Origin: Cryptobacterium curtum DSM 15641
GTDB taxonomy: Bacteria > Actinomycetota > Coriobacteriia > Coriobacteriales > Eggerthellaceae
Assembly: GCF_000023845.1 (NCBI RefSeq)
Contig: NC_013170.1
Span: 1,528,501 to 1,592,500, forward strand
Length of the DNA stretch: 64,000 nucleotides
Direction: 5' to 3'
In this document: positions 1-64,000 of the stretch, one piece after another
How positions within the stretch are numbered: the first letter of the stretch is position 1
Layout of the letters: each line of letters starts with the position of its first letter
Notes under the pieces: generated by a model
The model's database searches: none
Told to the model about the DNA's origin: nothing
The model's input: the letters and a program-made list of their open reading frames with translations, nothing else
Made by a program: the position numbers and the translations under genes

Positions 1-102
1 AAGAGTTGAGATTGCCCATCTCCCATCAAAGGTTTATCCGAATGCTCTCACATCTTGAGTGCGCGCTATTCTGCAACGTATTGCTCCAGATAACCACTGC
101 AA

Positions 103-400
103 ATAAAAAACCTGTCCTTCCAAGCTCGATTGAGCTTACAAAGGACAGGTTCGATTCCTGCGGTGCCACCTTTGATTGGTTCTCGTTATAAGAACCCTCT
201 CACGAACATGCCAGCACATGTCCTGCCTCTTACGCGGGCTCACGGTCCAGATACTAAGCCGTATCGGCTGTTCCCCTTTCACCTCGGCGACCCATTTGCT
301 AGCTGGTTGCTTGCGGGATTTTCACCATCGCCCGCTCTCTGTGAAGTCCTCTTCTAGCGTTACTTTCGCCTCATAGGTTTTACGGTCTATTCAATTGTTG
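103..400 (-). promoter_or_regulatory. T-box riboswitch leader
   Basis: Read on the minus strand this stretch has the parts of a T-box leader in order. The stem I motif AGAGAGCGGGCGATGG lies at 325-340, a run of smaller stems follows, the T-box core GGTGGCACCGC lies at 160-170, and a strong terminator hairpin lies at 109-151. T-boxes sense uncharged tRNA and control aminoacyl-tRNA synthetase, amino-acid biosynthesis or transport genes. The controlled gene lies to the left of base 1. By position, the codon ATG at 293-295 (minus) is a candidate specifier, which would mean tRNA-Met; this reading is tentative. Confidence 0.85.
109..151 (-). terminator. T-box regulated terminator
   Basis: The arms AACCTGTCCTT and AAGGACAGGTT pair perfectly, with a second nested stem (AAGCTC/GAGCTT) in the loop. 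The minus-strand transcript continues with a run of T (TTTTTTATTT). The left arm overlaps the bases that would pair with the T-box core in the antiterminator, as expected for a tRNA-controlled switch. Confidence 0.8.
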
Positions 401-406
401 CAGGGT

Positions 407-435
407 ACTCTACCCAAACACCCCAGTTGCGTCAA
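407..435 (-). promoter_or_regulatory. Sigma-70-type promoter of the T-box leader
   Basis: On the minus strand TTGACG (430-435) is followed after 17 bases by TAGAGT (407-412). Both hexamers are close to consensus at ideal spacing, and they sit just before the T-box structure, so transcription would start near 400. Confidence 0.6.
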
Positions 436-462
436 CCATGAATTTTTGGATCGCCTAAGAAA

Positions 463-1569
463 CTATTTCCTTGTTACGCGTGCCTGCGGATAGAGCTTGT
501 CGAATTCAGTTTTATAGCGATTCTTTCCGTCAACCTTGTCGCGCGAAATGGGTTCCGTAATCTCTTGTTCGTAACCTGCAGGATCTGAGTACTTCAAATC
601 AACTTCCCAGGCATTGTTGATGGCCGCAATACGATGCTGCAAGCACTCAAGCAGCATGGAAAGATTCTGCGCATCGCGATAATAGACCGAAGAAGAGTCA
701 ACGCGCAGTTCCGCAAGGGCATCGACCTCGTCCTGAATATCTTTAGCGGTCTGTTCGGCACGCGCGGCAGCAGCAGTTCGTGCAGCATAATCAGACGAAG
801 CGTACAGATCGTTAAACTCAGTCGCCGCATCGCTCACCTTACTGTCGAGTGTGCTAATGCCCTGATAGGTATCGAGAAGATGGTTGTAATAATTGTTCTC
901 GGTTTGAGCATCAAGGGTAGATTTATTCGTGCTGGTTGACGATTGGTTTTCTTCCCGTGACGACTGACTTCCTTCTTGCGATGACTGATCAAGAGAGTCT
1001 TGCGTGGCCTGTTGTTGGTCGGGACGCTGAATATCGCCAGAATCATCAGTAGTATTGATACGCGGCAGCACCGTGGTCACAATCACAAAAGCAAGAGCAG
1101 CAACCACAATAATGGCAACAATTGCTGCAACAGCTGCCTGCGGCACACCGCGCTTTTTCGGCTGAGGAGCAACCGCACGATAAGCCTGTGGCTGTCCGAA
1201 AGCAGCATTAGGTGCATCAGATGCTGCTGGGTGTGAGGCAAACGTACCATCTGATGCAGACGAAGAGGAAACGGCGTCGAGGCGCACGGTTTGATCAGCT
1301 GCAGGCGTCTGTTCAAGTATGACCGTCTCTTCTTCAGTATCGGGCTTACTAGAAGCAGGTCGGTCAGCACCAGCCTGTTCAGCCGTCACGACGGAAGCAT
1401 TATCAGGTACCGGACTCATGACAACAGTGGTGTCAGCATCTGGCGAATCGGAAATTGAATTCTCAGCCGAAACATCAGAAGAAGCGGGGACTTCTTTCCC
1501 ACAGTGAGGGCAGAATCGATCATGCTCGCTTAAAGGCGATCCACAATTCCAGCAGAAGTTACGTGCCAT
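463..1569 (-). CDS. Zinc-ribbon, single-pass membrane protein of unknown function
   Basis: A 368-residue protein. It begins with a zinc ribbon of the type CWNCGSPL...CPHCGKE (residues about 5-25), as seen at the start of many membrane-anchored actinobacterial proteins. A long acidic, Ser/Thr/Asp-rich linker follows, then one hydrophobic segment near residue 150 (AAVAAIVAIIVVAALAFVIV), another low-complexity Gln/Ser stretch, and an alpha-helical C-terminal domain. I chose the ATG at 1569 because GAGGAAG precedes it; the longer open frame overlaps the upstream transporter. It lies 19 bases downstream of the MFS gene and is probably co-transcribed with it. The function of the C-terminal domain is not apparent. 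Confidence 0.75.
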   Translation of the reverse strand: MARNFCWNCGSPLSEHDRFCPHCGKEVPASSDVSAENSISDSPDADTTVVMSPVPDNASVVTAEQAGADRPASSKPDTEEETVILEQTPAADQTVRLDAVSSSSASDGTFASHPAASDAPNAAFGQPQAYRAVAPQPKKRGVPQAAVAAIVAIIVVAALAFVIVTTVLPRINTTDDSGDIQRPDQQQATQDSLDQSSQEGSQSSREENQSSTSTNKSTLDAQTENNYYNHLLDTYQGISTLDSKVSDAATEFNDLYASSDYAARTAAAARAEQTAKDIQDEVDALAELRVDSSSVYYRDAQNLSMLLECLQHRIAAINNAWEVDLKYSDPAGYEQEITEPISRDKVDGKNRYKTEFDKLYPQARVTRK

Positions 1570-1588
1570 AGTGCTTCCTCTTTCTTCT

Positions 1589-2983
1589 CTATACAGGCGC
1601 CTTCGAACGAGAAGATCGATAGAACAGCAGCATGATAAAAGCCGCTGCATTGAAAAGCGCCACCGCGAGCAGCATATTGCGATACCCCGCCATACCAGCA
1701 GATGCCGATACGAAACCAACCAGGATAGCGGGAGCGATGGTGGTACCCACCTGTCGTACCAACGCAAGGGTAGCGATGGCCGACGTACTCTGCTCGGGCT
1801 CGGTATTTTGTAACATCATATAATTGAGTGGGGTTCCCATGCTAAATCCCATACCGAAACCGACTATTGCTAACCCGATAAGCACAATCGGAAGCGAGGG
1901 AACCGCTATAGCAACTACAGCAAGGAATACAAAACCTATCGTTGTAATGGCCAAACCGAACGCAAGCGGCATCTTGGGACCATGAGTATCGATAAGCTTG
2001 CCACTGAGCGGCGGGCCAACAAAGGCAGCCACTCCCAAAACAGCCATATGGTAACCGCCCGATCCAACGGGCAAGTCGAGCAGCGCTTCAGCAAACTGCG
2101 GCACCAGCACCATACTGATAATGCTACAGCCCACAAAAAAGGCAATCGCAAGAATTAAAACGATGTGGCGGTCAGCAAGATACTCTATATGAAAAATTGG
2201 GTCGCTCGCCCGTCGCTCCACCTCGCGAAAAGCACCAGCAAGCACGACTGCCACCAGCAGTGGCCCCCAAACATCGATAGAAACAATCGTATTGATATGG
2301 AAAAAATCGAGCTCGCGTAATCCGACAAGCATTGAAAGCAACACGATCGTGAATAGGGCCGATCCTGCAATGTCGAGGCGCCCCCGCCGCTGCGGAGTTC
2401 CCTTTGGCAAGCATATGAGAGCGGCAAGCGCCAATACAAGGGAAATAGGGGCTGAACAGAAAAAGGCCCATCCCCACTGATCGACACCAACCAGACCAAC
2501 AATGCCACTACCAGCGGCGGCACCGACAACATTTGAAACGCCTGCCACCGACGACGCGATGCCAAGCCACATACCGCGCTTACCCTGCGGAGCAGCCATT
2601 CCTACTTCAGCGGTAGCTACTGGAATAATGCCGCCTGCTCCGGCAGCTTGCACGATACGCCCTACAAGTAAGGTCTCGTAACTTCCAAGCTGTTGCGAAA
2701 AACCGCAGATGAGCGAACCGGTTCCAAAGACTAGTAAACAAAACAGATACACCACTTTGCGACCATATCGGTCGGCTAGGTTACCTGAAACAGGAATAAG
2801 CGCTGCATAAAAAAGCGTGTAGACACTGACCATCCAAATGCCCCGGGCATCATCGATGCCAAAGTCTGCCTGAATAACCAGCCGCAGCGGAGCGATAAGC
2901 CCAACATAGAGTCCGCTGATAAGAAGACCAATCAGGTATATGACAGCAAGACGACCGAAGCCGTGCTTTTCTTTATCCATCAA
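1589..2983 (-). CDS. MFS transporter, multidrug-efflux type
   Basis: A 464-residue integral membrane protein with the hydrophobic pattern of a 12-14 helix major facilitator. The loop 2-3 signature GNLADRYGRK appears near residues 62-71, and the early segment around WMVSVYTLFYAALIPVSG is typical of the DHA drug-proton antiporter group. It probably exports small amphipathic molecules using the proton gradient; the substrate cannot be read from the sequence. It is upstream of, and likely co-transcribed with, the zinc-ribbon membrane protein. Confidence 0.85.
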   Translation of the reverse strand: MMDKEKHGFGRLAVIYLIGLLISGLYVGLIAPLRLVIQADFGIDDARGIWMVSVYTLFYAALIPVSGNLADRYGRKVVYLFCLLVFGTGSLICGFSQQLGSYETLLVGRIVQAAGAGGIIPVATAEVGMAAPQGKRGMWLGIASSVAGVSNVVGAAAGSGIVGLVGVDQWGWAFFCSAPISLVLALAALICLPKGTPQRRGRLDIAGSALFTIVLLSMLVGLRELDFFHINTIVSIDVWGPLLVAVVLAGAFREVERRASDPIFHIEYLADRHIVLILAIAFFVGCSIISMVLVPQFAEALLDLPVGSGGYHMAVLGVAAFVGPPLSGKLIDTHGPKMPLAFGLAITTIGFVFLAVVAIAVPSLPIVLIGLAIVGFGMGFSMGTPLNYMMLQNTEPEQSTSAIATLALVRQVGTTIAPAILVGFVSASAGMAGYRNMLLAVALFNAAAFIMLLFYRSSRSKAPV

Positions 2984-3223
2984 ACAACGTACTCCAGCTG
3001 ATAAGGAAACCCTCTGGGGGTCCGCTACAAAAAGAGATGTGGCTCCAACGGGTCAACCTCACTTCAATGATTTCGCGTCGGGCAGATATTATAAGCTATG
3101 CCACTCTCAGTGAAGAGAATCGCAGAAATCATGGGGGAAATGTACGACAAAACTGCATCGCCCTGTGAGTTTGTCAATAAAGCGCGTAGTATAAGTTAGC
3201 GCACATGAAAGACGAGGATACAC

Positions 3224-3472
3224 ATGACTCGATGCTGGGAAATACGTGGATGTGAAGGGTCGCAGGATAACTACGACCACTGCCCGCATGCCATGCTTGA
3301 AGGTCGCTGCCCAGTCGACTGTTATTTCACTGGATGTGAACTGCCACAGCATGAACTAGCCGATCCGTTGGACCTGCTGGATGCAACTGTCGATCGAAGT
3401 GCAACCATTAAAGAAAGCTGTCTTATGTGCAGTTTCTTTTTAAAACATGGACCGCGACTGACGGATCGATGA
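3224..3472 (+). CDS. Small cysteine-rich two-CW-type protein
   Basis: An 82-residue protein opening with RCWEIRGC and holding nine further cysteines in pairs and singles (HCPHAMLEGRCPVDC, GC, SCLMC). The CW-x-x-x-x-C start and spacing match the small two-CW domain family found in anaerobes, thought to bind metal. A GAGGA ribosome-binding site lies about 8 bases before the ATG. The open frame on the opposite strand at 3107-3352 is a shadow. The cellular role is unknown. Confidence 0.65.
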   Translation: MTRCWEIRGCEGSQDNYDHCPHAMLEGRCPVDCYFTGCELPQHELADPLDLLDATVDRSATIKESCLMCSFFLKHGPRLTDR

Positions 3473-3574
3473 GGGATGCACATTAGGTAACGCAACTAAG
3501 CTGATAGCGTTAGGATGCACTCTCTAAACCAGCGCTCCTTTAGCTTCTTCGGCTCTCTGGCTTCCTTAACTACG

Positions 3575-5095
3575 TTAATGACGCTCGTTTGAAGCTGGTC
3601 CTGAAATGCCGAGTATGTCGAAGAGTCCTTCACGGCTATGCACATCCATCTTTTGATAGATATGCCTGATGTGAGTCTTTGCCGTATCCTTTGAAATCAC
3701 CAAGCGCCGCTGGATCTGTCCAATCGTCAGCCCTGTCGCTAACAGAGCAAGCACTTCCCCTTCACGTGCGGTTAAGCCAAAACGACTCGCAGCGTCCGCG
3801 CAGCGCTTGGATAGATCCTGGCGATACAGTGAATCGAGTTCGCCGGGCGCAGAAGAATCCCCTTTAAAGGACACGCCCCATCGGCTGAGAAAATCCTTTT
3901 CGCTCACAATAAGCAGGGTGCCGATTACAACGAGCGCAATCGTGATCGACCCAACAGCTAGCGAGGCCACATTGGAACCGAGCAGTGAAAAAGCTTCTGA
4001 TGTCTGGCGTCCCGCCAGCGAAAACATTGCGCGCACACCACGCTCAATACCAAACAGCCACACAGCCGACATGCCGTAGCGATACGACATGTGAGCCATA
4101 ATCAGCATAATCATGACCGAAAATGCCGTATAACTCGCGGTTGCACAGAAGTCGGCTATCCAGCCGTTGAACCAACCAAAACTTGGCAGCACTAAAAACG
4201 CACCCATCATCAACGGCAAGGCAGAACGATACAGCGTGGTGAACTGAAAATCGCCCGACTGCTTACTGATAAGCACCAGCAGCACCAGGCCCATTACCAC
4301 CGTGCCAAATGCCGAATGGGGTCCGAATGTTGTCGCATACTGGCTTGTTTCACGCAGCCCAAAGGCAAACGCATAGACCGCCATAAGCAGCGTTGGTTTC
4401 CATGGGAAGGAAAATCGAGCGGTCTGAGCCCGTGGCTGTTCATCGGGGTCAAGAGACAGAAACCCCAGCATCGCAAAAGCAATTGAAGCGACCGGAAGCA
4501 ACACCGCCGTGCCTGCCAACCACACACCCGACAGCCCCCGGCAGAAATAGATAATAAAAGCTGCTGCCACGATAGAAGCGCAGTAGTACAAACCAACTCG
4601 ATACGGGCTCAAACACGAATAGAGTTCGGACCAAATTAGAATAACCAGAGCCGTTCCCACACCACCCAAAATGGTGGCTCCCCACGACAGTTCTTCCGAC
4701 ACGTCAGGCAAAGCGAGTGTGCCAAATGCGCACACCGTACCAACGATCATGGAAGCCAGTGCCGCCAGATAGATCGAACGACGTCGGAAAAGTGGCGCAA
4801 CCTGTCGGTGAAAGATTGCACACGTAAAGAGGGTAAGTATCATCGCAATATCGTAGAGATCGTGCCCAGCTTCTCCGTTATAGGGAAAGGCTACAAACGA
4901 TCCAACAAAGACCAGTTCAATCCAAGCGCGATAGAGGCCTAAGCCTAAAAATACCAGAGGGATATAAGGCAAACGAGAAAACAGGTATCCGCCCGGCAAA
5001 CGCTTTCCACTATCAGAAGAAGCATCGTCAAGAAGGTACGGCTGCGCTAAAGCGGTCGGATCATTCATCTTCAAGGACGCTTGCGCCTTGTGCAT
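3575..5095 (-). CDS. Membrane-bound LuxR-family transcriptional regulator
   Basis: About 506 residues. The first ~420 form roughly 12 hydrophobic segments, and the C-terminus is a LuxR/GerE helix-turn-helix (RFGLTAREGEVLALLATG ... VISKDTAKTHIRHIYQKMDVHSREGL). There is no receiver domain, so sensing probably happens in the membrane part. I prefer the ATG at 5095 because AAGGGG lies five bases upstream; an in-frame ATG at 5116 has no ribosome-binding site. The gene is divergent from the flavin reductase at 5424, a pairing common in Eggerthellaceae, where such regulators are thought to control the neighbouring reductase. Confidence 0.85.
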   Translation of the reverse strand: MHKAQASLKMNDPTALAQPYLLDDASSDSGKRLPGGYLFSRLPYIPLVFLGLGLYRAWIELVFVGSFVAFPYNGEAGHDLYDIAMILTLFTCAIFHRQVAPLFRRRSIYLAALASMIVGTVCAFGTLALPDVSEELSWGATILGGVGTALVILIWSELYSCLSPYRVGLYYCASIVAAAFIIYFCRGLSGVWLAGTAVLLPVASIAFAMLGFLSLDPDEQPRAQTARFSFPWKPTLLMAVYAFAFGLRETSQYATTFGPHSAFGTVVMGLVLLVLISKQSGDFQFTTLYRSALPLMMGAFLVLPSFGWFNGWIADFCATASYTAFSVMIMLIMAHMSYRYGMSAVWLFGIERGVRAMFSLAGRQTSEAFSLLGSNVASLAVGSITIALVVIGTLLIVSEKDFLSRWGVSFKGDSSAPGELDSLYRQDLSKRCADAASRFGLTAREGEVLALLATGLTIGQIQRRLVISKDTAKTHIRHIYQKMDVHSREGLFDILGISGPASNERH

Positions 5096-5423
5096 CCTCG
5101 CCCCTTCCCCTTGCATGATGAATCACGCGTATTGTACCGCAAAATAATGTTTCCGCATGTCAGATATGGGTGAGACAACAAGGGTGAGAAAGTTCGCCCC
5201 ATGGTGATGCCCCAGGGCGAGGAAGCCAGCTGATTAATCCGCTACTGTGACAGATATCAACGCGGCGCCCTAACCGCAACATCCTTGATGTGAGATGCAC
5301 ATCCATCTGCGCGATGCCCGCTAACAGGCGATGTCTACCAACAGATGGAGACAGCAAGATGAAGCAGGATAAACCTCAGGGCAAGCCGATATGTTCGATT
5401 CAACGCGTTTAGAGGGGAACATC
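5096..5423. other. Divergent promoter region of LuxR/flavin-reductase pair 1
   Basis: A 328-bp intergenic region between the divergent genes. It contains a possible stem (TCGCCC ... GGGCGA, about 5195-5221) and several short GATG-rich repeats near 5285-5345. I cannot pick out a convincing promoter or a clear operator. Confidence 0.4.
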
Positions 5424-7073
5424 ATGACGGAATCAATCAGCAGACGAGACTTATTCAAATTTGGCGGCGTTGCAGCAGCAGCTTTAGCTGGCGGTAGCGC
5501 ACTAGCCGGCTGCAGCAAGCCAGCGTCCCAACGCGAAGCTGACATTGCCCAAGCTGACTTCAACGGCGAGGCAACTACTGCTGCCGGTCATGCTCGTGAT
5601 GGCTTACCCCAATTCTTTGCGCAACCAAAACCTATCACCGACATCCGCCAAGAGCTCGATTTTGACTTGGTGGTTATCGGAGCCGGCGCACCGGGTGTTC
5701 CCTGCGCCCTGGCAGCTCACGAAGCGGGTGCCCATGTAGCGCTTCTGCAAAAGGAAGACAAGGCAAACGCACACGGCAATTCTGGATCGGGTATTGACCT
5801 TGCCACAAGCGATGAAGCCGATGTCGAAAATCTTGTTTCGCTGCTGATGGTTGAGTCCCAACATCGCGCTAATCGCGACCTTATTGAAATGTGGGCGAAA
5901 AACTCTGGCGAGGCGGTTTCATGGGTTATAGCAAAAGCTCAAGAAGCTGGTGCTCAGGTTATCGACCAGGGAAATGCCCAGCATATGCCGCTTAAAAACC
6001 GCAAAGGTTATAACATCAATTTTGTGACGAGCTATTTTGGCCCGAAGCCCTACACCACCGGCGACGGCATGCAAGCACTTGCCGAGCTCGCAGCTAAAGA
6101 AGGTGTCGAAGTGTTCTATCGCACGCCTGCCCAGCAGCTGGTTCAGGATTCAACCGGCAAAGTCACAGGCGTCATAGCACAGAACCCCGATGAAGGATAT
6201 ACCCAGTTCAACGCCAAGAATATCGTAATTGCCAGCGGCGACTATCAAAGCGACCGTGCGATGCTCGAATACTATCTTCCTGATATGACGAACTTCGACC
6301 CCAAGCAGACTGGGCGTACCGGCGACGGGCATAAGATGGCCGTCTGGGCTGGTGGCGCCATCGAAAACATCGGGCACACCCATATGCTGCACGACTTTGA
6401 TGCCGGCCCTGCTTCAATGTGCGATATGCCGTTTATGCGTGTGAAAAATAGTACCGGTAAACGCTTCTGCAGCGAAGACGTTGAGATGTCTTTAATGAAC
6501 AACTACACCCGCAGCGCTGAAGACCGCGGCCATTACTGCCAAATTTTCGACAGTGCTTACATGGATAAGGCGGCAAATTTTCCCGGGAAACTGGTTGATC
6601 CTGAATCGCTGCGTGTGTACATGCCTGCTGAAAATGTCGAGCGTCAGGGTGTTTTTGCTGGTCAAATCAACACCTGGAAAGCCGATACGTTAGAAGAACT
6701 TGCAGACAAGCTAGAAATTGCTGATGTTGATGCATTTGTCGCAAGTGTCGCACGCTGGAATGATCTTGTTGCCGCAGGTAAAGACAGCGATTTTGGTCTC
6801 CCCGCTAATTATCTAACTTCCATCGACACGCCGCCGTTCTACGGCATTCATCGCCGTGTGCGCATGAGTGCTATCTGCTCTGGCATCGAAGTAAACAGCG
6901 AACTGCAGTGCGTCACACCCGATGGAAGTGTTATCGAAGGACTCTACGCTATCGGCAATGCAGCTGGTGGATTCTACGGCGGTATAGACTATCCCTTGAC
7001 CGTTTTTGGTGTGAACTTGGGGCGCAACTATACACAGGGTTACGTTATTGGCAAAAAGCTCGGCAGCCTGTAA
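5424..7073 (+). CDS. Tat-exported FAD-dependent reductase (fumarate reductase/flavocytochrome c flavoprotein family)
   Basis: 549 residues. The Tat signal SRRDLFKFGG sits at residues 6-15 and a lipobox cysteine in ALAGC at residue 30, so the protein is probably exported folded and lipid-anchored. A Rossmann FAD motif GAGAPG lies at residues 86-91, and the C-terminal FAD-contact segment near residues 505-540 (GLYAIGNAAGGFYGG) matches the FAD_binding_2 family, whose members reduce fumarate, urocanate and related enoates outside the cytoplasmic membrane. It lacks the FMN-binding and heme domains some relatives carry, so its electron donor must be separate. The ATG at 5424 is preceded by AGAGGGG. 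The substrate is unknown; the divergent LuxR gene probably controls it. Confidence 0.85.
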   Translation: MTESISRRDLFKFGGVAAAALAGGSALAGCSKPASQREADIAQADFNGEATTAAGHARDGLPQFFAQPKPITDIRQELDFDLVVIGAGAPGVPCALAAHEAGAHVALLQKEDKANAHGNSGSGIDLATSDEADVENLVSLLMVESQHRANRDLIEMWAKNSGEAVSWVIAKAQEAGAQVIDQGNAQHMPLKNRKGYNINFVTSYFGPKPYTTGDGMQALAELAAKEGVEVFYRTPAQQLVQDSTGKVTGVIAQNPDEGYTQFNAKNIVIASGDYQSDRAMLEYYLPDMTNFDPKQTGRTGDGHKMAVWAGGAIENIGHTHMLHDFDAGPASMCDMPFMRVKNSTGKRFCSEDVEMSLMNNYTRSAEDRGHYCQIFDSAYMDKAANFPGKLVDPESLRVYMPAENVERQGVFAGQINTWKADTLEELADKLEIADVDAFVASVARWNDLVAAGKDSDFGLPANYLTSIDTPPFYGIHRRVRMSAICSGIEVNSELQCVTPDGSVIEGLYAIGNAAGGFYGGIDYPLTVFGVNLGRNYTQGYVIGKKLGSL

Positions 7074-7193
7074 GCGGTTCCTCGACATAAAGCCCTTACA
7101 GGGATTTTCTTCGCGAATATAGGCAAAAAGCGCGCACGGCGGGTATGATAGACGCCGTGCGCCAACAGGCCACAGCCCAACCGAAGGATATCC

Positions 7194-7727
7194 ATGAGCG
7201 ATTTCGATTATGCCCACCTCATTACGAGCGTTCCCGACTACCCAAAGCCAGGTGTTGTGTTTAAGGACATCACGACCCTCACGAAAGATCCGGAAGGATT
7301 TTCTCGCGCAATCAATGATTTAGCTGATCATTTTGCCGATGCAGGGGTAACAAAGGTCATTGGCGCCGAAGCACGTGGGTTTATGTTTGCAGCTCCTGTC
7401 GCATACCGTTTGGGCGCCGGGTTTGTACCGGCACGCAAGCCGGGGAAACTCCCGCGCGAAACACTCAGTGCATCCTATGATCTCGAATATGGAACCGATT
7501 GCTTAGAAATTCATGCCGATGCCTTAACGCCTGATGACACGGTTATCTTAGTCGATGACCTTATTGCAACCGGCGGAACCGCCATCGCGCAAATTAAGCT
7601 CTTGAAAGAGTTTGGGGCAAAACTTGCAGGCATGGCCTTTTTGATGGAACTCGATTTCCTGAATCCGCGCGAACATGTCAGCCGCTACACCGATGCTGAA
7701 ATATATTCGCTCGTTCATGTCTCATAG
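7194..7727 (+). CDS. apt: Adenine phosphoribosyltransferase
   Basis: 177 residues, the normal family length. It converts adenine and PRPP to AMP in the purine salvage pathway in the cytoplasm. The PRPP-binding motif VILVDDLIATGGTA is near residues 118-131, and the N-terminal YPKPGVVFKDITTL segment is typical of Apt. GAAGGAT lies just before the ATG. It stands alone, followed by a 293-bp repeat-rich intergenic region. Confidence 0.95.
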   Translation: MSDFDYAHLITSVPDYPKPGVVFKDITTLTKDPEGFSRAINDLADHFADAGVTKVIGAEARGFMFAAPVAYRLGAGFVPARKPGKLPRETLSASYDLEYGTDCLEIHADALTPDDTVILVDDLIATGGTAIAQIKLLKEFGAKLAGMAFLMELDFLNPREHVSRYTDAEIYSLVHVS

Positions 7728-7740
7728 CCGCCTATACCGA

Positions 7741-7960
7741 CCTGGTAAGCACAGCTCAATCGATAGATGTAGCTCGACCCATCGAGCATACACTCGCGTA
7801 TTGGACAACTAGAATCCAGGGGATTGACTCGCCCACCTGGCAAGATTCGCATCGTTCCATCGGCTGGACAAATTAATCCAGTTGGTAAGATATAAATCTA
7901 TCTATTGGACGAATAGCTCCAACCGCGCGGTAAAGTATCAACTGACCGAACAAATTAATA
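7741..7960. repeat. Periodic dyads/degenerate 41-bp repeats before the thioesterase gene
   Basis: Three interrupted dyads of form TGGA-N8/9-TCCA lie at 7802-7818 (N9), 7864-7881 (CTGGA/TCCAG, N8) and 7905-7922 (TTGGA/TCCAA, N8). A decayed fourth unit is centred near 7954 and shares CAAATTAA with the second. The second, third and fourth centres are 41 bp apart; the first is 62 bp upstream of the second. Each dyad is followed by a GGYAARAT-like segment. An unrelated dyad GCTCGA-N4-TCGAGC (7772-7787) may be the end of apt. They could be tandem operators or a decayed tandem repeat. Confidence 0.6.
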
Positions 7961-8020
7961 AGCTCGCGCCTACCGTGCCAGCAGATATCATTCGCTACTG
8001 ACACGACAAAAGGAGGCTTT

Positions 8021-8758
8021 GTGACTATTTCCGCATCCTTGTTCCTTGAAAAAGATTACCGCTTACGCACCGGCGATTTCGACCGCTATCGGCGCCTTCA
8101 CCCGACGGCAGTACTTGACCTATTCCAAGATATTGGTGGGCTCCAAGCAGAAATGATGGGCATTGGGTACGATGCCATGGCCGCTCAAGATGTGTTTTGG
8201 GCGGTTGTTCGCACAGCTTACCAGGTGGAACACACCCCTGCCGAACACGAAGTCGTGAAGGTGAGCACCTGGCCTCATTCGCCTTCGCGCTATTCTTTCC
8301 AGCGCGATTACGCCCTGCGAAGTACCGATGGAAGCCTTTTGGTGCGTGGCACCTCCGAATGGGTACTTATGGATATGAATACCCGCTCTCTCACCTCGGT
8401 GCTTGATTACTACCACGGTTCACTCGATTTCATTGACGAGCGCATGTTCGCAAAAAAGCTGCGCAAGATACGTGACTTCACCGAAGAAGGTAGCGGTCTT
8501 TCTATTACTCCGCGCTATAGCGATGTCGACCAAAACGGACATGTTAACAACGCCCGCTATGCTTCGTTTGTTCTGGATGCACTTGACCCCAGTGCTGCGG
8601 GCAGTATTGCATCATTTCAGATCGATTTTCGCCATGAAGTTATCGAAGGCACACCGCTTGTTGTGTTTACGCAGGTTGAAGGCAAAGACATCCAAGCAAA
8701 AGGACTTGATAGTAACGGAGAAATCAAGTTCGCTTGCAAGATCACTGCGCAGGCGTAG
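8021..8758 (+). CDS. Acyl-ACP thioesterase
   Basis: 245 residues starting at GTG, with an excellent AAAGGAGG site 5 bases upstream. The protein shows the double hot-dog layout of bacterial acyl-ACP thioesterases: an N-terminal domain opening with YRLRTGDFDRYRRLHPTAVLDLFQD and a C-terminal domain with the conserved RYSDVDQNGHVNNARY near residues 165-180. It would release free fatty acids from acyl-ACP in the cytoplasm. Its end overlaps the convergent gamma-glutamylcyclotransferase-like gene by 17 bases. The dyad array upstream is a candidate control region. Confidence 0.9.
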   Translation: MTISASLFLEKDYRLRTGDFDRYRRLHPTAVLDLFQDIGGLQAEMMGIGYDAMAAQDVFWAVVRTAYQVEHTPAEHEVVKVSTWPHSPSRYSFQRDYALRSTDGSLLVRGTSEWVLMDMNTRSLTSVLDYYHGSLDFIDERMFAKKLRKIRDFTEEGSGLSITPRYSDVDQNGHVNNARYASFVLDALDPSAAGSIASFQIDFRHEVIEGTPLVVFTQVEGKDIQAKGLDSNGEIKFACKITAQA

Positions 8759-9317
8759 ACGTCTTGAGCAGCCCACGTGCTTGCGCAAGAACTTGATTAT
8801 GGTCGGCGCGGGACACGAGCTTCATATTCGCTAACTGGCTGATGGTTGCCCGATCAAGATGCAACTGCACGGCACCACGACATATCCGGTCAAGATAGTC
8901 GCTGCGCCAGGTAGCCCCTATAAATGGTGGGCGGGCTGAAAGGTAAATGAGCGCATCAAGTAACACACTGGCTGCTTCGTGCTGCCCATGAGCATAGGCG
9001 TGACTCAGGCTTTCGCTCGAACTTCTACCAGGTCGTCGATCTCCTTCATAGGTAACTCCAACAAACTGTTTCCGGTAAAACCCGTCTTCAACGCCTTCAA
9101 AACCATCCATCTTGCTTTCATTGGCATGCGTCAAATCCCACAGCGCACCCTGAACATGCTCGCCCCGACGGTTAACTACCGTGGCAAACCCCGCCGCATC
9201 CATGCGCAGCGCATGATTATGCAACGTTGCAACGCCAAGATACTCAGCCCCCGGACAGCGTTGTTCCATTTGGCCGAAGTCCAGATTGGACCCGTAGGCG
9301 AAATAAAGTTCTGGCAT
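8742..9317 (-). CDS. Gamma-glutamylcyclotransferase-fold protein (AIG2/GGACT type)
   Basis: 191 residues beginning with the family signature YFAYGSNLD (residues 5-13), and a likely catalytic acid in MDGFEGVEDGFY. Such enzymes cleave gamma-glutamyl amides to 5-oxoproline and the free amine. Directly upstream on the same strand (9549) is a glutamate-cysteine ligase-like gene, so the pair may make and break gamma-glutamyl compounds. GAAAGGAAGG precedes the ATG. The 231 bases between the two genes hold no convincing gene. Confidence 0.75.
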   Translation of the reverse strand: MPELYFAYGSNLDFGQMEQRCPGAEYLGVATLHNHALRMDAAGFATVVNRRGEHVQGALWDLTHANESKMDGFEGVEDGFYRKQFVGVTYEGDRRPGRSSSESLSHAYAHGQHEAASVLLDALIYLSARPPFIGATWRSDYLDRICRGAVQLHLDRATISQLANMKLVSRADHNQVLAQARGLLKTSTPAQ

Positions 9318-9548
9318 GCGAATCCTTCCTTTCTCCGTGCCGTCTTATGATTCCGCACCTGGTTAGGCGTCTTGCTATCGCTGCCCTGCAACGCGTCCTG
9401 AGCCTTCTCACGAAACGTGCGACCGCCGGTTCTCCTGATCCCTCTGGCCTCTCTATACTCTTCTATACGTTGCCCTTAAGGCCACGTATATCACGCCTGA
9501 CATCCGAAAGCTCATTAATCTCTTAAACAAAAATGTCCTCTAGCATGG

Positions 9549-10838
9549 TTAGTGCTCTTGAGCAAAGCGTTTCAGCGGCGCAAGACAAGGTCGCTCTTCA
9601 GTATCAAGAACCTGCTCGGCCACCTCAAACAGAAGATCAATCCAGGTGGTTACCAAATGTCCATAGACACATGCTTGGCGCCCCTCTGCGCGAATGGCCC
9701 GCAGCGCACTGTCAACGCTATCGTCGTGGAGGGGCCAAATTCCCTCATGAACACCGAGCACTTCCTCGATAGTTTGCAGGCTCTCCTGCGCATAGAAGAT
9801 GCCTTTAATCAGGGCAGCATACCCATAAATACAATCGGCGGGCATGCTGTCGGCTGGGCGGATTTCAACAAATTGCTTCAGCCGCACATCCGGCCAAAAC
9901 ATTGAAATCAGATGCTCGATATCCGACTGGTCCATCAGACGATCGCCATACGCATCACGCGCCAGGGTTTCACCAACCGCTCGTACCTCTGGCTGTGTCA
10001 CGAAAATTGGCGACGCGCCCAACAGATAGTCGGCGTACGAGCCGAAGTCCCACCCGTCATCAAAAGCACCTGGGATAATGCCGCAACGAGCATTGTCCAC
10101 ATCGCGCCAGAGATTAAGGCGCGCCAACGGAATAGTGTTCGGTTTGCCTTCAAATACTGGTGCATTGTCGCAGATGTACGCCAAAATAGGACCTAAAGCT
10201 AACGCTACGCGAAACTTTTCTACCGCATCGACTTCGCTTGTGAAATCAACTGATACCTGGGTAGAAGCACTTGCGCGCATCATGCGTTCGCCATGGGTAC
10301 CAATATGGTGAAAATGCTCGTCCATAAAACGATAGCGCTGCTTCGGAATCAGTTCCATATCAAGCGCCTGAGTAGTGGGGTGATACCCCAATCCCAAGAG
10401 CTGGAAAGCGTGTTCATGAAGAAACGGGTCAAGCACACGCCGAAAATGCTCATAGGCGCTTTTCACCTGGTCGACCCGCGCAAGAGGCGCGATACTTATT
10501 TCCAATTGAGCCGCTGGCTCAATAGTAATAGAAGCCTCATCTGAACGGAGAGCAAGGACCTCTCCTGCGCTATTACGATCGACTACGGGATACCACTGCG
10601 CCAGGTACTCAAGAACATCGCGCACGCCCAGCTTGCCATCACGCGGCTCATAGAAAACAGGACGCTTATCGGGGTCCGTAACAACAAAATGCTCTACCTC
10701 AACACCAAGAGCACCAGGAGCATCAAGAGTTCCATCCGCATGCCGAGCCTTCGCCGCAACGGGCTGGCAGCCTGCTTGCAGATATTCGACAATACGACGG
10801 CGGTTCTCTGCCTGAATATGGTTGTTCTCGGCAGTCAT
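9549..10838 (-). CDS. Glutamate-cysteine ligase-family enzyme
   Basis: 429 residues, matching the plant/actinobacterial GCS2 group of gamma-glutamylcysteine synthetases (EgtA-like). The N-terminus has the metal/glutamate-binding GVEVEHFVV segment near residue 45, and later conserved parts include the STQVSVDF stretch near residue 190 and EIRPADSMP near residue 325. It would join glutamate to cysteine, or to another amine, at the expense of ATP. No glutathione synthetase or other ergothioneine gene is in the window, so the product is unresolved. AAAGGA precedes the ATG. It is divergent from the MocR regulator. Confidence 0.8.
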   Translation of the reverse strand: MTAENNHIQAENRRRIVEYLQAGCQPVAAKARHADGTLDAPGALGVEVEHFVVTDPDKRPVFYEPRDGKLGVRDVLEYLAQWYPVVDRNSAGEVLALRSDEASITIEPAAQLEISIAPLARVDQVKSAYEHFRRVLDPFLHEHAFQLLGLGYHPTTQALDMELIPKQRYRFMDEHFHHIGTHGERMMRASASTQVSVDFTSEVDAVEKFRVALALGPILAYICDNAPVFEGKPNTIPLARLNLWRDVDNARCGIIPGAFDDGWDFGSYADYLLGASPIFVTQPEVRAVGETLARDAYGDRLMDQSDIEHLISMFWPDVRLKQFVEIRPADSMPADCIYGYAALIKGIFYAQESLQTIEEVLGVHEGIWPLHDDSVDSALRAIRAEGRQACVYGHLVTTWIDLLFEVAEQVLDTEERPCLAPLKRFAQEH

Positions 10839-11066
10839 AAGCCGATCCTTTCATTTGGTGCGGCCTCTGAAAAGGCTCAAAGCATGATTATGTGCCTGCT
10901 TGGGGATTCTGTCTCCTTTGATATCTGCATACCATCATTTCTTCTCTGTTCCTTCGGGCTTATCGCACACAAAGTAAGTAACGGTATAGTAATTGACTTG
11001 ATTGAGCGAATAAAATTGACCTTATATTGGCATGAGATATGTACGGGCTATGCGAAAGGTTCACCA

Positions 11067-12596
11067 ATGCTCACCTATGATATAAGCAGTCGCAAGGGGC
11101 TTCCAAAATACGAATACCTCTACCGCTGCATTCGGGCAGACATTCGCAGTGGCACAATCAAGCCGAAGACAAAACTACCTGCTAAGCGCATCCTCGCGCG
11201 CCATCTTTCGCTCAGCGTTAGCACAATAGAAGCAGCTTACAATTTGCTGGTTGAACAGGGGTACGTCAACGCGCGACAAGGGAGCGGTTTCTATGTAGCG
11301 GAACAGAGTAGCTCTTTGAGTGTCCGCTCAGCGTCTCAAACACAAGATGGCTTCGCAGGTATTCGAAAGATACCTGAAATACCAGCTGCCGAACCCGCCC
11401 AAAACGCCGTTCAAAACGGCCACCCTGTTGAGCAGCAGACCAGTTCACCATCGCAGGAAGTCGACTTTTCAGCTAATCGCTGCAGCATGAATCTTTTTCC
11501 AGCCGACACGTGGGCCCGCATCATGCGCTCGGTACTTTCGGATAGAAATCCTGAGCTCTTCGAAACAGTTCCGTACAACGGCCTACTAGCGGCACGACAG
11601 GCCATTGCTTCATACCTGTATGAATTTAAAGGCTTCAAGGCCGACCCCGAACAAATCGTTATCGGTGCGGGTACTGAGTATCTGTATGGCCGCTTGCTTC
11701 AATTATTTGGACCGCGTTGTGTTGTCGCGGCAGGAGACGCCGGATCAAAGAAACTTGTTGATATATCGCGGTCAATGGGCATTGCCTGGGACTTTATTCC
11801 CGTTGATGAACAGGGACTTTGCACCGACCGACTCTACAACAGCACCGCTACCGTGGTGCACGCATCTCCCGCCAATCATTTTCCTACCGGCATCGTTATG
11901 TCTGATAAACGACGGCAAACCCTGCTTACCTGGTTACATGAAAAAGAGCATCGCTATCTTATTGAAGACGATTACGACAGCGAACTTCGCTACGAAGGCA
12001 CCCCTGCGCCGACGCTCTTCTCTCAAGACGAGTATGAAAAGACAATCTATCTGAATACCTTTTCAAAGACGCTTGTGCCGTCGTTACGTATTTCATACAT
12101 GGTGTTGCCACCCTCGCTTGCCAGCCTTTATCAGCAGCAATTGAGCTTTTATTCGTGTACCGTATCAAGCTTCGAACAGCTCGCTTTGGCTTCGTTCCTT
12201 TCTGGCGGGTACTTTGAGCGACATATTAATCGCCTTGTCCGCTACTACGGCGAAGCGCGACAGAATCTATTTTCCCTGCTCGATAAGTCACCGTTGATGA
12301 CCATAGCGGTCAGGCGCCCGGTCCCAGTGGGAACCCACCTGGTGCTGCATATCGCAACAGCACGCAGCGACGAGGAAATCCGCGTCGCTGCGCACAAGCG
12401 AGGGCTTCGGCTATCGATGTTGTCTGACTACTGCGTTACGCCAACCGTGTTCAATATCCACGAACTCGTCTTGAATTTCGCGAGTGTCGAAGTGAAACAT
12501 ATGCCGCGCGTGGTCACCATTCTTGAGAAGATATTCGCCGAAGAGATTGCCTCCGCAGCTGACTGTTACCCTACGATGCAGGGTAACAGTCAGTAA
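11067..12596 (+). CDS. MocR/GabR-type regulator (GntR HTH fused to PLP aminotransferase fold)
   Basis: 509 residues. The N-terminal winged helix-turn-helix (residues about 10-80, with LPAKRILARHLSLSVSTIEA) belongs to the GntR family. The rest is an aminotransferase-like domain with the PLP-binding lysine region NTFSKTLVPSLRISYMVLP near residue 330 and the IEDDYDSELR motif. MocR proteins sense PLP or an amine-derived ligand and often control vitamin B6 or aminobutyrate genes. The ATG at 11067 has AAAGG upstream; the longer open frame runs back into the divergent gene and is not credible. It converges on an aldehyde dehydrogenase, as GabR does with gabTD in some bacteria. Its last codons form a hairpin. 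Confidence 0.9.
   Translation: MLTYDISSRKGLPKYEYLYRCIRADIRSGTIKPKTKLPAKRILARHLSLSVSTIEAAYNLLVEQGYVNARQGSGFYVAEQSSSLSVRSASQTQDGFAGIRKIPEIPAAEPAQNAVQNGHPVEQQTSSPSQEVDFSANRCSMNLFPADTWARIMRSVLSDRNPELFETVPYNGLLAARQAIASYLYEFKGFKADPEQIVIGAGTEYLYGRLLQLFGPRCVVAAGDAGSKKLVDISRSMGIAWDFIPVDEQGLCTDRLYNSTATVVHASPANHFPTGIVMSDKRRQTLLTWLHEKEHRYLIEDDYDSELRYEGTPAPTLFSQDEYEKTIYLNTFSKTLVPSLRISYMVLPPSLASLYQQQLSFYSCTVSSFEQLALASFLSGGYFERHINRLVRYYGEARQNLFSLLDKSPLMTIAVRRPVPVGTHLVLHIATARSDEEIRVAAHKRGLRLSMLSDYCVTPTVFNIHELVLNFASVEVKHMPRVVTILEKIFAEEIASAADCYPTMQGNSQ
12559..12593 (+). terminator. Hairpin ending the MocR coding sequence
   Basis: A perfect 14-bp stem (CTGACTGTTACCCT at 12559-12572 against 12580-12593) with a 7-base loop lies entirely inside the last codons and is followed at once by the TAA stop. 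It has no T-run, so termination efficiency is uncertain. Confidence 0.5.
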
Positions 12597-12760
12597 GGTT
12601 TGAACTGCAGATTGTCGAGTGTAACCGACCTTAACTCTGCAAGCCTTAACCCTGTGATACAGGGTAAAAGCCACTCGGGTTTAATCTGCAGATTATCGGA
12701 GTGTGACTAGTCTCAACCTCAGCCTCAACCCTAACCTTCCGATACGGGATAAAAACCGCT
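12559..12760. repeat. About 80-bp tandem repeats duplicating the 3' end of the aldehyde dehydrogenase gene
   Basis: Three hairpin-bearing units start near 12566, 12645 and 12729. Read on the minus strand, the third is the true end of the dehydrogenase (PSGFYPVSEG, stop). The second still encodes PSGFYPVSQG followed by a stop. The first is decayed and doubles as the end of the MocR gene. Between the hairpins the first two units share GGTTTRAWCTGCAGATT and following bases. Confidence 0.7.
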
Positions 12761-14224
12761 CGGGGCGTCTTCAAGATCGATAAAGATATTCTTCACCTGG
12801 GTGTATGCATTCAGAATATCTTTGTGCGTCTCGCGACCGATACCCGACTTCTTATAGCCACCGAATGGAGCCTTTTCGGGCAGTTGGTTGTATGTATTCA
12901 CCCACATGCGACCCGTTTCAACCGTACGCGCTACCCTAAACGCTCGGTTGAGATCACGAGTCCAAACTGCACCGCCTAAGCCATATTCACTGTCGTTGGC
13001 AAGAGCCACCACTTCGTCTTCACTGTGGAATTTGATAACAACAGCCACCGGACCAAAGATTTCTTCACGCGCTACGCGCATATCATTCGTTACGTCCACC
13101 AGCAGCGTCGGCTGTACGTACGCGCCCTTTGCCAGGTCGCCCTCGGTAGCACGCGCGCCTCCAACGGCAATACGTGCCCCCTCTTCAACACCAATCTTGA
13201 CGTAGTTGACAATCTTTTCAGCCTGTTTTTCGTTGATCTGCGAACCCATTTGAGTTTCCGGATCCCATGGCATGCCCAGGCGAACTGCCTTGAATCGCTT
13301 TGCTGCTTCTTCGACAAAGCGGTCATAGATCGTATCCTGCACAAAAACGCGACTGCCCGCGCAGCAAACCTGTCCTTGGTTAAAGAGAATGCCTAGTTGC
13401 AGGCCATCCATCGCCTTTTCGAAATCGCAGTCGTCAAAGAAAATATTTGCCGACTTACCGCCGAGTTCAAGCGTAGCAGGAACCAACTTCTTCGCCGCAG
13501 CATCAGCCACACTGTAGCCAACTTCGGTCGACCCGGTAAACGCCAGCTTACGCAAGTCAGGATGATCTAAAAGTGCCTGTCCGGCCGCACGACCCGACCC
13601 AGTAATTACCTGGAACACGCCTGCAGGGATAATGCTTTGCGTTAGACGTGCCAGCTCCAGCACAGAAAGCGACGTGATGCTCGACGGCTTAAACACCGTA
13701 CAGTCACCAGCTGCAAGAACTGGTGCAAGCTTCCATGCAACCATAGTAAAGGGAAAGTTCCAAGGTACAATCTGGCCCACAACCCCAATAGGCTCACGCA
13801 AAATCAAGCTCAGATAGCGATTGTCCAGAATCGTAGCCGACCCTTCTTCAACTTCAATCACGCTTGCAAAATAGCGAAAGTGGTCGATCGCCAGCGGAAC
13901 ATCAATATTGAGTGTTTCGCGAATGGGTTTGCCGTTATCAAGGCTCTCTATAAATGCGATCCGTTCCTTGTTTTCTTCAATCACATCAGCGATCTGACGC
14001 AGAATAACAGCGCGCTGTTTCGGGGTAGTCTTTCCCCAGCTTTCAAACGCCTTCCATGCGCCCGCAACAGCGTCATCAACATCCTGAGTGGTGCCAGCGG
14101 CAATATATGCCAGATGGGTACTGTCAGCAGGGCAAGTTGTTTCAAACGTAGCACCGTCCGATGCGGGACGAAATTCCCCGTTAATATAGAGTCCGTAAGT
14201 CTCTTGTAGTGTTGGTCGATCCAT
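12731..14224 (-). CDS. NAD(P)-dependent aldehyde dehydrogenase
   Basis: 497 residues, the typical family length. It oxidises an aldehyde to the acid. The catalytic cysteine lies in FNQGQVCCAGSRVFVQ (near residue 300) and the general base glutamate in LELGGKSANIFFDDCD (near residue 265). The cofactor loop GSTEVGYSVADAA is near 245 and PWNFPF near 165. It looks like the betaine-aldehyde/aminoaldehyde group rather than a succinate-semialdehyde specialist, but substrate is not certain. GGAAAAGGAGG precedes the ATG. It has a long structured leader, and the convergent MocR protein is a possible regulator. A copy of its last 10 codons lies just downstream. Confidence 0.9.
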   Translation of the reverse strand: MDRPTLQETYGLYINGEFRPASDGATFETTCPADSTHLAYIAAGTTQDVDDAVAGAWKAFESWGKTTPKQRAVILRQIADVIEENKERIAFIESLDNGKPIRETLNIDVPLAIDHFRYFASVIEVEEGSATILDNRYLSLILREPIGVVGQIVPWNFPFTMVAWKLAPVLAAGDCTVFKPSSITSLSVLELARLTQSIIPAGVFQVITGSGRAAGQALLDHPDLRKLAFTGSTEVGYSVADAAAKKLVPATLELGGKSANIFFDDCDFEKAMDGLQLGILFNQGQVCCAGSRVFVQDTIYDRFVEEAAKRFKAVRLGMPWDPETQMGSQINEKQAEKIVNYVKIGVEEGARIAVGGARATEGDLAKGAYVQPTLLVDVTNDMRVAREEIFGPVAVVIKFHSEDEVVALANDSEYGLGGAVWTRDLNRAFRVARTVETGRMWVNTYNQLPEKAPFGGYKKSGIGRETHKDILNAYTQVKNIFIDLEDAPSGFYPVSEG

Positions 14225-14248
14225 GAAAGACCCTCCTTTTCCGTGAGC

Positions 14249-14332
14249 CGCTTCAGATGAAGCAGCGCGGCGGCAGGTCCGGGAAGAGAATATGGACCCG
14301 CAAGACAGGTAACCCCATCTTCGCCGCGCGGC
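14249..14332 (-). promoter_or_regulatory. Structured 5' leader of the aldehyde dehydrogenase gene
   Basis: The transcript leader can fold into a long stem. The outer arms 14322-14332 and 14262-14272 match in 10 of 11 positions, and an inner stem 14294-14301/14273-14280 (GCGGGTCC with GGACCTGC) sits within them. A second perfect hairpin GCTTCA-GA-TGAAGC (14250-14263) lies just before the ribosome-binding site and competes with the first for bases 14262-14263. Competing stems next to an SD suggest regulation; I do not recognise a known riboswitch class. Confidence 0.4.
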
Positions 14333-14344
14333 AAGACATCCGAA

Positions 14345-14660
14345 CCTCGGCTGAGCCGTAAGTTCTTGAATGGCACTTTACGAAGGCAGGCAGAAGACAG
14401 GTAGCGCCGATTCACATCAATTTTTTCAGGTCACTTTATCGAGGTTTGTTTTGTCGGAGTTCGTTTCGCTATCCTGTTCTGGTTAAACAGGACACGGCAC
14501 ACCCCTCTATTGGTTTTTCTTTAACCGAGCGGTACATCTATATCGCGCGCGAGATAGATGCGCGTGAAATGTCTAACGACGCCCATCCAAAGAAATGTAC
14601 TCCTCATTTATCACGGGCAGATTGTCTGCGTAGCTACCTAACGAAACCGGACCGAAAGAA
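14345..14660. other. Intergenic DNA with no gene recognised
   Basis: Between the dehydrogenase leader and the ddh terminator. A 77-codon open frame on the plus strand (14446-14679) has no ribosome-binding site, odd composition, and runs into the terminator, so I do not call it. I see no other clear signal. Confidence 0.5.
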
Positions 14661-14705
14661 ATGCGCCCCCTATCCGTGAGAGATTCTCTTGGACAGAGGG
14701 CGCAT
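14661..14705 (-). terminator. Terminator after ddh
   Basis: Read on the minus strand, the arms ATGCGCCCTCTGTCC (14691-14705) and GGATAGGGGGCGCAT (14661-14675) pair in 13 of 15 positions with a 15-base loop and are followed by TTTCTTTCGG. It lies 39 bases past the ddh stop codon. Confidence 0.7.
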
Positions 14706-14743
14706 CTTCAGCCTCATACTATTGAGGCACTATTTAACTTGGC

Positions 14744-15727
14744 CTACAGCAGATGAGAGCGCAAGTAGGCACCATCGTGAATAGAAAGATAAGCAGGAGC
14801 GATATCAAACACCGTGTAGGCGCCCTTCTGCCCCTCGGCTGCAAGACGGGCTACTGCACGGGCATATGCCACGAGCACGCTTGCCGTAAATTCGGGATTG
14901 CTGCCAAGTTTCAGCGAATACTCGATAACACTGGTATGACCACCAGCTGTGTCACCGCTTCGCAGCACAAAACCGCCGTGAGGTAATTCGGCATGATCGC
15001 GGTCGAGTTCTTCCTGAGAGATGAAATTCACTGTGACATCGTATTCGTCAAAATAATTGGGCATCGCCTTGATCTCAGCTTCAATCTTCGCGGGATCAGC
15101 ACCCTCTTCAAGCACTACCCAGCACTCGCGTGTATGCATTTCGCGCGTTGTAAAGTTCGGATGCGTGCCACTACGAGCACCTTCCAAAGCTGCCTCAACG
15201 GGTACCGTATACTGGCGAGCATCAGCAACGCCTTCGATACGGCGCAGCGCATCGGAATGTCCCTGGCTGACACCACGACCCCAGAATGTGTAATCCGATC
15301 CTTCAGGAATAAAGCAGTTGCCAAAGAGACGATTAAGGCTAAATAGACCCGGATCCCAACCACAAGAGATAAGCCCCACTGTACCGGCGGCGCAAGCGGC
15401 TTCATCGACGCGCTCAAAATGCTGAGGAATGTTGTGATGGGTGTCAAAACTGTCGATTACGTTGTACTTGCCAGCAAACACAGGGGTCTGAGCAGGCAGA
15501 TCGGTTGCACTACCACCACACAGGATAAGTACATCGATCGGTTCGTTGCCCGCTTCGAGTTGTTCAGCTGAGCGCACTGCGACACCAGGTGTTTCAACGG
15601 TAACGGTAGCAGGATCGCGACGCGTGTATACCGCCACCAGTTCCATATCTTCGTTTTGGCGGATAGCCAATTCAACACCGCGGCCCAAGTTGCCATAACC
15701 GAGAATGCCAATGCGAGTCTTACTCAT
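14744..15727 (-). CDS. ddh: Meso-diaminopimelate D-dehydrogenase
   Basis: 327 residues, the usual length for this NADPH enzyme (EC 1.4.1.16). It makes meso-diaminopimelate from tetrahydrodipicolinate and ammonia in one step, serving lysine and peptidoglycan synthesis in the cytoplasm. The N-terminal Rossmann motif GILGYGNLGRGVE is at residues 7-19. Conserved substrate-pocket stretches include SCGWDPGLFSLNRLF and the WGRGVSQGHSDALRRI segment. The ATG at 15727 has GGAAGGAG upstream; the extra 21 codons of the longer open frame do not match the family. It is a single-gene unit with its own terminator. Confidence 0.95.
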   Translation of the reverse strand: MSKTRIGILGYGNLGRGVELAIRQNEDMELVAVYTRRDPATVTVETPGVAVRSAEQLEAGNEPIDVLILCGGSATDLPAQTPVFAGKYNVIDSFDTHHNIPQHFERVDEAACAAGTVGLISCGWDPGLFSLNRLFGNCFIPEGSDYTFWGRGVSQGHSDALRRIEGVADARQYTVPVEAALEGARSGTHPNFTTREMHTRECWVVLEEGADPAKIEAEIKAMPNYFDEYDVTVNFISQEELDRDHAELPHGGFVLRSGDTAGGHTSVIEYSLKLGSNPEFTASVLVAYARAVARLAAEGQKGAYTVFDIAPAYLSIHDGAYLRSHLL

Positions 15728-15870
15728 GAAAATCTCCTTCCGCACGCCCGTGCTAAGCTTTATCTGTTGAGCTTTGTCACCCAAGCGCAAGCGTTCTTTC
15801 TCACATCGCGATAGTACCCGAGCACGCCACCGGAAGAAGAAGCATTGCAGGCGTTAACACGCACGAAACG
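15728..15870. other. Promoter-side region of ddh
   Basis: Non-coding upstream sequence of ddh on the minus strand. I could not find a convincing promoter pair, and I see no gene. Confidence 0.3.
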
Positions 15871-15875
15871 TAAAA

Positions 15876-15907
15876 CGCGCATCCCCTGCAAAGACAGAGG
15901 ATGCGCG
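15876..15907 (-). terminator. Terminator after the FMN/FAD reductase gene
   Basis: A perfect 9-bp stem CGCGCATCC/GGATGCGCG with a 14-base loop, followed on the minus strand by TTTTACGTTT. It lies about 145 bases past the stop of the gene ending at 16053. The plus-strand side also has a T-run (15917-15922), so it may act in both directions. Confidence 0.7.
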
Positions 15908-16052
15908 CGGAGAGGATTTTTTGATTTAGTGGCCTTTACAAGACCAACCTAATCGCAAAAGACCCGCGTAAATAAGCTGCGTCCACCAGACAATACGTCA
16001 ATTCAGCAGTCGCCAATTGTACGCGCCTCAGTAGGCTTGAGTACGCAATTGG

Positions 16053-18005
16053 TTACGCGCGGGCATTCTTTGCTGCATTCGCACCAGCAATACGGCCGAA
16101 GACAATCAGGTCAGTATAGGAATTACCACCCAGTCGGTTTGAACCCTGCACACCACCGGTGCATTCACCGCAAGCATACAGATTTTCAATAGCCGTACCA
16201 GAAGTATTCACGACCTGAGCATCGGTATTGATCTTCAACCCACCCATCGTGTAATGAATAGTCGGAACGCGCTTCGACGCATAGTACGGCGCATCGGTCA
16301 GTTGATAACTATCGTCTCCGTCGGACCCCAGTAGTTTCTTGCCAAAGTCCTCGTCGTTCTTTGCGACAACAAAGCCGTTGTAACGATCCACTGTTTTCTG
16401 CAATTCATCAGCTGGAACACTGATTTTATCAGCCAGGCCCGTTACGCTTTCGCAGCGATAGCTGTGCCCGGTGTCAACCAGTTCATCAATCTGTGACGCA
16501 CGATCAGAAGCGATATTGGTCGAATCCACCAGCAGCCACATTTCTTTATTAGGCTGCTCGAGAATGGCGTTGGCTATTTCATCGCGACGGCCATCTTCGT
16601 TAATGAAGCGCTTTGCTTCATCGTTGACCATCATGTAGTCCTCAACGCCCAACCAATTTCCCACAAAGGTGGCAACACCACCGTTTTGTGGGTCGCCAAG
16701 TGGATGGATTTGTACCAGTTCCATATTTGCCAGGTCAGCTCCGATAGCCTGTCCCATAACGATGCCGTCTCCCGTAGAACTTGACACGTTTGATGACGGC
16801 ATATCGGATGTTACGCGCTTATCAAATTGGCTTGCCAGTTCAGGATTGCGGGCATAGCCACCGGTAGCCATAACAACCGACTTTGCGCGAACTTGCACCT
16901 TGGCACCGTTGCGGCGCGAACCTGAAACGCCAACGACTTTTCCACCTTCTTCTAAGATGGTGTCCACTTTCGCATTGCCATATATCTTCACGCCAAGTTT
17001 TTCAGCCGTAGAGCGCAGCACGCTCACATAATACGATCCGCCCTGTTCACCCTTCTTTTCCACCTCAACAGCATGACCCCGGCACCATTTGCCGCCGATA
17101 GCGGTAAAGCACTGGTTCTCGTATACCAAGCCATGGTCCTCCATAAAGTGAACTGCATCGAGCGCATTCTCGGTAAGGATATGCACGAGGGCAGGATCTC
17201 CCTTTTCATCGCCACCCTCATACGTGTCGGTATAGAAGTGTTCGACACTATCCTCAACGCCTTGCGCTTCCTGACGTTCGGGGTCGGGGGCATTAAGCGT
17301 GCCTTCGCCAGCATTGGTATTACCGCCAATGACATCCATCTTGTCGAGCATAACGACACTCGCGCCCGCTTCGGCTGCCGTAACAGCAGCGGCAAGAGCT
17401 GCACCACCCGTACCAACAATAGCAACATCAGCTGTCTCATCGATGTCAGCAGCTGCTTCAGCCCCAGGAGCAGCCTTCTTCAGTGCTGTTACGTTGCCGC
17501 CTGCCTGCTGAAAGACATCTTCCAATGCCTTTGTGAACGCCATCGATGTCAGCGTCGCTCCAGAAATAGCATCAAGGTTCAGCGTCTGACCATTCAAGCA
17601 TTGCTGCGTCAAGGTATCGATGGCGAACGTACCAATATTGCGCGACTCTTCATGATCGGTATCGAGCGCCTCAAGCGCCGAGGTCGAAAAGGTTGCTTTT
17701 ACTGTGATGTCGCCATTGCGTCCTGCTTCGGTAGCTGTGTAGGTACCCGCTTTATATTCTTGAGACCCCTGATCGCCGCTCTTTTTAGGCGAAGCACAGC
17801 CCGTCGTGCCTAATACTGTTGCGGCAGCTACACTCAAAACGCCCAGTCCCACAAAGCCACGACGCGACAGGCGAGCATGCTCAGCAGCCCCTGTTGCGCA
17901 GAGATCAACAGCATCAATGGGCGTAGTCGTATTTATCTGGTGGCTCGCATACGATGCCGGTTTGATGTACTCCGCTGCAAAGTTTCTTTCATTCCCTTTG
18001 TGCAT
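16053..18005 (-). CDS. Tat-exported FMN/FAD-binding reductase (fumarate/urocanate reductase family)
   Basis: 650 residues. After an unusual 46-residue N-terminal extension comes a Tat signal (SRRGFVGLG, RR at 48-49) with a lipobox cysteine near residue 70. An FMN-binding domain follows (about 84-168) carrying SGATLTS (148-154), where ApbE-type enzymes attach FMN covalently. The FAD domain begins with GTGGAALAAAV (198-208) and ends with ACGECTGGVQGSNRLGG, as in flavocytochrome c-type reductases such as urocanate reductase. AAGGAGG sits before the ATG at 18005. It is divergent from a membrane LuxR gene, the same layout as pair 1. No apbE gene is in this window. The substrate is unknown. Confidence 0.88.
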   Translation of the reverse strand: MHKGNERNFAAEYIKPASYASHQINTTTPIDAVDLCATGAAEHARLSRRGFVGLGVLSVAAATVLGTTGCASPKKSGDQGSQEYKAGTYTATEAGRNGDITVKATFSTSALEALDTDHEESRNIGTFAIDTLTQQCLNGQTLNLDAISGATLTSMAFTKALEDVFQQAGGNVTALKKAAPGAEAAADIDETADVAIVGTGGAALAAAVTAAEAGASVVMLDKMDVIGGNTNAGEGTLNAPDPERQEAQGVEDSVEHFYTDTYEGGDEKGDPALVHILTENALDAVHFMEDHGLVYENQCFTAIGGKWCRGHAVEVEKKGEQGGSYYVSVLRSTAEKLGVKIYGNAKVDTILEEGGKVVGVSGSRRNGAKVQVRAKSVVMATGGYARNPELASQFDKRVTSDMPSSNVSSSTGDGIVMGQAIGADLANMELVQIHPLGDPQNGGVATFVGNWLGVEDYMMVNDEAKRFINEDGRRDEIANAILEQPNKEMWLLVDSTNIASDRASQIDELVDTGHSYRCESVTGLADKISVPADELQKTVDRYNGFVVAKNDEDFGKKLLGSDGDDSYQLTDAPYYASKRVPTIHYTMGGLKINTDAQVVNTSGTAIENLYACGECTGGVQGSNRLGGNSYTDLIVFGRIAGANAAKNARA

Positions 18006-18326
18006 GATGTCCCTCCTTATAGTGCGCCATGTAATTTGCTTCAAAGTATTGACGTGACTTCAAAGACAACATGACGATTGACCTCGCAAGGGCAACCCTT
18101 GCGACCCTCACATACAAACATACGCAGTTTGCAAGAGCCTGTATTCACACCTTTCGTGGGCAAAAGGGAAAATGACATGACATCAAAGGGGTGATATTGC
18201 ACCTTTTATCCCAAGATAGATACATGTTCCCAGTTCAACGCGTACCAATTGCTTCTCGATAAGCTCTTCTTGATAACCGCTTAGAAGCCATCCGCTACAA
18301 TAGAAATAGCACTTGAGGGGGGTCGT
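18006..18326. other. Divergent control region of LuxR/flavin-reductase pair 2
   Basis: A 321-bp region. A perfect hairpin CGCAAGGG-CAA-CCCTTGCG lies at 18085-18103 in the leader of the reductase gene. A TACAAT hexamer at 18295-18300 is a possible -10 element for the LuxR gene, but no well-spaced -35 accompanies it. No gene is seen. Confidence 0.45.
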
Positions 18327-19721
18327 GTGAAAAATATTGTCAGACAAGGATGGCAGAAATTCTGTCAGGCTGGCGTCTGGGCACCAATGGCTTGGGTGTT
18401 CTGCGCGGCTCACCATGGCAACCTCGAAACATATGGAACGCTTGCGGTTCCTATCCTCTATTCTTCGTGCGGCATCACGCTGCTTATCATTACCCTTGTC
18501 TGGGGCATGCGCCCACAGACTCCCAATTTGAAATGGCTTTCGTGGTTGATCGCTCTCGTTTGTGTACTAGCAACGTATCTTCTGTATACGCCCGCGCCTG
18601 CTCCCATTGTTCATATGGGGCAGGCTCTCGGCGGCATCTGTGTGGCGTGGATGTACACCTCATGGGCGCGATTGTATCGGTCGCTCCCTATTGGGGCCTG
18701 TATCAGATGTTTTGCCTGGGCTCTTATTATCAGCTCGCTTGCAAAGATCTTCGTCGATCTGATTCCGCCCGAAGCCGAATGTATCGCGGTTAGTTGTATC
18801 GCGCTTGCTTCACCGCTGCTTGCAAACAGGGCCAGCCACCAAGGATTTCCTGCTGAAGAAGTGGAAGCGGTTTACACTGCTTCAAACGTACATCGCCTAT
18901 GGAAAATCGCTTGCGGCATTGCGCTTTTTGGTACACTCATCGGCATTATCAATGGGATTGATGCTGATCTTTCAGCGCCCCTTACTGCCGAAGCGAATAT
19001 TTTCTTGCATCTCTGTGAAATAGCACTCGGTTGTGTTGTGTTGCTGCGTGCTGTTCCGTGGCATCGAGAATTTGATTTCTTCCAGATATGGCGACTTATT
19101 CTCGTATTCATGGCAACGGGGCTTGTAATCATGCCATTTCTCCAAGGCGATGCCCGCGCCGTTGCGCTTTCTCTTGTCGGTGTCGCTCAGACAATTGTCG
19201 TTATTTTGCTGTGGCTTGCGCTTATGGACATTGCTCACTACAGCAGCTTGCACCCCTATGCCGTCTTTGGCGCAGGCTGGGTTCTCTATGCGCTACCGCT
19301 TGCCGCTGGATACTTCTTCGCCCAGTTTATTCCCATGGACGCTCAAGGTTCTTCGGTCGCGCCGGTTCTTTCCTATGCCCTTATTTTGATGCTTATGTTT
19401 ATCGTCGATTCGTACCCATCTGGCATTCGACGCATCTTTGCCGACCTTGGTCCCACTATTCCTGCCAACGACCGCTTTCCTGATCTTGAACGCAACTGCC
19501 AACAAGTCGGCAAGGCACACGGTCTTACGCCACGCGAAATAGAAGTGATGGAGCTTATCTGCAAGGGCCGTTCAAAAGCCTATATCGCCGAAACGCTCTT
19601 CGTTGCCGAAAACACCGTGCGTAGTCATTCAAAGCACCTTTACGCCAAACTGAATGTGCACAGCAAGCAGGAACTTATTGATCTGGTGCGACCTGAAGTA
19701 CCCCATCGAAACAGTCGATAG
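18327..19721 (+). CDS. Membrane-bound LuxR-family transcriptional regulator
   Basis: 464 residues starting at GTG with GAGGGGGG upstream. The N-terminal ~380 residues form about 12 hydrophobic helices. The C-terminus is a LuxR/GerE DNA-binding domain (HGLTPREIEVMELICKGRSKAYIAETLFVAENTVRSHSKHLYAKLNVHSKQELIDL, given here as family landmarks split by position: recognition helix near residues 430-445). It likely senses a ligand in the membrane and controls the divergent FMN/FAD reductase. It is a distant relative of the regulator at 3575-5095, with the same architecture. Confidence 0.88.
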   Translation: MKNIVRQGWQKFCQAGVWAPMAWVFCAAHHGNLETYGTLAVPILYSSCGITLLIITLVWGMRPQTPNLKWLSWLIALVCVLATYLLYTPAPAPIVHMGQALGGICVAWMYTSWARLYRSLPIGACIRCFAWALIISSLAKIFVDLIPPEAECIAVSCIALASPLLANRASHQGFPAEEVEAVYTASNVHRLWKIACGIALFGTLIGIINGIDADLSAPLTAEANIFLHLCEIALGCVVLLRAVPWHREFDFFQIWRLILVFMATGLVIMPFLQGDARAVALSLVGVAQTIVVILLWLALMDIAHYSSLHPYAVFGAGWVLYALPLAAGYFFAQFIPMDAQGSSVAPVLSYALILMLMFIVDSYPSGIRRIFADLGPTIPANDRFPDLERNCQQVGKAHGLTPREIEVMELICKGRSKAYIAETLFVAENTVRSHSKHLYAKLNVHSKQELIDLVRPEVPHRNSR

Positions 19722-19890
19722 GCAAGGCAACAGCCCTGATACGCTCACCGAAACGCCCGATAAACAAAGTGGCAGCCCCGATATAAAGGCGAGGAAAAGT
19801 AAGGATAACGTCGGCTCGTAAAGTGAGAGTAGCGCAGACTCGTAAAGCAACGTAATACGCCAGAGTAAAACACCCTCACTAGCACCCCAG
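19722..19890. repeat. Degenerate short repeats in a convergent junction
   Basis: Between the convergent LuxR and Crp genes are decayed repeats: CCTGATAC, CCCGATAAA and CCCCGATATAAA near 19735-19785, then two copies of CTCGTAAAG (19816 and 19839) and a related GAGTAAAAC. No convincing terminator or gene is seen. Confidence 0.4.
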
Positions 19891-20640
19891 CTACGAGCGC
19901 GAACGCGTGGAATGAATACCGCTTTCGGGCGACTGAGGGCTCTTCAGCACAAAGAGCATATGCTCCGGCCGAAGCAGTCGATAATTGCGCCCTTGTATTG
20001 CAAGCTCGCCTTCTTCTTCCAGTTCATTCAGCGCCCGCGCCAGCGTATTGCGGTTGACACATAAGTATTGTGCAAACGAAACTTTCGTAAAGGGGATAAC
20101 GGGATTGAGTGTATTTTGATATTCAGCTTCTTGTTTAACCGCTGCCAAGATTTTCTTCTTGAGCGTCGGCTGACTGAGTACTTCAACTTTGCCGCGGAAC
20201 AACGTAATTTTTTCCGCAAATTGAATGGCTAGATTTGCAAGAACACGTTGGGAAGTTGCCTGGTCAATCTTTAGATCAAACAGCTCTCGCACATCGATAA
20301 TAAGCACCCGAGCCGCAGTACTCGCTGTGACACTAATGGGAGTTACCTGGTAAGACAGGCAGTTAAAAGGCTCACCGTACATTTCGCCAATGCCTATTTC
20401 TGCAATAATACGCTCAATGCCGTCGTATCCCGGCGCGGTATAGATAGCCACCCTCCCCTCAAGCACCAGACCCGCTGCAGAAATCGATTCACCCGAGCGC
20501 ATAAGGAATTCACCGCGCGAATACTGCTTGATGTAACAATTCGTCTCACGACATACTTTCCTAATCTCATCATCGGAAAGATACGAGAACAAGGGGGTCT
20601 GTGAAAGCAGCTCGAGATCTCTTTCTTGGACTATTTCCAT
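19891..20640 (-). CDS. Crp/Fnr-family transcriptional regulator
   Basis: 249 residues. The N-terminal cyclic-nucleotide-type beta-barrel (residues ~15-130, including RGEFLMRSGESISAAGLVLEGRVAIY) is followed by a C-terminal HTH_Crp domain (about 165-235, FTKVSFAQYLCVNRNTLARALNELEEEG). There is no Fnr-type N-terminal cysteine cluster. The ATG at 20640 has GAGAGGAGG upstream; the longer frame reads through the hairpin at 20669-20703. It follows the molybdoenzyme operon on the same strand and may regulate that anaerobic respiratory operon. Confidence 0.88.
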   Translation of the reverse strand: MEIVQERDLELLSQTPLFSYLSDDEIRKVCRETNCYIKQYSRGEFLMRSGESISAAGLVLEGRVAIYTAPGYDGIERIIAEIGIGEMYGEPFNCLSYQVTPISVTASTAARVLIIDVRELFDLKIDQATSQRVLANLAIQFAEKITLFRGKVEVLSQPTLKKKILAAVKQEAEYQNTLNPVIPFTKVSFAQYLCVNRNTLARALNELEEEGELAIQGRNYRLLRPEHMLFVLKSPQSPESGIHSTRSRS

Positions 20641-20668
20641 GATGGCCTCCTCTCCTAAAAGTGCCAGC

Positions 20669-20703
20669 GCACCTGCCTTACGCAAAAGACGTAAGGCAGG
20701 TGC
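20669..20703 (-). terminator. Strong hairpin between the molybdoenzyme operon and the Crp gene
   Basis: A perfect 14-bp stem (GCACCTGCCTTACG/CGTAAGGCAGGTGC) with a 7-base loop. It lacks a T-run on the minus strand, so it may be a weak terminator or an mRNA-stabilising or attenuating hairpin in front of the Crp gene. Confidence 0.55.
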
Positions 20704-20762
20704 CATTTGGTCTTAATCCCTTAACATTACGTTGGTCTAAGGGAAAATATGTCCCGCACCTC

Positions 20763-22007
20763 TTACTTTTGGCTCACGAGTGGATATCTCAATGCCATGA
20801 AGGCGAGCACGGTCAACGTGAGTCCTATCGGAAGCAACGCAACAAGATACTCTGCCCCTGTCGGCACATAGGCATACACCGAAGAAAACGCCATGCCCGT
20901 TTGGGCAAACCGACCCGTTGACACTGGATAAAGCCAGTCTACCGTACCAGAAAGTGTCTGCACACTCAGCGATATATGAGAAACCGACAGTTCAGGAAAC
21001 AGCAGCATAAAACGATGAGCAAGTGTGCCTATCAGCATCAGCACCGAAGCTGTTATCAGCATACCCGCTGACGATGAAGTGCTCTTGCGATAGAACATCA
21101 CCAGGGCGACAAAGGGAAATACCAGTTCAATAGCATATAGAATGCCATAGGTACCAAACAATCGTCCCAGTAGTTCCAGCGTGTCAAAGCTACTCGTCCA
21201 GGCGAGCAAAATAAGTTCCATCGCGACAAAGAAGAAGTGTACGACAGCACCCGTCGCTGCAATTCTTGCAATTAGACGGTACGCCCCCAGGTTCTCCTTG
21301 AAGCTATCCTTCCCGGCAAGACCCATAGCCAAAAGCAGAACTAAGGATCCGCCCGAAGCAACAGCCATGGCAATAAAGTCCGGCGGCAGCATAGCGGTAT
21401 GCCAGTACTCATGCCCATTCTGCGTAGCAAAAATAAGCGCCGTTACCGTGTGAATAAGCACTGCAAACGGCAAACCGATTAAGGCAACTCGCCGCGATCC
21501 CTTCTGAGAAATCCGTAGCACCTTTTCTTCACTTGCCTTGCGCACCCATCCGTTAAAGAACCACAGACCGCGTTCTTTGCAATCGGGAAGTAGCTGAAAA
21601 TACACCGATAGGAAGGTCAGCACGATATAGCACGAAATCACAATAACGTCCCACACCAACGGCGAGGAAAAGTTAGGGTGAATGAATATATTGAGAATGT
21701 TCTGTACGCTTCCCAAATCAACAATAACCATCGTGCCGGCCCCCAGTGCGCACGCAAAAGCGGAGAGCGATGCGATCTTGCCAAAGGGCTTGAGCAACTT
21801 GATATTAAATAGATAAATGCATGATGAAATAATCATGCCACCTGCAGCAACCCCCACTAGGAACACGAAGCAACCGATATATAAACCCCAGTTAAATAGG
21901 TTTGACATGTTAGTTATGACCAAGCCGTTTAAAAGCTGGAATATCCAGGCGGCCAGACCGAGCGCCATGACAGCAGTCGATGCGGCAAAAAGCATCTTCC
22001 GGGACAT
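20763..22007 (-). CDS. NrfD/PsrC-type membrane anchor subunit of a molybdoenzyme
   Basis: 414 residues with about ten hydrophobic helices, matching the NrfD family that anchors molybdenum reductases and exchanges electrons with the quinone pool. It is the third gene of the operon. Its ATG overlaps the stop of the ferredoxin-subunit gene by one base (TAATG), implying coupled translation. With the two upstream genes it would form a menaquinol-linked reductase whose catalytic subunit faces outward. Confidence 0.85.
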   Translation of the reverse strand: MSRKMLFAASTAVMALGLAAWIFQLLNGLVITNMSNLFNWGLYIGCFVFLVGVAAGGMIISSCIYLFNIKLLKPFGKIASLSAFACALGAGTMVIVDLGSVQNILNIFIHPNFSSPLVWDVIVISCYIVLTFLSVYFQLLPDCKERGLWFFNGWVRKASEEKVLRISQKGSRRVALIGLPFAVLIHTVTALIFATQNGHEYWHTAMLPPDFIAMAVASGGSLVLLLAMGLAGKDSFKENLGAYRLIARIAATGAVVHFFFVAMELILLAWTSSFDTLELLGRLFGTYGILYAIELVFPFVALVMFYRKSTSSSAGMLITASVLMLIGTLAHRFMLLFPELSVSHISLSVQTLSGTVDWLYPVSTGRFAQTGMAFSSVYAYVPTGAEYLVALLPIGLTLTVLAFMALRYPLVSQK

Positions 22008-22726
22008 TACAGCTCCTTTCTCTCGTAGGGGTCAAACAACGCCGGCTTGTCCTTTGACGAGCCCTGTACATAGAGCACTTTCGGGTTATTGCCCAGATGA
22101 GCTTCCAGCTGATCTGCATCACGTTCGACCAGATAGGTACTAATAGGCGACTCAGGATTGTCTAAATCACCAAAGATACGCGCGTTAGCAGGGCAGCCTG
22201 TCACACACATGGGATCAAGCCCCTGCGCGCGATACTGCGCGCAGAAGGTACATTTTTCTGCCGTACCGCGCGGACGATCGCGTGTATATACCAACCGCCC
22301 CTCTTCTCGATAGTCATATGGATAACCGTAAACATACCCGTCGGCTCCAAGCGTCTTGCTTGGGAGTGAATCCCCCCAGTTGAACTGACGCACTCCATAC
22401 GGGCAGGCGCTCATGCAGTAGCGACAACCAACGCAGCGTTCGTAATCGACAAGCACGACCCCGTCTTCATCGACATATGACGCCCCAGTTGGGCATACTT
22501 TCACGCAAGATGGGTTCTCGCACATCTGGCAAGAGACCGGCAGAAACGTCATCGTAAAAGAGTTGTCGCCCATAGAAGCGATTGCAACCTGATGAGTGTC
22601 CGACCCTTTAGTAAATACGCGATTCCACCAAATGCCTTCCGGCTGCGAATGATGGTTTTTGCAGATCGTCGTGCATGTGCGACACCCGATGCATCGATTG
22701 AGATCGATTACCATTCCGAGTCTCAT
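22007..22726 (-). CDS. Four-cluster ferredoxin subunit of a molybdoenzyme (DmsB/PsrB type)
   Basis: 239 residues with four groups of cysteines for [4Fe-4S] clusters: CIGCRTCTTICKNHH near residue 12, CQMCENPSCVKVCP near 66, CVGCRYCMSACPYG near 97, and CTFCAQYRAQGLDPMCVTGCP near 150. This is the electron-transfer subunit between the NrfD anchor and the molybdenum subunit. Its start overlaps the stop of the catalytic gene by one base (TAATG). It lacks its own Tat signal and probably travels with the catalytic subunit. Confidence 0.92.
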   Translation of the reverse strand: MRLGMVIDLNRCIGCRTCTTICKNHHSQPEGIWWNRVFTKGSDTHQVAIASMGDNSFTMTFLPVSCQMCENPSCVKVCPTGASYVDEDGVVLVDYERCVGCRYCMSACPYGVRQFNWGDSLPSKTLGADGYVYGYPYDYREEGRLVYTRDRPRGTAEKCTFCAQYRAQGLDPMCVTGCPANARIFGDLDNPESPISTYLVERDADQLEAHLGNNPKVLYVQGSSKDKPALFDPYERKEL

Positions 22727-25326
22727 TACTCCACCGCCTTTTTAATATCGCAGAGGCATTCGTTCCATGCCATGTTTGGCGACCACGTAGCGCCAATGAA
22801 ATACCGTTCGTGAATAGGGTTGATGAACGGGTAGATCAGCGTGTTGTATGAGCTGTCCTTTGTATATCGAGCCCACCATCCCATTTCGAACACGCACATC
22901 TTTGGCCAAAGCCCCGGCTCGTAAACAAGCTTGCCTGATACGTGCCCGCGATCGTTGTACACCTCAACCGTATCGCCTTCTGCAAGCCCCTTTTCGGCTG
23001 CATCGTCAGGGTTCATCCACACATGAGGCAAACCGTCTTGCAGCTCAAGCATGACTGGATTACTTGAATAGTTCGAGTGAATACGGTAGAGGCTATTGCG
23101 CGTTAGATAGATAAAAGGGAAGCGCTCACGCGAGGTCGGATCCAGTGCGTACTCGGTATCCTCAAACAGTGGTTTCCATACGGGAAGCTGCTCACCTTGA
23201 GCAATAAAGAGGTCGTCATCTTTGTAAAACTCGATACGGCCACTTTTAACAAAGTGATCTGTCGCACCAACTTTGTTCGGCAGCGACACTGGCGGGAACG
23301 GCTTGTGTTCAGCAATTTGCTCGTAGAACGGAATACGCATGTCACCTGGATTAGAATGACGCAACTTAACGGGCCCTTTACGCAATGCTTCAACCGTAAT
23401 GCCTGCAGTCGCCTCGCCGCCTGTTTCAAGCACTTTCGCGAGAATCTCTTCGATGCGTGCCTCGGATTCCTCAACGGGGAATGCCGGAAAATCAACTTCC
23501 CATTCTGGATTGATCCGTCGTGCAAGCTCGGAGAATATCCAAATCTCAGGACGCGCCTCGCCCGGCGCTTGAGCAGCAGGTTGCTGTAGCTGCATATAAG
23601 GGTGAATAGGCGTCGTTGTAACGTCAGTTTTTTCGTACCACGCGCACCCGGGCAGAACCACATCAGCATATTCAACGGTTGTGGTGTGCAGAAAATCGCA
23701 CGACATCATGAACTCGATCTCGCCGCTCATGACTCGTTTGCGCAAGATGTCACAAAGCGCATGCTGATCAAAGGGGTTGGCCCAACCAGTCAAAAGAGCA
23801 TGGAACCCATTGGCCGGATATGGTGCTGACATTGTTTCAGTGGGACCCAAAAGGAAGTAATGATAGGGTGTGGCGCGAGCATTGTTAACCGATGGCACCC
23901 ACCAAGCAGCTGGCTTGAAGCGCGTCTTGTACTGGCCGATATAGTCGGAAATTCCGCCGCCGACTGTCCCGATATTGCCAGTTAGCGCCGCAAGCAACGA
24001 AAGTGCCCGGCCTTTAAGATCACCATGGTTCCATTGGTGCGCCGACCCGCCCAAAATAATGTGAAGCGGCTTAATGGTGCCTGCCATACGAGCGAGACGC
24101 ACAATAGTTTCAGCAGAAACCTGGCTAATCTCGGAAGCACGCTCGGGCGTGTAGGATTCCAGCATATCTTTAAGCATCTGAAATCCTGGCTTTGCAACAA
24201 CCGTGGAACCGTCTTTCATGCTTACTTCGATGGTTCCTTCAAGCAGAACATCATCTGGCAAATTGAGCTCTGTCGGGTTAACAACAAGAGCAACACCGTC
24301 ACGCCATGCCACATACGCTTCACGCGCCTCGGGTGTGTCAGCTGGCTTTTCTAGCCCTGCCACCTCAGAAGCAAGCAGCCTTTTGCCTGTTTCAACATCG
24401 ATAAGGATGGGAAGATCGGTGTAGGAGCAGGCGAAAGCGCGATCCCAAAGATCCTCGTCGATAATAACCTTTGCCATAGCAAGAGCGATAGCGGTATCAC
24501 TGCCTGGAGCAAGGCGCACCCATTCATCGGCCTTTGATGCCGTTACCGTAAAGTTCGGATCGAAACAGATTACCTTGCCACCCGCTTCCTGACTGCGTGC
24601 AAGCAGATGCGAATCGGGCAAGCGCGTAACCATAATGTTCGACCCAAAATTCAACGTTAGACGCGAATGTGGCCAATGATAAGTTTCCAATTCTTCGCAC
24701 TGACATCCAAATGTCTCAGGGAAAAACATCGGCAAGTCGCCATTCATTTCAAAACCCGGCAGGTTTGTCCATCCTGCACGGTTAACAAGGCGCATGAACG
24801 TCCCTTTGTTGATGTAGTTGAGCGGCGGCACCTGATAATCGATGGCGATAGACTCGGCCCCATATTTCTCAGTTAGTTCGTTAATACGCCGCGCGGCAAA
24901 ATCAAGCGCTTCGTCCCAGCTGCATTCACGCAACTGTCCGCCATCACGGTAAGGAACTTCACGAATCATCGGATGTAACAGGCGATCGTCGCCGTACATA
25001 GTGGCATTGAATGTGCTGCCCTTCAGGCAGCCGCGTGGATTGTATTCTTCGTCTTCGTAATCAGACGCTTGTATCAAGGTTCTCACCTGGCCATCTTTGA
25101 CCGCGGCGACCCATCCACAGGCACCCGTACAGTTTGGAGAGCACGTTGAGCGTGTATGCTGCAGGCCCTCTTCCCTCATCTCTTCAGCCTGACGATCCTC
25201 CGTGCTCGTACAGGCCGATGCAAGTCCCCCAACAGAAGCTGCTGCAGCGGCTGTGGCAACATTTTTCACGAATCTTCGTCGTGTCTGCAGCAAACCATTG
25301 GGTTTTGCTAGAGCTTTCTCTTCCAT
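22726..25326 (-). CDS. Tat-exported molybdopterin oxidoreductase, catalytic subunit
   Basis: About 866 residues. A twin-arginine signal TRRRFVKNVATAAAAA lies near residues 15-30. The [4Fe-4S] motif CSPNCTGACGW ... RGCLKG lies near 62-105, and the C-terminal molydopterin dinucleotide-binding domain has YLTRNSLYRIHSNYS (about 750). The family is the DMSO reductase/CISM superfamily; the closest sub-type (DMSO, tetrathionate, polysulfide or other) cannot be decided by eye. The ATG at 25326 is preceded by GGAGGACGAG. With the following two genes it forms a complete exported reductase operon for anaerobic respiration. Confidence 0.9.
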   Translation of the reverse strand: MEEKALAKPNGLLQTRRRFVKNVATAAAAASVGGLASACTSTEDRQAEEMREEGLQHTRSTCSPNCTGACGWVAAVKDGQVRTLIQASDYEDEEYNPRGCLKGSTFNATMYGDDRLLHPMIREVPYRDGGQLRECSWDEALDFAARRINELTEKYGAESIAIDYQVPPLNYINKGTFMRLVNRAGWTNLPGFEMNGDLPMFFPETFGCQCEELETYHWPHSRLTLNFGSNIMVTRLPDSHLLARSQEAGGKVICFDPNFTVTASKADEWVRLAPGSDTAIALAMAKVIIDEDLWDRAFACSYTDLPILIDVETGKRLLASEVAGLEKPADTPEAREAYVAWRDGVALVVNPTELNLPDDVLLEGTIEVSMKDGSTVVAKPGFQMLKDMLESYTPERASEISQVSAETIVRLARMAGTIKPLHIILGGSAHQWNHGDLKGRALSLLAALTGNIGTVGGGISDYIGQYKTRFKPAAWWVPSVNNARATPYHYFLLGPTETMSAPYPANGFHALLTGWANPFDQHALCDILRKRVMSGEIEFMMSCDFLHTTTVEYADVVLPGCAWYEKTDVTTTPIHPYMQLQQPAAQAPGEARPEIWIFSELARRINPEWEVDFPAFPVEESEARIEEILAKVLETGGEATAGITVEALRKGPVKLRHSNPGDMRIPFYEQIAEHKPFPPVSLPNKVGATDHFVKSGRIEFYKDDDLFIAQGEQLPVWKPLFEDTEYALDPTSRERFPFIYLTRNSLYRIHSNYSSNPVMLELQDGLPHVWMNPDDAAEKGLAEGDTVEVYNDRGHVSGKLVYEPGLWPKMCVFEMGWWARYTKDSSYNTLIYPFINPIHERYFIGATWSPNMAWNECLCDIKKAVE

Positions 25327-25505
25327 AAGCTCGTCCTCCATAGGCAATATGGCATCCTTATGGATGCGTTTGTCGAAATGCAGCGCCCTCGTCAGTGCGC
25401 CTGGAGCCTCCTGGCTAAAAAGAGTAGCGGTTATGCAATTTATTCAGTGCCTTCTATGTAGCAGAATTAAAATTTGCGATTAGGGTATATATGTAAGATT
25501 GGAAA

Positions 25506-25537
25506 CTAATTATTCGTCGAGCTAATTATTCGCCGAC
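25506..25537. repeat. Tandem 16-bp repeat in the molybdoenzyme/methyltransferase promoter region
   Basis: Two adjacent copies, CTAATTATTCGTCGAG (25506-25521) and CTAATTATTCGCCGAC (25522-25537), differ at two positions. They lie between the divergent molybdoenzyme operon and methyltransferase gene, and could be a regulator-binding tandem site. Confidence 0.6.
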
Positions 25538-25572
25538 GATGGCTTGTATTGCCTTACTGAAAGAAACCGTAC

Positions 25573-26175
25573 ATGGACGATTTATATCTCCGCAATGCTG
25601 CAAAGCCGACGGGGGAAATGGGCACCGAGGTGCTCACCCGTATGAACGAACATCATAAAGAGCTCGCTGACTGGGCGTTCTCGCATGTCTCTATCGCGCA
25701 CGATGCCACTGCGCTCGATATAGGTTGTGGCGGAGGCGCCAATCTTGAACGTTTGCTCAACCTCTGTCCGCAAGGCACCATACTCGGTATCGATTACTCG
25801 CCTACTAGCGTACAGATGAGTATCGAACACAACCAAGCTGCTGTAGATGCTGGTCGGCTTTCTGTACAGGAGGCGAGTGTCGACAATTTACCCTTCGCCG
25901 ATAGCTCAATCGACTTTGTTAATGCCTGCGAAACAGTGTATTTCTGGCCTCATGTCGTTCATGGACTTGCAGAAATCCATCGCATATTAAAGCCGAACGG
26001 TACTCTGCTTATTATCTGCGAGATGGCCGATCCGCATGACCCACGCTTTGCTGGCGTGAACTACCTGACGGTATACGAACCCGAAGAGCTGCACAGTCTT
26101 GTACGGCAAGCTGGTTTTACCGGCGCTGAACTCTTTAAGCAGGATGAACAGTTCTGCATTGTCGCTTCTCGATAA
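25573..26175 (+). CDS. Class I SAM-dependent methyltransferase
   Basis: 200 residues. The SAM-binding motif I ALDIGCGGGANLERLL is at about residues 49-64, the acidic motif II region LGIDYS follows, and motif III-like INFVNACETVYFWPH and LKPNGTLLIICEM complete a methyltransferase type 11 fold. The substrate is unknown. The start is weakly supported: no strong ribosome-binding site precedes the ATG. It is divergent from the molybdoenzyme operon. Confidence 0.8.
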   Translation: MDDLYLRNAAKPTGEMGTEVLTRMNEHHKELADWAFSHVSIAHDATALDIGCGGGANLERLLNLCPQGTILGIDYSPTSVQMSIEHNQAAVDAGRLSVQEASVDNLPFADSSIDFVNACETVYFWPHVVHGLAEIHRILKPNGTLLIICEMADPHDPRFAGVNYLTVYEPEELHSLVRQAGFTGAELFKQDEQFCIVASR

Positions 26176-26251
26176 AATTTGTTAGCCAACTGCGTCGTCT
26201 TCTTTCCGCTTACACCAGCTACAATAACGTACAGAGCAAAAGGAGCGTGCG

Positions 26252-26521
26252 ATGTCCCAGCAAAATAATGACAGCCAGAAAAATCCCTACGCGCTTAAGC
26301 GAACCATCAGCGGCCTTGTCTGCCTTGCGTCCCTTGTTGTCTATCTGATTGTGCCCGGTGAAGCATTCAGCTGGCAGAAAATTGTCACGTTGCTGGTATT
26401 TTTCGCACTCATTATGGTGGTGACGTTCTTTCAGCAAGAATATCGCTCGTGGCAAGTTCAACACCGCAATCCCGACTCATATGACGAAGCGGGTCGTTAC
26501 CATAAAGACCGTGATATATAG
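26252..26521 (+). CDS. Small two-helix membrane protein of unknown function
   Basis: 89 residues with two hydrophobic segments (about 22-37 and 47-62) and charged, polar ends. AAAAGGAG precedes the ATG, so it is very likely translated. It lies between a methyltransferase and purL; the role is unknown. Confidence 0.7.
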   Translation: MSQQNNDSQKNPYALKRTISGLVCLASLVVYLIVPGEAFSWQKIVTLLVFFALIMVVTFFQQEYRSWQVQHRNPDSYDEAGRYHKDRDI

Positions 26522-26635
26522 GCATGGAAATCAAACAAGACCAGGATAATTATCAGTAGAAGAGCAAGTACGCCCCTATAATGAAAATGTTTTATCCTTC
26601 GCGTATCGGTTCCAAACCCTGAAAGGCAGAAATCC

Positions 26636-29600
26636 ATGGTCTCTCGCGTGTATGTTGAGAAAAAGCCCGGCTTCAACGTTGAAGCTCAGCAATTGACCAG
26701 TGAATTGCGCGACATCTTAGGCATTGCCCATCTTTCTTACGTACGGATTCTCAACCGCTATGACGTTGAAGGAATTTCTTCAGAACTTTTTGAGCAGTGC
26801 ATCCCTACAGTATTCAGCGAGCCACCCGTTGATCTGGCATATCGTGACCTTCCCGTACAGGTTAATGATATGACCTTCGCTGTCGAAGCGCTTCCCGGCC
26901 AGTTCGATCAACGCGCTGATTCCGCAAGTGAATGTATCCAGCTTATCAGCCAAGGGAAACGTCCCACCGTACGCGCAGCAAAGGTGTATCTTTTAGCGGG
27001 CTCGCTTACTCAAGATGACATCGATGCAATCAAACACTACGTTATTAACCCAGTTGAGACGCGCGAAGCCTGTCTTGACGAGGTTGAAACACTCGACACG
27101 CCCCAACCGGAGCCAAAACCCGTTGAGATCATTGACGGATTTAATTCGTTTGCGGAAGAACAACTTCAGGCATTTATTGCTGAGCGCGGGCTTGCGATGG
27201 ATCTGGCCGATATTCTGTTCTGCCAGGAATACTTCCGGTCTGAAGGCCGCTGCCCCACCATTACCGAAATCAAAATGATCGACACCTACTGGTCCGATCA
27301 TTGCCGTCATACAACCTTCCATACCGAACTCACTAATGTGCAGATCGACGATGAAGCAGTGCGTCGCGCCTTTGAGCGGTATCTCGACATGCGTCACGAA
27401 CTCAAGCGCGACGATAAACCAGTGTCCCTTATGGATATGGGCACGATTGCCAGTCGGTATCTTAAGGCAAAAGGTATCTTGAAAAACCTTGACGAGTCTG
27501 AAGAAATTAACGCCTGTACTGTCAAGGTAAACGTTGATGTCAACGGCATCGATGAAGACTGGCTCTTCCTGTTTAAAAACGAAACACACAACCACCCCAC
27601 CGAAATCGAACCCTTCGGTGGAGCAGCTACCTGTATTGGTGGATGCATCCGCGACCCTCTTTCGGGCCGCAGCTACGTTTATCAGGCTATGCGTGTCACG
27701 GGAGCTGGCGATCCCCTCGCCCCGCTTTCCGACACGCTGCCTGGTAAGTTACCCCAGCGTAAGCTGGTGACTACTGCTGCCGCAGGGTATTCCAGCTATG
27801 GCAACCAAATCGGTCTTGCAACCGGACAGGTTGACGAACTGTATCATCCGGGATACGTGGCTAAACGCATGGAAATTGGTGCTGTTGTGGCGGCAACCCC
27901 TGCCAACCATGTACGCCGCGAAACACCACTACCGGGCGATGTTGTGGTACTGCTCGGCGGTCGCACGGGCCGCGATGGCATTGGTGGTGCTACCGGATCT
28001 TCAAAGGCTCACGATAAAGAAAGTATCGAAAAGGACGGGGCAGAAGTTCAAAAGGGCAACGCCCCCGTCGAACGCAAACTGCAGCGCCTGTTCCGCCGAG
28101 GTGATGCCTGTCGTCTGATCAAACGGTGTAATGACTTTGGTGCAGGGGGTGTGTCAGTTGCTATTGGTGAGCTAGCAGATAGCCTCTTCATCGATTTGAA
28201 CAAAATTCCTAAAAAGTACGACGGCCTCGACGGCACCGAACTGGCTATTTCTGAAAGTCAGGAACGCATGGCCTGCGCCGTCGCAGCTGAAGATGTCGAA
28301 GAATTTCTTGGCTATGCCCACGAAGAAAACCTTGAAGCAACCCCCGTTGCGCGGGTAACTGACACCGGACGCGTGCAAATTGTTTGGCAAGGGACTGATG
28401 TTGTTAACATCAGTCGTGAATTCCTAGCAAGCAATGGCGTACCAAAGCAACAGGATGTGCATTTAACCTGCGGGAAGGTGTGGCACCCACAATGGCAGGG
28501 CGCATCAGTTGCCCAACGTATGCAAAACCTTGTGACCGATTTGAATGTAGCGGGCAAGCGTGGATTGTCTGACCGATTTGACAGCACCATCGGCGCGGGC
28601 ACCGTACTTATGCCCTATGGCGGTTCGCAGCAGCTAACACCCACCATGGCGATGGTTGCCAAGCTGCCAGTTTTAGGCAAAACAACTACCATCAGTGGAA
28701 TGTCCTGGGGATTCAACCCCTATGCTATGGAAGCCGATCCGTTTACTGGAGCGTATCTTTCCGTTGTTGAAAGCGTAGCCAAATTTGTGGCTGCCGGATT
28801 TGAGCACCAGAATGCCTACCTCACATTCCAAGAGTACTTCGAAAAGCTCCGCGACAATCCTGAGCGCTGGGGAAAACCGGCGCGCGCATTACTTGGTGCT
28901 CTGATGGCACAGGTGGATCTTGGTGTGGCTGCAATCGGCGGAAAAGATAGTATGTCAGGCAGCTTTGAAGACATTGATGTGCCACCCACACTTGTATCGT
29001 TCTGCACGGGCGTTGGCACCCTCAGCCGAGCAACAAGCCCCGAGTTCAAAGCGGCGGGTCACCGCGTTATTGAAATTGCCCCCGCTTACGATGAAGCAGG
29101 GCTTATCCCTGATGCCGAAGATCTCTTGAAGGCATTTACCCTGATAGAAAAACTTATCGGTGAAAAGAAGGCCATGGCCGTCTCTACTGCTGGGTATGGC
29201 TGTGCCGCCGAAGCGTTATTTAAGATGTGCGTTGGCAACCGTATTGGGCTTGCCTTAAACGACAACGCATGCGCTGAGGACTTATTCACACCAGTATATG
29301 GCACCTTCTATGTGGAGCTTTCTGAAGACGCCCCTCTTCCTGCTGACGAAGGCACACTTTCTGTTACTGAAATCGGCATGACCACCCCTCAGTACGTTTT
29401 GACTGTGGGTGGAGAAACACTCGATTTAGCGCACCTGCAGGAAGCCTGGGAGAGCAAACTTGAAGGGGTGTTCCCCTATCGCAGGGTATCATCCAGTGTG
29501 TCAGCGGCAACGCAAACCTCCGCTGCTGCTGAAGCGCCTATTGAAACAATCAGTTGTGATAGCAAGCTCCCCCTTACCTATCCTGGGGTGCTGGCGCATC

Positions 29601-30400
29601 CGCGAGTGATTATTCCGGTGTTCCCTGGCAACAACTGCGAATTCGACTCAGCGGCTGCTTTCGAGCGTGCTGGCGCACAAGCGGAAACCTTTGTTATTAA
29701 CAATTTAACTCCGCAGGCGGTAGCCGAAAGCACGCGCGCATTAGCGGACAAAATCCGACGCAGTCAGATTGTCATGATTCCTGGCGGTTTTTCCGGTGGC
29801 GACGAACCTGATGGATCAGCCAAATTCATTACAGCATTCTTCCGATCTCCCGAAGTAACCGAAGCCGTACGCGATCTTCTCCAAAATCGCGACGGTCTTA
29901 TGCTGGGAATTTGCAATGGGTTCCAGGCGCTCGTGAAGTTGGGGCTCGTTCCCTTTGGTGATATACGCGCGATAGATAAAGACTGCCCTACCCTCACGTT
30001 TAACACTATCGGTCGCCATCAGAGCGGCATCGTGCATACCCGCGTTGCGAGCACGCTCAGCCCTTGGCTATCTCGCTGCCAAGTAGGCGACATTCATGCC
30101 GTGGCGGTTAGCCATGGTGAAGGCCGCTTTGTTGCACCCGAACATCTGTTAAAGGACATGAAAGCTGCTGGGCAGATAGCCACTCAATACACCAATGCAG
30201 CAGGCGTGCCATCTATGGATTTAGGCGTTAACCCAAATGGTTCACTCTGGGCAATTGAGGGCATCACCAGCCCTGATGGACGGGTATTTGGCAAGATGGC
30301 GCATAGTGAACGTTCGGGCGCAGGTCTGTATCAAAACATTCCTGGCGCCGAAGGTATCCAACCTATTATTGAAAGTGGCGTCGGCTACTTCACAGATTAA
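26636..30400 (+). CDS. purL: Phosphoribosylformylglycinamidine synthase, single-chain
   Basis: 1254 residues, the long single-chain form. It makes FGAM from FGAR, glutamine and ATP in purine synthesis. A PurS-like N-terminal part leads into the FGAM synthase body, with conserved motifs HNHPTEIEPFGGAATCIGG (near residue 322) and GKDSMSGSF (near 770). A C-terminal class I glutaminase domain (about 980-1250) has the catalytic cysteine in LGICNGFQAL. A -10-like TATAAT sits at 26577-26582 and AAAGG before the ATG. It is a single-gene unit; the other purine genes are elsewhere. Confidence 0.95.
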   Translation: MVSRVYVEKKPGFNVEAQQLTSELRDILGIAHLSYVRILNRYDVEGISSELFEQCIPTVFSEPPVDLAYRDLPVQVNDMTFAVEALPGQFDQRADSASECIQLISQGKRPTVRAAKVYLLAGSLTQDDIDAIKHYVINPVETREACLDEVETLDTPQPEPKPVEIIDGFNSFAEEQLQAFIAERGLAMDLADILFCQEYFRSEGRCPTITEIKMIDTYWSDHCRHTTFHTELTNVQIDDEAVRRAFERYLDMRHELKRDDKPVSLMDMGTIASRYLKAKGILKNLDESEEINACTVKVNVDVNGIDEDWLFLFKNETHNHPTEIEPFGGAATCIGGCIRDPLSGRSYVYQAMRVTGAGDPLAPLSDTLPGKLPQRKLVTTAAAGYSSYGNQIGLATGQVDELYHPGYVAKRMEIGAVVAATPANHVRRETPLPGDVVVLLGGRTGRDGIGGATGSSKAHDKESIEKDGAEVQKGNAPVERKLQRLFRRGDACRLIKRCNDFGAGGVSVAIGELADSLFIDLNKIPKKYDGLDGTELAISESQERMACAVAAEDVEEFLGYAHEENLEATPVARVTDTGRVQIVWQGTDVVNISREFLASNGVPKQQDVHLTCGKVWHPQWQGASVAQRMQNLVTDLNVAGKRGLSDRFDSTIGAGTVLMPYGGSQQLTPTMAMVAKLPVLGKTTTISGMSWGFNPYAMEADPFTGAYLSVVESVAKFVAAGFEHQNAYLTFQEYFEKLRDNPERWGKPARALLGALMAQVDLGVAAIGGKDSMSGSFEDIDVPPTLVSFCTGVGTLSRATSPEFKAAGHRVIEIAPAYDEAGLIPDAEDLLKAFTLIEKLIGEKKAMAVSTAGYGCAAEALFKMCVGNRIGLALNDNACAEDLFTPVYGTFYVELSEDAPLPADEGTLSVTEIGMTTPQYVLTVGGETLDLAHLQEAWESKLEGVFPYRRVSSSVSAATQTSAAAEAPIETISCDSKLPLTYPGVLAHPRVIIPVFPGNNCEFDSAAAFERAGAQAETFVINNLTPQAVAESTRALADKIRRSQIVMIPGGFSGGDEPDGSAKFITAFFRSPEVTEAVRDLLQNRDGLMLGICNGFQALVKLGLVPFGDIRAIDKDCPTLTFNTIGRHQSGIVHTRVASTLSPWLSRCQVGDIHAVAVSHGEGRFVAPEHLLKDMKAAGQIATQYTNAAGVPSMDLGVNPNGSLWAIEGITSPDGRVFGKMAHSERSGAGLYQNIPGAEGIQPIIESGVGYFTD

Positions 30401-30466
30401 TAAAGTACGCCGCAACTGTTCAAAAGCGAGGTGTTACACGTCGTACCTATCCGTTCCTTAAACAAA

Positions 30467-30498
30467 TACGCCGCAGCATCACGGGGATGTGCGGCGTA
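30467..30498 (-). terminator. Terminator between purL and the first adhesin gene
   Basis: A perfect 9-bp stem TACGCCGCA/TGCGGCGTA with a 14-base loop, followed on the minus strand by TTTGTTT. It ends the first adhesin gene (stop at 30543) and may also stop purL read-through. Confidence 0.65.
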
Positions 30499-30542
30499 CG
30501 GTTGTGGGCGTATAGCTTGTTTAGGAGGTTGCTACCTTAGGG

Positions 30543-33434
30543 CTAATCCTGCTCTTCGCGACGGCGAGCAGTCACAGCAATCGCTCCACCGACAGCAGAG
30601 AGAATAGCTAAACCAGCAGCTCCAGCAAACAGAGTTCCTTCATCAGCGGTTTTGGGAAGGATGGAAGCTGGTCCTTTGCCATTGGGGTCTGGATCAGGAT
30701 CTGGGCTCGGTGCTGGTGTTGGATCGGGCTCGGGAGCAGGATTTGGGCCCGGCTCTGGAGGAGTGGGGGTATGGGTGTTGGTGATGGTAAAGCCACTGGT
30801 GGCATCCCCCGTTACCTCTTTGGTGTATCCAGTGGGAACAGTGGGCTCATCGACCGTGTAGACAATGTTGGTGCCATTGTCCTTCTGGTCAAGGCCAGTC
30901 CACGTATATGACCAATTATTGGCAGCATTGAGAGTAACAGGTGTTCCCTTTGCTACTCCATTGGCATAGAGCACTACTTCCACAGAGGAAGGACGCACGC
31001 CATCGCGGTCATTATCATCACTCCATGCTTTAGTAACTGTCAGCGATGTTTGAGCTGGTGTATGAGTGTTTGTGACATCATAATCAGTAATGGTTGTTGA
31101 ATAATCAGCAACAGCATTCTCAGTGATCGTGTAGGCAATCTGGTGACCATCGGTTGCAGAATACTTAGCAAGACCAGCAAAGCTATAGCTCCATGCACCT
31201 GATGCATCCGGGGTGACTGCCTTTGAGTCTACTTGGGTGCCATCGGCCAGAAGGTTGATGGTGATAGAAGACGGACGCGCTCCATCACGATTGCCATCAT
31301 CATTCCAGGTCTTTGTTCCTGAGATGTCAATCTTTTCTTTATTGGTGTTAGTGATAGTGTATCCCGCTGTAGCACTGCCGCTTATAGCTGTTGTGTACTT
31401 GGTTGCATCCACACCAGTAACTGATGATTCATCAACGGTGTAGGTAATAGCAGTACCATTTTTGTACTTAGGCAGGTTAGTAAACGTATCGCTCCAGCTA
31501 TTAGCTGAGGAAAGCGTGACAGACTTGCCACTATCTACCCCATCAGCCAAAAGCTTGACAGTAACTGATGAGCCTTCTGGCCCAACCCACTTCTTGGTTA
31601 CTGGGATATTGATGGTTTCAGGGGTATGGGTGTTGGTGATGGTAAAGCCTGCGACCGCAGAACCAGTAACAGCAGCGATATACCCTGACGGAGTTGGATC
31701 CTCAGCCACGGTATAAACGATATCGTTACCAGCTGCATTCTTCTTATCGAGGCTCGCGAAAGTATCTTTCCACGAATTGCTTCCATCAAGCGTTACTGTC
31801 TTACCGGTATCGACACCATCAGCATATAAATGAACCGTCACCGAAGTCGGACGCATTCCGTCTTGATTGTCGGCATCGCTCCACGTCTTTTCAACGGAGA
31901 CATTAACAGTAGGCGGAATGGCTTTATCGACAAACGTGCGCGTGACGTCTTGAGTGGCTGTTGAGAAATCAGTATCGGCAATCGTCTGATCAGCTGCAGC
32001 AAGATATCCAGAAGGCGGAGTAGTTTCCTTAATGATATAACCATCACGCAAAAGACCGCCCAGGCTTGCTTCGCCAGACGCATTTGTTGTTACTTGGCCA
32101 ACAACCGCGCCAGAACGAGCACGAACAATATCAAAAACTGCTCCGGCAAGTGGATTTCCTGATTCGTCAGTCTTTTTGATATTAATCTTGTACTTGTAAC
32201 CTTCACCAGTGCCACCAGAGGTTGGTAGAAGGTAATAGGCCTTACTTTCTTTAGTTACGCCGTTATCAGTGAGACTTGCTTTATTTTCGAACTTTTCACC
32301 GGGAAGAGGTGTGTAGTTAATCTTGGTTTGGAAACGTACCAATAGCCCTTTAGTGGCAGGGATATTTCCCAGATTCAGCTTAAAGTTTGTTCCGTTATAA
32401 GTAATTTTTGAAGCATACTGACTTGTAACATTGGTCTGCCCAACAAGTTTATAGCTCGTGCCTTGAAGCTGCCAGGTTCCTTCGAATACTTCAAGTGTAC
32501 CAGGAATAAACGACACGCCTGGAGTTAAAAGGCTGTCATCAAGTACTGCATTCGTATACGCCTTGCCATCTTGATTAATCTTTACCTGCCAAACGCCCTT
32601 AGTGGTATCGAAAGCGTTAGCCCAGCCAGATTTAATAATAGGCACAGCTGTTTCAGTATGTACCGTGTAGTTGACATTGCCAGCCGGAACTGTTTCACCG
32701 CTTATCACCGGATTAACTGGTAAGACGCCAGAATGAGTGTGTACATCATTATCGATCTGAACATTAACCGAGAAGTCTCCAGAGATATCCGATTTACCCT
32801 CAGCGTAGTCCGTATATGTAATAATAAACTTGGTGTTGGTCGGGTCAGTCTTACCGCGCGCAATAATATTGCCTGATCCGTCTTGAATGACAAAGTCAGT
32901 TGGCGGAGCGCTTTTGAACCCGGCTGGAAGCTCTATCGTAGTTGTGTCGCCCGCATGCACGCCAAGATTTGGAAGTGCATAATGGAAATTAAGCTTGAAT
33001 GCTTGCCACGCCCCCACATTAACCGGTGTCGTGCCAGTAGCGGTAGTAACTTTGGCACTCGTAACAACATTAGGAAGCTCAACGCCACTTGATCCAGAAG
33101 CAGCACGCTTAGACACCTTGTGAGAAGTATTAAGATCTACCGGCTCGATCATCCTTGTCAAGTCAACGGTGCCCGTAGATGATGTCTGTTTGCTTCCGTT
33201 AGCTGTATCAGATTGACTCGCTTGCCACTCATCTTGTGCCATGGGAGCCTCAGCATTTACAACTGCACGGCTGTTTTCACTGTTCTCTATAGAAGTGGCA
33301 GGACTTTCCTGCGTTGCACTCGCAGAGCTTGTGCTTCCTTCGTTATCAAGGGCAACCGCCTCCAAGGCTCCCGCAGGCATACAGATACTGAATGCCAGTA
33401 CAGCACTTATGAGGCAACATAACTTTCTTTTCAC
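30543..33434 (-). CDS. CnaB-domain cell-wall adhesin 1 (LPKTA sortase anchor)
   Basis: 963 residues starting at GTG. It has a signal peptide (residues ~1-24), an adhesin-like N-terminal region, a SpaA-type domain near residue 418 with KETTPPSGY as a probable isopeptide E-box, then four CnaB repeats between about 510 and 880. A Pro/Asp-rich wall spacer (~890-920), the sorting motif LPKTA at 926-930 followed by DEG, a hydrophobic stretch and a positive tail complete it. CnaB domains often carry internal isopeptide bonds. It would be covalently attached to the cell wall by a sortase not seen in this window. The last ~360 codons are almost the same as in the adhesin at 36793-41022. Confidence 0.9.
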   Translation of the reverse strand: MKRKLCCLISAVLAFSICMPAGALEAVALDNEGSTSSASATQESPATSIENSENSRAVVNAEAPMAQDEWQASQSDTANGSKQTSSTGTVDLTRMIEPVDLNTSHKVSKRAASGSSGVELPNVVTSAKVTTATGTTPVNVGAWQAFKLNFHYALPNLGVHAGDTTTIELPAGFKSAPPTDFVIQDGSGNIIARGKTDPTNTKFIITYTDYAEGKSDISGDFSVNVQIDNDVHTHSGVLPVNPVISGETVPAGNVNYTVHTETAVPIIKSGWANAFDTTKGVWQVKINQDGKAYTNAVLDDSLLTPGVSFIPGTLEVFEGTWQLQGTSYKLVGQTNVTSQYASKITYNGTNFKLNLGNIPATKGLLVRFQTKINYTPLPGEKFENKASLTDNGVTKESKAYYLLPTSGGTGEGYKYKINIKKTDESGNPLAGAVFDIVRARSGAVVGQVTTNASGEASLGGLLRDGYIIKETTPPSGYLAAADQTIADTDFSTATQDVTRTFVDKAIPPTVNVSVEKTWSDADNQDGMRPTSVTVHLYADGVDTGKTVTLDGSNSWKDTFASLDKKNAAGNDIVYTVAEDPTPSGYIAAVTGSAVAGFTITNTHTPETINIPVTKKWVGPEGSSVTVKLLADGVDSGKSVTLSSANSWSDTFTNLPKYKNGTAITYTVDESSVTGVDATKYTTAISGSATAGYTITNTNKEKIDISGTKTWNDDGNRDGARPSSITINLLADGTQVDSKAVTPDASGAWSYSFAGLAKYSATDGHQIAYTITENAVADYSTTITDYDVTNTHTPAQTSLTVTKAWSDDNDRDGVRPSSVEVVLYANGVAKGTPVTLNAANNWSYTWTGLDQKDNGTNIVYTVDEPTVPTGYTKEVTGDATSGFTITNTHTPTPPEPGPNPAPEPDPTPAPSPDPDPDPNGKGPASILPKTADEGTLFAGAAGLAILSAVGGAIAVTARRREEQD
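30553..31640. repeat. 1.09-kb near-identical direct repeat, copy 1
   Basis: The 3' end of adhesin 1 matches the 3' end of adhesin 2 (36800-37887) at about 6.25 kb distance, in the same orientation. The match covers two CnaB domains, the beginning of a third, and the whole wall anchor. Most of it is identical; small clusters of changes lie near 31345-31390. Confidence 0.85.
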
Positions 33435-33482
33435 GCGTGATCCCGCCTTCGCGCGTTCTCTGTATGGCTTCCAGGAAAGGCG

Positions 33483-33493
33483 CCCCCCCCCCC
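33483..33493 (-). repeat. G(11) tract upstream of adhesin 1
   Basis: Eleven G on the minus strand, 49-59 bases before the GTG start. Long G-tracts are slippage-prone; at this position length changes would alter promoter spacing or leader structure. The rest of 33435-33750 (316 bp) holds no gene I can see. Confidence 0.75.
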
Positions 33494-33750
33494 AGAAGTC
33501 GATGCCTGGCGCATCGTATGACAGACTAGTTTATCGTCTTTATGGGTAACATTAATTTATACAGAAATAGTCTACATAAAATGGACTGATGAAATGGATG
33601 AATGAAAAACTCTTACAACCCTTCACTTTCCACTCCACACAGGCACTCATCAACGGACAATCAGCGACGTCGATTCGCCGTACTTGGCTCTTTGTACTTA
33701 CCACTTATGCAAAAGCGTGAATCCTGATATGGCTGCACTTTTACAATGCC

Positions 33751-35667
33751 CTACCCTTTTACACGTAGAGCACGCATGGCATTCAAAATGGCAAGACATG
33801 CCACACCTACATCGCCGAACACCGCAAGCCACATGGAGGCAAGTCCAATAAACGGCAACGCAAGGATCATGATAATTACCTTCACACCAATAGCGAATAT
33901 GATGTTCTGCCAGACAATGCCCACCGTCTTGCGTGCAATATAAATACTGCTTGCAATATGTGACGGCTTGTCATCCATAAGCACCACGTCAGCCGCTTCA
34001 ATTGCGGCATCGCTACCCATACCGCCCATGGCAATTCCCACATCAGCACGCATAAGAACCGGTGCGTCGTTGATACCGTCCCCAACAAAAGCGAGTTTCG
34101 CGCCCTCACGTTTGACACTCAAAAGCAATTCGAGTGCAGTTACTTTATCCTGAGGAAGCAGTTGCGCCCGATATTCATCAATACCAAGGTCGCTTGCCAC
34201 CGCAGCTGCTACTTCTTCGCGATCGCCTGTTAGCATGACAGTCTTTTTCACACCGGCCGCCCGCAAACGTTCTATCGCCTGAGCCGCATCAGGTTTCATT
34301 ACATCAGCAATAACGATATGCCCGATATACGCACCATCAACAGCAACATGCAGGATAGTGCCAACCAGTTTGCAATCGTGCGGCATCACATGAGCTTCGC
34401 GCATGAGCTTGTCATTTCCCACCAGCACCATACGATTGTCTACCTGAGCTGATATACCACGCCCACTTCTTTCTTCCACCTGCTGGATACGATCAGCATC
34501 AATAATGCCGCTGTATCTCTCGCGTACTGAAATAGCAATAGGATGATCGGAGTATGCTTCAGCGTGGGCTGCCAGAGAAAGAAGATCATCGGCGTTAATA
34601 CCTTCTTGTCCATGCACAGCCACTACACTAAAGGTGCCATTAGTAAGCGTCCCCGTTTTATCGAACACAACGGTATCCACCTGAGCCAATGTCTCCAGAT
34701 AGCTTGATCCTTTGATAAGAATACCCAAACGACTTGCCGCGCCAATACCGCCAAAAAACGAAAGTGGGACGGAAATAACCAAAGCGCAGGGGCAACTCAC
34801 TACCAGAAATACCAGGGCGCTCTGCACGCTATCGCTTATATCAGCACCAAATAGTAGCGGCGAAAAGATAGCAATCGCCACAGCAAGACCTACGACAATT
34901 GGTGTGTAGTAGCGAGCAAAACGCGTAATGAAATTCTCTGTACGTGCCTTTTTTTCGCTTGCGTTTTCTACCAATTCAAGAATGCGCTGAACTGTTGACT
35001 CACCAAAAGGTTTGCTCACCTTTACTGTAAGCACCCCTGAAAGATTGATACAACCGCTGACAACATCTGACCCTATCTTCACGGTGCGAGGAATTGATTC
35101 ACCGGTAAGAGCGCTGGTATCTATGCGCGACGACCCTTCGACTACCGTGCCGTCGAGCGGCAAACGTTCGCCAGGTTTTACAACGATTTCTTGACCAACA
35201 GTTACCTCGTAAGGATCAACTTGCACCAATTCGCCGTTGCGCATGACATTTGCAAAGTCGGGAGCAATATCCATCATTTCGGCGATGGACTTGCGTGTTT
35301 TACCTACCGCATAACTTTCGAATAGCTCTCCCACCTGATAGAACAGCATGACTGCTGCACCTTCAGCCATATGAGGCTCGGCCTTGGGGAAAACCACCAG
35401 AGCAAACGCGCCAATAGTCGCAATAGCCATCAGCAGATTTTCGTCAAACGGCTGACGCCGTACCAAACCATGCCCAGCGCGAGCTAAAACATCATATCCC
35501 GCAATAAGATACGGCACCAAAAAAGCAGCAAACTCAAGCCATAATCCACCCGACACCTCAAATAGAGGGGTTAGATTATCGAGCAGCTCGAGCATTATAA
35601 AAATGCCGAGCGCCAAAACGATGCGATTACGAGTGCGCCGCTGCGATTTCGAAAGGGTTGATGTCAT
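33751..35667 (-). CDS. P1B-type heavy-metal transporting ATPase (Zn/Cd/Co type)
   Basis: 638 residues, a complete pump. Membrane metal motif CPCALVISVP is near residue 290, the phosphorylated aspartate in DKTGTLTNG near 335, the TGES actuator loop (LTGESIPRT) near 190, and the hinge GDGINDAPVL near 540. The CPC motif with a preceding SCPCALV and no N-terminal heavy-metal domain fits the Zn/Cd/Co subgroup. A small heavy-metal chaperone gene (35737) and an ArsR-family repressor (36148) lie upstream on the same strand, forming a metal-efflux module inserted between two adhesin genes. Confidence 0.92.
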   Translation of the reverse strand: MTSTLSKSQRRTRNRIVLALGIFIMLELLDNLTPLFEVSGGLWLEFAAFLVPYLIAGYDVLARAGHGLVRRQPFDENLLMAIATIGAFALVVFPKAEPHMAEGAAVMLFYQVGELFESYAVGKTRKSIAEMMDIAPDFANVMRNGELVQVDPYEVTVGQEIVVKPGERLPLDGTVVEGSSRIDTSALTGESIPRTVKIGSDVVSGCINLSGVLTVKVSKPFGESTVQRILELVENASEKKARTENFITRFARYYTPIVVGLAVAIAIFSPLLFGADISDSVQSALVFLVVSCPCALVISVPLSFFGGIGAASRLGILIKGSSYLETLAQVDTVVFDKTGTLTNGTFSVVAVHGQEGINADDLLSLAAHAEAYSDHPIAISVRERYSGIIDADRIQQVEERSGRGISAQVDNRMVLVGNDKLMREAHVMPHDCKLVGTILHVAVDGAYIGHIVIADVMKPDAAQAIERLRAAGVKKTVMLTGDREEVAAAVASDLGIDEYRAQLLPQDKVTALELLLSVKREGAKLAFVGDGINDAPVLMRADVGIAMGGMGSDAAIEAADVVLMDDKPSHIASSIYIARKTVGIVWQNIIFAIGVKVIIMILALPFIGLASMWLAVFGDVGVACLAILNAMRALRVKG

Positions 35668-35736
35668 ATACCTAATTCCTGTGAAAGTGGCTATTGAACA
35701 TATTGAACAAATATTACGTAACTGCTGCTAAAGCGA

Positions 35737-35955
35737 TTACACAACCACCGTACAATCAGGTTCAATGTCCTCAAAAATGCGCAGCGATTGGGTTAGCGCG
35801 TCGTCAAAGCTTTCCTCAGATGCGTCTAACGTGAAGCGCAACATCATGAAGTTCACCTTCGCATCGTTTACTCCGTCGAGCTTGCGCACCTTATCTTCAA
35901 TTTTGGCTGCGCAGTTGGCACAAATCTCGCCTTGTAATTTATAATTCCTCCGCAT
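35737..35955 (-). CDS. Heavy-metal-associated (HMA) domain metallochaperone
   Basis: 72 residues consisting of one HMA domain with the metal-binding motif GEICANCAAKIE (residues ~8-19), the CxxC motif being CANC. It probably delivers metal to the ATPase just downstream, which lacks its own HMA domain. AAGGGAAGGA precedes the ATG. About 70 bases separate the two genes. Confidence 0.85.
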   Translation of the reverse strand: MRRNYKLQGEICANCAAKIEDKVRKLDGVNDAKVNFMMLRFTLDASEESFDDALTQSLRIFEDIEPDCTVVV

Positions 35956-36003
35956 GATGTTCCTTCCCTTTCTTGCAAGCCTGTCTAATCTCTCATGTTC
36001 GAA

Positions 36004-36027
36004 AGCGTTATTCGAATTAATAAACGC
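36004..36027. promoter_or_regulatory. Candidate metal-repressor operator before the chaperone-pump unit
   Basis: GCGTTATT-CGAATT-AATAAACGC is an interrupted inverted repeat (one base offset), and TTCGAA occurs at both ends of the left half (around 35999-36016). Its AT-rich dyad form resembles sites bound by ArsR/SmtB repressors. It lies about 50 bases upstream of the chaperone gene. Confidence 0.4.
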
Positions 36028-36060
36028 TATTCAAACCTATGGAACCTGTGCTTATATGTA

Positions 36061-36130
36061 CCGATCTGCAAGTTTTATTCGCGCTTTAACTTGTCCGCAC
36101 TTTCGTTCGTGCTTTAACGTACGTGCGCTT
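36061..36130. repeat. Degenerate repeats of a CGCGCTTTAAC-like word
   Basis: The word recurs as TTCGCGCTTTAAC, TCCGCACTTTCG, TTCGTGCTTTAACG and TACGTGCGCTTTC in tandem, just past the end of the arsR gene. It looks like a decaying tandem array. Confidence 0.4.
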
Positions 36131-36147
36131 TCTTACTTGCATTTCGC

Positions 36148-36528
36148 TTATTCGCAAATGTGGGTAAGCCCTTGCGAAAGCATCGTGTACACGTGGTCAT
36201 CGGAAAGTGAATAGATAATTTGCTTACCATCGCGATGGAACCTCACGAGATGTGCCTGCTTTAAAATGCGCAACTGATGGGAAACAGCACTTTGAGAGAC
36301 CCCACCAACTGCTTCAGCAATATCCGCGACACACAGCTCACTTTCCATGAGCGCGTACAATATTTTGATGCGGGTGGTATCGGCAAAAACCTTGAAAAGG
36401 TCAGCTAGGTCGTAAAGCATTTCTTCATCGAGAAGCTCCACTGCACTGTCCGCCAACGGCCGCTCGCCAGATGAGCACGCTTGTTTTGCGCTTGGTGATG
36501 AGTCTTTATACGCTTCTTCATTCATCAT
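36148..36528 (-). CDS. ArsR/SmtB-family metal-responsive repressor
   Basis: About 126 residues. The winged HTH (ELCVADIAEAVGGVSQSAVSHQLRILKQ) near residues 60-87 and the DH..H end (SDDHVYTMLSQGLTHICE) match CadC/SmtB repressors, whose C-terminal histidines and aspartates bind zinc (alpha-5 site). The ATG at 36528 has AAGGGAT upstream; a second ATG follows at once. It probably represses itself and the metal pump module until Zn or Cd is present. Confidence 0.88.
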   Translation of the reverse strand: MMNEEAYKDSSPSAKQACSSGERPLADSAVELLDEEMLYDLADLFKVFADTTRIKILYALMESELCVADIAEAVGGVSQSAVSHQLRILKQAHLVRFHRDGKQIIYSLSDDHVYTMLSQGLTHICE

Positions 36529-36537
36529 ATATCCCTT

Positions 36538-36563
36538 AATATATGAGCATTTGTTCAAATATT
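36538..36563. promoter_or_regulatory. Candidate ArsR-family operator upstream of arsR
   Basis: AATATATGAGC-ATTT-GTTCAAATATT: the two 11-base arms match in 9 positions. The TGARC-N4-GYTCA-like core is like the known SmtB/CadC operators. It ends 10 bases before the start codon, covering the ribosome-binding site region edge, which suits autorepression. Confidence 0.6.
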
Positions 36564-36661
36564 AAGTCTATTATAGGACACCAAACGTGGAAGTCAACCG
36601 TTGTATCTCCTGGCCATCTCCAATAAATACAGCCACATTTGTATATAAGGCACTAAACATA

Positions 36662-36693
36662 AAAGGGGTACTGACTTATGCCAGTACCCCTTT
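36662..36693 (-). terminator. Terminator after adhesin 2
   Basis: A perfect 12-bp stem AAAGGGGTACTG/CAGTACCCCTTT with an 8-base loop, followed on the minus strand by TTATGTTT. It lies about 100 bases after the adhesin stop and 134 bases upstream of arsR. Confidence 0.75.
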
Positions 36694-36792
36694 GTTGGAC
36701 GCACTTTTGCTCTTATCCACTTGAGCAGTTAGCGTTCATGATCGACCACCAAGGCTTCCCAGATCTTCTTGGTGTCTAACTCACCTCACTCG

Positions 36793-39700
36793 CTAGTCCT
36801 CTTCGCGACGGCGAGCAGTAACAGCAACCGCTCCCCCGACAGCAGAGAGAATAGCTAAACCAGCAGCTCCCGCAAACAGAGTTCCTTCATCAGCGGTTTT
36901 GGGAAGGATGGAAGCTGGTCCTTTGCCATTGGGGTCTGGATCAGGATCTGGGCTCGGTGCTGGTGTTGGATCGGGCTCGGGAGCAGGATTTGGGCCCGGC
37001 TCTGGAGGAGTGGGGGTATGGGTGTTGGTGATGGTAAAGCCACTGGTGGCATCCCCCGTTACCTCTTTGGTGTATCCAGTGGGAACAGTGGGCTCATCGA
37101 CCGTGTAGACAATGTTGGTGCCATTGTCCTTCTGGTCAAGGCCAGTCCACGTATATGACCAATTATTGGCAGCATTGAGAGTAACAGGTGTTCCCTTTGC
37201 TACTCCATTGGCATAGAGCACTACTTCCACAGAGGAAGGACGCACGCCATCGCGGTCATTATCGTCACTCCATGCTTTAGTAACTGTCAGCGATGTTTGA
37301 GCTGGTGTATGAGTGTTTGTGACATCATAATCAGTAATGGTTGTTGAATAATCAGCAACAGCATTCTCAGTGATCGTGTAGGCAATCTGGTGACCATCGG
37401 TTGCAGAATACTTAGCAAGACCAGCAAAGCTATAGCTCCATGCACCTGATGCATCCGGGGTGACTGCCTTTGAGTCTACTTGGATGCCATCGGCCAAAAG
37501 GTTGATGGTGATAGAAGACGGACGCGCCCCATCACGATTGCCATCATCATTCCAGGTCTTTGTTCCTGAGATGTCAATCTTTTCTTTATTGGTGTTCGTG
37601 ATAGTAAAGCCCGCAGTAGCACTACCGCTTACAGCCGTTGTGTACTTGGTTGCATCCACACCAGTAACTGATGATTCATCAACGGTGTAGGTAATAGCAG
37701 TACCATTTTTGTACTTAGGCAGGTTAGTAAACGTATCGCTCCAGCTATTAGCTGAGGAAAGCGTGACAGACTTGCCACTATCTACCCCATCAGCCAAAAG
37801 CTTGACAGTAACTGATGAGCCTTCTGGTCCAACCCACTTCTTAGTTACTGGGATATTGATGGTTTCAGGGGTATGGGTGTTGGTGATAGTACCTTCAACC
37901 TTATTACCCGTGCCCTGTATAGACGTAGTATCGGCAGTGTAGCCGGCAATCGCCCCTTCACTTAAAGTATATGTAATGGGATTACTTGCATCACCTACGT
38001 ACTTAGGCAGCCCCAGGTAGGAAACGGTATATTTCCCATTTCCTTGGTCTACCACATGTGGCGAAAAACTACTCAGGTCGATACCCTTATCGGAAGTAAG
38101 CGTAAGTGCCGCGGCAAAATCACTGGTGGTCGGGCGTATTCCGCCAACATTATTGCTATCGTCCCAAACTTTGGTAAGAACAACGTCGGTACCCGCAAAG
38201 GTCACCGCATTGGTATCAAGAGTCAACATAGAATGGTTGCCGTTAATATCATAATCGAGCGTCGTATTAAATACGGTTCGCTGATCATTATAGCTAGAGC
38301 CAACTTCGTCGTTTACCTTATAAGAAACATCAACGTATCCACCTCCATTAGCTGCTAGAGGCTGATTAGATACGAGCTGCAACATGTCTGCCTGAGAAGG
38401 GTCGCTTACTTCGGTGTAGTCACCCGGCTGCGGAGCATGGTTTGTGTTGTAAGTAACGCCCGGCTTTAGCTTAATGTACTTTACCTGGAAGTTAGACGAA
38501 GTCGTCACTGATGCAAGAGACAAAGGCAATTTGGTTGCGCCTTCAGGCGTAAACGAATTCCCCCTATCCATACTCTTTGAAAGCAATGGTACAAAAAGCG
38601 AAGTGGAATTCGTCTCAGTGTTTGCGTTGTTCCGTATGGCAATATGTACTGTAGCAGTATCGCCCTTCTGAAGCACAGCCGTAGTAGCAGAGGGATTTGC
38701 TGGATCATAAGTGTAATCAGTAACAGCACCGCTTTGTCCGTCCTTCACAGAGAAGGTTGAATGGGCTGCAATTTCAGCTGCCTGATTAATGGTAACGCCA
38801 GGACCCTCAGAAAGGGACACCATCGTTTTACCGGAGTTTACTTTATCACCGAACGTCTCTGTGTATTTCTCGGTATTCCAGTTGCTGTGATCCCACTTTT
38901 CAGCTTTGATGACAGCACCAATTTCTTTGAAATCCTTCGTGGTGAAGCCAACAAAATCATTGATGTGGTATACGCCCTTTTCCGCAAGTTTATTAGTGCT
39001 TACGGTCATGTTTAGACGCATGCTTTTAATGCTGAAATCGGGCTGATACTGTCCGCGCGTCTCATTACCAACATTGACGGGGTATTTCCATACCTTTATC
39101 TTAGTGCCATTCTTATCGAACGAGCCAACAAATTCAGGTGTGCCCAGCGTTCCACCTGTCAAGCTTAGGTTGCTATAGGAAAACCCTTCAGGCATAAAAG
39201 TATAAAGGACGGGCTCTTGCAGAGGGTTCCAATCCCAATTGCCGTCATCGATAGTGCCACTGATGTTAAAAGAATCCCCACCATTTATTTGGCTCTTACT
39301 AATGGTTCCGACACCATTAAGTACTTTCGGCGCGCTTGTCTTGCCGGTAATAACATCGCCATCTGACGGAGTGGTCCCCGTTGTATAAAGCTTTACCGTA
39401 GTTTTTACATCAGCGTCAGTGCCCTGTTTCCAAGATCCATATACGCCATTAGAAATATAACTCCATCCATAGTATTCATCGTATACATGTTTATCAGCAG
39501 GATTACGAGTATCCAAAAGGTCGCTCATAGGCCTAATGCCATCGTATCCACCTGGTATGGGCCCCAGATCAACTTTGATGGAAGTAATAGATGTATTAAT
39601 GTCAAGACCTAATGCGGTATTGGTAATAAGCGCTGAAACATTCGCTGAACCGGAGCCTGGCTTCTTTAGAATGCTTGGGTCAGCCGTGCCGCTCGTACCA

Positions 39701-41022
39701 TCGGAAGCTGTCCAATGGATAGGCCCGTAAGTCATGCCTTCCTTATACGGAATAGTAACACCGCGGATAATAGCGGTATTGCCCTTATCGATGGTCATCT
39801 CAAGAGTCTTTGGCATCGTGGGAGATGAAAGCTCATTTTTGATGAGATAAGCTCCGAGACGCGTATTGTATGTATCATACTTCTTGAGCGCCCAGTTAGG
39901 TGCATGATCAACAAGTGCATGAGTTGTAATCTTCTCGGGGGTCGCACCATCAATGATAGTAACATGCATCGTTGCGGTCTGTGTGCCAGAGGTTCTATCC
40001 GCATTGGGCGAATCGTTCCATATAGTCTTCTTAAAGTTCCGCAGTGTTACATCAAATGTGGAGCCATTAGCACGAGTACTGTCAGCAGGCACCTTGATAT
40101 GAGGTTTAAAATTCAGTCCACTTGAATAAGACCCCGGCTCGTTCCATTCGACAGTAGCAACTTTATTATCACCCTCGACCACTGTATTTACGATCGTGCC
40201 GTTCGTATGATAGAGAGCTGTTTCTTCAAGATTAACGAGCTCAAGATCTTTCGGATAAACAATTTGCACCGTTGTTTTGCTATTAGCTTCGGTAAGGGAA
40301 CTACCACTTCCTGAATTGTACGTTTCAATAGTCCCGGTGGTTCCGCCCTTAGACACAACTTCGGTGCTTTGGTTGACATAGAAACCGTAATGAGGGGTGT
40401 CAGCAGGATTAATATTGAAGGAATGCGGATCGATATTGTTGGTCGCATCGGTACTGAGGCTTACCTTAATAGCGTTAGCAATAATCTGTCCAGCATCTTC
40501 GTTTTCGTAGGCATCGTCAATACGAAAGCGGATTTCAGACTTGGTGTCCACGCGAACAAGCCCGTTTTTGGTCATATATTTCAGGTCGCCGTTTCTGCTC
40601 TCATTAGAGCCGGCAGTTGGATAACCATACGGTGAAGTCCCAGTACCCGTTGGGGTCTTTACCAGCTTGCTGAAGCTAGTACTAGTGATAGCCCCTTCAT
40701 TGAAAGTAGAACCCGGCAAGGCCGTCACGTACATGCCGTTATCAAACCAAACATTCAAATAGGTAGGAGTAAACTGCAACGAACTGGGAACGTTGTAACT
40801 CACGTTAAGTGCGTAGGTAACTCCCGCTTTAAGGGCAGGAACTTCTCCCGCGGTAAGATCAGCCACCTGAGTATGTGTGCTTGCGTCTTCAATAGTGATC
40901 TTATCGAATGCTAAGCCAGTGGTGTCCTCAGCATAGGCGGCATGCATGCTCAAGAGCATGGCGGCCATCATTGCAACAGAAACAAAAAGTAGTGTTGCCA
41001 ATCTCTTCTTCAGTGAGTCCAT
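36793..41022 (-). CDS. CnaB-domain cell-wall adhesin 2 (LPKTA sortase anchor)
   Basis: 1409 residues. A signal peptide (residues 1-~31) precedes a large N-terminal region of about 950 residues rich in Thr, Ser and Asn, unlike adhesin 1, with no domain I can name. About four CnaB-type repeats follow (~980-1320), then a Pro/Asp-rich spacer and LPKTA at 1373-1377, a hydrophobic segment and a basic tail. The last ~360 codons nearly equal those of adhesin 1; the first ~1000 are different, so the ligand-binding front end is swapped. An eight-G tract immediately precedes the start codon. Confidence 0.9.
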   Translation of the reverse strand: MDSLKKRLATLLFVSVAMMAAMLLSMHAAYAEDTTGLAFDKITIEDASTHTQVADLTAGEVPALKAGVTYALNVSYNVPSSLQFTPTYLNVWFDNGMYVTALPGSTFNEGAITSTSFSKLVKTPTGTGTSPYGYPTAGSNESRNGDLKYMTKNGLVRVDTKSEIRFRIDDAYENEDAGQIIANAIKVSLSTDATNNIDPHSFNINPADTPHYGFYVNQSTEVVSKGGTTGTIETYNSGSGSSLTEANSKTTVQIVYPKDLELVNLEETALYHTNGTIVNTVVEGDNKVATVEWNEPGSYSSGLNFKPHIKVPADSTRANGSTFDVTLRNFKKTIWNDSPNADRTSGTQTATMHVTIIDGATPEKITTHALVDHAPNWALKKYDTYNTRLGAYLIKNELSSPTMPKTLEMTIDKGNTAIIRGVTIPYKEGMTYGPIHWTASDGTSGTADPSILKKPGSGSANVSALITNTALGLDINTSITSIKVDLGPIPGGYDGIRPMSDLLDTRNPADKHVYDEYYGWSYISNGVYGSWKQGTDADVKTTVKLYTTGTTPSDGDVITGKTSAPKVLNGVGTISKSQINGGDSFNISGTIDDGNWDWNPLQEPVLYTFMPEGFSYSNLSLTGGTLGTPEFVGSFDKNGTKIKVWKYPVNVGNETRGQYQPDFSIKSMRLNMTVSTNKLAEKGVYHINDFVGFTTKDFKEIGAVIKAEKWDHSNWNTEKYTETFGDKVNSGKTMVSLSEGPGVTINQAAEIAAHSTFSVKDGQSGAVTDYTYDPANPSATTAVLQKGDTATVHIAIRNNANTETNSTSLFVPLLSKSMDRGNSFTPEGATKLPLSLASVTTSSNFQVKYIKLKPGVTYNTNHAPQPGDYTEVSDPSQADMLQLVSNQPLAANGGGYVDVSYKVNDEVGSSYNDQRTVFNTTLDYDINGNHSMLTLDTNAVTFAGTDVVLTKVWDDSNNVGGIRPTTSDFAAALTLTSDKGIDLSSFSPHVVDQGNGKYTVSYLGLPKYVGDASNPITYTLSEGAIAGYTADTTSIQGTGNKVEGTITNTHTPETINIPVTKKWVGPEGSSVTVKLLADGVDSGKSVTLSSANSWSDTFTNLPKYKNGTAITYTVDESSVTGVDATKYTTAVSGSATAGFTITNTNKEKIDISGTKTWNDDGNRDGARPSSITINLLADGIQVDSKAVTPDASGAWSYSFAGLAKYSATDGHQIAYTITENAVADYSTTITDYDVTNTHTPAQTSLTVTKAWSDDNDRDGVRPSSVEVVLYANGVAKGTPVTLNAANNWSYTWTGLDQKDNGTNIVYTVDEPTVPTGYTKEVTGDATSGFTITNTHTPTPPEPGPNPAPEPDPTPAPSPDPDPDPNGKGPASILPKTADEGTLFAGAAGLAILSAVGGAVAVTARRREED
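36800..37887. repeat. 1.09-kb near-identical direct repeat, copy 2
   Basis: The counterpart of 30553-31640. The match ends within the linker before the first shared CnaB domain. Differences cluster near 37590-37640. Confidence 0.85.
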
Positions 41023-41025
41023 AAG

Positions 41026-41033
41026 CCCCCCCC
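41026..41033 (-). repeat. G(8) tract acting as the ribosome-binding site of adhesin 2
   Basis: Eight G on the minus strand end three bases before the ATG (GGGGGGGG-CTT-ATG). It occupies the Shine-Dalgarno position, so slippage would change SD strength and spacing. Confidence 0.75.
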
Positions 41034-41388
41034 CGATCCGTTTCGCGCGTCTATCCTTACGACCCGCATAACTAATGGTGTTGTATTCCTACAATCATAT
41101 TTTGCAACTGCCTTTCCTGCAAAGACAGTTACTTGCATCGGTACAGTATATACAATACAAGAGGTAAGTGCACGACAATATCGCAAATGGTCTTTAGGCG
41201 GAAACAATTATTCAGGGCTTCATTCGTAAGTCCAAACAAATGGATGACATAAAGTCGCTTGCCTTCACATAAGTCCGCATTGCTCGACTACTGACTAAAT
41301 CTATTACTGCTCGATCGCATCACTAGTCGGCTAAATCCAGCCAACTATATAAGTTTCATTTCCATAACCCCCTTTCACCTGGTGCTTA

Positions 41389-41417
41389 TTGACAGGTAAA
41401 ATAGTGCCTCTTACAAT
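41389..41417 (+). promoter_or_regulatory. Strong promoter for the pst operon
   Basis: A full-consensus -35 TTGACA (41389-41394) and TACAAT -10 (41412-41417) are separated by exactly 17 bases. This implies a transcript start near 41424 and an untranslated leader of about 250 bases. Confidence 0.75.
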
Positions 41418-41676
41418 GAAGCGCGCAGTTGGGCGAAATAAATTCTGCATCATCCTATGCGCCCAACACTGCATCCATCTGCATATTCTGCTTTGATAAA
41501 TCGTTTCTGTCGTTCATCCGTTCTGCATAAACGGCCATCTTATTGTGTATAGATATTTGAGCGCTACAACAGCATTCGAAAAATTGGTAGCAATACTACG
41601 ATTGGCAATGCTGTCGAATCACTTTTTCAAAACAATACTTTGTCAGGGTTAAAAGAGCTTAAAAGGAAGGAACACA
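41418..41676 (+). promoter_or_regulatory. Long, structured leader of the pst operon
   Basis: The leader can form GTTGGGCG/CGCCCAAC (about 41428-41467) and a nested stem at 41569-41614: ACAGCATT pairs with AATGCTGT, with GTAG/CTAC inside the loop, followed by ACTTTTTC. The second looks like an attenuator or weak terminator. No known riboswitch class is apparent. The stretch 41034-41388 upstream of the promoter shows no gene. Confidence 0.4.
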
Positions 41677-42672
41677 ATGTCGCAATCGATCAAACTGAAA
41701 AAGTCATGGAACGCGAAGCTTTTAGTCTTCGTGTGCCTAGCCGCCTTGTGCTGTGGAATGCTGGCCGCATGTTCATCGTCAACTTCATCAAGCAGCCAGG
41801 AAGGCAATTCATCCCAATCATCTCAAGAAAGTGCGACTGATCAGTCGTTCAAATCCAACATCATGTTCTGCGGATCCACTTCGCTTTATCCGATTATGTC
41901 GTCTTTGGCTTCCTCTTTCACTGATTCTTACCCAACATGGAACGAAGTCGATGCCAGCTTCCCAAAGACTAACGTATCTATCTATGTAGCTCCCGGTGGA
42001 TCAGGTGTAGGCGTCAGCGCGCTTGAAGAAGGCACATGCGATTACGGCATGGTTGCTCGCACGCTTAAAGATAGCGAAAAAGAAGCGCTGGGTGATTACA
42101 CCGAATACGAGGTCGCAAAAGATGCGCTCACCGTATCAGTTAATGCTGAAAATCCCATCGTAGGTACTGTCGACAATCTGTCCACCGATACCATCCGCCA
42201 GATTTTCGCTGGTGAAATAACCTCCTGGAATCAGGTGGACGCATCGCTTCCTGACGAACCAATTCAGGTGTACATCCGCGACCTTTCAGGTGGAGCCTAC
42301 GAGGTATTCCAAAAGAGTGTTATGGGTAGCAGCACCGTAACGGCGTCGGCAACCCAGTCGGCATCGATGACCGAGCTCGCAACCAATATTGCTAACAACA
42401 AATGGGCTATTGGATACGCCGGCTTTGGTGCATACAACAAGGCAAATGCAAATGGGACCAAACTCGTGGCTATGAAAGTCGACGGTGTCGAAGCGAGCGA
42501 GGCAAATATTGTCTCAGGTGACTACACTATTCAGCGCCCAGTTATGTTTGTTGGTAAAGGAACGCCAACTAAATCGAGCCAGGCATTTATTGACTACGTT
42601 TATTCGCAAACTGGTTACGATGTCATCGTAGCTAACGGCTATATTCCGTCGTTTGCCCCCAACAACAAGTAA
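41677..42672 (+). CDS. pstS: Phosphate ABC transporter substrate-binding lipoprotein
   Basis: 331 residues. The lipoprotein signal ends in LAAC (cysteine at residue 32), followed by a Ser/Gln linker. The binding-protein fold has GSTSLYPIMSSLASSF and APGGSGVGVSALEEGTCD as phosphate-contact segments (near residues 66-80 and 106-124). AAGGAAGG precedes the ATG. It is the first gene of the pst operon and would capture phosphate outside the membrane. Confidence 0.92.
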   Translation: MSQSIKLKKSWNAKLLVFVCLAALCCGMLAACSSSTSSSSQEGNSSQSSQESATDQSFKSNIMFCGSTSLYPIMSSLASSFTDSYPTWNEVDASFPKTNVSIYVAPGGSGVGVSALEEGTCDYGMVARTLKDSEKEALGDYTEYEVAKDALTVSVNAENPIVGTVDNLSTDTIRQIFAGEITSWNQVDASLPDEPIQVYIRDLSGGAYEVFQKSVMGSSTVTASATQSASMTELATNIANNKWAIGYAGFGAYNKANANGTKLVAMKVDGVEASEANIVSGDYTIQRPVMFVGKGTPTKSSQAFIDYVYSQTGYDVIVANGYIPSFAPNNK

Positions 42673-42700
42673 ATATGAGCTCACGCACTCAACGACGCAC

Positions 42701-44485
42701 ATGTCTGCTATAGCCAACCATACTATTTCTTTGATCCGCTCGCGCCCTGTGCGGGCGGATCGATTGTGGTCTGCATTCTTTTGTCTGGTGACCCTGTTTT
42801 CAATAGGCACACTCGCAAGCGTGGCAATAACCACCGCAGTACAAGGATGGCCTGTGGTGCACGAAATCGGGCTCGACTCCTTTTTGTTTGGACAGTCTTG
42901 GATGCCAGTAGACTTTGGCACGGGTACAACATTCGGCATCTTCAACTTTATATGTGCCACATTGATCGTATCTGCTTTGGCACTGGCTCTGTCGTTTGTT
43001 GTCTCGGTGGGAGCGGCGCTCTTTCTTTCGTGTGCAGGCAGCACTACCGTGCGCAATATAGTTTACCCAGCTATCGACTTGCTTGCAGGTATCCCCTCAG
43101 TGGTATATGGGTTCGTGGGTCTTGTTGTAGTAGTCAAACTGTTTCTTGCTGCAGGGCACCCCTCAGGGAGCTGTGTACTCGCTGCCGCTATCGTGCTTGC
43201 TGTGATGGTTGTTCCCTTCATGGTGTCATCTATGAGCGATACCATGACCGCTGTTAAGCAAACATATTTAACCGCATCATATCTGCTAGGTGTACCGCGG
43301 TGGTACGGCATATACGCTATTGTCTTGCCAGCATCCATACGCATGTTATGGCCAAGCGTTATGTTGGCGTTTGCGCGTGCTATGGGTGAAACAATGGCGG
43401 TAATGATGGTTGTGGGAAACGCGAATCTTTTCCCAACTCTGCTCGGAAAGGGCGAAACCATCGCATCGTTGATTGCGCTAGAAATGGGGACTGCTGCTGT
43501 CGACAGCACTCACATGCACGCGCTGTTCGCCGCGGGGTTTGTATTGCTGGTTATCGTGTTTACGGTCGATGTGATCGCCAACCTCATAAAAAATAGGATG
43601 CATCGGCGCACTACTTATAGTAGCGGGACAAGCACGTGGATACTCGGCCGCGTGGGCGCACGTTTAGTGCAAGCATGGGCCTATGCAAGCATTACTCTTG
43701 TGATAGGCACCGTGGTGTTCTTATTCGCTTATGTGTTCGTGCAGGGCGCAAGCTGCATGTCCTGGGACTTTATTTTTGACAGTCCATCAGGTGCTATCTT
43801 AGGAACCGAAGGCGGCGTTTTCCCAGCGATAGCGGGTAGCATCTGGTTTAGTGTGTGTGCCCTCGTAATTGCCGCTCCCCTTGCCATCGGAACAGCCATT
43901 TTTACTACTTTTTATTGCAAGCATAGGACAATAGCTGCTGCTATCAGGCGCATTATTGCCTGCACAGCGGGTGCACCTTCTATCGTGCTAGGACTTTTCG
44001 CTTACATGTTGTTAGTAAACGAACTTAAGCTGGGACGCTGCATTCTTGCTGGTGGCGTAGCGCTGGCATTAATGATTATCCCTTTTATCGAGGTGCGAGC
44101 TGAAAAAGCACTTATGAGTATCCCGCGCGAACTTATAGTGAATGCGCGTAGTCTGGGATGTTCTACGTCGTACGTGCTGCGCACCATCGCTATACCGTAC
44201 TGCCTAGGAGAGTTATTCAGCAGCTTAGTGCTGGGCGGATGCTACGCTCTTGGCGCAACGGCTCCGTTGATATTTACCGGTGGCGTGGCCTATGCGCCCG
44301 TGCCAACCAGTATATTTGATCCAGCAATGGCACTCCCTTTGCATCTGTACTTGATGCTAGCGCAAGGCACGACTGTCCCGCAGGTCTACGCAACCGCATT
44401 CGTACTGATGACACTAGTACTTTTTGTCAATCTTATTGTTACGGTAGGCGCACAATGGGGAAAGAAGCAATGGAACCAATACTGA
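42701..44485 (+). CDS. Fused PstC-PstA phosphate ABC permease
   Basis: About 594 residues. The first half carries a PstC coupling loop FARAMGETMAVMMVVGN (near residue 225); the second half, after a linker near residue 310, carries the PstA-type block NARSLGCSTSYVLRTIAIPY ... LGATAPLIFTG (near 480-535). The two permeases are normally separate genes. The ATG at 42701 is the first good start; no strong ribosome-binding site is visible, and the longer frame would begin at TTG inside pstS. It overlaps pstB. Confidence 0.9.
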   Translation: MSAIANHTISLIRSRPVRADRLWSAFFCLVTLFSIGTLASVAITTAVQGWPVVHEIGLDSFLFGQSWMPVDFGTGTTFGIFNFICATLIVSALALALSFVVSVGAALFLSCAGSTTVRNIVYPAIDLLAGIPSVVYGFVGLVVVVKLFLAAGHPSGSCVLAAAIVLAVMVVPFMVSSMSDTMTAVKQTYLTASYLLGVPRWYGIYAIVLPASIRMLWPSVMLAFARAMGETMAVMMVVGNANLFPTLLGKGETIASLIALEMGTAAVDSTHMHALFAAGFVLLVIVFTVDVIANLIKNRMHRRTTYSSGTSTWILGRVGARLVQAWAYASITLVIGTVVFLFAYVFVQGASCMSWDFIFDSPSGAILGTEGGVFPAIAGSIWFSVCALVIAAPLAIGTAIFTTFYCKHRTIAAAIRRIIACTAGAPSIVLGLFAYMLLVNELKLGRCILAGGVALALMIIPFIEVRAEKALMSIPRELIVNARSLGCSTSYVLRTIAIPYCLGELFSSLVLGGCYALGATAPLIFTGGVAYAPVPTSIFDPAMALPLHLYLMLAQGTTVPQVYATAFVLMTLVLFVNLIVTVGAQWGKKQWNQY

Positions 44486-45213
44486 CACTTGAACATGTTT
44501 CAGCTTCGTACAGCAATGCTCCTGTTTTAGATGACGTTTCCTTTACTGTCCAGCCTCACTTAGTTACGGCAATTATAGGATCTTCGGGTTGTGGAAAATC
44601 AACTTTGCTTTCATGCATTAATCGAACTATCGAACTGACGGACGGGGCCAGTTGGAGCGGACGCGTTCTTCTTAAAGGGGCCGACATCACCCAACAGCAG
44701 GCTGACTGGGTGCGCGAGCAGATTGGTCTCGTACTGCAGAACCCTGCTCCATTTCCATTCTCCATTGAGCGCAACATGACCTATGCGTTGCGCTACCAGG
44801 GTATACGCGATAAAAAGTGCCTTGACGAACAGGTACGGCATTATCTGAACCAAGTGGGATTGCTTGACGAAATTGATGGGGATCTCAAGCGCAGCGCTTT
44901 GGAACTCTCAGGTGGACAGCAGCAAAGACTGTGCATCGCACGTGCTTTAACGGTGTGCCCTCAGGTGCTCATGCTTGATGAGCCGTGCTCGGCATTGGAC
45001 GTGGCGAGTACACACATAATTGAAAACATCATCACGCAACTGAAGAAAACAACGACTGTATTGTTGGTCACGCACAATTTGGCGCAAGCGCAACGTATAG
45101 CGGACCGTGTGGTATGCCTCGCTGAAGGAAAATTAGTAAAGGAAGGTGCGGCAGAGCACTTCTTCGACGAAAATGGACCTGACCACGATCTACTCCGTGA
45201 GCTATACCGCTAA
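44470..45213 (+). CDS. pstB: Phosphate ABC transporter ATPase
   Basis: About 247 residues. Walker A is GSSGCGKST (near residue 36), the signature LSGGQQQR near 145, Walker B VLMLDEPCSALD near 167, and the switch histidine VTHNLAQAQR near 200. The ATG at 44470 has GGGGAAAG upstream, and it lies inside the end of the permease gene, so translation is coupled; an ATG at 44455 is also in frame. It would power phosphate import. No phoU follows, which is unusual for a pst operon. Confidence 0.92.
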   Translation: MEPILTLEHVSASYSNAPVLDDVSFTVQPHLVTAIIGSSGCGKSTLLSCINRTIELTDGASWSGRVLLKGADITQQQADWVREQIGLVLQNPAPFPFSIERNMTYALRYQGIRDKKCLDEQVRHYLNQVGLLDEIDGDLKRSALELSGGQQQRLCIARALTVCPQVLMLDEPCSALDVASTHIIENIITQLKKTTTVLLVTHNLAQAQRIADRVVCLAEGKLVKEGAAEHFFDENGPDHDLLRELYR

Positions 45214-45509
45214 GGCTCCGACAGGAACAGCTTGTGGAAGGTGTGGGAGACGGTGCCTCCCCTCAAGACGAACTCACTACCCAGAAGCAAGCCGTTCGCC
45301 ATCTCGCTCACATCCATCTACAAGTTCATACACCAGGGCGAAATAATCCAAGAATATCTCATCGAGCGCGATCTACTACGTCGAGCGACACCAGCTTGAA
45401 TACCAGCAGAAAACCGATGCACTATGTGTCGCGATAAGGCCGCCTTTCAATCCTCTATACTTTCCACAGTTGATGCTTTTACTTGCTCGTGTAGAGATTG
45501 GAACCAACC
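45214..45509 (+). other. Intergenic region with possible decayed coding sequence
   Basis: 296 bp. An open stretch (about 45236-45397) reads as a short helical segment ending SLTSIYKFIHQGEIIQ ... RDLLRRATPA with a stop; HTH-like in shape, but with no start or ribosome-binding site. I cannot assign it. No terminator for pst is clear. Confidence 0.3.
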
Positions 45510-46397
45510 ATGAAAAATACTTTTGATTTCTCTCAAGCTGATCTTCAACGCCTTTTTGAGCTTGGAGGGATTGCTCTATCAAACGACAAGAAAGACGTAG
45601 CCGAGCTCTCTCCTAATGATGATCTCGTAGATGCGGATCCTATTGAGTACAACCCCGATATCGAGATTCTTTTACATGAGCTGGCCGAAGCTGCGCTCTC
45701 ATACGATCCAGATTTATTTTCCCAGTTTGTTGAAGAAAATAGACCTCGAATTATGGAAGCCGCTTCTTGTGATGACCGCGTTGGGGAACTCCTCCTTCTT
45801 GGATTCCGATACGGCGTTTCGCAAGGTAGTGGCACATGTATGAACGACTTAGGTGCGCTCTATTACATGGGGGACATCGTTGATCAAAACTACGAGAAGG
45901 CACGTCAATTTTATGAGATGGCCATCGACCACGGATGTCTCCAGTCAATAATTAATCTCGGCTATATTTATGAATATGGTCGTACAGGTGAACCTGACTG
46001 CGCCCGCGCTTACGAGTGTTATGCTTTGGCGGCAGCTCTTGCTCCTTCTTATGAAGCGGTCTATAAGCTGGGCGATATGTACTCCCGCGGTCAGTCGGTC
46101 AAACGTGATATGCGTCGCGCCTTTGCGCTATGGCAAAGAAGTTTTGAGCTTGCTGATGGGGCTGTGCAGGTTGCTCAGCCTGCTATTCGGATGGCGCAGA
46201 CTCTCATTGATTCTAAATGTGAGAAATGGAACCTGGAACTTGATCCATTCAGTGCGCTTTCGCTCTTTCAACAGGCGGAAATCGGACTTCGTATCGATAT
46301 CGCCAACGGTCAAACTTACTATACAAAGCGCCTCACGCAGGCCATTGAAGGACAGGAAAAAGCGCGCACTATGCTTGACGAAAGCAATCTTGATTGA
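45510..46397 (+). CDS. Sel1-like repeat protein
   Basis: About 295 residues. Three or four Sel1 (TPR-like) repeats lie between residues 110 and 230: MNDLGALYYMGDIVDQNYEKARQFYEMA, SIINLGYIYEYGRTGEPDCARAYECYALA and a third with YKLGDMYSRGQSVKRDMRRAFALW (shown here split; each ~36 residues). The N-terminal ~100 residues are acidic and unclassified. Such proteins are scaffolds for protein contacts. The ATG at 45510 is weakly supplied with a ribosome-binding site; a TTG at 45498 is an alternative. Confidence 0.8.
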   Translation: MKNTFDFSQADLQRLFELGGIALSNDKKDVAELSPNDDLVDADPIEYNPDIEILLHELAEAALSYDPDLFSQFVEENRPRIMEAASCDDRVGELLLLGFRYGVSQGSGTCMNDLGALYYMGDIVDQNYEKARQFYEMAIDHGCLQSIINLGYIYEYGRTGEPDCARAYECYALAAALAPSYEAVYKLGDMYSRGQSVKRDMRRAFALWQRSFELADGAVQVAQPAIRMAQTLIDSKCEKWNLELDPFSALSLFQQAEIGLRIDIANGQTYYTKRLTQAIEGQEKARTMLDESNLD

Positions 46398-46431
46398 TGT
46401 TAATGGCCATAGCCGGAACAGCGCGACAGCT

Positions 46432-47043
46432 CTATTCTGGATTCTCTTCTTGGCTCATGAAAAGGGATGTTGTTACATTTCCAAATACCGCATCAATATG
46501 CATTGCGAGTTCTCGCCATGCGGCTGTTTTGCCAAAATCAGATTCGAGGGCTAAAGCGAGCGAATGGTAATACCAGGCGTGCTGTGCAGGGTCCTTCTGG
46601 TTGAAACGATTCCATAGCTCATTGCCGAGTGCTTCAAAGTCACGATGTATAGCCCTCATATTGGAAAGCTTGTCGCCAAGGCAGATGAGTTTCACAGCTG
46701 GATCTTTGGTCGACTTGATATGCTCTATCGTTTCCTTTTTGCGAACTCGCCACGTTTCAGCAGCTGGTATATCCTCGCGCTTGTTTTCAGATTCACCTGC
46801 GACAAGAGTGGCCACCCGAGCCCCAAACTGCTGCTCGATTTTATCGACAGTCGCACTGGTGTCTTCTACAACATCGTGCAACACAGCGGCAGACAGTACC
46901 TCCAAGTCGTCCGTAACTATCGCGCATATTGCCGCAGCCTCAAGCGGATGAAGGATGTAAGGGATCGAAGTGCCCTTGCGCACCTGGCCCGCATGCGCTT
47001 GCGTGGCGAACTCAATTGCTTTATCGAGAATCGTATTCTCCAC
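46432..47043 (-). CDS. HD-domain hydrolase, RelA/SpoT hydrolase-like
   Basis: 203 residues with the HD arrangement of SpoT/MESH1-type alarmone hydrolases: a histidine in AGQVRKGTSIPYILHPLEAAA near residues 18-38, the catalytic LHDVVEDT near residue 55, and a DKLSNMRAIHRDF helix near residue 128. No synthetase or TGS domain is present, so it could be a stand-alone small alarmone hydrolase; other nucleotide substrates are possible. The gene is convergent with the Sel1 gene. Confidence 0.85.
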   Translation of the reverse strand: MENTILDKAIEFATQAHAGQVRKGTSIPYILHPLEAAAICAIVTDDLEVLSAAVLHDVVEDTSATVDKIEQQFGARVATLVAGESENKREDIPAAETWRVRKKETIEHIKSTKDPAVKLICLGDKLSNMRAIHRDFEALGNELWNRFNQKDPAQHAWYYHSLALALESDFGKTAAWRELAMHIDAVFGNVTTSLFMSQEENPE

Positions 47044-47159
47044 ATTCAGCCTCGCTTCCCTGTCTGCACTGCACTTGTACTGCAGAGCGCTTCACTGACG
47101 ATAATAGAACATATAACCTGGTGGAATTTCATTAATAGCTCGAGAAAAGGATAAGAAAT

Positions 47160-47489
47160 ATGTCTGGGGAGGAACCCTCCGAAAACGTAACAACAATTTC
47201 CTTTCTCAATGACAATCAAATCAAGAATCTGATATACACCGTACGCGGCAAGCAGGTCATACTCGACAGCGATCTTGCCAAGCTGTACGAGGTCGAAACC
47301 GGCGCCCTTAATCGCGCCGTCTCACGCAATGTCGAGAGATTTTCCGAGAACTTCCAATTTCGTCTGACTCGAAATGAGTTCATAGACTTGAGATTCCAAA
47401 ATGGAATCATCAATGCGATTCTGGATGCAGTCGGCAAGAGGCGGCACATGCTCGCGGCGAGGACCCCGTTGTTGATTCGGTGCATCTAG
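47160..47489 (+). pseudogene. Truncated ORF6N-domain (phage antirepressor-like) gene
   Basis: An ORF6N DNA-binding domain (RGKQVILDSDLAKLYEV ... RFSENFQFRLTRNEF, residues ~30-85) is present, but it stops before the usual GGRRYLPYAFTEQG segment. The tail (after FQNG) is not family-like, and the plus-strand sequence past it continues in another frame to 47598 (ELLNEDEDKTRIALELAN). It looks like a broken prophage or island gene. Confidence 0.6.
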
Positions 47490-47756
47490 TCGCAGAGGAT
47501 AACCACGTCGTGGTCAGGAATTATAAGCTCTATGTCAGGGTTATTGAACTTCTGAATGAGGATGAAGATAAAACTCGGATTGCCCTTGAGCTTGCGAACT
47601 AGGTCATCCGCTCGTGGCAATGTAGCTTCCCGGGTCTGATGTCTCCACGCAGCCGCAGTTGTCGTAGGCATAGACGAGCTCCCAGCCCATTTTGTGGAGC
47701 AACTCGCCAGCGGTGGTCTGCGCGACTTCTTCCTCTGAATAGCGACTCTTTGTCAT
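47486..47756 (-). pseudogene. Remnant of hsdR (type I restriction subunit, N-terminus)
   Basis: From an ATG at 47756 the frame reads YSEEEVAQTTAGELLHKMGWELVYAYDN, the well-known opening of type I restriction endonuclease subunits. It is then broken by a frameshift; a second frame carries LPRADDLVRKLKGNP and stops at 47486. The rest of the ~1000-codon gene is missing. It starts 10 bases after the stop of the 430-codon gene, as in an operon. Confidence 0.65.
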
Positions 47757-47765
47757 GACAGCACC

Positions 47766-49058
47766 TTAAACGTTTCCTCTATATGCCTCATCCTGCGGAA
47801 TTAGCTGGTTGATCCAGCAATCGTGACGGAGCGAGATCTCGTACAGTGCAACACGGAAGAGCATGTATAACTCCTCGTCGCAGTCATTGACCAGATCCAT
47901 TGTGACGTACGGACGGAATACAGGCTCAACCTCCTTGAGCATGAGTCTGCCCCACGCAGCATTGTCTGAACCCCTTGTTCCGTCCAGGTAGCCGACCTTT
48001 TCAAGTTGATAGCCAAACTCTGCGAGCTCTTTACAGCGTCTGTCTCCATATTCGAGATTCTCAAACAATACCCAACCGGAATTGTCGCCTACGATACTAC
48101 CGTGTTCAGGCCCCTTACGGGACATGTCGCGTAGTACGTTCAGTTGCAAGCTTAGGGCAAACCGCCAGGCGTTTGCATACCTTTCTGCAGCTTCCCGGTT
48201 TGCGGCGTTGGATGGCTTGAACGCGACCGCTCTCTTTGCAAAGTCGTACACAAAATCGTTGTCCATACCGAAACGTTCCGCCTCGACCTGCTTAAGGCGC
48301 TCGATGTATTCAATCTCAGATTCGCCTTCCAAGCGATTGGGGACAGGAGTATTTCGAAACTCCTGAATCTTACTTTCTTGGAATCGCTCTAGTGCAACGC
48401 TGATCTTATTGAGAAGGTTGTAGCGGTATTTTATATATGCGAACACCTGATCCATATGAACGCAGATGTCCTCACCCCAGCTGTTTGCGTCGTTGGTGAA
48501 CGCATGCCCATGCAAGTCGCAATGCCACATATCCTCAAAAATGGATTCTCGGATCCACGTTACATAAGGACAAGTGACAATGTCGATATCATGATATGTG
48601 CCCTTGTATCGGTTTGTTTCTGTAGGATGTACAGCGCAGAGCGAGCGCAAGAACTCAAAGTACTTCTTATCCGTGCCTTTGCCGTCACTGCCAGGCATGT
48701 GAAAAGCGCCGATTCGTGCGTTTTCTTCCTTCAAGTCTACGTCGAAGATATCCGCTAACATGTCAATGCTGTTGAGCACAACGGAAGCATTGTTGATAAA
48801 GTTTATAAAGTCGAAAGCGCTCCCATGCTCCATCACTCCAAGGGTTTGGTCATTTAGATAGCCAATGGTATCTCGTATCCGATGCACACAGGCGCAGATG
48901 CAATCCCACGCCGGCACTCCGCGATATCTTTTCTTATCAAATGCTTTTTCGATAAACGAGACTTGTTCGGAAATGTGTTCATGCGCATCAAGAGTTGCAT
49001 TGAACTCTTCAATAATATCTGGATTGAGATGTATCTGAAACGTCTTTGTTTCTCTCAT
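47766..49058 (-). CDS. 430-residue protein of unknown function in a decayed type I restriction locus
   Basis: I do not recognise this gene. It is mostly alpha-helical and acidic, with many aromatic residues, no signal peptide or clear transmembrane segment. Charged stretches (CDLHGHAFTNDANSWGEDIC near residue 185, HMDQVFAYIKYRYN) could be structural or catalytic, but match no motif I know. Its ATG is 2 bases after the stop of the hsdS remnant, and hsdR begins 10 bases after its own stop. So it was translated within an hsdS-X-hsdR operon. It has no frameshift, unlike its neighbours. Confidence 0.75.
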   Translation of the reverse strand: MRETKTFQIHLNPDIIEEFNATLDAHEHISEQVSFIEKAFDKKRYRGVPAWDCICACVHRIRDTIGYLNDQTLGVMEHGSAFDFINFINNASVVLNSIDMLADIFDVDLKEENARIGAFHMPGSDGKGTDKKYFEFLRSLCAVHPTETNRYKGTYHDIDIVTCPYVTWIRESIFEDMWHCDLHGHAFTNDANSWGEDICVHMDQVFAYIKYRYNLLNKISVALERFQESKIQEFRNTPVPNRLEGESEIEYIERLKQVEAERFGMDNDFVYDFAKRAVAFKPSNAANREAAERYANAWRFALSLQLNVLRDMSRKGPEHGSIVGDNSGWVLFENLEYGDRRCKELAEFGYQLEKVGYLDGTRGSDNAAWGRLMLKEVEPVFRPYVTMDLVNDCDEELYMLFRVALYEISLRHDCWINQLIPQDEAYRGNV

Positions 49059-49060
49059 GT

Positions 49061-49162
49061 TCAGATCTCTATCTCGTCAGACATAAGCTTGGGCAGGAGA
49101 CGGTCACGCATCTCGGTTAGCGCGATTATTTGTTTCTGTAATAAGAGACGGTGTTCAGTCAT
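49061..49162 (-). pseudogene. Remnant of hsdS (type I specificity subunit, C-terminus)
   Basis: 33 codons reading LLLQKQIIALTEMRDRLLPKLMSDEIEI to the stop. This is the standard last helix of HsdS. Everything upstream (target-recognition domains) is absent; the sequence breaks off at the start of the island. The TGA stop is separated by 2 bases from the ATG of the following gene. Confidence 0.7.
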
Positions 49163-49216
49163 GGGTCCCGCCACCTTTGAATTATAGGGTATAGGGGGTT
49201 ATATGGTTTAGACAGA

Positions 49217-49339
49217 TGTCGGTCAAAAGAAAACCCCGGCCTGTTTTCGCAGGTCAGCGGCTTGCCTGCAAATATCTGGTTTCTGGCAAATCTCTGAAAT
49301 CGGCAGTTCCGAAAACGCTTTGTCGGCAATTTGTCGGTA
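49217..49339 (+). repeat. TGTCGG octamers at the left island end
   Basis: TGTCGGTC (49217-49224) lies beside the att core. TGTCGGCA (49321-49328) and TGTCGGTA (49332-49339) are 11 bp apart, one helical turn. Similar octamers, also spaced 11 bp, occur at 58169-58196. They look like integrase arm-binding sites. Confidence 0.5.
49226..49264. other. Left island end (attL-like repeat)
   Basis: Reads AGAAAACCCCGGCCTGTTTT and continues CGCAGGTCAGCGGCTTG; it matches the right end with about five changes. It is the only copy on this side and lies just right of the hsdS remnant. Confidence 0.6.
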
Positions 49340-49378
49340 AGGAACCTATGTGGAAAACTCCACGCGAAAGGAACTGCG

Positions 49379-50128
49379 ATGAAGTACACGAGCAGGGGCC
49401 TCAGGCAACGGGGCGCCAAGGACCAGTGGGAGGCGACGCTCTCGCACACCGACCCCGTCACGGGCGAGTCCGTCAGGTCATACCACACCATTTCCGCGAA
49501 GACCCGCAAGCAGGCGGAGAGGAAGCGCGACAAGCTGATACTGGACCTCGAGCGCAAGAGCGGCACGGCCGGCAGCAGCATGACGGTGCGCGAGTTCATG
49601 GACATGTTCCTGGACTACAAGGAGAAGAGCGGCACCATCGAGCCCGCCACCGTGCGCGGCTACCGCGCCGAGGCGAGGCAGATCTGCCGCTGGCTGGGCG
49701 ACGTGAGGCTCGGCGACCTCTCGATCCTGCAGGTCAACGGCTGGATGCACGACATGGCCGAGGCCGGCTACGCGCCCAAGAGCGACGCGAAGCCGTTCCG
49801 GCTGCTCAAGCAGGCGCTGAAGTACGCCATGGCCATCGACATCCTCGAAGACGGCTGGTGCCACGGCAAGGACGCCATCGACTTCATAGCCACCGACGAG
49901 GACGGCGAGCTGGTCTTCGTCAGCTGCGAGGTCAACGCCAACACCGGCGAGGGCATCCCCGACGAGCATCCCGACCGCAGGGCGTTCGAGCGGATGGCAG
50001 TCGCGTACCTGTCCGAATCGGACATGGAGAGCACGGTGGTCTGCTTCGACATCGTGAGCGTGCTCATCGTCGGAGAGAGCCGGGCGCTCCTCCGCCACCA
50101 CGTCAACGCGCTCAACCCTCTGGGGTAG
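49379..50128 (+). CDS. Truncated tyrosine integrase joined to a UPF0102/YraN-like domain
   Basis: 249 residues. Residues 1-~150 are the N-terminal arm-binding and SAM-like core-binding part of a tyrosine integrase (MTVREFMDMFLDYKEKSG ... YRAEARQICRWLG). The catalytic R-H-R-Y domain is missing. From about residue 155 (ILEDGWCHGKDAIDFIATDEDG) the sequence matches the UPF0102 (YraN) family. The usual ExK of the PD-(D/E)XK core (LVFVEVK) appears as LVFVSCEV, so nuclease activity is doubtful. GC content is much higher than nearby DNA. GAAAGGA precedes the ATG. The protein probably cannot recombine by itself. Confidence 0.65.
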   Translation: MKYTSRGLRQRGAKDQWEATLSHTDPVTGESVRSYHTISAKTRKQAERKRDKLILDLERKSGTAGSSMTVREFMDMFLDYKEKSGTIEPATVRGYRAEARQICRWLGDVRLGDLSILQVNGWMHDMAEAGYAPKSDAKPFRLLKQALKYAMAIDILEDGWCHGKDAIDFIATDEDGELVFVSCEVNANTGEGIPDEHPDRRAFERMAVAYLSESDMESTVVCFDIVSVLIVGESRALLRHHVNALNPLG

Positions 50129-50150
50129 GACCTCGCCCCAAGGCTTGACG

Positions 50151-50216
50151 GCCCGGGGCCTCACGGCCCCGGGCAGCCCCTCGGCGCAAGGTATACCAAG
50201 ATGCCAGCGCCGAGGG
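50151..50216. terminator. Two tandem GC-rich hairpins between convergent genes
   Basis: The first is a perfect 10-bp stem GCCCGGGGCC/GGCCCCGGGC (50151-50174); the second is CCCTCGGCGC/GCGCCGAGGG (50177-50216). They separate the integrase fragment and the last CBASS gene and probably stop transcription from both sides. Neither has a long T-run. Confidence 0.65.
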
Positions 50217-50218
50217 AG

Positions 50219-50881
50219 CTATTCACTATCTTGCTTTCGCGTGAGCTCGATGTGCCCGCTTGTTGGTTTACTTCGGAGCGTTGCATAGTTTCCCACTGCT
50301 TTACCCTTGATAATCCTCAATGAATTGAAGCCAGGATGGGTTCCGTCACGATTGGGGTCGAAAACGACGCTGTCGTCGATTGCTTTGTTGTGGTAGGAAA
50401 ACTCCAGAGTGCACTCATCGTTTGCATCATCACAATCAACGATTCCTATGATGACTGCATAAGACTCCGAGGATTCTGCAAAGGTACAGTGCACACTCAT
50501 TTTCGAATAGGTTTGTTTGATATTCATGGCCATTGGCATAATGGTCCTATCCCCAGTCTCGTTTTCATAAGAAGAATCGAGGGTTCCTACCCAGGTACCG
50601 CCAATGTATGGAATATGATGCCAGCGCCTGAAAACCGAGGCGTTCCAAATCACGTTATCAAATAGAAGCCATATTAAACCAAACAGCACCATCGGCTCTA
50701 ACGCTCCAATGACGCCTGCATATTCCAGCCAGGTAAGGCTCGGCATAGCCTCCACCAGAATGCTTATCAGCACGTTTGTCGGCCCGTAGAGAAGAATGGC
50801 CGCAACTGTCGCAGTTGCTGCCGCCACGGCAACTACTGTTTTTCTTGTATCGTTCTCAACCGAATAGTGTCTCATTGCCAT
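50219..50881 (-). CDS. Cap15-like CBASS effector (2TM, beta-barrel)
   Basis: About 220 residues. Two hydrophobic helices (about 15-34 and 52-74) precede an extended beta-rich domain starting HIPYIGGTWVGTLDSSYENE. This is the layout of the S-2TM-beta (Cap15) family, which disrupts the inner membrane when it binds the cyclic nucleotide made by the CD-NTase. It overlaps cap3 by 10 bases; ATG at 50881 or 50875 could be used. It is the last gene of the CBASS operon. Confidence 0.85.
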   Translation of the reverse strand: MAMRHYSVENDTRKTVVAVAAATATVAAILLYGPTNVLISILVEAMPSLTWLEYAGVIGALEPMVLFGLIWLLFDNVIWNASVFRRWHHIPYIGGTWVGTLDSSYENETGDRTIMPMAMNIKQTYSKMSVHCTFAESSESYAVIIGIVDCDDANDECTLEFSYHNKAIDDSVVFDPNRDGTHPGFNSLRIIKGKAVGNYATLRSKPTSGHIELTRKQDSE

Positions 50882-51363
50882 TTGATAAGTCTTTCGTTGT
50901 AGATGCCTTCGCGATTCTGCGGATTCGTCACACCAACATACACCTCTCCCGCATTGCCGATTATGAGCATGAAAGCCCTGGTGAACGGGCAGCTGCTGTC
51001 TTCAACGACTTGAAGCATAAGGGACTTGTCGGTTTTTGAAGGAACTGGCTTTGACTCGTTGTGTGTATGCCATTCCCCAAGATAATTAACGGTACCCTTT
51101 GATTTGCGCCATGCAGAGTTGATCAGCTTGTTTGCCGGGCTCATTCTTCGTAGGAACGAGAATCGCCGACTAACGTCAAAGGCAGATGGCTTCGATGCAA
51201 GAGTTACTTCGAAATGCTGCGTTCCAAGAACCTGCTTCCCAAGCAATATCCCACCTGACTCGGAATCAAAACCCTTAGATGCAATGAGATTCGAGATCTC
51301 CTCTACAACAGAGCCCGCAAAGCGAAGCGTAGTGCCATCTTCGAAAACAACTCGACTGACCAT
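50872..51363 (-). CDS. Cap3-like JAB/JAMM isopeptidase
   Basis: 163 residues with a JAMM metalloprotease core. A glutamate lies near residue 25, and the zinc motif GEWHTHNESKPVPSKTD (near residue 95) gives H-x-H-x7-S-x2-D. In type II CBASS, Cap3 removes the CD-NTase from its conjugates. Its ATG overlaps the stop of cap2 by one base (TGATG). Confidence 0.9.
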   Translation of the reverse strand: MVSRVVFEDGTTLRFAGSVVEEISNLIASKGFDSESGGILLGKQVLGTQHFEVTLASKPSAFDVSRRFSFLRRMSPANKLINSAWRKSKGTVNYLGEWHTHNESKPVPSKTDKSLMLQVVEDSSCPFTRAFMLIIGNAGEVYVGVTNPQNREGIYNERLIKWQ

Positions 51364-53015
51364 CAGTCAATCCTTTGGGCTTCGCTAGTGTAATCGAATC
51401 TATCTGCATGCTCCGGTTTAACAATAACCCCGAACATATCAGCCTGCGACAATGCGCCGTACCAAGCATAGTGATAGTTGTGCTTATCAAGTCGTCCACG
51501 CACTAGAGACCGTGCGAAGTCGTTGAGAAAGGACTCGACATCTAACCCGGAATACGGAACGTATGTTGACTGACACCCAGCCTCCCTTTTGAATAACTCA
51601 TTGCTGTTGGCAACCACAGAACCAACAAACCTACCCTCTGAATCGAACATCTTAGAATGAACATCCTGCGGCTTATTCAGCACGAGTGCATGCGCTGCAA
51701 TCGCGAAAGGCTCCACCCACATCAGAACCACTCTTGCGCTCCAATTAAGCTCCAAAGCCTTCTCTATCACATGCCTCTCAAGTGGATAAGAGCCGACAGT
51801 CACAAAGACATAGTCTGATGACGAGATGCTATTTGAATGCGCCTCAATGAGCGAGTTTGCATTCTCGCTGTAGACCTTGCATTTGATATTGGGGTTGTCC
51901 GAAATGATCCTTCCCTTAACTGCCTCGGCCTTTGGCTTTCCAACATCTTTGAATCCACATAAGTGTCTGGCTATGTTCTCGACTCCAAGTGTCTGGTTAT
52001 CAATAAGAACGAAGTCATCAACGCCGCAAGCAACCAATGCACCAACCAAAAAACCGCCCAGAGAGCCGCATCCGATAACGCATGCTTTCATGCGCGCGAT
52101 GAGACCGGTTCCTCCCCTGCAATACAAACGTGATTGGCTGGCATCTACATAATCGTAACGGACCACCTTGTTTTCACCGATTTTGCATAGACCTACTTCC
52201 AAGGGCACCTTGCCCCGACGGAAGCCACTCGCGGAAGGGAGTCCATCGTGCTCAAAAGCCGCAAAGACCCTGCGTCCATCTAGATAAGGGCACGAGAACA
52301 CAACTACCGATTTCTGTCTGTCTGACGATTGCACGAATTTCTCGTACTCCGAAAAGCACAAATCGTCCTTATGTATGAGATCAAACCATTCTTTGTGAGT
52401 TTCAGGGAACGGATAGGCGATGGGACTTGAAAGCGGTATATACAGACATCTCAAGAAGCTTTGTTCTTCTTGCAAGTCTCCCATCCTTGCCGCAAGTTGA
52501 ACAGCCTCTTCCTTGTTTTCACAGATGAAGAGCTGTTTTTGTTCTTGATTCGATGCGTATACGGACAGAATTCTGGGGCAGTTTCCCATGCTATCAACTA
52601 ATGAATATAGGGGCAGTATAGTCTCCTGGCCATAGCCCCAATATGCCAAGAATTCGTCAAGGTAGTCATCCGCGTTTTTCCCTTCGATACCATCTGAGAG
52701 GATTTCGAGGGTCTTGTTCAGGACCTCGATCACCTGTCCTTCAGGCCTTGAGGGGCAAGGAATGTTTGTCTCCCGATCAAAGGCGCATATTTGCCCTGTC
52801 GGGCCAACATGGGGTAGCCTCCCATATTCAGCCAACATGTCTGAATCGAGCTGGAATTCAGGGAGTTCGTATGGGAAACCAGACGGAAGAATGAGGCTCA
52901 TCCGAACACGAGCTCCATTTCGCAAGCTTCCCTCTACGTTTATTCCTTTTCCTTCAAGCACATCATAGCCCGCAGCTGCTACGGCGCCTTTAATTCGGCT
53001 AACCAGATCGTCCAT
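51363..53015 (-). CDS. Cap2-like fused E2-E1 ubiquitin-transfer enzyme
   Basis: 550 residues. The N-terminal E2-like domain (~1-150) has a candidate catalytic cysteine in GQICAFDRETN. A linker leads to the E1/ThiF domain beginning KACVIGCGSLGGFLVGALVACGVDDFVLIDNQTL (about residues 325-360) with the ATP-binding GCGSLGG. A C-terminal adenylation-loop cysteine in EAGCQSTYVP is near residue 495. Cap2 links the C-terminus of the CD-NTase to cellular targets, priming it. It overlaps the CD-NTase gene by 17 bases. Confidence 0.9.
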   Translation of the reverse strand: MDDLVSRIKGAVAAAGYDVLEGKGINVEGSLRNGARVRMSLILPSGFPYELPEFQLDSDMLAEYGRLPHVGPTGQICAFDRETNIPCPSRPEGQVIEVLNKTLEILSDGIEGKNADDYLDEFLAYWGYGQETILPLYSLVDSMGNCPRILSVYASNQEQKQLFICENKEEAVQLAARMGDLQEEQSFLRCLYIPLSSPIAYPFPETHKEWFDLIHKDDLCFSEYEKFVQSSDRQKSVVVFSCPYLDGRRVFAAFEHDGLPSASGFRRGKVPLEVGLCKIGENKVVRYDYVDASQSRLYCRGGTGLIARMKACVIGCGSLGGFLVGALVACGVDDFVLIDNQTLGVENIARHLCGFKDVGKPKAEAVKGRIISDNPNIKCKVYSENANSLIEAHSNSISSSDYVFVTVGSYPLERHVIEKALELNWSARVVLMWVEPFAIAAHALVLNKPQDVHSKMFDSEGRFVGSVVANSNELFKREAGCQSTYVPYSGLDVESFLNDFARSLVRGRLDKHNYHYAWYGALSQADMFGVIVKPEHADRFDYTSEAQRID

Positions 53016-53946
53016 CGTGCTTCAACACCGCCGGAGCAGAGGTTGTAACGTATGCCAATGTGTTTTTAGGGCGATCAGGCTTTGGAAAGTCGCTTCCAAA
53101 TACGCCCCTGAGGAAATCAGCTGCATCCCCTTCACTTGGCGTACTTGATGCTGAAATCAGCGCATCGAGGAGCTTTTCGAGCTTTGCAAGAATGGAACTC
53201 TTATCAGCATCCGATTTGCCTTCGAACAAATCCTCCCAGGCAGCAACTGGTTTTTTGCACTCGAAACATGCCTTAAGACTTGTCAGCACGTTCTCCATCG
53301 TATATCGAACTGCATCGTCGTCGCGTCCGTTTGCGGGACTGAAGTTTTGGGCGCAGAGAATCGTAAGCTCGATGCCTTTCAATGGCACATTGCAATAGTC
53401 TTTCCATCTCTTGATGTATCGAATAATCCTCTTGAGCTGCCCCTCGGCGTCGTTCTTTCCGTCAAGCCACTCAACAAAGCCTTCCGCATCGCTCTGAGTC
53501 CATCCCCGCGCTTTGTCGGCAAAATAAGCGGCTCCATCTAACTTGATATAAATCGGAATATCGACATGATATCCATGTCCATAGGTGACTCGGACGCATG
53601 CGTTTTTATCTTTCGGTGGAGTCTTCGTCCTGCCCTGAACAGCTGATACCACCCAGCTGTGAACCGTGCTGCAAGCCGGCCAATCCTCCTTATTTGCATC
53701 TTCGAACTCTTCGAGATAGAGTCCATCGTCGATATCAAACTCATCATCATCTATTGGGTTGATTACGGTATGCATGGCAAATGAGCCTTGCAACTTGAAT
53801 CGCGCTTGCCCTTTGTCCTTGTCCTTTAGCCATTGTCTGATATCGGATCTAATGGCATCGCGGCTTGTTGTCAGTTCGTCTCTTTTGGAAGTAGTGAGTT
53901 TGATCGCGTTATCAAACTCTCTGAACAGTCTGCGTGTGCTCGCCAT
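52999..53946 (-). CDS. CBASS CD-NTase (cGAS/DncV-like nucleotidyltransferase)
   Basis: 315 residues. Motif QGSFAMHT (near residue 53) is followed by the two catalytic acids of DDEFDIDDGLY (near residue 67) and the third acid in YGHGYHVDIPIY (near residue 130). It makes a cyclic di- or trinucleotide signal upon phage infection. Its sequence is closest in form to the DncV-like group; the product cannot be predicted. The C-terminus ends KHDGRSG, a terminal glycine that suits conjugation by Cap2. It is co-directional with DUF262 37 bases upstream. Confidence 0.92.
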   Translation of the reverse strand: MASTRRLFREFDNAIKLTTSKRDELTTSRDAIRSDIRQWLKDKDKGQARFKLQGSFAMHTVINPIDDDEFDIDDGLYLEEFEDANKEDWPACSTVHSWVVSAVQGRTKTPPKDKNACVRVTYGHGYHVDIPIYIKLDGAAYFADKARGWTQSDAEGFVEWLDGKNDAEGQLKRIIRYIKRWKDYCNVPLKGIELTILCAQNFSPANGRDDDAVRYTMENVLTSLKACFECKKPVAAWEDLFEGKSDADKSSILAKLEKLLDALISASSTPSEGDAADFLRGVFGSDFPKPDRPKNTLAYVTTSAPAVLKHDGRSG

Positions 53947-53983
53947 TTTCTTCCTTCCTGCAAGCCTTCAGCTTGATCTTGTG

Positions 53984-56062
53984 TTATTCATCCGCGTCCA
54001 GCGGCATCTCGAACGAGAGTTCGTTGGCGTCAATCTCGCAAATCTCGAAAACGCTTTTGAGCAGGTCAATCTTCGCAGCAGTGCTCGAAGCCGTACGCGC
54101 ATATACCCCCCTGGCAATCTTCGAATGTCCCTGCGCCTCAGTGCTACGGAACGCGCTCGCCGGATAGCTTGTCCCGTCAACAAGCGAGTGAATCTTGGCT
54201 GGCTCGAGTTCGTGAAGCAGCTGGAGGACCTTAGCCTCCATATCGTTCCACTGCGTTGCGACATAGCGGACGCCCATGAAACTGAACGCCGCAATTCTTC
54301 TGCCAGTAAATTCGACGCCTGAATCGAGCTCTGCAACCTCTGGCAAAGCTTTCTTCGGCTCATAGGAAGTCTCGGGGTATGGCCACGTCTCAAGGAACTG
54401 CTCCTCGAGCATCTCTTCACGCTTCTTCATTTGCGGCTCGCCCCAGGTCTCCTGCTGGGCAATCCATTGATTCATGCGGAAGCCGCTCGCCCTAAAGCCG
54501 TCTTTCATATCACGCTTTTGCTGGAACGGGCGGTTGCTGTAATCGGAGTTGTAGGCGGTAAGCGTGAGATTAGCCATCTTGTGGCACCATTCCTCGTGCA
54601 CTCGCTCCCAGTCGTCGCCGAGGGCACGCTTCCACTCCGCATTCAGCGTTTGCGGCATCACATGCTCAACGGAGAAGTTGCCCTCTTCAAGGCCGCTCAC
54701 CACCTCGACCCGCTCGTCGCTCGTCCCGTTCTCGAGCCGATCGTACAGGTAGTATTTGCGGTTCTGGACGCGGTAGAAATCGCGTGTGTCCAGCGCATAG
54801 AGGAACTCGCCATCGTCTGGGAGCCTGCTCTGGCCGCCTTTGTGAGTCAGAACGTATTTGACGACTTTAGAGTATTCCGCACCATCCGCTACACCTCTCA
54901 AGGCATCGCCATGCAGTGTCTCGAACACCTTGTTGAGGGCGTTTGCCGGAAGGCCACTTGCCCACCTTCTGAAGAGGTATGTGTCCAGCGTCCAAAGGAC
55001 CGTGGCGACCGCATCATCGTCAATATCGCCCTGTGCGCGGTATTCGAGGAGGTTGAGAAGATATGGCTGTGTAACGCTCGCATCGAATACATGAATCGCC
55101 TTTAAGGCAGAGTCAATGTCCTTCACGCCGGTGTCGTGACGTATGCATGCGCGGTAATGCTTCGAGTATGCGAGCAGCTCCTTCAAAAGCGGCTCGGTGT
55201 CTATCTCCAATGCGCCGCCGTTGGGATCCTTGAAATACTTGTGCGCATACGTGCGGAACGCTGGGTACACCTTCTTGATTGCGGGAGTCTTCGCCTCCCG
55301 GGCCGCAAGGAAGAAGCGAATGTAGTCGCTCACCCTGTAGTCCGTGTTGTGCTCAACCGCATTCCAATAGTCCTCGTAGTAGATCTCCTGGCGTTCCTGA
55401 TTGAGGTTCATGAGCACGAAGTTGCGAATCTTGTCCGCCTCGGAGAGGTCAAGCCCGGTAGAGTTGAGGCTCTCAAAGATGAGCTGCGCGTCATCTGGCG
55501 GGTCGAGAGTAATGTCGATTATGCAAAGCGATTTTATCGACTCGTAGAGTTCGTCGACGCTGATGTCCATGCGGGCAATGCGGTCCAGGAAGTACAGGAA
55601 GTTCTGCGTCACGTTCGAGCCCTGTATGTAGTCGTCGGGCTTCTCGTCGAGAATCGCCCTGAACGCCTCGCTGTCGCTCTTGACGAGCTTGAGACGCAGT
55701 TTTTGATCCTGCTTGTGCTTCTTGTCGATGAGGTAGTAGTCGTCTATGTCCTCGGCAAGGTCTTCGTCATTCGAGGTGACGATCCCCGCCTTCACCTGCG
55801 TCCTGATAGCTGCCAGCAGGAGGAAGACCGTAGTTATGCGTTGCTGGCCATCGATAACGACACGCTCGCCGCGGGGTGTCTGGGAGACGATGCTGCCGAA
55901 GAAGTGCTCCGTTCTTCCGGTCTTTGCCACTTCAACGAGGTCATCGAAGAGGCGTCCGCACTGCTCGGGCTTCCAATCGTAGTTTCGCTGGTACACGGGT
56001 ATCACAAACCGCGTGAGCTTCCCTTCGATGAGGTCTGTTAGGTATTGCTTGTGACCGTCCAT
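53984..56062 (-). CDS. DUF262/HNH (GmrSD-type) nuclease
   Basis: 692 residues. The N-terminal DUF262 domain carries IPVYQRNYDW (residues ~18-27) and the DGQQR signature (VIDGQQRITT near residue 71), and FNTP-like substrate binding is known for this family. The C-terminal region has the DUF1524 HNH core FSVEHVMPQTLN ... ANLTLTAYNSDYSNRPFQQKR (near 480-530). GmrSD-type enzymes cleave modified phage DNA using NTP. It is in the same operon as CBASS, starting 25 bases downstream of the ribbon-helix-helix gene. Confidence 0.9.
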   Translation of the reverse strand: MDGHKQYLTDLIEGKLTRFVIPVYQRNYDWKPEQCGRLFDDLVEVAKTGRTEHFFGSIVSQTPRGERVVIDGQQRITTVFLLLAAIRTQVKAGIVTSNDEDLAEDIDDYYLIDKKHKQDQKLRLKLVKSDSEAFRAILDEKPDDYIQGSNVTQNFLYFLDRIARMDISVDELYESIKSLCIIDITLDPPDDAQLIFESLNSTGLDLSEADKIRNFVLMNLNQERQEIYYEDYWNAVEHNTDYRVSDYIRFFLAAREAKTPAIKKVYPAFRTYAHKYFKDPNGGALEIDTEPLLKELLAYSKHYRACIRHDTGVKDIDSALKAIHVFDASVTQPYLLNLLEYRAQGDIDDDAVATVLWTLDTYLFRRWASGLPANALNKVFETLHGDALRGVADGAEYSKVVKYVLTHKGGQSRLPDDGEFLYALDTRDFYRVQNRKYYLYDRLENGTSDERVEVVSGLEEGNFSVEHVMPQTLNAEWKRALGDDWERVHEEWCHKMANLTLTAYNSDYSNRPFQQKRDMKDGFRASGFRMNQWIAQQETWGEPQMKKREEMLEEQFLETWPYPETSYEPKKALPEVAELDSGVEFTGRRIAAFSFMGVRYVATQWNDMEAKVLQLLHELEPAKIHSLVDGTSYPASAFRSTEAQGHSKIARGVYARTASSTAAKIDLLKSVFEICEIDANELSFEMPLDADE

Positions 56063-56087
56063 GAGTATCTTCTCCTGCTATATGCCT

Positions 56088-56333
56088 TTATCTCTTCAAA
56101 GCCCGCTCGGCCGCCGAAGCGGGGATGAACCATGCGGGTCGCTTCTTCATCCCGTGAAGCTCAGCCTCCTCCTTGAAGGCGTCGCGCAGGTTCGCGGGGA
56201 TGCGGATAGTTATCGCGGTCTGCCCGCCTCCCGCGAAGAACTCCTTGAGCTCCTGTTTGGAAGCACCCTTCTCTAAGGTCCGAGTAGCCCATTTCGCATC
56301 CTCCATGTGCTTGACGGTTGCAATACAACACAT
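56088..56333 (-). CDS. Ribbon-helix-helix (CopG/Arc-type) protein
   Basis: Up to 81 residues; an ATG at 56306 would give 72. The C-terminal half has the beta-strand and helices of an RHH fold (QTAITIRIPANLRDAFKEEA). It could be an antitoxin without partner or a regulator of the operon. A 9-bp perfect inverted repeat (56314-56322/56339-56347) spans the first ATG and would lie in the promoter if 56306 is the start, which favours autorepression and the later start. It opens the operon with DUF262 and CBASS. Confidence 0.65.
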   Translation of the reverse strand: MCCIATVKHMEDAKWATRTLEKGASKQELKEFFAGGGQTAITIRIPANLRDAFKEEAELHGMKKRPAWFIPASAAERALKR

Positions 56334-56347
56334 TTTACTGCAACCGT
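56314..56347. promoter_or_regulatory. Inverted repeat at the start of the CBASS operon
   Basis: ACGGTTGCA and TGCAACCGT are perfect 9-base arms separated by 16 bases. They sit where a promoter/operator would be if the RHH gene starts at 56306. It abuts an att-like 14-mer (56347-56360). Confidence 0.5.
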
Positions 56348-56360
56348 GACCTGCGAAAAC
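56347..56360 (-). other. Internal, inverted att-like 14-mer
   Basis: TGACCTGCGAAAAC here is identical to the minus-strand reading of the left island end (49243-49256). Its orientation is inverted with respect to the end repeats. It marks the change from medium to high GC in the island, so may be a scar of an older element junction. Confidence 0.5.
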
Positions 56361-56419
56361 CGCAAATCAGGACCTTGCAGGTTTGGATGATCGGGTGGCT
56401 CGCGGAAGGAAGGCCTAGG

Positions 56420-57266
56420 TCAGCCCTCCCAGACGGCTTTCATGACGGACTTTGCGGTTTTGCAGGCATCCTCGAGGGCTATGCCCGCAGCGTAGGGGTT
56501 CATGCGGACGTATTTCGCCCAGAGGCCCTGCATCACCTCGCTCTCCGACACCTCGGACAGCGTCTTGTCCCAAGAGTCAATCACCTCAGCGCTGCCGCGC
56601 CTCTCGCTTGTCGCGACGAGCGCATCGCGGAGCGTGGCAGGATCACATTCGGCGTGCTTGAGCTGCCACAGCACGTGGATGTCGTAGAAGTCGCGGGGCC
56701 GCGTGTTGCCCGTGCCGCGCGAGACCACCGTCTCCAGCTTCTCGGCGAGCACGGTCTCGAGCGGGTAGCCCATCAGGCGGATGCTGCGGTCATCGAACAG
56801 GAGCGGGTACTCGTATTCGACCGCGTCGGGCGTGATCCTGTCCCCAGTGGTGACGTCGACCGTCAGCGGCACCTCCATGGGCGCGTACCGGGCGAGCAGG
56901 TGCACGCGGATGCCCGGGTAGTCGTCGGCCTCGCGGATGTCCTCCGTGCGGACGAACTCGATCTCCCAGTCGTCGTCGGCCTGCGCGGCGGCTATCTCCC
57001 TGAACGCCGCCTCGGCCGACTCGTGGGTCAGCTCGAAGCCCCGCACCGTCGTGTCGAGGTCCATCGTGGTCCGCATCGCGACGCCCACGAGCGACGAGAT
57101 GAGCTCCGCCCTTCACGACCACGCGCTCGCGCCACGGCGTCTTAGACAGCCGTTCCAGCAGGCGCTCGAACAGGTAGTTCTGCATCATCATCTGAGCGGG
57201 GATGCCCGCCTCCCTGGCACGGGCGTTCACCCTCGCCTTGAGCTGCATCGCGTTTCTCATCCTCAT
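56420..57266 (-). pseudogene. AbiEii-type nucleotidyltransferase toxin, frameshifted
   Basis: The N-terminal part (residues 1-~55) reads in one frame from ATG 57266 to RERVVVKGG. The rest continues in another frame as ELISSLVGVAMRTTMDLDTTVRGF. In AbiEii proteins this is continuous (KGG-x-L-x-S..MRTTMD-D). A one-base change near 57112 breaks the frame, giving a C-terminal open frame 56420-57088 of 222 residues. The MRTTMDLD motif and the later SRDFYDIHVL-type (RPRDFYDIHVL) are present. The ATG overlaps the stop of abiEi (ATGA). It could be a real mutation, a programmed shift or a sequencing error. GC is high. Confidence 0.75.
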
Positions 57267-57847
57267 AGCAGCACCCTCACATAGTTCTGGATCTTCCCCT
57301 CCACGCCGAGCGCCCGGGCGTAGCCGAGCAGCTTCAGGATGTTCCTGTCCGCCCTGCGCACGTAGGCCCTCATCGCCGGGTTCACCACCTGCTCGTCCAC
57401 GACGCGCTGCCCCCGGACCATGTCGCACAGCGTGCGCTCGAGGTCGTAGGCGCGCACGGCGTTGCCGTGCATCGTCCTCACCTCCGCCACGCCGAGGCCG
57501 AGCACCTCGTCCGCGCACGAGCGGCAGATTATCCCCGCAGCCTTGGCCCTCGCCTTGTTGTAGTTGCGCGAGAACGTCATGGTCAGCTGGAAGGGCGCCC
57601 GGTCGGTCGCCCCGTGCAGGTAGAGGGCGGTCCCGTCGGAGAAGACGCCCTTCGCGAAGCGGTGCTGGGCGATGAGGTAGGGGTCCTCCCACGTCTCCGG
57701 CAGCGCGTAGAGCCCGCGGTCGACCTGCACGAGCTCGCCTGCCTCGACCGCCTCGGCGAGGCAGCGCCTGGGGATTCCCGCCGCGGTGGCCTGCGCCGAG
57801 CTGACGTAGCCGTTCTGCACCAATGCGATGTCGGCAACCGTCTCCAT
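57263..57847 (-). CDS. AbiEi-type antitoxin
   Basis: About 194 residues. The N-terminal winged helix-turn-helix (NGYVSSAQATAAGIPRRCLAEAVEAGELVQVDRGLYAL) is typical of AbiEi antitoxins, which repress their own promoter and neutralise AbiEii; a C-terminal antitoxin domain follows. The ATG at 57847 has AGGAGGGG upstream. It overlaps the toxin by 4 bases (ATGA). High GC suggests acquisition from another high-GC coriobacterium. Confidence 0.85.
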   Translation of the reverse strand: METVADIALVQNGYVSSAQATAAGIPRRCLAEAVEAGELVQVDRGLYALPETWEDPYLIAQHRFAKGVFSDGTALYLHGATDRAPFQLTMTFSRNYNKARAKAAGIICRSCADEVLGLGVAEVRTMHGNAVRAYDLERTLCDMVRGQRVVDEQVVNPAMRAYVRRADRNILKLLGYARALGVEGKIQNYVRVLL

Positions 57848-57860
57848 GGCCCCTCCTCCC

Positions 57861-57874
57861 TGAATGTACATTCA
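57861..57874. promoter_or_regulatory. Candidate AbiEi operator
   Basis: TGAATGTACATTCA is a perfect 14-bp palindrome, 13 bases before the antitoxin start. Two AATATGAG direct repeats (about 57880-57896 on the minus strand) lie just upstream. AbiEi proteins bind inverted repeats here. Confidence 0.55.
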
Positions 57875-57929
57875 CACCTCATATTCTCTCATATTAGGCG
57901 CTATTGTACAACAAGCAGCGAAGGCCCTG

Positions 57930-57953
57930 TTCTCCACAAGCGCTTGTGGAGAA
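57930..57953. repeat. 24-bp perfect palindrome
   Basis: The two 12-base arms are TTCTCCACAAGC and GCTTGTGGAGAA with no spacer. A half-copy CTTGTGGAGA lies at 58038-58047. It could form a cruciform or be a binding site; it is in non-coding DNA of the island. Confidence 0.6.
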
Positions 57954-58018
57954 CCAAGCTCGAAGTCGAGATCACGAGGCAGTTATTTTTAGACACACAG
58001 AAGAGCTTTTGGTAATTC

Positions 58019-58093
58019 GGTTTCGCCAGACCGCAACCTTGTGGAGAGCTGCTTGCGCACGCCCGCAAGCTATGGTCGCGCTAGGGCGAAACC
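58019..58093. repeat. Nested inverted repeats in the right end of the island
   Basis: Outer arms GGTTTCGCC and GGCGAAACC, middle arms GACC and GGTC, and inner arms GCTTGCG and CGCAAGC with a 6-base loop form a 75-base nested stem. No gene or known RNA is seen. The rest of 57954-58168 holds nothing recognisable. Confidence 0.5.
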
Positions 58094-58168
58094 TTGTGAA
58101 ATGAAGGTAACGGCATGGCGCAAGCTTCCCGATTTTTTGAGCCGTTCTTTGATAACGTGCTAAATTTT

Positions 58169-58196
58169 TGTCGGCAACGTGTCGGCATTGCCGACA
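58169..58196. repeat. TGTCGGCA octamers at the right island end
   Basis: Copies at 58169-58176 and 58180-58187 (11 bp apart) and an inverted copy at 58189-58196. Matching octamers are at the left end. They are probable arm-type sites of the integrase. Confidence 0.5.
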
Positions 58197-58201
58197 TAAA
58201 G

Positions 58202-58238
58202 AGAAAACCCTGACCTGTTTTCGCAGTTCAGGGCCTTG
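58202..58238 (-). terminator. tRNA terminator that doubles as the right att-like repeat
   Basis: On the minus strand, 5 bases after the tRNA CCA end, the arms CCCTGA-A-CTG and CAG-G-TCAGGG form a stem followed by TTTTCTCTTT. The same sequence is the right member of the island-bounding repeat. Confidence 0.7.
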
Positions 58239-58242
58239 TTTT

Positions 58243-58319
58243 TGGTCGCGGGGGCAGGATTTGAACCTACGACCTCCGGGTTATGAGCCCGGCGAGCTAC
58301 CAGACTGCTCCACCCCGCA
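58243..58319 (-). tRNA. Initiator tRNA-fMet (CAT)
   Basis: 77 bases including an encoded CCA. The anticodon loop is CTCATAA with a stem CCGGG/CCCGG containing the three consecutive G:C pairs of initiator tRNAs. The T arm GGTTCAAATCC is standard. The first pair is T:G, a weak 1-72 pair as expected for initiators. Its 3' side is the insertion target of the island. Confidence 0.92.
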
Positions 58320-58449
58320 CTATCTGGTATCGCATAAGCGATAGACATTTATAATACGCACCACCATTGCTAACCAGCAAGGCAGAACTCCCCTTTCACA
58401 CAACGAACATGGTGCTTAACCTGAAAAATCAGCAAGCTCCTAGCTAGTT

Positions 58450-58929
58450 TTACAGCTCAGCTTCTTCCCTTAGAAGGACTTCTTGCCAAAGCGCATCACG
58501 CACTTGATCTGGTACAACTTGAACATTTATCAGTGCTTTATTGGGCACTTCTTGACTGATCGGCCGTATATGATCAGGGTGAATCACCAGATCAATTTTT
58601 TGCTGACGGGAAAGCGCCTTAATGCGACATTCCAAAGAACTTGCCTGTGAGCGATCAGGCACCAGCCACAACCCCAGCAAATCAACTACACCATGACTGC
58701 GCGTATATTTTGCCCCGGCCGCCGTTCCTAATTGATGCTCCATCATGCGACGTACCACATCAGTTGTGATGCCAGTATAGAGCGTGTCGTCTGCACACTG
58801 AACGATATAAACGTAGTAACAGGAGCTTACGTCTGGCCCTTTATTCAAATATGCTTCAGACTGCTTGCCTGAACTCGCATCTACCTCTTCTACCTCTTCG
58901 CTCACTTTAGCTGCTCGTTGTTCGTTCAA
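58450..58929 (-). CDS. GIY-YIG nuclease-domain protein
   Basis: 159 residues. After an acidic N-terminal stretch of ~35 residues, the GIY-YIG fold reads YYVYIVQCADDTLYTGITTD (near residue 38), with an arginine in VVRRMMEHQ and a glutamate region downstream (SLECRIKALSRQQK). It resembles the YhbQ/UPF0213 group, whose role is unclear. The extension before the domain is longer than usual. Its ATG overlaps the preceding gene by 4 bases (ATGA). Confidence 0.85.
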   Translation of the reverse strand: MNEQRAAKVSEEVEEVDASSGKQSEAYLNKGPDVSSCYYVYIVQCADDTLYTGITTDVVRRMMEHQLGTAAGAKYTRSHGVVDLLGLWLVPDRSQASSLECRIKALSRQQKIDLVIHPDHIRPISQEVPNKALINVQVVPDQVRDALWQEVLLREEAEL

Positions 58930-59462
58930 GAAAGCACCCGCAGTTCAAAAGTACCATCCTGATACACCGCATAGCTATGGCTACCATCCTTCGGCACGCT
59001 TACACTGCCAGGATTCACCACACGAATCGTCCTGCCATCCGCTAATTCCAGCAGCTTATTCTGTTTCACGTGCGTATGACCACTTAAAAATGTTGTTCCG
59101 TTAGAAAGCACTGGCAAGCTCGCGGGATTAGCTGGGCTCCACAGATGTCCATGCGTGCAAAACATCCGCTGAGAGCCGTCTGTCACCATCGTGTAATCAG
59201 CCATACACGGAAAGGAAAGTACCATCTGGTCGACCTCTGCATCACAGTTGCCTCGCACTGCCAACACTTGGTCGGCCAGGCTATTCAGCATCGGCGCGAT
59301 CTGCTTTGGTGCATAGCCTTCAGGAAGATCGTTGCGCGGTCCGTGGTACAACAAATCGCCCAGAAGCAGCACCATATCTGGGCTTTCGCGCTCGATTTCA
59401 CTCATTAATTTGCCGCACCAAAGCGCCGAGCCGTGTATATCGGAAGCAATAACTAACTTCAT
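58926..59462 (-). CDS. YfcE-type metallophosphoesterase
   Basis: 178 residues. Metal motifs are SDIHGSA (residues ~7-13), LLGDLLYHG (near 35), GNCDAEVDQ (near 71), HGH (near 105) and GHTHVKQN (near 128). These match small calcineurin-like phosphodiesterases (YfcE). Probably cleaves phosphodiesters in the cytoplasm; the biological substrate is unknown. It heads a two-gene operon with the GIY-YIG gene. Confidence 0.9.
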   Translation of the reverse strand: MKLVIASDIHGSALWCGKLMSEIERESPDMVLLLGDLLYHGPRNDLPEGYAPKQIAPMLNSLADQVLAVRGNCDAEVDQMVLSFPCMADYTMVTDGSQRMFCTHGHLWSPANPASLPVLSNGTTFLSGHTHVKQNKLLELADGRTIRVVNPGSVSVPKDGSHSYAVYQDGTFELRVLS

Positions 59463-59501
59463 AGGGAATCCCCTTTCGAGTATTTCCCCTATTATAGCGG
59501 G

Positions 59502-59618
59502 CGCCTATCTAGTGCTGCAGCTTTGTGCGGCGCTGCTCTAGGGCGATGACAAACTTATGCGCTCTATCTAGCTATTGCTGCGGGGTTAGCTATCGCTCTA
59601 GGACGACGACAAACTAGC
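59502..59618. repeat. About 60-bp degenerate tandem repeat
   Basis: CTATCTAG at 59506 and 59563, and CTCTAGGGCGATGACAAACT (59535-59554) against CTCTAGGACGACGACAAACT (59596-59615). Two units of about 57-61 bp lie between the yfcE start and the end of the amidinohydrolase gene. Confidence 0.6.
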
Positions 59619-59664
59619 CGCCCCGCCTGCCTGCACCCTCACCGAAACTTTTGCCCTCTTGGCC

Positions 59665-60456
59665 TTACGCACCCATCTTGTCGCTGAAGCGCAAACTCAA
59701 GCAGCTCAGGCCGCCATCGATCTTGCGGAACTCACTCGTATCGACCGTCACCGTCTGATAGCCCAAATCTTGCACGGCCTTAAGAACGGCTGGGTACCCT
59801 GCCGGCACAATAACTGTCCCATTGATCCAGATGCAATTAGCCGCATAGGCTTCGTTTTCAGGAATAACCACTTTGTTGAACTGGGCAAAATCAGGCTTAT
59901 TAACAAACTCGCCCGAAACAAGCATGTTGCCGTCTTCTAAGTAATTCACGCCGGTCTTTAAATGGAGTACTTCTTCCAGTGGAACTTCAGACCCTGACAA
60001 GCCATACTTTTCCAAGATGGCAATGAACTGGCGAATGCCCTCTTCGTTCGTGCGAGCACTCCGCCCAACATAGAAATGGTCGCCTACCATCATGACATCG
60101 CCACCCTCAAGGGTGCCGGGAGTCACAATATGTTCAATGCGGTCTGCAGGGTAATAACGGCGAATAATTGGCTCCATCAATGCTGCTTCGCCATTACGCG
60201 TGCCAGCACCAGGGTTGTCCATAATCGCGCACTCGCGCGTCAGTACGCAGGTGTCCTCAACAAAACAACTGTCAGGATACTCATTAGCTGCGGGGAGCAC
60301 ATCCACCTCAAGACCTAAATCGACGAGTGCCTTAATGTACGCATCGTGCTGCCGCAGCGCGTTATCATAATCAGGTTTACCGAGTTCAGGAGCTGACGTA
60401 ATGCCATCACAAACTGCCGGACATGGACGACGCACGATAATATTCTTAAAGGCCAT
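59665..60456 (-). CDS. DDAH/arginine-deiminase superfamily amidinohydrolase
   Basis: 263 residues. Active-site features are the aspartate/glutamate region PDSCFVEDTCVL (near residue 62), the histidine-containing GTLEGGDVMMVGDHFYVGRS near 114-133 and the catalytic cysteine in GGLSCLSLRF near 253. The size fits dimethylarginine dimethylaminohydrolases (methylarginine to citrulline) rather than the 400-residue ArcA deiminases. It follows an amino-acid transporter gene on the same strand with a 41-bp gap, and the two probably work together on arginine-like substrates. Confidence 0.85.
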   Translation of the reverse strand: MAFKNIIVRRPCPAVCDGITSAPELGKPDYDNALRQHDAYIKALVDLGLEVDVLPAANEYPDSCFVEDTCVLTRECAIMDNPGAGTRNGEAALMEPIIRRYYPADRIEHIVTPGTLEGGDVMMVGDHFYVGRSARTNEEGIRQFIAILEKYGLSGSEVPLEEVLHLKTGVNYLEDGNMLVSGEFVNKPDFAQFNKVVIPENEAYAANCIWINGTVIVPAGYPAVLKAVQDLGYQTVTVDTSEFRKIDGGLSCLSLRFSDKMGA

Positions 60457-60497
60457 TGGTATCCCTTTCTTTTAGAATTCGTTAATGCAAAACCCAA

Positions 60498-61985
60498 TTA
60501 AGAAAGTCCGCCAGTTGCTGCCAAAAATATCGAAACAACTAACGCAACAAGAATAATGGCCAGAACTACCTTATCACTCACACTCGAGAGAAGCTTTTCG
60601 CCGTGTTCCTTCTTTGACCAGATATACACCGCGATACCAGGCGCATACAAAAAGCTCATGATGGCAAGCCCGGTCGCGCCGGTGGCAAAGCAAAGCAACA
60701 GGCTATACGCAACGCCAACGATGCCTAAAATACGATACAGCGGCACACTGCCATTAACCTTACCGGCGAAACTCCCCGATTCTGTAAACGTAAGCTTTAC
60801 CAGATAGGCTGCTGACAACAGATACGGCGGCAGAATCATGCCGGCCGAAATCACATAGAAGAATTGATATGTGTTATCGCTGAACATCATAATAATAAGG
60901 AACGCTTCAACCACTGCCGCACTGATGACAAGCGTAGCAACTGGTGCACCCTTTTCATTGGCCTTCGCGAAAATACGCGGGAAGCAGGCGCTCTGCTGTG
61001 CTGCTTCAAACGGTGATTCAGCCGTGAGCACCGTATAGCCCAGCATTGCACCAATAAGGCTCATGGCAACGCCTATGTTGATAAGGATGGCACCCCAATC
61101 GCCCACGGCAGCCTGCATAAGCTGCGCCATTGGTGGATTCTCTAGGGCAGCTAGGTCTTCCAATGGCAGCACACCCAACGACAGTAAACTCACCATAAGG
61201 TAGATAGCCAACACACAGAAGAACGCAATAATAGTTGCCTTGCCAACATCGCCGCTGAATTTTGCCCGACCCGAAATAGCCACAGCACCTTCGATGCCAA
61301 TAAATACCCACATGGTTGTTGTAAGAGCGGCTGTCACTTTGTCAATGCCCGAAAGTGTCGCGCCCGTATCAGGATTAACTGTTATAGCACTGAGGTTGGC
61401 GACAAACACATCAGGGTTAAATTTCCCCAGAAAGATAATCGCCACAAGGGCGACAAAAAGCGGCACCAATTTACTGATAGTAATAACCGCATTCAGGGCG
61501 GCAGCTTCGGTGACACCACGTGAAACAACCAACACGTAAAACCATACGATAATCGATGCACCAATGATGCTAGGCAGATTATTCCCTGCGCCAAACACGG
61601 GAAAGAAATATGCCAGCGCTGAAAAAAGTAGTGCACTAAAACTAACAGTACACAGGATGGCTGAAATCCAATAGCCCCACGCACTGCAGAACCCGACAAA
61701 CTGCCCAAAGCCTTCACTCGCATAGCTGTAAATACCGCCCTTGAGGTTTGGCTTGATACGAGACAGCGCAAAAAAGGTCAGCACCAAACAAAGAACGCCC
61801 ACACCCGATATGGACCAGGCAGTAATAATGGCTTGCCCGTCGGCACCACGCGCCGCCATATCGCCACACAGCGAAAAGACGCCGGCGCCAATAATTAAGG
61901 TAATAACGGAAGTGACCAGGTGAAATAGACCGATACCCTGAGAATTGTCAGGGGTTTTCGCGGCAGAAGGTGTCTGAGCAGGCAT
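60498..61985 (-). CDS. APC-family amino acid transporter (basic amino acid antiporter-like)
   Basis: About 495 residues with 12 or more hydrophobic helices. The first helix has VITLIIGAGVFSLCGDMA (helix I GAGIF-like loop for the substrate backbone). It resembles the arginine/ornithine (ArcD/YjdE-like) group. The ATG at 61985 has AGAGGGA upstream; a 35-codon longer frame is unlikely. In operon with the DDAH gene: uptake of arginine or a methylarginine in exchange for citrulline or ornithine is plausible but inferred. Confidence 0.88.
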   Translation of the reverse strand: MPAQTPSAAKTPDNSQGIGLFHLVTSVITLIIGAGVFSLCGDMAARGADGQAIITAWSISGVGVLCLVLTFFALSRIKPNLKGGIYSYASEGFGQFVGFCSAWGYWISAILCTVSFSALLFSALAYFFPVFGAGNNLPSIIGASIIVWFYVLVVSRGVTEAAALNAVITISKLVPLFVALVAIIFLGKFNPDVFVANLSAITVNPDTGATLSGIDKVTAALTTTMWVFIGIEGAVAISGRAKFSGDVGKATIIAFFCVLAIYLMVSLLSLGVLPLEDLAALENPPMAQLMQAAVGDWGAILINIGVAMSLIGAMLGYTVLTAESPFEAAQQSACFPRIFAKANEKGAPVATLVISAAVVEAFLIIMMFSDNTYQFFYVISAGMILPPYLLSAAYLVKLTFTESGSFAGKVNGSVPLYRILGIVGVAYSLLLCFATGATGLAIMSFLYAPGIAVYIWSKKEHGEKLLSSVSDKVVLAIILVALVVSIFLAATGGLS

Positions 61986-62146
61986 ATAGGTTCCCTCTAT
62001 CATGCGTAATTTTATGGCACTATGCACAATCATACTCTTATATCCCCTGAAAAACGCAAAAAGATTGCCATCAAGGGCATAATTATGCACCTATCGCAGT
62101 ATAGCATCTTCATCGAGTATGATTATTTGCGTGCAGGCCGTTCTTC

Positions 62147-64000
62147 TTATTCGTATACCCGATGTTCAACGGCAATCTCGTCAATTGTTTCCTGGTGAAG
62201 CGCACAGCCCAAACCGACAGCCTGCTCAGGGGGATTAATCTCCAGCATGCCCCGCTCAAGCGTAAGCGGCGGTGTCGTTATCTCGGTATCAAAATATCGA
62301 GAACTTGAAGAAATATCGCCTGGTACCAACATGCCAGGCAGCGTCGCAAAGGCCGCATGCAATCGCTTACTGATGCCGGTATCGTACATACCGCCCATCC
62401 AAACAGCAACACCACGTTCGCGTGCCCAATAGTAAAAATCGAGGGCTGGTTGTACACCTCCAAACTTGCCAATTTTCATGGCAACGCACCGCAAATCTGG
62501 ATGATTGGTTACTATGCGACGCAGTTCATGAGCATCTGTCCAGCTTTCATCTAAACAGATAGGACAAGCCAATTCGCCTTGTAAGCGACTTAGACGTTCG
62601 AACAGACCTCGCGGTCCAACCGCTGGAGCCTTATGCGGGTCAAGCGGTTCTTCGATGCAGGCAATATTTAGACGTGACAGTTCTATAAGCGTTTCCTTAT
62701 CAGCCTCGGTAAAACTCTGGTTTGCGTCAAGCAGGAGTGTCAGTCCTGGATATCTCTCACGCACTTTGCGTACTATCCGCAGATCATGGCCTGGCTGAAT
62801 TTTTAATTTAACGCGCGTATACCCCGTCTCAACAGCACGAGAAACACTATCGAGCACAAGCCGCGTGCTCGCAATGCCAACCACCGCGCCGCCTGCAACC
62901 CACCCCGGTGGCACAGGATGTGAAGATGACGCTTCTGTTGTTTCCAGTCGTCCATCAATAAGCTCGCGTACACTTTTTCCGACGATCGCGCCGTAAAGAT
63001 CCCACAGCGCCGGCTCCACCGCAGCACAAGCCAGCGGATGAGATCTCATACTCTCAGTGGCATTACTGTCATTGGCAGTCTCAGCGACATCGGTAGCATT
63101 ACTCTTTTTAACAGCATGGGCATTGCTAGTGTCAGGTTTATCATCAGCGTCATTGCTGGTATCCACCCCGTATTTATCCTGAAAAGCTAGATACTTACTC
63201 ACTTGGAGAGGATGAATAAACGTCTTCCCAACAATACACGGCACGATGCGCTTTTCTATAAACTGCAAGTCGTCTTCAATGGTCTCTGGCCCGTACCACG
63301 GAGTAGAAAAAGCCACATCCTCGGCAATTCCGGTATGACCGTGCGCATCACACACGGCAACAATAAGCGATTCTCGTTCCTTAAGCTGTGTTTTTGCAGT
63401 CCGCGTATCGACCATTGGCTGCTTGATACGCCAAACATCAAGACGAGTAACAGCCAGCCGTTCGCGATAGATAGTGCGCAGCGCAGCACGATCGACCTTG
63501 CCAATACCGGTGCAGGGAAATTCAGGCACAACAATAATGTCTCGTGGCTGATAGAGGCGCGACAGGCGAACAGAAAGCTCTCGCCGAATGTCATCCGCAA
63601 AGGCAATCTCGTTAAAGCCGTCTTGTTGGGATATGTAGGCGGCTTCAACAAACGCAACCGGGCGCCTCCCCCACACCTCATCTTCTGCCCCAAATACAAA
63701 TGCGTCAGTTACCCCCTTGTAGGCAAGTAACTTTGCACGAATTTCTTCCGGGTAAATGTTTTCACCGCCTGAAACAAACATGTCGCCAGTACGCTCTGCA
63801 ACCTGTAAGCGCTCCTCAACGAGGCGAGCTCGGTCGCCCGTTAACAGGCATCCATCACGAGTAAAGGTCGCCTGCGCGTTCACATATTCCGAAATAACGC
63901 CTGGTCCGCTGACTGCCAACTGACCAAAGCCTGACTCGTCAGCATCGACAATGACTGCTTCATATCCAGGCAACAGGTGCAGTGTTCCATCGAAGTTGGC
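62147..64000 (-). CDS. Fused MenE-MenC (o-succinylbenzoate-CoA ligase and o-succinylbenzoate synthase), 5' end cut by the window
   Basis: The open frame covers at least 608 residues and continues past base 64000. The first ~180 visible residues are the C-terminal part of an adenylate-forming ligase (LLTGDRARLVEE, GRTGDMFVSGGENIYPEEI-like, FPCTGIGKVDRAAL), as in MenE. The rest is an enolase-superfamily MenC: KLKIQPG, LLLDANQSF, CIEEPLD, CLDES and AMKIGKFGG carry the K-x-K, D-E-D and K. A Ser/Asn/Asp-rich low-complexity insert of ~50 residues near 275-320 interrupts MenC's capping domain. The two steps are consecutive in menaquinone synthesis. Confidence 0.88.
   Translation of the reverse strand, partial: ANFDGTLHLLPGYEAVIVDADESGFGQLAVSGPGVISEYVNAQATFTRDGCLLTGDRARLVEERLQVAERTGDMFVSGGENIYPEEIRAKLLAYKGVTDAFVFGAEDEVWGRRPVAFVEAAYISQQDGFNEIAFADDIRRELSVRLSRLYQPRDIIVVPEFPCTGIGKVDRAALRTIYRERLAVTRLDVWRIKQPMVDTRTAKTQLKERESLIVAVCDAHGHTGIAEDVAFSTPWYGPETIEDDLQFIEKRIVPCIVGKTFIHPLQVSKYLAFQDKYGVDTSNDADDKPDTSNAHAVKKSNATDVAETANDSNATESMRSHPLACAAVEPALWDLYGAIVGKSVRELIDGRLETTEASSSHPVPPGWVAGGAVVGIASTRLVLDSVSRAVETGYTRVKLKIQPGHDLRIVRKVRERYPGLTLLLDANQSFTEADKETLIELSRLNIACIEEPLDPHKAPAVGPRGLFERLSRLQGELACPICLDESWTDAHELRRIVTNHPDLRCVAMKIGKFGGVQPALDFYYWARERGVAVWMGGMYDTGISKRLHAAFATLPGMLVPGDISSSSRYFDTEITTPPLTLERGMLEINPPEQAVGLGCALHQETIDEIAVEHRVYE

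Follow-up and report, generated by a model that had tools for sequence, protein, structure and literature searches.

A menE-menC fusion gene in Cryptobacterium curtum and the apparently separate fates of its two halves in related genomes

Introduction

Does one gene of Cryptobacterium curtum encode two consecutive enzymes of menaquinone synthesis, and does fusing such enzymes tie their fates? The first question is raised by an open frame at the end of the window, the stretch of 64,000 nucleotides analysed here; the second is testable in the lineages that carry the gene. C. curtum belongs to the Eggerthellaceae in the class Coriobacteriia, and its genome consists of one contig of 1,617,804 bp, on which the window covers positions 1528501-1592500. 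The single open frame lies on the minus strand at positions 62147-64000, comprises 617 codons and runs into the window end.

Results

The fused gene and its two halves

Beyond the window end the same frame continues on the genome contig, with 1033 codons from stop to stop. From its GTG start the full menE-menC gene has 1027 codons (L005:4148-7231, equivalent to window positions 62147-65230), and reading it in full we found no stop and no frameshift. The original prediction that the ligase MenE and the synthase MenC are one polypeptide, in this order, is thus borne out: the 5' part in the neighbouring sequence completes the ligase, no interruption lies upstream of position 64000, and the MenE-type half is N-terminal, the MenC-type half C-terminal. 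In the window the gene has the following parts:

62147-64000, minus strand: 3' part of the fused menE-menC gene, which extends beyond the window
63467-64000, minus strand: C-terminal portion of the MenE-type half with motifs A7-A10 (Pfam AMP-binding_C, motif coordinates)
63488-63508, minus strand: A10 motif GIGKVDR, which contains the ligase's catalytic lysine (motif check)
63446-63466, minus strand: joint without linker, where the last MenE helix gives way to the first MenC strand (anchors, predicted secondary structure)
62147-63445, minus strand: MenC-type half, o-succinylbenzoate synthase of the NSAR/OSBS type, enolase superfamily (TIGR01928, PDB relatives, fold)
63041-63187, minus strand: stretch holding the C. 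curtum-specific Ser/Asn/Asp-rich insert (anchor spacing, pLDDT)
62798-62815, minus strand: MenC RVKLKI with the K-x-K motif, which presumably holds a catalytic lysine (motif check)
62714-62737, minus strand: MenC LLLDANQS, its Asp taken to be a metal ligand (motif check)
62642-62662, minus strand: MenC ACIEEPL, its Glu taken to be a metal ligand (motif check)
62543-62557, minus strand: MenC CLDES, its Asp taken to be a metal ligand (motif check)
62456-62485, minus strand: MenC VAMKIGKFGG, its Lys presumably the second catalytic lysine (motif check)

The ATP loop and the A5 motif of the ligase half lie outside the window, past its end. Within the 617 residues, Pfam places AMP-binding_C at residues 89-168 and MR_MLE_C at residues 384-603. 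The TIGR01928 (menC) cut-off of 200.65 bits is passed by the window part (234.4 bits) as well as by the full-length protein (232.4 bits). With TIGR01923 (menE), the C. curtum MenE half scores 232.7 bits, below the cut-off of 330.15, and the inserts described below may lower this score; the best stretch of genome G052, probably Eggerthella lenta, reaches 264.1 bits. Curated cut-offs would presumably name the fused protein an o-succinylbenzoate (OSB) synthase and miss its ligase half. All 21 motif residues that we checked are present in C. curtum, 13 of 13 in MenE (A3, A5, A7, A8, A10) and 8 of 8 in MenC, where the positions read KKDNEDEK (K-x-K, three acidic metal ligands, second catalytic Lys). 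The full set of 21 is intact in 75 of the 90 fused proteins.

Compared with the PDB, a MenE-half profile made from eleven sequences found the 2-succinylbenzoate-CoA ligases 5x8f (270 bits), 5buq (267) and 3ipl (260), with the next entry at 196 bits. A ligase tree did not place the MenE half firmly with MenE or with other ligases, its branches being long and its forks weak; three ligases of C. curtum were placed on the fork's MenE side, and the row used for the E. lenta ligase probably represents a wrong frame (its end branch measures 9.3). We take the first half to be MenE-type, since its PDB relatives are MenE enzymes and its motif positions are standard. For the MenC half, the best PDB matches were 1wue, 1wuf and 2zc8 (N-acylamino acid racemase), which are of the NSAR/OSBS type.

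Gene neighbourhood

The fused gene is the last in a row menF-menD-menH-menB-[menE/menC] on one strand, and its GTG start lies 26 bases past the menB stop. The upstream menB, menH-type, menD and menF are each a separate gene; the menH-type gene scores 143.6 bits, below its cut-off of 208.55. Downstream lies a gene of the basic amino acid antiporter type. A UbiE/menG-type gene of C. curtum scores 210.9 bits. The menA match is weak (69.7 bits vs a cut-off of 102.15), which counts against the reading as a menaquinone enzyme; the menA cut-off was passed in none of 138 family genomes vs 6 of 14 control genomes. A scan of promoter-like (6 vs 9.0 expected) and terminator-like (13 vs 11.7) signals was uninformative.

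The description of C. curtum gives chemotaxonomic data as absent (PMC3035227), and for this reason the species is not known to make menaquinone. E. lenta has been reported to contain MK-6 and MMK-6 (PMC3035228). In G052 the fusion is intact, with one MenC-profile match and no match to the futalosine family.

Elsewhere in the window, the minus-strand ORFs 30546-33380 and 36796-41022 share a near-identical segment (DISGTKTWNDDGNRDG...) in which one 24-base repeat recurs, at 30697 and at 36944, and look like related surface proteins. The adjoining minus-strand ORFs 56420-57088 and 57263-57871 resemble, as we would assume, an AbiEii/AbiEi-type toxin-antitoxin pair, and the 692-residue ORF at 53984-56062 presumably a DUF262/GmrSD-type protein.

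Distribution and origin of the fusion

We searched 138 family genomes (taken to be Eggerthellaceae), 92 of them near-complete. The MenC half was matched in 89 of the 138 and in 64 of the near-complete ones; it was unmatched in the other 28 near-complete genomes, which counts against the menaquinone reading. MenE and MenC share one frame in 86 of the 88 family genomes with a clear MenC match, a count that leaves out G064, whose sole match is weak, and includes copies that run into contig ends (e.g. G022, G044, G128) or are split (G035, G097). Fusion is therefore ordinary in the family and not peculiar to C. curtum. In one of the two exceptions, G021, the copy begins at a contig end and a second contig carries the MenC start in a 678-codon frame; the other, G026, carries its MenC-type sequence as a separate gene of 381 codons. 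The two profiles behind these counts, and behind those on genomes outside the family below, exclude six rows with damaged motifs.

Two observations on individual genomes may be added. In G026 (L236, L072) a separate menE (377 bits, above the curated cut-off) stands after menB; with its separate MenC-type gene and only background menD, this genome has a different men gene set within the same family. The split genes of G097 (L108) and G035 (L109) extend over two overlapping frames, through either an assembly error or a broken gene.

The fusion also occurs in G763, from another family of the same order, and in G602, G627 and G618, from a family in another order of the class (G618 is cut by a contig end); the remaining class families gave, among the matches listed, only weaker and shorter frames. 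Ten frames of 628-812 residues around MenC-type matches from other Actinomycetota, among the matches listed and leaving out several weaker enolase-superfamily matches in long frames, were considered as fusions outside the class; none has a MenE match, and they are merely long open frames. In a wider scan of genome contigs covering at least 80 loci among the matches listed, five were fused, all apparently from the same class, 36 had MenC in a separate frame and 39 had no MenC frame above 60 bits, the only frames counted. In 32 of the 36 loci with separate MenC, among the matches listed, menE is adjacent, mostly in Bacilli and in the order menE-menC, with gaps measured between open frames and not between start and stop codons. 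Since menE and menC are thus mostly adjacent yet separate in Bacilli, the fusion probably originated from the joining of these operon neighbours.

Low-complexity inserts

The predicted Ser/Asn/Asp-rich MenC insert of about 50 residues holds up well. In C. curtum, 49 residues lie between the two anchors (window 63041-63187), 39% of them S, N or D; in 87 other fused proteins with both anchors this span has a median of 8 residues and never exceeds 21. The S+N+D background in the 34 window ORFs is 16.4%, and the fused ORF ranks third-richest among them for a 49-residue stretch. A second insert, in the ligase half past the window, has 62 residues, whereas its span is at most 21 residues long (median 5) in nine other fused proteins with both anchors. 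In a model of the 617 residues (mean pLDDT 85.5), confident helices at 264-277 and 322-340 flank a stretch in which pLDDT falls below 50 over most of residues 283-310, within the insert. The MenC insert is thus a predicted disordered loop, long only in C. curtum, and we read both inserts as lineage-specific disordered loops. Only the insert is peculiar to C. curtum, whereas the fused state is family-wide. Tandem repeats were considered as a source of the MenC insert and set aside, the sole repeat in it being a weak one (15 bases, 1.9 copies).

Low-complexity additions are found in several men enzymes of C. curtum. Besides the MenE and MenC inserts, menD (L005:9324-11885, minus strand) has a long acidic low-complexity N-terminus, with the menD model starting at residue 289 of 853, and the menH-type protein (L005:8166-9320, minus strand) contains a repetitive Glu/Lys-rich stretch.

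Relatives that lost the pathway

Among the 86 fusion-bearing family genomes, menD was found above the cut-off in 71 and in sub-cut-off pieces in four (G007, G055, G060, G066). Only background menD (E 2.7e-18 to 3.5e-24) was found in G011, G032, G034, G035, G041, G044, G048, G049, G073, G074 and G137; the menD model gives such background matches in 14 of 14 control genomes, too. With the exception of G137, whose menB scores 411.5 bits, these genomes had no menB match at E <= 0.001 either. Completeness of the menD-lacking genomes is 81-98%, and a single absence of menD or menB could be a gap, but hardly all ten together.

The ligase positions are damaged in all ten of these orphan genes, with 2 to 8 of 13 lost (in G035, three of the five lost are gaps of the split frame). 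MenC is complete at all eight positions in five of the ten (G011, G032, G044, G073, G074); one is changed in each of G034, G035, G048 and G049, and four in G041. G137 shows the reverse, with 13 of 13 ligase positions intact and MenC damaged at four of eight. Where menD is present, both halves are intact in 72 of 75 genomes, and in the other three (G022, G097, G128) the missing positions are due to contig ends or to a split frame. On a FastTree of 87 fused proteins, a quick method with a long-branch warning from which the incomplete G618, G022 and G097 were excluded, the orphan state needed four changes, each of which branches with strong support make unavoidable; two of the four are single long branches, with G041 and G044 among the long branches. 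G137 was grouped as menD-bearing in this analysis although it lacks menD, which leaves the four changes unaffected. MenE motifs thus seem to have been lost each time the pathway partners went, in about four independent events. As the halves lose motifs independently, the two activities appear separable, which speaks against strict mutual dependence.

Is the orphan gene merely decaying? For G073/G074, dN/dS is 0.08 in the ligase half (95% range 0.06-0.11) and 0.08 in MenC (0.05-0.11); the control pair G002/G006 gave 0.08 and 0.07, and four control pairs span 0.07-0.20 (ligase) and 0.07-0.13 (MenC). The values are 0.11 and 0.05 for G034/G035 (available frame only), 0.21 and 0.16 for G032/G034, and relaxed to 0.62 and 0.40 for G048/G049. 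The dN ratio between the halves did not clearly separate five orphan pairs (median 1.33, 1.01-3.39) from 31 control pairs (1.07, 0.57-3.76). Because the ligase half of G073/G074 keeps a dN/dS of 0.08 with a broken ATP loop, selection in at least one genus suggests reuse, and in other orphan genomes the gene may be decaying. For the genomes that lost menF, menD, menH and menB, it is conceivable, and offered here tentatively, that the gene was reused, the ligase without ATP loop as a non-catalytic partner or scaffold still under strong selection and MenC, its active site retained, for another reaction, for example N-succinylamino acid racemisation, with a ligase-only lineage living on imported OSB elsewhere.

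Alternatively, the MenC half, in C. curtum as well, could act in the first place as an N-succinylamino acid racemase, with OSB synthesis as a side activity. Its nearest solved relatives would fit, as would the eight MenC residues kept in five of ten genomes in which, without menD and menB, no OSB precursor is expected. However, in C. curtum the half is the sole MenC match and stands behind menF, menD, menH and menB, and in G137, which kept menB and lost menD, MenC is the damaged half; we regard this alternative as quite unlikely and retain OSB synthase for C. curtum.

Two other clues concerning the orphan genes were set aside. The futalosine pathway as a replacement was indicated in only one of 15 genomes, where PF02621 barely passed its cut-off (G074, 27.9 vs 26 bits); G048 gave a match below threshold. 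A transporter-like neighbour of the gene in G011 and G073 is uninformative, as it also lies near the fused gene in the menD-bearing G077-G079. As separate observations, G137 (contig C37; L056, L235, L240) with its menB, intact ligase half, lost menD and damaged MenC is a candidate user of imported OSB, and G004 has menD (368 bits, with neighbours) while menB and the MenC half are unmatched, either an opposite partial loss or an assembly gap.

The joint between the halves

The spacing between the catalytic Lys of MenE and a conserved Thr of MenC is 34 residues for 86 of 90 fused proteins and 33, 33, 35 and 39 for the others. The joint anchors are 7 residues apart in C. curtum, and 7 is both the median and the maximum in the other 89. 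A model of the whole protein of a relative, Raoultibacter timonensis (972 residues, mean pLDDT 88.1, pTM 0.83; only 5 of 36 alignment rows span the joint), has a gap of only two residues where the last ligase helix ends and the long first synthase strand begins. Its ligase half best fits the B. subtilis MenE entries 5x8f and 5x8g, which we take to represent the thioester-forming state.

The near-constant joint bears on the idea that the long frame yields two separate enzymes, by an internal start or by proteolysis, so that the fusion would be functionally meaningless. Separate adjoining genes are indeed usual outside the class, but a processing linker would be free to vary in length, and of the 88 family genomes whose MenC match is clear, 86 keep one frame. 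We consider this highly improbable and hold to a bifunctional protein.

Fusion of consecutive steps had also been thought to suggest channelling, which fusion alone does not establish. In its strong form, a rigid linkerless joint would point the MenC exit at the MenE site, so that OSB stays on the protein; the constant joint in 90 proteins, and in the Raoultibacter model the high pTM and two-residue gap, agree with such a machine. Against it, the domain order follows the menE-menC gene order and not the order of reactions, and the halves lose motifs independently of each other. Moreover, the C-terminal domain of MenE-class enzymes rotates between the two steps, and with MenC tied to this domain a fixed tunnel would be hard to keep. 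A kinetic model of Lactococcus lactis predicts DHNA output to be independent of MenC or MenE levels (PMC12421875), which also makes a flux benefit of fusion doubtful. We judge such a machine unlikely; the predicted rigid joint is compatible with channelling and no proof of it.

Discussion

The MenE-MenC fusion of C. curtum is real, intact and conserved, and it most likely encodes a bifunctional OSB synthase-ligase. We consider it probable that the gene as a whole is a menaquinone enzyme joined from operon neighbours, giving a 1:1 supply of both activities with no need of channelling. What the analysis shows directly is the intact frame with its conserved motif residues, the gene row, the distribution, the joint without a linker, and that motifs go where the pathway is lost; from this we infer the two activities, their coupling and the mode of origin. 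The C-terminal MenC half would dehydrate SHCHC to OSB, and the N-terminal MenE half would convert OSB, ATP and CoA to OSB-CoA for MenB. The in-frame joining of menE and menC would have happened before the family diverged from two or more other families of its class, or have spread among them. Its benefit would most likely be that both consecutive enzymes are supplied 1:1 on a single chain; OSB may be channelled directly, although the reading does not require it, and the MenC insert would be a lineage-specific disordered surface loop without catalytic role.

The unexpected part comes from the relatives, in which the fused halves apparently lost function separately and one was apparently reused. 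About four independent pathway losses with the same outcome, together with one opposite case, would form a natural experiment on fused enzymes. The opposite case, G137, offers a specific candidate for an organism that lives on imported OSB, an exchange that PMC4746308 only hypothesises. The fusion alters how the vitamin K2 pathway is read in a family of oral and gut bacteria, which probably includes E. lenta.

Our searches of open-access full texts listed no paper describing a MenE-MenC fusion, and the fusion may well be listed in domain-architecture databases. The main text of PMC4746308, which names Eggerthella and Gordonibacter, contains neither 'fused' nor 'menC'. MenY-MenI fusions are predicted in it (PMC4746308); they are likewise bacterial fusions of menaquinone enzymes, but concern other steps. 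In plants and algae, PHYLLO has been described as a fusion of MenF, MenD, MenC and MenH (PMC6189191). Like the C. curtum protein, it unites enzymes of this pathway, among them MenC, on a single chain; it differs in its other members, with MenE outside PHYLLO and acting in the peroxisome (PMC6189191). A PHYLLO-type MenF-MenD-MenC-MenH chain is absent in C. curtum, where menF, menD and the menH-type gene are separate.

With the NSAR/OSBS subfamily, the MenC half shares fold, catalytic residues and nearest solved relatives; however, the solved chains 1wue, 1wuf and 2zc8 have 369-393 residues and no ligase, whereas here the half is joined to a CoA ligase. The closest likeness in gene order is found in Bacilli, with the same enzymes and the same menE-menC order; the B. 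subtilis operon reads menFDHBEC. In S. aureus, too, menE and menC are separate (PMC7154746). The Bacilli thus make two polypeptides from these neighbours, whereas C. curtum makes one, without a linker.
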